From contig OMIW01000095.1 of NCBI GenBank assembly GCA_900299205.1, positions 1 through 18,412 of the forward strand: a stretch of 18,412 nucleotides of DNA. The letters run 5' to 3'. Origin of the DNA: Pseudomonadota bacterium (GTDB lineage Bacteria; Bdellovibrionota_C; UBA2361; OMIW01). Positions 1-18,412 of this stretch are shown one piece after another (positions within the stretch are counted from its first letter, which is position 1; the number at the start of each line of letters is the position of its first letter). The notes under the pieces are model-generated. The model did no database searches. It had not been told where the DNA came from and saw nothing but the letters and a program-made list of their open reading frames with translations. The position numbers and the translations under genes are program-made.

Positions 1-5
1 CCCCC

Positions 6-1229
6 ATGACAACCCCCGCGCCCCTCTCGCTTCCCGTCACCTACGATCTCACCTGTGCCGCTCTCCCGCACATTCGCGCAAACCTTGACGTCACCCCCCT
101 CTCCCGCTCTATCGGCCTTTCCGCGATCACGGGTCGAGATGTTCACCTCAAATGGGATAACAAATTAATAACTGGTTCATTCAAAGAGCGGGGTGCTGTC
201 AATTTTCTTTGCCACCTTCGTGAAGCGGGGGCGGTTCCCGCGGTTTGCGCGGCAAGCGCCGGGAACCACGCCCTCGGGCTCAGTTTTCACGCCAAACGGT
301 TTGGCGTTCGGTGTGTGCTCGTGATGCCGAAATCGGCTCCTCTCGTCAAGGTACAATCATGCGAGCGCAACGGAGCGGAGATTATCCTCTTCGGAGACAC
401 CTTTAACGATGCCTTTACCCATGCCCAAGAACTGTGCGCTGCGAAGGGCTACACCTTCATCCCCCCCTTCAATCACCCTCTCATCATCGCGGGTCAGGCC
501 TCGGTCGCGCACGAGCTCCTCGAGCAGTCTGCGGATTTTGATTCTGTGATCGTGCCAGTTGGTGGTGGTGGGTTGCTTTCTGGAATGATCACGGTGCTCC
601 GCGCGATGAGGCCCGATGTGTACATCATGGGAGTACAATCGAGTTGGGCCGTGATGTACCGCGACAGTGGGTGGAGTGGGCTACCGAAACTCCAACCGAT
701 GACGATTGCAGACGGAATAGCAGTAAAACAGCTCGGGGATATTACCGGACCAATCATCAAGGCAGGTGCCGACAAACTTGTTTCGGTCAACGAACAGGAA
801 ACCGCAGCAGCGTTGATCCAGTTTCTCGAACGGGAGCACGCCGTCGTTGAGGGCTCAGCGGCTGTCACCCTTGCGGCGCTCAACGCAGGTCACCTTCCTG
901 GGCGGTACAAAAAACCCGTCCTCATGGTCTCGGGGAGCAATATCGATGTGAATCTTCTCGCTCGGCTCCTCGGGCGCGAGATGAGTCAACGGGATCGGCT
1001 CCTCAGATTGCGGGCCTCGCTCCCCGATCGCCCGGGGGTGCTCCACTTCCTCTCTGGGGTGATCGCGAACGAAGGTGCCAACGTCCTTGAGGTCACCCAC
1101 GACAGGTCTTTTGCTCGCGAACCGGGAAATGTTGAGATTACCCTCGTGCTCGAAATTCGAGATGCTGCTCAAAAAGGGCGCATTATCAGCCTGTTGGAGA
1201 CATCGGGGATTCCGGTATCGGTACTCTGA
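6..1229 (+). CDS. ilvA: Threonine dehydratase (threonine ammonia-lyase) with C-terminal ACT domain
   Basis: A PLP enzyme of fold type II that deaminates threonine to 2-oxobutanoate and ammonia in the cytoplasm, feeding isoleucine synthesis or threonine catabolism. The Schiff-base lysine is K60 in TGSFKERGA. A glycine-rich phosphate-binding loop (VGGGGLLSG) lies near residue 187. The last ~75 residues form a single ACT domain (LPDRPGVLHFLSGVIA onward), as in the short ~400-residue class rather than the long two-ACT IlvA. At 407 residues the length is normal. Only five bases precede the ATG, so the promoter and ribosome site are outside the window. The usual E-N-L-Q before the lysine motif reads D-N-K-L-I. 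The family call is firm; biosynthetic (ilvA) versus catabolic (tdcB-like) is not resolved. Confidence 0.93.
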   Translation: MTTPAPLSLPVTYDLTCAALPHIRANLDVTPLSRSIGLSAITGRDVHLKWDNKLITGSFKERGAVNFLCHLREAGAVPAVCAASAGNHALGLSFHAKRFGVRCVLVMPKSAPLVKVQSCERNGAEIILFGDTFNDAFTHAQELCAAKGYTFIPPFNHPLIIAGQASVAHELLEQSADFDSVIVPVGGGGLLSGMITVLRAMRPDVYIMGVQSSWAVMYRDSGWSGLPKLQPMTIADGIAVKQLGDITGPIIKAGADKLVSVNEQETAAALIQFLEREHAVVEGSAAVTLAALNAGHLPGRYKKPVLMVSGSNIDVNLLARLLGREMSQRDRLLRLRASLPDRPGVLHFLSGVIANEGANVLEVTHDRSFAREPGNVEITLVLEIRDAAQKGRIISLLETSGIPVSVL

Positions 1230-1368
1230 TGAGCGTATCATCCTCAGAGGGGCGACGGGCCATGCGAACTGGTGGCTTAAGGACCACAGACTCAGCTATA
1301 ATAAGGAGGTTACTTAACGGCATTCTCTTCCCCAAGTCGCATCTGCCCTCTACTCCTCTGCTCCTCGT

Positions 1369-2244
1369 ATGGCTCACTCATCAAGACATAAACAGAGAGG
1401 GCCTTTTGGGGGGGCAAATTCGCTTGCCTCGGTAGAGGATCCTCTCACCCACGCGACATCAGCGGCTCTTTTTCCCGAGGAAGGCCTATGGGAAGGTCCT
1501 TTAAATCGGCGTGACAGCGATAGCTCCGACCTCTACGAGGGTAGGCTGACTATGACTCCCGGCAATCAGCCGACCCTCGAGATAAATGATCATACGGAAG
1601 TGACACCCTCAAGAAACGGGCGCCATCGGGGAGCGGAAGATACCTCTCGAGGCGGAGATCGTTTATTTTCGCCAATTGAAGACAATCGGGGCATCGTTGT
1701 CGCGGATCAAGAGACTGAGTTTCACGGCGGTGATGGTAATGACGGAGGACGCACCTTTACCCCGTTCTCCTCGTCTGGTGAGACTATCTCAACCGGACAC
1801 TACCCCGAGATTGGAGCATCGGTGGGGCGAACGCCAGCTACTCCTCTGACCTCCTCATTGGTGCCCGTTCCACTCCGACGTCGGAAGGGAACCATCGTGA
1901 CATACGAGACGGGTCGCCATGAGAGAGCATCAACGGCAAGCCAGGGGTGGGCAGCATCGTTTACCCGTCGAAAGCAATCTCCGAAATCAGCCCGTTTCGA
2001 GGCCCTCGTTCCTCCCGACGAGAGTGTGATAGATTACCTCATCACGACCATAGCTCGCTGGTTGGAGCGCTTGCGGGACCGAGTGCTTCCCCGGCCAGTT
2101 CAACAATCGCGGCAATCAACGGGAACAAAGAATCTGAAGGGTGGGCGCTCCGGAAACAGACAAGATGATGGACTCAGTGACGAGTCAGGTGTCGCACCCC
2201 AAAGACGGAAGGAGAGGCCTTCAGGGGCGATTCCACGGAGATGA
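1369..2244 (+). CDS. Hypothetical low-complexity protein (weak call, possibly decayed)
   Basis: An 876-base open frame that I do not recognise. Residues ~1-190 are polar and rich in Ser, Thr, Gly, Arg and Asp, probably disordered. Around residues 208-240 there is a more ordered, amphipathic stretch (VIDYLITTIARWLERLRD). No signal peptide, membrane segment or catalytic motif is visible. The ATG at 1369 has no ribosome site. An in-frame ATG at 1552 has an AGGGTAGG six bases upstream and is a better start (230 residues). A consensus TATAAT (1297-1302) and a perfect AAGGAGG (1303-1309) lie upstream, but no usual start codon sits at the right distance from that AAGGAGG. Other frames also look protein-like near 1947-2168 and 2165-2309, so this may be a frameshifted remnant or not a gene. 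Confidence 0.35.
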   Translation: MAHSSRHKQRGPFGGANSLASVEDPLTHATSAALFPEEGLWEGPLNRRDSDSSDLYEGRLTMTPGNQPTLEINDHTEVTPSRNGRHRGAEDTSRGGDRLFSPIEDNRGIVVADQETEFHGGDGNDGGRTFTPFSSSGETISTGHYPEIGASVGRTPATPLTSSLVPVPLRRRKGTIVTYETGRHERASTASQGWAASFTRRKQSPKSARFEALVPPDESVIDYLITTIARWLERLRDRVLPRPVQQSRQSTGTKNLKGGRSGNRQDDGLSDESGVAPQRRKERPSGAIPRR

Positions 2245-2391
2245 TGCAGCGTCCTTTGGGGATCCTGCAGATGGATTACCAAACCTCGCTGGAAATGTCT
2301 CGATGTAATAGCGAGTCTATGGCAGACGAGATGATTCGATAATGGATTGGGTTAAGTAAACGAGCTCTTATTTGCTCGGAAAGGGTGTGTC

Positions 2392-4059
2392 GTGAACGCT
2401 GTACTACCGGTTCCATCGAAAGGATTGCCATCCCCGGAGGCAAACCTTAGCACTGCCTCTTTTCCCTTTTTCGATATCCTTGACCTGAAAACTGCGGTAG
2501 ACGCAACTACTCGCGCGGCTGTTGTTACTCACCTATCACCAGAAACGCTCGCGCACCGTGACCCATTAGTGATCCGCTCACTTATCGATGAATTGTGGGG
2601 ATACTGTCGTCAGCGAAAAGAACAGGAAGTTGGCCAAGCTTGGAAGCAGGAAAGATGCGGCGATGCCCTCTCGGCGGAGGAGGATCTCCTCTTCCCGGCC
2701 GTCATCACGTTACTTCACGCTGAGGCGATAGCTCTGTCGCCAAAAAGAGCGGTTGATGAACCCCATTTTGGGACCGCGCCAGAGGAACTTCTCACCAAAA
2801 ACCGGATAAGCGCGCAGCTCGATGAGATTATTGACCCGAGCAGACCGATCCCCCCCGATAGGTATGTATCAACAGGACTCTCAACCGATGGCAAACACAT
2901 CTTTGTCGTTCCTGATATCCACGGGAATTACGAACTGCTCCACAAGTCTCTCGACTACATCGGGCAGCAGCTCCGCGCGCAAGATATTGACCCCAAGAAT
3001 GTGGTTCTTGTTCAATTGGGAGATATTATCAATAAGGGCCCCGAATCAGCAAAAGCTTTGGGCGTGATGAATGCCCTCAAGGGGACAGATTCATCGTCAT
3101 CACTCTCCCGTGGCGAAGCGACTGGGGGATCGTTGTGCTTTGACTCCGTTGTGAAAAATCTCGGCCTTTCAGGAATTGGCGAAGTAGCTCTGCTGCGAGG
3201 CAATCACGAGGACTTAGGCAATCTCGGAATGCATCTTAACTCCGATGCCCCCATCGACGATTATGCTCGCGACACCTCTGACGCGCTCTTTCGGTATGGA
3301 CTTCGGGAAACCGTCCTCTCCGTCATTCGGGATTACCCCGATGCGTTTTCGCCTGAGGATGCGCGATGGCTCACTGCCGCCGTGGAATCGTTTCCGATAA
3401 GGGGTAACAACGATGACGGATGGTCCTGGAACAGAGTCCAAAAGCGAAATGCCGAGGGTGCACCTACTCAGGAAGAAGTGAGGACTTTTTTCGACACATT
3501 CAGGAGTATCTGGGGTCGAGGATTAGAGGAGAGCAGGCTCTCAGCATTTGCCGCCTCTCTCAAACCTGCGCACCGCGTCGGCGACTTTGTATTCACCCAT
3601 GCCGGTCCACCAAAAGATGCTCAACACATGCGCTCTTTGCAACAACACCTTGAACCAAACGGTGGTAATCCGCTACCGCAGCACACGTTGGACCACATTC
3701 TCAACGACCATTCGGCTTCTGACAAAAAACTTCTTGAAAAGATTACCGCAGCTCTTGGTCCAGCATCGGGCTTATCCTCTGTGCCCGCCGGCTTTGTCTT
3801 TGGACACACTCCCGGGGGATGTTTCGAGCTCTCGCAATCATCCGCTCCCCTCCTCGCGATCGGTCTCGACCTTGGCGTTGGTTCCTCAGGGCTTGCTCTT
3901 CCTCTCCTCCACATTAATCCCGACGGGCGGGCATCAATACTTCTCGCGCTCCGCTCTCACGATGGCATCGTGCCGGTTGCCGTCAATCCTGCCAGGTTCC
4001 TCCCTCCGGCGGGGCACTCTGGCCTGCCCGCTCGCGCGCCTATTCTCCGCCCCGCATGA
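2392..4059 (+). CDS. PPP/ApaH-like metallophosphoesterase
   Basis: A calcineurin-like phosphoesterase of the PPP/ApaH branch, predicted to hydrolyse phosphoesters with two metals. The motifs appear in order: PDIHGN (D175, H177), GDIINKGP (D211), RGNHED (N271, H272), THAGPP (H403) and FGHTPG (H472). Motif II lacks the second Asp seen in protein phosphatases (GDxxDRG); ApaH-type enzymes also vary there, so this need not mean loss of activity. The first ~165 residues precede the catalytic domain and match nothing I know. Between motifs III and IV there is a long insert (~130 residues). The GTG start is chosen because AAAGGG lies six bases upstream. A CGAGC/GCTCG inverted repeat sits just before that site. 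The substrate (protein, dinucleotide or other) is unknown. No signal peptide, so probably cytoplasmic. Confidence 0.85.
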   Translation: MNAVLPVPSKGLPSPEANLSTASFPFFDILDLKTAVDATTRAAVVTHLSPETLAHRDPLVIRSLIDELWGYCRQRKEQEVGQAWKQERCGDALSAEEDLLFPAVITLLHAEAIALSPKRAVDEPHFGTAPEELLTKNRISAQLDEIIDPSRPIPPDRYVSTGLSTDGKHIFVVPDIHGNYELLHKSLDYIGQQLRAQDIDPKNVVLVQLGDIINKGPESAKALGVMNALKGTDSSSSLSRGEATGGSLCFDSVVKNLGLSGIGEVALLRGNHEDLGNLGMHLNSDAPIDDYARDTSDALFRYGLRETVLSVIRDYPDAFSPEDARWLTAAVESFPIRGNNDDGWSWNRVQKRNAEGAPTQEEVRTFFDTFRSIWGRGLEESRLSAFAASLKPAHRVGDFVFTHAGPPKDAQHMRSLQQHLEPNGGNPLPQHTLDHILNDHSASDKKLLEKITAALGPASGLSSVPAGFVFGHTPGGCFELSQSSAPLLAIGLDLGVGSSGLALPLLHINPDGRASILLALRSHDGIVPVAVNPARFLPPAGHSGLPARAPILRPA

Positions 4060-4555
4060 ACCGCTCCATCCGCCGCACCGTCTGAGCACTCATGTGATGT
4101 TCAGCCCCCTCTGAATCGAGCTCAGCTATGCGACGCGGAACCCCGAGGAACAGGAGAAAATCTCGCACTATCTCGTGGCGTCGGCGCGACCGTCGCGCCA
4201 ATCGACGCCCCGAATCGGTAAGCTCGACCGGTTTATGTCGGGCAAGGACAACAAACCCCTCTTTCTCGAGCCGCTGCAACGTGCGAACCGCTGTCACATG
4301 AGAAACCCCATGCTCGGCGGCAATTCGGCCTACCCGGGCCTCCCCCTCCGTTTCGATAAGCCCGAGGACGAGCTCGGTATAATCCTCAGCCATCTCCCTG
4401 CCATGCTGAAGTCGGAGGGCATGGAACCTTCGGGAAGGAGAGGGGCGTTCAGGGGTTGATGCAGCGCGCTGAGTGTTCATTCGCGGCTCGTCCTCACAAG
4501 ACTCCCGACCTCGGGCATTCCGCCTACCCTCCGAACCCCTTTTTCTGATACTCAT
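4040..4555 (-). CDS. mntR: MntR-type DtxR-family metal-responsive repressor
   Basis: A cytoplasmic winged-helix regulator that binds DNA when loaded with Mn(II). Helix-turn-helix at about residues 72-103 (RIAAEHGVSHVTAVRTLQRL), wing to ~115, then a helical metal-binding and dimerisation domain. All six MntR metal ligands can be assigned: D58 and E61 (EDYTEL), H127 (RRHEIV), and E149, E152 and H153 (SEGAEHHMS). There is no SH3-like third domain, as in MntR rather than DtxR/IdeR. The start at 4555 gives 171 residues and follows GGGGA eight bases upstream. Met26 (4480), with GAGGA upstream, would give 146 residues and is also possible. It is divergent from the tro importer genes, and its predicted promoter overlaps a palindromic operator. 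Its 3' end overlaps the phosphoesterase gene by 20 bp. The function call is strong by motif and context. Confidence 0.9.
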   Translation of the reverse strand: MSIRKRGSEGRRNARGRESCEDEPRMNTQRAASTPERPSPSRRFHALRLQHGREMAEDYTELVLGLIETEGEARVGRIAAEHGVSHVTAVRTLQRLEKEGFVVLARHKPVELTDSGRRLARRSRRRHEIVRDFLLFLGVPRRIAELDSEGAEHHMSAQTVRRMERFMRGGE

Positions 4556-4569
4556 ACCAATATCCCCGG

Positions 4570-4598
4570 TTGACCATCGTTGTAGCCTACGCTACATT
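4570..4598 (+). promoter_or_regulatory. Predicted sigma70-like promoter of troABCD
   Basis: TTGACC (4570-4575), a 17-base spacer, then TACATT (4593-4598). The -10 is weak (4 of 6 matches). CATTAT at 4595-4600 is an alternative with a 19-base spacer. The spacer contains the MntR-like palindrome, so a bound repressor would block polymerase. Predicted by eye only. Confidence 0.5.
4581..4596. promoter_or_regulatory. Predicted MntR operator (perfect 16-bp palindrome)
   Basis: TGTAGC-CTAC-GCTACA: six-base arms separated by four bases, located between divergent mntR and troA. The core TAGC-N4-GCTA and the arm spacing match the MntR box known upstream of enterobacterial mntH (ATAGC-N4-GCTAT). It lies within the tro promoter spacer and over the -10/+1 region of the predicted mntR promoter, so one site could control both directions. 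That MntR binds it is an inference. Confidence 0.75.
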
Positions 4599-4624
4599 AT
4601 AAAGAAGAGGATTAATGAGGTAAA
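4596..4624 (-). promoter_or_regulatory. Predicted promoter of mntR
   Basis: On the minus strand: TTTACC (4624-4619), a 17-base spacer, then a consensus TATAAT (4601-4596). Transcription would start near 4589, inside the palindrome, leaving a leader of about 34 bases before the ATG at 4555. The layout predicts autorepression by MntR. Confidence 0.55.
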
Positions 4625-4640
4625 GGAGGATATCGCACCT

Positions 4641-5603
4641 GTGTTGACTTCGCTCATCGCCGTTATTTTCTCCCTGATAACGACCGTTGCTGCCCCGCTT
4701 GCTGCATCAGCTGAAACGCCACTCCGGGTGGTGACGACCACCGGCATGATAACCGACACCGTCCGCGAGATCGCTGGCGATAGAGTATCGCTCACGGGTC
4801 TGATGGGGGCGGGAGTGGACCCACACCTGTTCAAAGCGACTCGCTCAGATATAGCTCATCTAAGCTCCGCCGATATCGTTTTCTATAACGGACTTCTCCT
4901 CGAGGGAAAATTGATCGATGCGCTCGGCCGAATGAAAAGTGCGGGCAAGGCAGTACATCCTCTCGGCGAGCAAATCGAGCGCTCAGCTCTCAGGGAGCTC
5001 GACGGCTTTCCTGGTCAATTTGACCCACATATCTGGATGGATCCTCAAGCATGGGAGAAAATAGTTCCTGTTATCGCCCAAGCCCTCGCTGCAACCGATC
5101 CGACGGGTGCCTCCTCCTACCACTCTACGGCCATTCAGTATCAGGAGAAGCTCCGCGAGCTTGATCGGTATGCACTCCGTGTGCTCTCCAGCGTCCCACC
5201 TGAATCACGGGTACTCATCACAGCACACGACGCGTTTGGCTACTTCGGGCGGCGCTATGGATATACGGTTCGAGGTATCCAGGGTCTCTCTACCGAATCG
5301 GAGGCGGGTGTCAACGATATTGAACGGCTGGTCGACGAAATAGTTTCCCGTTCAATTAAGGCGGTATTCGTTGAAAGCACGGTTCCGAGCCGCTCAATAA
5401 CCGCCCTCATCGAAGGTGCTCAAGCACGGGGTCACTCCGTGACGATAGGGGGCCAATTGTTCTCAGATGCGATGGGAGCTAACGGGACATACGAAGGGAC
5501 CTACCTCGGTATGATCGATCACAACGTGACCACGATTGCTCGCTCTTTGGGTGGCAACGCCCCAGCGGATGGGATGAGTGGAAAATTAGCGGGAGCGCAC
5601 TGA
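4641..5603 (+). CDS. troA: TroA-type periplasmic metal-binding protein of an ABC importer
   Basis: A cluster A-I (ZnuA/TroA/PsaA) solute-binding protein that captures Mn(II) or Zn(II) outside the inner membrane and hands it to the permease. The GTG at 4641 is chosen because AAAGGAGG ends 11 bases upstream and a signal peptide begins at once: a hydrophobic core, then ASA|ET with cleavage after residue 24. Open frame extends upstream to 4473 but crosses the promoter and operator, so it is not the coding start. Metal ligands by family alignment are H62 (VDPHLF), H130 (DPHIWMDP), H196 (TAHDAFGYF) and D276 (LFSDAMG). This three-His/one-Asp set matches TroA rather than the Glu-containing PsaA/MntC set. 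Length is 320 residues, normal for the family. First gene of the tro operon. Confidence 0.93.
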   Translation: MLTSLIAVIFSLITTVAAPLAASAETPLRVVTTTGMITDTVREIAGDRVSLTGLMGAGVDPHLFKATRSDIAHLSSADIVFYNGLLLEGKLIDALGRMKSAGKAVHPLGEQIERSALRELDGFPGQFDPHIWMDPQAWEKIVPVIAQALAATDPTGASSYHSTAIQYQEKLRELDRYALRVLSSVPPESRVLITAHDAFGYFGRRYGYTVRGIQGLSTESEAGVNDIERLVDEIVSRSIKAVFVESTVPSRSITALIEGAQARGHSVTIGGQLFSDAMGANGTYEGTYLGMIDHNVTTIARSLGGNAPADGMSGKLAGAH

Positions 5604-5698
5604 TGAGAAAAAGATGCGATGGCCTCATCGACGGGGAACATCCATCGTAAGTATTCAGCCCAACTTTCTCATAGAGTTATTAGAAAGGGATCAAAAGC

Positions 5699-5761
5699 AT
5701 GGAAAGTTCGGTGATTTTGGAGGTTGTTGGAATTATATGGGTGAATAGATACCATCGATGA
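5699..5761 (+). CDS. Possible 20-residue leader peptide coupled to troB
   Basis: A tiny open frame starting [25 protein letters not shown] lies upstream, and its TGA overlaps the troB ATG (ATGA at 5758-5761). The troB start itself has no recognisable ribosome site, so translation of this frame could deliver ribosomes to troB. The peptide has no known relatives that I can recall. This is a translational-coupling hypothesis, not an established gene. Confidence 0.3.
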
Positions 5762-6573
5762 AGCTCTTCAGCCGAACTACTCCCGTTTCCTCGCTCGCCG
5801 GTCGACCGGAGCACAGTCCGACGAGCCCGCTCTCGGTTCATGCGATGACCGTCGCATACCATCAACGGCCCGTGATTTGGGATGTTGAATACGAAGCACC
5901 CGCTCAGGCACTCATCGCTATCGTGGGACCGAATGGTGCGGGAAAATCTACCTTCATGAAGGCATGCCTCGGAATTATCCCCCGTGCGACGGGGCTTGTC
6001 GAGTTCTGGGGAAAGCGATTCGAGGAACAACGACACCGCGTCGGATACGTTCCCCAACGGGAATCGGTCGATTGGGATTTCCCCGTGTCAGCCATCGATG
6101 TTGTGTGTATGGGGCGTTATGGAATGATCGGCTGGTTTCGACGGGTTTCACGAGAACACCGCAGTCGCGCCATGGAATGTCTCGAAATGGTCGGACTCTC
6201 CGATTTCGCTCACCGACAGATCAATCAACTCTCGGGAGGACAACAACAACGGGTATTTCTTGCTAGGGCGCTCGCTCAGGAAGCGTCGCTCTATTTTATG
6301 GATGAACCGTTTGCCGGAGTTGACGCAGCCACCGAGCGTTCGATCGTCGAAATACTCAAACAGCTGAAAGCGGATGGAAAAACTGTGATAGTTGTCCACC
6401 ACGATCTCTCCACGGTGGCTGACTACTTCGATAACGTGGTACTTCTAAATACCCGCATCATCGCGCACGGGCCTGTCTCCTCAACGTTCACCAACGATAA
6501 TCTTCGCCGCACTTATGGTGGGCGGCTGACGATCCTCGAAGAGGTGGGTGAATCGATGGCTTCTCAGCGGTAA
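5758..6573 (+). CDS. troB: ATPase subunit of the Tro-type metal ABC importer
   Basis: The cytoplasmic nucleotide-binding subunit that powers metal import. Walker A is GPNGAGKST (57-65), the Q-loop is Q100 (YVPQRE), the signature LSGGQQQR (158-165), Walker B MDEP with D182 and E183, the D-loop GVDA, and the switch His is H215 (VVHHD). The [12 protein letters not shown] stretch is typical of the Mn/Zn (TroB/MntB/ZnuC) branch. The 271-residue length is slightly above the usual ~250 because of about 25 extra N-terminal residues. Met30 (5845) is an alternative start but also lacks a ribosome site. The ATG at 5758 overlaps the stop of a 20-codon frame. It lies 154 bases after troA, a gap holding inverted repeats, and just before the first permease gene. 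Confidence 0.94.
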
Positions 6574-6583
6574 CGGCTTCTTT

Positions 6584-8071
6584 ATGGCGTTTTTCTCGGA
6601 ATCATCTCAGCTTGCTACCGAATTCGCCGATGCTTTTGCGGTGATGACGCTCCGGGCGGGTTTTAATACCGCCTTGGTGGTCATCGGAACTACCTGTCTC
6701 GGTGTGGCCGCGGGCGTGATCGGGACATTCTCACTCCTTCGCAAGCGGGCTCTGATGGCCGATGCTCTCGCCCACAGCGCACTTCCAGGGTTAGCCTTGG
6801 CGTTTATCCTCGGTTCGTTGCTCGGAATCGGAGGGAAACAGCTCTGGCTTCTCCTGGCAGGAGCCGCAATCTCGGGGGTGCTAGGGGTCCTTATCGTACA
6901 AGGGATATCACGCACCACCCGCATTCAGGAGGATTGCGCGATCGCCGCTGTCCTAAGCGTCTTTTTCGGCGCGGGGGTAGTTCTCCTCAGCATCATTCAG
7001 GGGATGGGTACTGGCGAAGAGGGGGGCCTCCACCACTTTATTTATGGGCAGACCGCTGCAATGACCCGGGGTGATGCTCTCCTCACCCTCATGGCTGCAG
7101 TGGCAACGATCATGGTGTGCACCCTTACTTTTAAAGAATTCCGTCTTATCTGCTTTGATCGAGGATTTGCTGCCGCGACCGGATGGCCAATCTCGACGAT
7201 AGATTTTGCGATGATGGCGATGGTTATTCTTATCACAGTGGTGGGTCTCCAATCGGTCGGGATCTTATTGATCGTTGCTCTGCTGGTTATTCCCCCCGCA
7301 GGTGCTCGTTTTTGGACGAATCGGGTCTCGACTATGATTCCGCTTGCGGGATGTATCGGAGGGGTAAGCGGATATCTTGGCTCCGTCGCCTCGGCACTTC
7401 TGCCAGGAATTCCGGTGGGAGCAGTTATTGTGCTAGTGGCGGGGGGGGTGTTCTTTTTCAGCATGATCGCCTCACCGACTCGGGGGCTCCTTGGTTCGAC
7501 CGCTCGACACCTCTGGATGCGGATTCGGATCGCAGAGGATCACCTATTGCGGGGAATCTATGAACGAAGTGAACAGATGGCATCCTCGGCCGAACCTCAT
7601 CCAGGAGTGTATCTGGATAGTCTTGCTCTAACCCGCCACTGGAACTGGCTCGGTCGGCTGCTTTTCCTTTCGTGGTGCCGCGCAAGGGGATGGATAGAGA
7701 TTCGTCGCGACAAGATGAAGCCCGAAGAAGCCCCCGACAGAGAAGAGGCCCCCTTCGGAACGATCCTTCTTTTGACCCCTCGAGGTTGGGAGCAGGCGGG
7801 TCGTCGGGTCCGTAATCACCGACTCTGGGAGGAGTATCTAACCACCTTCACTGATGTCGCACTCTCACACGTCGATTACTCCGCCGACCTCGTTGAACAC
7901 TCCTTATCTCCCACGATCATCGCTCAGCTCGAGGCGAGCCTCGCCACGCGAAAAGGGGCTGCATGGCTTCTCCGCAAGCATCGGAGTATTCATCCTCTCG
8001 ATGGCACACCAGAAACAAGAGCCTCCCAACCCGAAAATCACCCCGACAATATCCCTCCCCCGTCACGGTAG
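6584..8071 (+). CDS. troC: Metal ABC importer permease fused to a C-terminal DtxR-like domain
   Basis: An inner-membrane permease of the ABC-3 (TroC/ZnuB/MntB) family with a long cytoplasmic tail. Residues ~1-290 hold about eight hydrophobic helices and the family signature around LLRKRALMADALAHSALPG. Residues ~310-450 resemble a DtxR-family regulator: a winged-helix-like part (LTRHWNWLGRLLFLSWCRARGW, then LLLTPRGWEQAGRR) and a metal-binding/dimerisation part containing RNHRLWEEYL (H412) and SADLVEHSLSP (D435, E438, H439). These align with H77, E99, E102 and H103 of Bacillus MntR. The tail ends in a Pro/Asn-rich stretch. Plain permeases are ~280-300 residues; this one is 495. The ATG at 6584 is 10 bases after troB; a GTG at 6548 overlapping troB is an alternative. 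Permease-DtxR-like fusions are, as I recall, known in other phyla; their role is unsettled. Confidence 0.9.
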   Translation: MAFFSESSQLATEFADAFAVMTLRAGFNTALVVIGTTCLGVAAGVIGTFSLLRKRALMADALAHSALPGLALAFILGSLLGIGGKQLWLLLAGAAISGVLGVLIVQGISRTTRIQEDCAIAAVLSVFFGAGVVLLSIIQGMGTGEEGGLHHFIYGQTAAMTRGDALLTLMAAVATIMVCTLTFKEFRLICFDRGFAAATGWPISTIDFAMMAMVILITVVGLQSVGILLIVALLVIPPAGARFWTNRVSTMIPLAGCIGGVSGYLGSVASALLPGIPVGAVIVLVAGGVFFFSMIASPTRGLLGSTARHLWMRIRIAEDHLLRGIYERSEQMASSAEPHPGVYLDSLALTRHWNWLGRLLFLSWCRARGWIEIRRDKMKPEEAPDREEAPFGTILLLTPRGWEQAGRRVRNHRLWEEYLTTFTDVALSHVDYSADLVEHSLSPTIIAQLEASLATRKGAAWLLRKHRSIHPLDGTPETRASQPENHPDNIPPPSR

Positions 8072-8079
8072 GTATTTTC

Positions 8080-9021
8080 ATGGACTCGACGATTTATCAA
8101 TTTATCGCTCTCGACCTCCCTCCCCTTCTTGCCGCCCTTTTTTCAGCCATCGCCTGCGCCATCCTCGGTAGCTACCTCGTCCTGCGCCGCCAAAGTCTGC
8201 TCGGTGATGCGATATCTCACTCCGTCCTTCCTGGCATCGTCGTTGCCTTTCTCGTGACTGGCTCACGGTCGACTATACCGATCTTCATCGGGGCTGCGGT
8301 TGCGGGGATATGCAGCGCATTTCTGATCGAGGTTGTCCGAAAGTTCGGCAATGTCGACGAAAGCGCCGCGATGGGGGTCATCTTTTCAACCTTTTTTGCA
8401 CTCGGCATCCTTACCATGGAGCAGGCCGCCGCGCGCAATGTCGATCTTGACCCAGACTGCCTTCTCCATGGTCAGCTGGAAACGATCTTCTGGTACCCTC
8501 CCAATGACTGGGCAACATTTTTCTCCTGGTCGACCCTCGGCTCAGTTCCGGCTGAGGTGTATGCCAGTGCCATCGCCGCTTTTCTCGTGATCGGATTTGT
8601 CGTGGTCCTTTGGAAGGAACTTCTCATTTCGTCATTCGATCCTGCGCTCTGTCACGCCCTTGGATTCCGAAGCGACCTCATTCATCACACCCTCATGGTG
8701 CTCCTCGCCTGTGCTGTCGTTGCCTCGTTCAAGACGGTTGGATCGATCCTCGTCATTGCCCTTCTCGTATGCCCTGCCGCGACGGCGCGACTCTGCACCG
8801 ATCGGCTTGGAGTACACCTCATCCTCAGCGTGGTATTTGCATGTGTCGCATGTAGCACAGGCTACATTACTGCAGCATTCGGTCCACAATGGCTTGGTTA
8901 TGAGCAATCGGTGAATGTCGCAGGGATGATCGCCGTCATGAGTGGCGTATTGCTCGGGGGGGCGGCCTGTTTCGCGCCACGGTATGGAATTGTTGCTCGG
9001 CGGCGCACTGGTCGCCGATAA
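8080..9021 (+). CDS. troD: Second permease subunit of the Tro-type metal ABC importer
   Basis: An ABC-3 family inner-membrane permease of 313 residues with about eight hydrophobic helices. The hallmark GSYLVLRRQSLLGDAISHSVLPG lies near residues 28-50, and the SFKTVGSILVIALLVCPAATARL region follows later. The ATG at 8080 is eight bases after the troC stop and has GGTAGG upstream. An in-frame ATG at 7963 would add 39 non-membrane residues overlapping troC and is unlikely. Together the two permeases form the TroCD pore. Unlike troC this one has no regulatory tail. A perfect copy of the MntR-like palindrome arms lies inside the gene at 8851-8866. An AAGGAGG follows the stop codon with no obvious gene behind it. 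Confidence 0.92.
   Translation: MDSTIYQFIALDLPPLLAALFSAIACAILGSYLVLRRQSLLGDAISHSVLPGIVVAFLVTGSRSTIPIFIGAAVAGICSAFLIEVVRKFGNVDESAAMGVIFSTFFALGILTMEQAAARNVDLDPDCLLHGQLETIFWYPPNDWATFFSWSTLGSVPAEVYASAIAAFLVIGFVVVLWKELLISSFDPALCHALGFRSDLIHHTLMVLLACAVVASFKTVGSILVIALLVCPAATARLCTDRLGVHLILSVVFACVACSTGYITAAFGPQWLGYEQSVNVAGMIAVMSGVLLGGAACFAPRYGIVARRRTGRR
8851..8866. promoter_or_regulatory. Second copy of the MntR-like palindrome, inside troD
   Basis: TGTAGC-ACAG-GCTACA, with all 12 arm bases identical to the site at 4581-4596 and the next three bases (TTA) also shared. It encodes Cys-Ser-Thr-Gly-Tyr within a late helix of TroD. Part of the match could come from coding constraint, but the exact arms and spacing are striking. 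Function is inferred. Confidence 0.45.
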
Positions 9022-9060
9022 GGAAGGAGGATAAAACGGGCCGGTGGCCGCGACACGAGA

Positions 9061-9088
9061 CGATGGGCGGAAAATCGCCCTTCCATCG
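9061..9088 (+). terminator. Candidate hairpin at the end of the tro operon
   Basis: GGGCG (9065-9069) pairs with CGCCC (9076-9080) around a six-base loop, and CGAT (9061-9064) pairs with ATCG (9085-9088) across a four-base bulge. It lies 40 bases past troD in the convergent gap. No T-run follows, so it may be a transcript-stabilising stem rather than an intrinsic terminator. Confidence 0.3.
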
Positions 9089-9159
9089 ATTTCATGCGCT
9101 GGGGAGCCGTCCTGAAAAGACCACGGATGGATTTTTCAAGACCAAATGGTTACGCTTTC

Positions 9160-10056
9160 TCACTCAGAAGAAATGTCCCGCCGCTGGAGCTCCTCTTTCA
9201 GCAGATCAATCTGCTCTGGATGACGTTCACGAACAGCTGCCACGACCGCCAGCGCTGCCTTCTTTTCGTCTTCACTCGACGCGGATCCAACCAAAGCTAT
9301 CGCCGCCGATGCATTAAGATACACCCCTTCCCGAGCAAGCGCACCGAGCGCTGCCACCCCCTCTGACCGCAGTTCCGGGTTGCCCAGGTTAACCTTCGCT
9401 CGCACATAGCCCGCGAGCTCTCCAAGTAATCGGTCGGCCGATTCTGGCTTCCTCTCTTGCCAGGTCGCTGCATCGAGCCCCGGGACACCAGAACGCAATG
9501 TCCCCTCGGCAGTAGCCTGCGCGATGGCACCGTAAAGCTGGCCTATCTCCGCATATGTACCACCTTGCTCTGAAACTATCTTAATACGTTCATCCAGAAG
9601 CGCTCGCTCATCATCACGTCGTTTTCGGGCTGCTTCGGTTTTTTCAGCCTGGCTCTTTTCGCCAGTCTTTGCGTCCGTCTGAACTGTACTCGACGCGCCT
9701 GATATCATCTCACTGTTCGCTGTTAAAAACTGCGCGAAGGAATCCTCAACTTTGGCAAGTGCCTCCGAGGCCTGCTCGGCCCGACGGTTTTTTGCTTCAC
9801 GAATCGCGACCTGAAGAAACCACACAACAGCGTAACCAAAAACCAACACCAGCATCAATCGCCAGTGCCGACTCAGAAACTTCATGAGGGGGTCATCAGA
9901 CGCGACCGCATCGGTTATCGCGGGATCGCGAAAGATCCGATCGTGGTCGATAACATCGGAGGAAGAGGATGATGGGGAACGACCTGCCACGAGAAATTTC
10001 CTTACGGACACGACAAACTGATAGGGACCCGTCACCATGAGCCCCTTTGCAATCAT
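9160..10056 (-). CDS. Single-pass membrane protein with a helical C-terminal region, function unknown
   Basis: I do not recognise this protein. It has a Ser-rich, probably disordered N-terminal part (residues 1-57), one membrane helix at about 67-85 (MLVLVFGYAVVWFLQVAI), a charged Lys/Glu/Ala-rich helix to ~165, and an Ala/Leu-rich region (~165-290) suggestive of TPR-like helical hairpins. The plan (short cytoplasmic N-terminus, one helix, helical repeats outside) resembles YfgM-like translocon accessory proteins, but sequence similarity is not evident to me. It follows the nuclease-family gene by 21 bases on the same strand, probably in the same transcript. The ATG at 10056 has GAAGG immediately before it; Met7 (10038, AAAGGGG upstream) and Met58 (9885) are alternatives. 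The frame is secure; the function is not. Confidence 0.7.
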   Translation of the reverse strand: MIAKGLMVTGPYQFVVSVRKFLVAGRSPSSSSSDVIDHDRIFRDPAITDAVASDDPLMKFLSRHWRLMLVLVFGYAVVWFLQVAIREAKNRRAEQASEALAKVEDSFAQFLTANSEMISGASSTVQTDAKTGEKSQAEKTEAARKRRDDERALLDERIKIVSEQGGTYAEIGQLYGAIAQATAEGTLRSGVPGLDAATWQERKPESADRLLGELAGYVRAKVNLGNPELRSEGVAALGALAREGVYLNASAAIALVGSASSEDEKKAALAVVAAVRERHPEQIDLLKEELQRRDISSE

Positions 10057-10077
10057 CCTTCAACGGGATGAAGAACC

Positions 10078-10659
10078 TCACACCTTATACTTAAAATCCT
10101 CAGCGTCAAGGCTGTTAAGGATTTCAGACCACTTTTCCTTGTTGATGTCGCTGAACTCATCCCCCCCGAGCGCACCCTCTTCAGTATGACCCGTTTCCGA
10201 AGGCACTCCCTCCCCTCCTTCGCCTTCGACACCACCTTGGGCCGCCTTGAGGGAGATCTTCGCCTGCTCGAGCACCTGTCGCGCAACAAAAATAGGGGCA
10301 TCGGCGCGAACCGCGATGCCGATAGCGTCGCTCGGACGGGTATCGAGAACGACCACCCGATCTCCCTGGGATAACACCATCTCCGCAAGATAGGTCGCGT
10401 CTCGAAGCTCAGTGATGATAATCCGCTTCACCTTCACCCCAAGCTCTCCAAGCATTTCGTGCATCAGGTCATGGGTGAGCGGCCGGGGAAGCGAAACCTG
10501 CTTGATCGCCGAAGCTATCGAGGTCGCCTCAGCCGCGCCGATCCATATCGGAAGGCAATTTTCGCCTGACTCATCCTTCAATATAACCACCGGTGTTTGC
10601 GAATTGGGATCGAGCATCAACCCGCCAACAAACATCTCTACCGCTTCCTCATTCGACAT
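10078..10659 (-). CDS. Bifunctional nuclease (DUF151/BFN) family protein
   Basis: A cytoplasmic DUF151 protein of 193 residues. The domain spans about residues 8-135: VVILKDESGENCLPIWIG, the EATSIASAI helix, RPLTHDLMHEML, and the closing RPSDAIGIAVRADAPIFV. Family members are annotated as bifunctional DNase/RNase from work on plant BFN1; the biochemical role in most bacteria is not established. The C-terminal ~50 residues are acidic and Gly/Glu-rich, ending FKYKV, and are probably flexible. A GAGGGGGGG tract precedes the ATG. It lies 215 bases after miaB on the same strand. As I recall, miaB and this family are neighbours in several deltaproteobacterial genomes, which would suggest shared transcription. 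Confidence 0.9.
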   Translation of the reverse strand: MSNEEAVEMFVGGLMLDPNSQTPVVILKDESGENCLPIWIGAAEATSIASAIKQVSLPRPLTHDLMHEMLGELGVKVKRIIITELRDATYLAEMVLSQGDRVVVLDTRPSDAIGIAVRADAPIFVARQVLEQAKISLKAAQGGVEGEGGEGVPSETGHTEEGALGGDEFSDINKEKWSEILNSLDAEDFKYKV

Positions 10660-10874
10660 CGTGCCCCCCCCTCACAATACCTTACCGCTCGCCCGGCACC
10701 CCTCAGCCCTCCGTGTCCCCCTTGGCTTACACGATGGCAACAGACCGATGCCCCTGCTTCATAATAACGGGCGCCTCTTATCATGTAACAGCAAACCCCC
10801 GAGGACACAACGGGGGAGTTCGGACCGGTCTGATGACAGGCGAGCCTCCCGGCTCTTGACCCGAGCAAAAAACA

Positions 10875-12251
10875 TCACGAGGCCGAGGACACGCCCCCCG
10901 CTGTGACCATCCTTCCCGAGAGAGTAAACCGATTACACCCTACCACTTCGAGAACGACCATATCCCCGGGCTGATGGCGGGGCGTTGATTCGGTGAGATT
11001 GATTACAAGATTTTGACTTGTCCTGCCGCAGAGCAACTCCTGATCGGCCGCCGAGGGTCCCTCAAGCAACACCTCAACCTCCTTTCCGACCCATCCCTCA
11101 AGCGCTTCACGGGCGTGTTCCTCTTGCAACCGCTGCAACCGTTGCAGCCGCTCGAGCGCTACCTCACGGGGGAGGAACTCCGATTCAAGCAGCGCGGCGG
11201 GAGTACCTGGTCGTGGAGAGAATATGAACGAGAAGCTATTCTGAAATCGTACAGCCCGCATGACCTCGAGGGTTTGTTCAAAATCCTCCTCAGTTTCTCC
11301 GGGAAACCCTACGATGATGTCAGTCGTCATTGCCATATCGGGAACCCGCGACCGTAAGGCCTCGACGATCGCGAGAAAACGGTGTCGCCGATAGTTGCGG
11401 TTCATTGCCTTCAAAATTCTATCGCTCCCGGATTGGAGAGGCAGATGGATGTGACGACATACCTTTCGATTCTCGCACACGATATCGATAAAGTCGGAAC
11501 GCACCTCTTGTGGATGAGGACTCGTGAACCGTATGCGCTCTACCCCCGAAATATCAGCAACCCGGCGAAGTAATGAAACAAAGCTCTGGCGAGGCGAAAA
11601 ATCGAGGCCATAGGAATTCACCGTCTGACCGAGTAGCACGATCTCGCGTGCTCCCCGAGCCACCGCTATCCGAACCTCACGCTCAATCTCTTCAGGTGCA
11701 CGCGAGACCTCTTTCCCGCGGGTAGTCGGCACGATGCAGTAGGTACAGTTTTTGTTGCATCCACGACTAATAGAGACAAACCGTGATATTCGCCCATCCT
11801 CAGGGAACCCGAGGGGATAATCCTCCCACTCCTCGCGATAATCAACCGCTACCTGCGGAGCCCCGCCGGCAACTCGCTGAGCAATCAGCGCCGGCACTAG
11901 CGACAGATTGTGGGTGCCAAAAACAAAATCAACCGCCTTGCTGCGCCGCACGATGTTGTGGCCCTCCTGCTGAGCAACACACCCTCCAACCCCGATCATA
12001 ACCCCCGGCTTGCGGGCTTTCAGGTCGCGAACCTCCCCGAGAAGACTATAGAGCTTCTGTTCAGGCTTATCCCGCACGCTACATGTATTCACGAGAATAA
12101 GGTCCGCATCCTCCGGCGCAGCTACCAGTTCATAATCGGATTCCAGGATCTTCGCCAGTTTTTGAGAATCATACTCGTTCATCTGACAGCCGAAGGTCTT
12201 GATGTAGAGGCCTTGGCGGGAAGGTTGGGGGGCGGCGGTTTCAGAAGTCAT
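10875..12251 (-). CDS. miaB: tRNA-2-methylthio-N6-dimethylallyladenosine synthase MiaB
   Basis: A radical-SAM methylthiotransferase that converts i6A37 of tRNA to ms2i6A. The N-terminal UPF0004 domain supplies C22 (KTFGCQMNEYDS), C57 (NTCSVRD) and C91 (GGCVAQ) for one iron-sulfur cluster. The radical-SAM cluster cysteines are C165, C169 and C172 (RGCNKNCTYC). Later family motifs include LLGQTVNSYG, HLPLQSGS and DIIVGFPGETEEDF, and a TRAM domain fills ~380-447. Length is 458 residues, normal for MiaB; the QMNEYDS and DKPEQK motifs favour MiaB over MtaB or RimO. A short LQR repeat (RLQRLQRLQ) precedes the TRAM domain. The ATG at 12251 lacks a clear ribosome site, but a near-consensus promoter lies 65 bases upstream. 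Confidence 0.96.
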   Translation of the reverse strand: MTSETAAPQPSRQGLYIKTFGCQMNEYDSQKLAKILESDYELVAAPEDADLILVNTCSVRDKPEQKLYSLLGEVRDLKARKPGVMIGVGGCVAQQEGHNIVRRSKAVDFVFGTHNLSLVPALIAQRVAGGAPQVAVDYREEWEDYPLGFPEDGRISRFVSISRGCNKNCTYCIVPTTRGKEVSRAPEEIEREVRIAVARGAREIVLLGQTVNSYGLDFSPRQSFVSLLRRVADISGVERIRFTSPHPQEVRSDFIDIVCENRKVCRHIHLPLQSGSDRILKAMNRNYRRHRFLAIVEALRSRVPDMAMTTDIIVGFPGETEEDFEQTLEVMRAVRFQNSFSFIFSPRPGTPAALLESEFLPREVALERLQRLQRLQEEHAREALEGWVGKEVEVLLEGPSAADQELLCGRTSQNLVINLTESTPRHQPGDMVVLEVVGCNRFTLSGRMVTAGGVSSAS

Positions 12252-12316
12252 GGGTGGTACGGCCGAGCAGTTGAGACAGGTCAGGATGGATCGGGGAGAC
12301 TCGCTTATAACGCATG

Positions 12317-12346
12317 ATTATACGAGGTCGAAGGGAGGGGGGTCAA
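12317..12346 (-). promoter_or_regulatory. Predicted sigma70 promoter of miaB
   Basis: On the minus strand TTGACC (12346-12341), an 18-base spacer, then a consensus TATAAT (12322-12317). Transcription would start near 12310, giving a leader of about 60 bases before the miaB ATG. It is the closest match to a sigma70 consensus that I see in the window. Confidence 0.6.
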
Positions 12347-12493
12347 ATGTCGTGGACAGTACCTTCAACCCTATATCGCCGCTCATCACAATGATAATCG
12401 CACCTACCTCTGCCTCCGCCGAATCTCCACAAATCTGCTCAAACGCCCCCCGATTCAACCGAGGCGACGGGCTATCGAGCTGATATCAGGTCA

Positions 12494-12516
12494 AAATCGG
12501 GACGATGGCCCGACTT
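12494..12516 (-). terminator. Candidate intrinsic terminator (minus strand)
   Basis: On the minus strand AAGTCGGG pairs with CCCGATTT (eight pairs, one G-U) around a seven-base loop, and one further T follows. The T-run is short and mostly inside the stem. It could end the lipoprotein operon, whose last gene stops about 225 bases upstream, or an RNA made from the intergenic region. Confidence 0.35.
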
Positions 12517-12741
12517 CAATCCTCCGTTTACCGACGGCACCTTAAGAACGAAAACCCCGGGCTGTCCTTTCCCGACTCAGCTTGGGGCTGAGCACACGCG
12601 CGGCGATGCGTTTGTCTCTGACCGACTGCGCCACAAATCACCCCTCTGTTAAGAGCAACGCCCCCGAAGATGGGAGACGCCATCGCAGACTATCCTGAGC
12701 CTGCTCTATCCCAATTTAACCTTATCGTCGTAGAACCGCTC

Positions 12742-13611
12742 TCATTCGCCCATCCGCTCTCGCTCACCAAGCTTTACCCGTACAACTGGCTCATACCGTC
12801 CCCCTGGCGAGGTATTCGCCACCACAGGAACTACCAACGAGACTCGACGCTCCCCACCCGGAGCAAGAGCAAGTTGTTCGAGCACAATCTCCTCCTCCCC
12901 CTCTCGATGAGCTTCGCCCCGATCTGTTGCCTGCTGGATGGGCTCCGCTTCACCATTTTGATCCCTCACCCACCGATAGGCTACCCCAAGCACAACCGAA
13001 TCAATGTGACGCGGGGAATCGTTTCGAAGGGTCGCAACAACCCGGTACTGAGATTCACATCCTGCCTCAGCCGCACACGACTCTACCACAAGGTTCGTTT
13101 CCGCCAACACTGGCAGCTGACTGCGCCGAAGAACAGCGGACGCATCACGCCCCCAGAGAAGCTCAATCTGATATGTGCTCAACTCCAGCTCGGCGAGTGA
13201 TATTGCGAAAGGAAGTGCCCCCCCTGCATCAATAGAGCTAGGAGCCTCTCCTTCAAGTGCAAGAGACGCAATGTTCCCATCAGTCTTGGCGACTACAGCA
13301 CCGTCTCGGTATCCAACCAGCCGAATCGCGACATCGTTCGGGGTCCAGGGAATCTCGCCGATGACCTTTCCCTGCACAACGAGTAATTCGCCGTTGTACG
13401 ACTCATCTGTAATCTCCATGCGAAGGGGAAATCGTGCCGGCTCACTGGTAGTCACCGAAGAAGTCACCCTTGACTCAACCGGCTCATGACGTCCGCCGAA
13501 GGCACACCCGGAGAGGCATATCACCGCACAAAAGAGAAGAAATCCTGGGTTTCCCACGACCTCAACCACCGCAGTTTTTACGAATTTTTGAGATCCTTCG
13601 ACATGTCTCAT
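12742..13611 (-). CDS. Putative lipoprotein, function unknown
   Basis: A 289-residue exported protein. The hydrophobic stretch PGFLLFCAVICLSGC ends in a lipobox (L-S-G-C, Cys at about residue 36), so it is predicted to be lipid-anchored. About 20 residues precede the hydrophobic core, longer than usual for a signal peptide, so the true start may lie downstream of the ATG at 13611. The mature part alternates short hydrophobic and polar segments (ELLVVQGKVIGEIPW, QYRVVATLRND, ERRVSLVVPVVA), consistent with two beta-sandwich-like domains. I do not recognise the family. The ATG directly follows the stop of the upstream lipoprotein gene, with GGGGG four bases before, suggesting coupled translation. 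It is the last gene of the minus-strand peptidase-rarA cluster. Confidence 0.75.
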   Translation of the reverse strand: MRHVEGSQKFVKTAVVEVVGNPGFLLFCAVICLSGCAFGGRHEPVESRVTSSVTTSEPARFPLRMEITDESYNGELLVVQGKVIGEIPWTPNDVAIRLVGYRDGAVVAKTDGNIASLALEGEAPSSIDAGGALPFAISLAELELSTYQIELLWGRDASAVLRRSQLPVLAETNLVVESCAAEAGCESQYRVVATLRNDSPRHIDSVVLGVAYRWVRDQNGEAEPIQQATDRGEAHREGEEEIVLEQLALAPGGERRVSLVVPVVANTSPGGRYEPVVRVKLGERERMGE

Positions 13612-14112
13612 CTAACCCCCAACTGCCTCATCTTCCCCCACCTCGCGCTTCTCATGCAGCTGCCAACCATCCCCCACCGAGTGCATCCAGAGCTGCTCTT
13701 CGAAAGTCTCTGCAACGACGAGTGTATCCTTAGCAAATCGCTTTGTCGCCACGGTGACTCGAGCTTCCTGTACTGAATCATCAAATGAGGTCGACACAAT
13801 ATTAGTAGAAACCACCTGAGCGCCACGCCCTAGCTTCCCGAGGCCCCTTTGGAGCTCTTCTCGTTTCTCTGGCGCAACAAACGCCATAGCATCGCTCAGA
13901 TTGCCCCAATAGACCGCCTCCTCGTACTTCTTGAGCGCTTCCTCTAATTTGGCACGACGACTCGAGGCGGTCATACCCACATCGTTGGCAGCCTCGATGA
14001 AAGGCACCAGAAAACAACCTGTCAGAGACATAAAGGTCAACAAGAAAATCACGAATACGGGGAGTCTGAGCGATGTTCGTCGTGCGCGGTATCGGAGCAT
14101 ATCCAAGTCCAT
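13612..14112 (-). CDS. Small putative lipoprotein, possible NTF2-like fold
   Basis: A 166-residue protein with a lipoprotein signal: basic residues, the hydrophobic core LPVFVIFLLTFMSLTGC and lipobox L-T-G-C (Cys33). The mature part starts with a helix (KLEEALKKYEEAVYWGNLSDAMAFV) and continues with beta-like segments (QVVSTNIVSTSF, EARVTVATKRF, EEQLWMHSVGDGWQLHEK). That helix-then-sheet order, ending in W-x-L, resembles small NTF2-like or DUF4878-type exported domains, but this is only a fold-level guess. The ATG at 14112 lies 26 bases after the rarA stop; Met5 (14100) is an alternative. It is followed at once by the second lipoprotein gene. The two probably act together in the envelope. Confidence 0.75.
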   Translation of the reverse strand: MDLDMLRYRARRTSLRLPVFVIFLLTFMSLTGCFLVPFIEAANDVGMTASSRRAKLEEALKKYEEAVYWGNLSDAMAFVAPEKREELQRGLGKLGRGAQVVSTNIVSTSFDDSVQEARVTVATKRFAKDTLVVAETFEEQLWMHSVGDGWQLHEKREVGEDEAVGG

Positions 14113-14138
14113 TCTTAAAACAAATCACACCCTTGGGG

Positions 14139-15521
14139 TCAGCTATTACCGACCCGTCCTCGCGCCTCGTGGCGCAATACGTTGAGCTGTTCCATTCGCT
14201 CCCGAATCCGCAGCTCATATCCCCGCTCGCTTGGCACGTACATCGGCCCCACTCCCAACTCCTCGGGCAGGAATGAACTCATCACATCAACCGCTCCTAT
14301 CATATCGTGAGGATAGACGTACCCTTCGCCATATCCTGCATCGCGCATCAGTGGGGTCGGAGCATTTCGCAGATGGAGAGGTACCGAAGCACGTGGGAAA
14401 TTTCGTATCGCCCGAAGCGCTGCATGCATGGCGAGGTAGCTTCGATTCGATTTAGGCGCCGTTGCAAGATAGGTGATGCACTGGGCGATCGGAATTCTGG
14501 CCTCGGGAAGGCCGATTCTGTCGAAAGCCTCAGCCGTAGCGACAGCAATCTGCAACGCACGAGGATCGGCATTGCCGATATCTTCTGAGGCGAAGATAAT
14601 CATCCGCCTGAGCACAAACGCGGGATCATCCCCCGCCTCGAGCATGCGAAATCCCCAATACAGCGCGGCATCCGGGTGCGAACCCCGAAGACTCTTGATA
14701 AACGCCGAGGCGATATCGTAATGGCTATCACCCGCACGGTCATGACGAAGAATCCGATATCCTTTAATTCTCTCGATAAACGATTCTCTCACAGATGGGC
14801 CATCCGACCTGACGTCACCGTCGAGGTCAGCATCTTTGTCTAAACTGTGCAGCTCTTCGACCATTGAGAGTAAGCTCCGCGCGTCACCACCCGAAGCTTC
14901 AAGAAGTATTTCCTGCAGATCTGATGCGAGGTTTATTTCTGCTGACCGCAACGCGCGTTCAAGAATTGCGCGGAGCGCATCACTCGGGAGGGGGGCAAGC
15001 TGAATGACCCGCACCCGCGAAAGAAGGGCGGGGGTAAGGTAGAACGACGGGTTTTCGGTGGTCGCTCCGATCAACGCGATCGTACCCCTCTCGATGTGAG
15101 GCAAGAAGGCATCCTGTTGGGCCTTGTTGAATCGATGGATCTCATCCACGAAGAGAACCGTTTGCCGAAGTGGATAATGGCAGCCATTCCCTTTATCTTC
15201 ATCGTGCCGTCGATATTCCTGCTGCGCCGCCTCAACGACAGCGCGCACCTCCTTCACCCCACTGAGGACCGCCGATAGCTCAACGAAGTTGACGGGGTAC
15301 GTCGCCCCAACAAGCCGCGCAAGCGATGTTTTTCCAACCCCCGGTGGCCCCCATAATACCAGTGACGGAACAGCTCCCTTCCCCTCTCGAAGCCGCGCGA
15401 TGATCGCTCGTTCCCGAATCCCCCCACACTCGAACAGATCCCACGACAGTGGACGGAGCTGATCCGCGAGGGGGATGTGATCTCGACGAGGTGGGATTGA
15501 GGGCTCGGTAATTGCACTCAT
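14139..15521 (-). CDS. rarA: Replication-associated recombination protein A (AAA+ ATPase)
   Basis: A cytoplasmic AAA+ ATPase of the RarA/MgsA/WRNIP1 family that acts at stalled replication forks. Walker A is GPPGVGKTS (58-66), Walker B LFVDEIHRF (D126, E127), sensor 1 GATTEN (152-157), and the arginine finger R169 (LLSR). The C-terminal tetramerisation part is intact (SAFIKSLRGSHPDAALYWGFRMLEAG, then FASEDIGNADPRAL and RNAPTPLMRD). Length is 460 residues, normal. The N-terminal segment before Walker A usually has a G-Q-x-H-L motif; here that place reads ECGGIRERAI. A ~10-residue insert precedes Walker B. The ATG overlaps the peptidase stop (ATGA), implying coupled translation, and two lipoprotein genes follow. 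Confidence 0.95.
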   Translation of the reverse strand: MSAITEPSIPPRRDHIPLADQLRPLSWDLFECGGIRERAIIARLREGKGAVPSLVLWGPPGVGKTSLARLVGATYPVNFVELSAVLSGVKEVRAVVEAAQQEYRRHDEDKGNGCHYPLRQTVLFVDEIHRFNKAQQDAFLPHIERGTIALIGATTENPSFYLTPALLSRVRVIQLAPLPSDALRAILERALRSAEINLASDLQEILLEASGGDARSLLSMVEELHSLDKDADLDGDVRSDGPSVRESFIERIKGYRILRHDRAGDSHYDIASAFIKSLRGSHPDAALYWGFRMLEAGDDPAFVLRRMIIFASEDIGNADPRALQIAVATAEAFDRIGLPEARIPIAQCITYLATAPKSNRSYLAMHAALRAIRNFPRASVPLHLRNAPTPLMRDAGYGEGYVYPHDMIGAVDVMSSFLPEELGVGPMYVPSERGYELRIRERMEQLNVLRHEARGRVGNS

Positions 15522-16903
15522 TGTCGGCCTAACTCCTGAAGGAACGCCGCAGTAAAGGTGAAGACCCGTTCGGCTTGATCGAGGCCAAAACTCTCGTTCG
15601 GCGAGTGGAAATTATCGCTCGGAAGTGAATACCCGACCAGCACTGGCTCGGCGCCACTGGTAGCAACTAATCGACCCAAAACCGGAACACTCCCCCCCTC
15701 CCACACCAGCGCTGCGGGGGTACCATGAAGCTCCGCAAGCACGGCACGCGCGGTGCGAATAAAACGCCCATCGGGATCGATTCGCAAGGCGCCACCCGTA
15801 TCCTCCGAGTGTACTATTTCGAGTCGCATACCCTCTGGCACCCGAGCCGTCACATGGGCGACAAGCGCATCAAGCGTTCGGCGGGGATCCTGATTGGGCA
15901 CCAATCGCGCCGAGAACTTAACGCTCGCGCTTTGAGGAATAATCGTTTTGTTCCCGTGCCCTGTGTATCCTGAGAAAAGACCGTTCACTTCGAGCGTTGG
16001 TCGCAATCCTCGACGTTCCCCGATTCCTCTTCCCTGTTCCCCCCCGGTTGGTGGCACCCCGAGGATTTGTTCGATCTGCTCAGATGTGAGCAACACGCCC
16101 TCTTCGGCTGCCGTTCGGAGCGATTCACTCGGTTCTATAAACCCATCATAGAATCCCTCAACGGCAACCCGTCCCGCTGAATCAAAACAGCTTGCAATAA
16201 TCTTCGAGAGTTCAATGGCGGGATTACGCACTATCCCGCCAAAAACTCCCGAGTGAATATCCGCTCGGGGCCCGTGAAGCCGGAATTCTATCGCTGCAAG
16301 TCCCCGCAAACCCGCGGTCACAAAGCCTCGGTCAAGCGAGGGAGCCCCCGTATCGCTCACCAGCAACACATCAGCCTGCACCCTGTCGCGGTAGTGCTCA
16401 ACACTGGCTGATAAACCCGGGCTTCCTGATTCTTCCTCCCCCTCTATCAAGACCCGAATAGTGTTCCTAAGCAACCCCCGCTGACGCAACACTTCAAGCG
16501 CCTTCAACATAAAGAGCACCGGCCCCTTGTCATCGGCCGCGCCCCGGGCCCATACCCTCCCTTCGCGGAGCTCTGGCTCATAAGGGGGGCTTTTCCAGAG
16601 CTCAAGAGGATCCGGAGGCTGCACATCATAGTGTCCGTAGACCAGCACCCGGGGGAGCGTGGGATCGCCGAGCAGCTCACCGTACACAAGGGGGAGTCCC
16701 GAAGTCGGCAAAAGTTCTGCTCGAAACTCCATTCGCTCAAGAGTGCGAAGCACCCACGATGCGCACTGGTGACACGGCTCCCGGAAAGCCGGATCTGCGC
16801 TGATGCTAGAAAAGCGTAAAAATTCGGCCCACTCAGCGAGTATCGCATCTCGGTTTTCTCTGAGATAGAGTATCAGTTCCGACTGGGTCATTGGGGAAGT
16901 CAT
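15518..16903 (-). CDS. M20-family metallopeptidase (dipeptidase-like)
   Basis: A two-zinc peptidase of family M20, likely cleaving dipeptides or acylated amino acids in the cytoplasm (no signal peptide). Numbered from 16903: H91 and D93 (YGHYDVQP), bridging D124 (GAADDKGP), catalytic E157 and metal E158 (EGEEESGS), D184 (SDTGA) and H433 (SDNFHSPNE). The lid-domain His is in DIHSGVFGG. The ATG at 16903 is chosen because TGAGGA lies seven bases upstream and it gives 461 residues, typical of PepV/CNDP-like members. The frame stays open to 17056, adding 51 unlikely residues. It is the first gene of a minus-strand cluster with rarA and two lipoproteins, divergent from pal. The exact substrate is unknown. 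Confidence 0.93.
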   Translation of the reverse strand: MTSPMTQSELILYLRENRDAILAEWAEFLRFSSISADPAFREPCHQCASWVLRTLERMEFRAELLPTSGLPLVYGELLGDPTLPRVLVYGHYDVQPPDPLELWKSPPYEPELREGRVWARGAADDKGPVLFMLKALEVLRQRGLLRNTIRVLIEGEEESGSPGLSASVEHYRDRVQADVLLVSDTGAPSLDRGFVTAGLRGLAAIEFRLHGPRADIHSGVFGGIVRNPAIELSKIIASCFDSAGRVAVEGFYDGFIEPSESLRTAAEEGVLLTSEQIEQILGVPPTGGEQGRGIGERRGLRPTLEVNGLFSGYTGHGNKTIIPQSASVKFSARLVPNQDPRRTLDALVAHVTARVPEGMRLEIVHSEDTGGALRIDPDGRFIRTARAVLAELHGTPAALVWEGGSVPVLGRLVATSGAEPVLVGYSLPSDNFHSPNESFGLDQAERVFTFTAAFLQELGRQ

Positions 16904-17101
16904 GAGCGAATCCTCACATAGGCGAATACATCTCCCCCGACTCGTATTTTCCAATCTCTTGGGGAGCTTGTTCAGATGAACGGACCCCTCAATCCTACCG
17001 CCGCCACCATTAAGGAGCAAACCGATTTGCGCAGCCCAACAAAAGCGGGATACCATTTCGGGAAGAACAACCGCTATTCTACCTCCCTCTGTCCATCAAC
17101 C

Positions 17102-17803
17102 ATGAATTATCTCACCCTTCTGCAGAACCGGCCACATCGCCCGACGTTGCTCCTCAGAGCCATCAGCGTAACTTTTCTCGCTATGGCACTTGGGTGCTCA
17201 ACCGCGAAGGATAAGGGCAAAATGGTTCGCGAGTCAGGTGCTCTTGATACCCTCGATGACCTCTCAGTCGCGCGACATCGAGAGCAGCGATATGGAGAGG
17301 GCTCAATTCCCAAAGCGGAGCGAGAGGGTTTGTTTTTCGATATTCGCTTCGAGCAGGACTCCGCTGAGTTGACCCCCGACGCGCAACAAATCATCGCAAC
17401 AAACGCCAAGATCCTCTCTGATTCATCTTTTGCTGTGACCCTTGAGGGCCACTGTGACGAACGGGGAACAACAGATTACAACCTGGCTCTCGGACAGCGA
17501 CGAGCTCAGGCGGTACTCGCCTATCTGGTTTCGCTTGGTATTCCCTCGTCGCGGCTTGCAACGGTGAGCTACGGTGAAAATATCCCCCTTGACCCCCGCC
17601 CGTCAGAGGGAGCGTGGGCTCTCAACCGGCGGGTCCACTTCGGCATAGGACAAAACGAGGCAGTGGAACTGCAGCAGGTAACAGTCGCCGAATGGGATCG
17701 GCCTTCATCTTCGGAGGGAGACGGAGCCGTTTCACCGAACCGACGACGGTTTCGGCCGCTCGACGTCCCCCTTCAGGAGGGGGCTATTGATACCGGAGAA
17801 TAA
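17102..17803 (+). CDS. pal: Peptidoglycan-associated lipoprotein (Pal), OmpA-like domain
   Basis: An outer-membrane lipoprotein that binds peptidoglycan as part of the Tol-Pal envelope system. From 17102 it is 233 residues: signal core LLLRAISVTFLAMALGC with lipid-attachment Cys32 (a weak lipobox, A-L-G-C), a linker, and an OmpA-like domain at about 77-185. The domain has FDIRFEQDSAELTPDA, EGHCDERGT (D119 for diaminopimelate binding), NLALGQRRAQAV and a closing WALNRRVHF. About 50 extra, Arg/Ser/Pro-rich residues follow the domain, unusual since Pal normally ends soon after it. The ATG at 17102 has no clear ribosome site; an upstream ATG (16976) would add 42 residues before the signal peptide and is unlikely. 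No tolB or tolQRA lies nearby. Confidence 0.9.
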   Translation: MNYLTLLQNRPHRPTLLLRAISVTFLAMALGCSTAKDKGKMVRESGALDTLDDLSVARHREQRYGEGSIPKAEREGLFFDIRFEQDSAELTPDAQQIIATNAKILSDSSFAVTLEGHCDERGTTDYNLALGQRRAQAVLAYLVSLGIPSSRLATVSYGENIPLDPRPSEGAWALNRRVHFGIGQNEAVELQQVTVAEWDRPSSSEGDGAVSPNRRRFRPLDVPLQEGAIDTGE

Positions 17804-17845
17804 GAACTACGACGTCTTGAGGGGCTGTTAATTGTGTGTTCCCTA

Positions 17846-18322
17846 TTACAAGCCGTATCCCATGGCCGCGGCAACCCGATGCACCGCCCGCTCATCTCTT
17901 TCACCGAGGAGCTGAAGTCCATCTGTCTTGAAGGCCAGCACCTCCTCTGTAACCTCCGCACTCACTTCGGTCATCAATTCCGCCATATCAACGACTCCCA
18001 GAGGCTGAAGTCCATCAACGTACCGAACTTCTCGAAGTCCGAAGACCCCCCCCTGACACCAGAGCGCTGGGCCAGGAAGATGAAAGTTTTTCGCGAGGAG
18101 AAATGAATGGAAACGACCGAGATTCCTCATCGGTGGCATCCCGATTGGGCAGGTGAGCACGATCAGGTCTCCCGTGCCCTCACCGGTAATATCAAGCTTC
18201 AGCCAGGTACGATGGAGACAAAAAAGCCACTGGGTTCCGTCGCTGCCCCACCGAGCAGTTGGTGCCGGAATCCCCAACTTCGTCGTGAGGACCTCCTCGA
18301 TTAATGTCCGCGTATGAGCCAT
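17846..18322 (-). CDS. Small acidic protein, possibly CesT/YbjN-like chaperone fold
   Basis: A 158-residue soluble protein without signal peptide or membrane segment. It begins with a helix (RTLIEEVLTTKLG), has beta-like segments (TQWLFCLHRTWLKLDI, GDLIVLTCPIG), a helix-plus-strand middle (GRFHSFLLAKNFHLPGPALWCQGGVFGLREVRYV) and an acidic C-terminal helix (MAELMTEVSAEVTEEVLAF). This order and the 'LLAKN...GVFGL' pattern resemble the CesT/Tir-chaperone and YbjN superfamily, whose members bind type III secretion effectors or act in stress. No secretion gene is visible here, so the role is open. GAGGG precedes the ATG. It is convergent with pal, 42 bases apart. The frame is likely real; the family call is tentative. 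Confidence 0.6.
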   Translation of the reverse strand: MAHTRTLIEEVLTTKLGIPAPTARWGSDGTQWLFCLHRTWLKLDITGEGTGDLIVLTCPIGMPPMRNLGRFHSFLLAKNFHLPGPALWCQGGVFGLREVRYVDGLQPLGVVDMAELMTEVSAEVTEEVLAFKTDGLQLLGERDERAVHRVAAAMGYGL

Positions 18323-18412
18323 ATCGCCCTCACCCCTCCAATCAGTGACCCACCCTCTGCCAATGGGGTGGTCGGCATAAACCGGCTAAAACATGAGAGA
18401 ATTACATTCAGG

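Follow-up and report, generated by a model that had tools for sequence, protein, structure and literature searches.

Gene content of the locus

The window, that is, the whole stretch of DNA analysed (18,412 nucleotides), includes an operon on the + strand with genes in the order SBP-ATPase-permease C-permease D, where SBP is a substrate-binding protein, and a divergently oriented gene for a soluble MntR (Table 1). The start of the SBP gene, read from the sequence, is a GTG that follows AAAGGAGG. No additional Pfam domain was found in the 271 aa ABC ATPase. Permease C is encoded by a single uninterrupted frame from the ATG at 6584 to the stop at 8071, and its ABC-3 domain, encoded in an SBP-ATPase-permease operon, places it among the ABC-3 (TroC/PsaC) importers. 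A gene for a calcineurin-like phosphoesterase (2392-4059; Pfam Metallophos E 3.5e-9) adjoins mntR.

Table 1. Features of the operon and its surroundings (window positions 4040 to 9021).
Feature	Position	Strand	Evidence or remark
Soluble MntR (DtxR family, E. coli MntR-like)	4040..4555	-	Pfam Fe_dep_repress 7.6e-7, Fe_dep_repr_C 1.8e-11
Palindrome TGTAGCCTACGCTACA	4581..4596	.	between mntR and the SBP gene
Substrate-binding protein, ZnuA/TroA family	4641..5603	+	Pfam ZnuA 2.9e-73
ABC ATPase	5758..6573	+	ABC_tran 7.5e-26; top NCBIfam matches are Mn/Fe ABC ATPases
Permease C with C-terminal DtxR-like tail, 495 aa	6584..8071	+	
ABC-3 transmembrane domain, residues 32-296	6677..7471	+	Pfam E 4.2e-52; PsaC 7kyp_F, structural Z 33.1
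Helix 302-332, permease C-terminal helix into DtxR alpha1, with H320 (codon 7541-7543)	7487..7579	+	
Degenerate winged helix, residues 348-397, with lineage-specific wing insertion	7625..7774	+	predicted fold
Metal-binding/dimerisation domain Fe_dep_repr_C, residues 398-454	7775..7945	+	H412, E416, D431, D435, E438, H439
Low-confidence C-terminal extension, residues 458-495	7955..8068	+	SxHPL motif common to close C-tails
Permease D, tail-less here	8080..9021	+	first tail residues only (APRYGIVAR...), then stop

Fold and attachment of the tail of permease C

The membrane part of permease C also matches PsaC in sequence (E 1e-30). Beyond it, a preliminary description of this DNA had assigned about 200 C-terminal residues to a winged helix followed by a DtxR domain. 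The fold was supported by Pfam, with Fe_dep_repr_C detected at an E-value of 1.2e-10 (41.7 bits against a cut-off of 27), and by AlphaFold2, which drew a winged helix and DtxR domain 2 (pLDDT 80 for a model of the tail only and 85 for full-length permease C). However, only ~155 residues (302-457) are folded in the models, residues 458-495 being of low confidence. Overlay of the predicted tail on known structures, proposed in the same description, identified DtxR, MntR and IdeR as the nearest (Z 11.7-12.8, 2.3-2.8 Å, 119-129 residues), with a best Z of 11.7 (128 residues) for the tail-only model and 12.8 (129 residues) for the full-length model. A sequence search of the PDB with the tail returned DtxR-family proteins only, and as the E-values were weak (best 0.016), the fold of the tail was settled by the AlphaFold2 models. 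The winged helix is recognised by fold, with no match of the tail to a Pfam HTH family. An insertion of ~14 residues (KPEEAPDREEAPFG) in the wing, at window positions 7700-7770, is absent from relatives.

The last transmembrane helix ends at residue 296 and is followed by a five-residue hinge (297-301) with an invariant G301, directly after which helix 302-332 starts. The junction between the two helices has a pLDDT of about 90 in the full-length AlphaFold2 model, in which no flexible linker separates the membrane part from the tail. Given this short hinge, the permease's last helix runs on directly as DtxR helix alpha1. The C-terminal helix of PsaC aligns as far as residue 318 of permease C, and alpha1 thus appears to have been grafted onto a helix that the permease already possessed. 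An origin of the tail by chance or through a frameshift artefact was ruled out by the one open frame and by the homologous tails found at numerous loci, both within the phylum and outside it.

Metal-binding residues

The tail carries the metal-binding/dimerisation domain of the DtxR/MntR family with equivalents of its H, E, E, H ligands, and is homologous to DtxR, with the DtxR ligand set retained. Numbered from the ATG at 6584, H412, D435, E438 and H439 fall exactly at the positions of MntR H77, E99, E102 and H103, as had been proposed. The predicted set further includes H320, E416 and D431, the last two at the positions of DtxR E83 and H98, respectively. The N-terminal ligands of MntR (D8 and E11) had been considered not evident, which holds for E11, its position being occupied by R323, but not for D8. 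In the structural alignment (ranges 313->3 and 314->2), residue 320, a histidine, corresponds to position 10 of DtxR (M10) and position 8 of MntR, and the tail-only model gives the same offset. On this alignment H320 may be the N-terminal ligand, and nearly all relatives have H, N or D at the equivalent position.

Across four genome groups, the equivalents of DtxR H79 and E83 were each kept in 124/126 tails; the E105-H106 pair, which served as the anchor of the tail search, was absent in only a few. Positions 10/98/102 are H-D-D in the clade of the window, N-H-E in Chlamydiota and some others and D-H-E/M in the tails of permease D (the labels Chlamydiota and Planctomycetota for genome groups are inferred from locus features and locus L008). 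Positions 10 and 98 change together (Fisher p 2e-17), but this was rejected as evidence of co-evolution, because on the tree the H/D swap traces essentially to a single lineage and hence provides no independent evidence. Given the neighbouring mntR gene, the metal bound would most likely be Mn2+, with Fe2+ or Zn2+ as possible alternatives.

Conservation of the DNA-reading part

Fe_dep_repr_C was detected in 20/20 C-tails and 17/17 D-tails of the own phylum and Phycisphaerae, and Fe_dep_repress, the N-terminal DNA-binding domain, in 0/37 of these tails, nor was it detected in that of the window. The soluble MntRs had both domains in 17/17. The missing Pfam match for the DNA-reading part (HTH) is nevertheless a weak argument, insufficient as proof of lost DNA binding, since chlamydial YtgCR, a reported DNA binder, likewise has none. 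Comparison with shuffled sequences and at matched identity was therefore used in its place.

The mean pairwise HTH identity of the own-phylum C-tails, a comparison of 12 sequences with few close pairs, was 0.114 versus 0.108 ± 0.010 for shuffled sequences; for the metal domain and the transmembrane domain the identities were 0.385 and 0.45. Tails of Chlamydiota gave an HTH identity of 0.27 versus 0.085 shuffled, and the soluble MntRs of the own phylum gave 0.50. At a transmembrane identity of 60-75%, the HTH values were 0.21 versus 0.20 shuffled in the own phylum (six pairs) and 0.43 versus 0.21 in Chlamydiota (54 pairs). Thus, the HTH of the own-phylum tails stands at the shuffled level even among close relatives, unlike that of Chlamydiota, which is well above it. 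To the extent that sequence can show it, the own phylum has lost the constraint on DNA reading and has retained that on the metal domain.

The soluble MntR and its probable operator

The preliminary description had also noted a complete soluble MntR at the locus. Both Pfam domains are indeed present in the product of the divergent gene, which is predicted to regulate transcription of the locus as a separate protein, and a soluble MntR accompanies the operon in nearly all relatives. In 17 neighbouring MntRs, all six MntR ligands and the recognition helix are conserved. The palindrome TGTAGC-N4-GCTACA occurs in 11 of the 14 mntR/SBP intergenic regions examined, and the copy at 4581-4596 is the probable MntR operator. 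Hence, the fused domain is not the sole DtxR-type regulator encoded with the operon, and a conserved MntR with a conserved operator would make the tail dispensable as the operon's repressor here. Chlamydial operons, in contrast, have no soluble MntR, and a second DtxR is rare in Chlamydiota.

A second exact copy of the palindrome lies within the coding region of permease D (8851-8866). A genome-wide MntR regulon could not be derived from the pattern, as the three other exact matches, off the contig, are beside no evident metal genes, and a reversed control pattern has about as many genomic matches. Away from the operon, the genome has another gene for a soluble regulator of the DtxR family in which both Pfam domains are found (L063:6494-6970, G000 contig C194).

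Distribution and history of the fusions

Matches to the fusion were found in 21 of the 45 own-phylum genomes searched. Among whole operons of this phylum, both permeases are tailed in 11, C only in 5 (with that of the window), D only in 3 and neither in 1. Fusions, often on both permeases of one transporter, were also found in Planctomycetota, and others occur in further groups of genomes. In Chlamydiota, 137/151 genomes have a match, and in the 30 loci read, permease C alone carries the tail.

Homology between the C- and D-tails extends along their whole length (hhalign E 2.9e-34). On the tail tree, the C-tails make up one clade (47 rows, 98/96), and the other half contains the D-tails together with soluble DtxR sequences. 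On this topology, the tails would have been associated with their own permease for long. The tail of the window belongs to the clade of the YtgR tails but to a separate subclade. In permease D of the window, the stop codon comes just behind the start of a tail (APRYGIVAR), which suggests tail loss; 3' of the gene, no remnant past these residues was found.

Two loci encode permeases fused to a complete three-domain DtxR (L073:3039-4790, - strand, and L076:4259-6604), with a better-kept HTH, a metal domain and a FeoA/SH3 domain, and these are perhaps near the ancestral fusion. Three other proteins have DtxR-like and FeoA domains without an ABC permease (L083:5000-6121, - strand; L082:4849-5949; L081:4354-6123, - strand). 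That of L083 has a single hydrophobic N-terminal stretch and then a tail-like PRWGVLARI junction. Such proteins may be DtxR-FeoA proteins anchored in the membrane, with a soluble DtxR alongside.

Comparison with known systems

In two reports (PMC5599777; PMC7755916), Chlamydia YtgCR (CT069, ytgABCD) is described as an ABC permease-DtxR fusion that is cleaved to release YtgR, a DNA-binding, iron-dependent repressor. Locus L078 was taken to be chlamydial YtgCR based on its operon order (SBP-ATPase-CR-D), WWW motif, 66 leucines and 2.46% tryptophan; PMC7755916 gives WWW, 66 leucines and 2.44% tryptophan. Permease C is 25% identical to YtgCR over 439 residues, and likewise consists of a C-type ABC-3 permease with a C-terminal DtxR-like domain of the YtgR tail clade, encoded in an SBP-ATPase-C(R)-D operon; the equivalents of H79, E83, E105 and H106 are kept in both. 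Unlike YtgCR, the window has a separate complete MntR, and its tail belongs to another subclade, with H-D-D where the YtgCR side has mostly N-H-E, an HTH that is not conserved among relatives and no DPHxxxIP motif at its end. YtgR is reported to be released by cleavage and to bind DNA, which the tail of the window is not known to do. The earlier statement that the function of such fusions is not established applies to the lineage of the window but not to YtgCR, given the published work.

The tail shares its fold, metal-binding domain and ligand positions with soluble MntR, DtxR and IdeR, but is attached to the membrane, lacks an HTH family match and has R at the MntR E11 position. The transmembrane domain is that of PsaC/TroC/ZnuB (ABC-3) permeases, although the solved ABC-3 permeases have no DtxR-like tail. 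In MetNI (C2 domain) and M. acetivorans ModABC, a cytoplasmic C-terminal ligand-binding domain is proposed to stop import by trans-inhibition (PMC10710835). The tail is likewise a cytoplasmic C-terminal part, and its architecture and conserved ligands would be compatible with trans-inhibition; however, the regulatory domain of MetNI and ModABC is on the ATPase and has another fold, whereas here a DtxR-like domain is on permease C. A search of the accessible literature found no description of the double-tailed form, of non-chlamydial fusions or of the HTH loss.

Proposed function of the tail

Since the metal-binding part is preserved and the DNA-reading part is near-random, the tail probably senses intracellular metal and acts as a brake on the importer. 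By a modest balance of the evidence, it descends from a DtxR-type repressor and has been kept in the importer as a cytoplasmic metal sensor with an allosteric role (trans-inhibition). We infer metal binding from the conserved ligands, and gating in turn from metal binding. In DtxR, metal clamps alpha1 to domain 2. In the tail, plentiful cytoplasmic metal would bind between alpha1 (H320) and domain 2 (D435/E438/H439, with H412/E416/D431) and clamp the two in the same way, thereby fixing the C-terminal helix of the permease. Via the short hinge or a tail-tail contact, the permease or the ATPases would then be held in a non-transporting state, and transcription of the operon would be left to the separate MntR at the 4581 site. 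In double-tailed transporters, the two tails could associate with each other across the transporter, as the subunits of a DtxR dimer do. With only one permease tailed in the window, such an internal dimer would not be general, and the single tail must suffice in this transporter.

Two functions had been put forward in the preliminary description, gating of transport by cytoplasmic metal and tethering of operator DNA to the membrane. The former is the better supported, given the kept ligands, the lost HTH sequence, the five-residue junction to the last transmembrane helix, the tails on both permeases in most related transporters and the adjoining complete MntR and conserved operator. Tethering in the own lineage is disfavoured, but has some room, as YtgR is a reported DNA-binding repressor even though its HTH misses the Pfam model. 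An HTH may therefore diverge and still bind DNA. That homologue and the winged helix still drawn by AlphaFold are among the points against the sensor reading, as are the single tail of the window and the small number of sequences in the HTH comparison. The homologue and the winged helix would also favour a tail that, cleaved or membrane-bound, binds DNA with metal and represses its own or another operon, as described for YtgR of the same C-tail clade (PMC5599777; PMC7755916). We regard such a repressor as unlikely here, because the HTH is unconstrained in the own phylum and constrained in Chlamydiota, a complete MntR and a conserved operator are at hand where Chlamydiota rarely have a second DtxR, and the junction to the membrane part has no flexible linker.

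The ligand-rich domain, which lies just where the last transmembrane helix reaches the cytoplasm and has kept its ligands, could also catch metal leaving the permease and pass it on or buffer it, without gating of transport. Closure of the site between two domains, as in DtxR, would be better suited to a switch than to metal transfer, however, and there is no known exchange partner, so that a hand-off or sink is rather improbable. There is a slightly smaller chance still that the tail is an assembly or stability module, pairing subunits or transporters, with a structural metal site. DtxR dimerises through its domain 2 and both permeases are often tailed, but several genomes, including that of the window, have a single tail, and the ligand set is reshuffled between lineages, which would be odd for a purely structural site without excluding it.

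Significance

A permease-DtxR fusion was already known from Chlamydia. New here are the wide spread of the fusions, the frequent tails on both permeases in the own phylum and Planctomycetota, the near-invariant ligands, including H320, the HTH that in the own phylum, unlike in Chlamydia, is no more conserved than shuffled sequence, and the MntR with its operator beside the operon. These fusions may represent widespread ABC metal importers with DtxR-fold domains, often one per permease, that have lost DNA binding and serve as an on-board off-switch, with YtgR as a branch that kept or regained a repressor role; this broader reading is put forward tentatively, the chances being somewhat short of even.

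The shut-off of Mn/Zn/Fe ABC importers when the cytoplasm is full of metal is mostly explained by transcription, and related fusions are so far known to act only through the switching of genes. Throttling of the importer itself would therefore be new. If the sensor reading is true, a DtxR-type sensor in the permease would be an immediate post-translational brake, and a gene repressor would have been re-used as an allosteric domain of a transporter. YtgCR would no longer be a peculiarity of Chlamydia but a single branch within a broad family, and non-pathogenic systems would become available for the study of permease-DtxR fusions.
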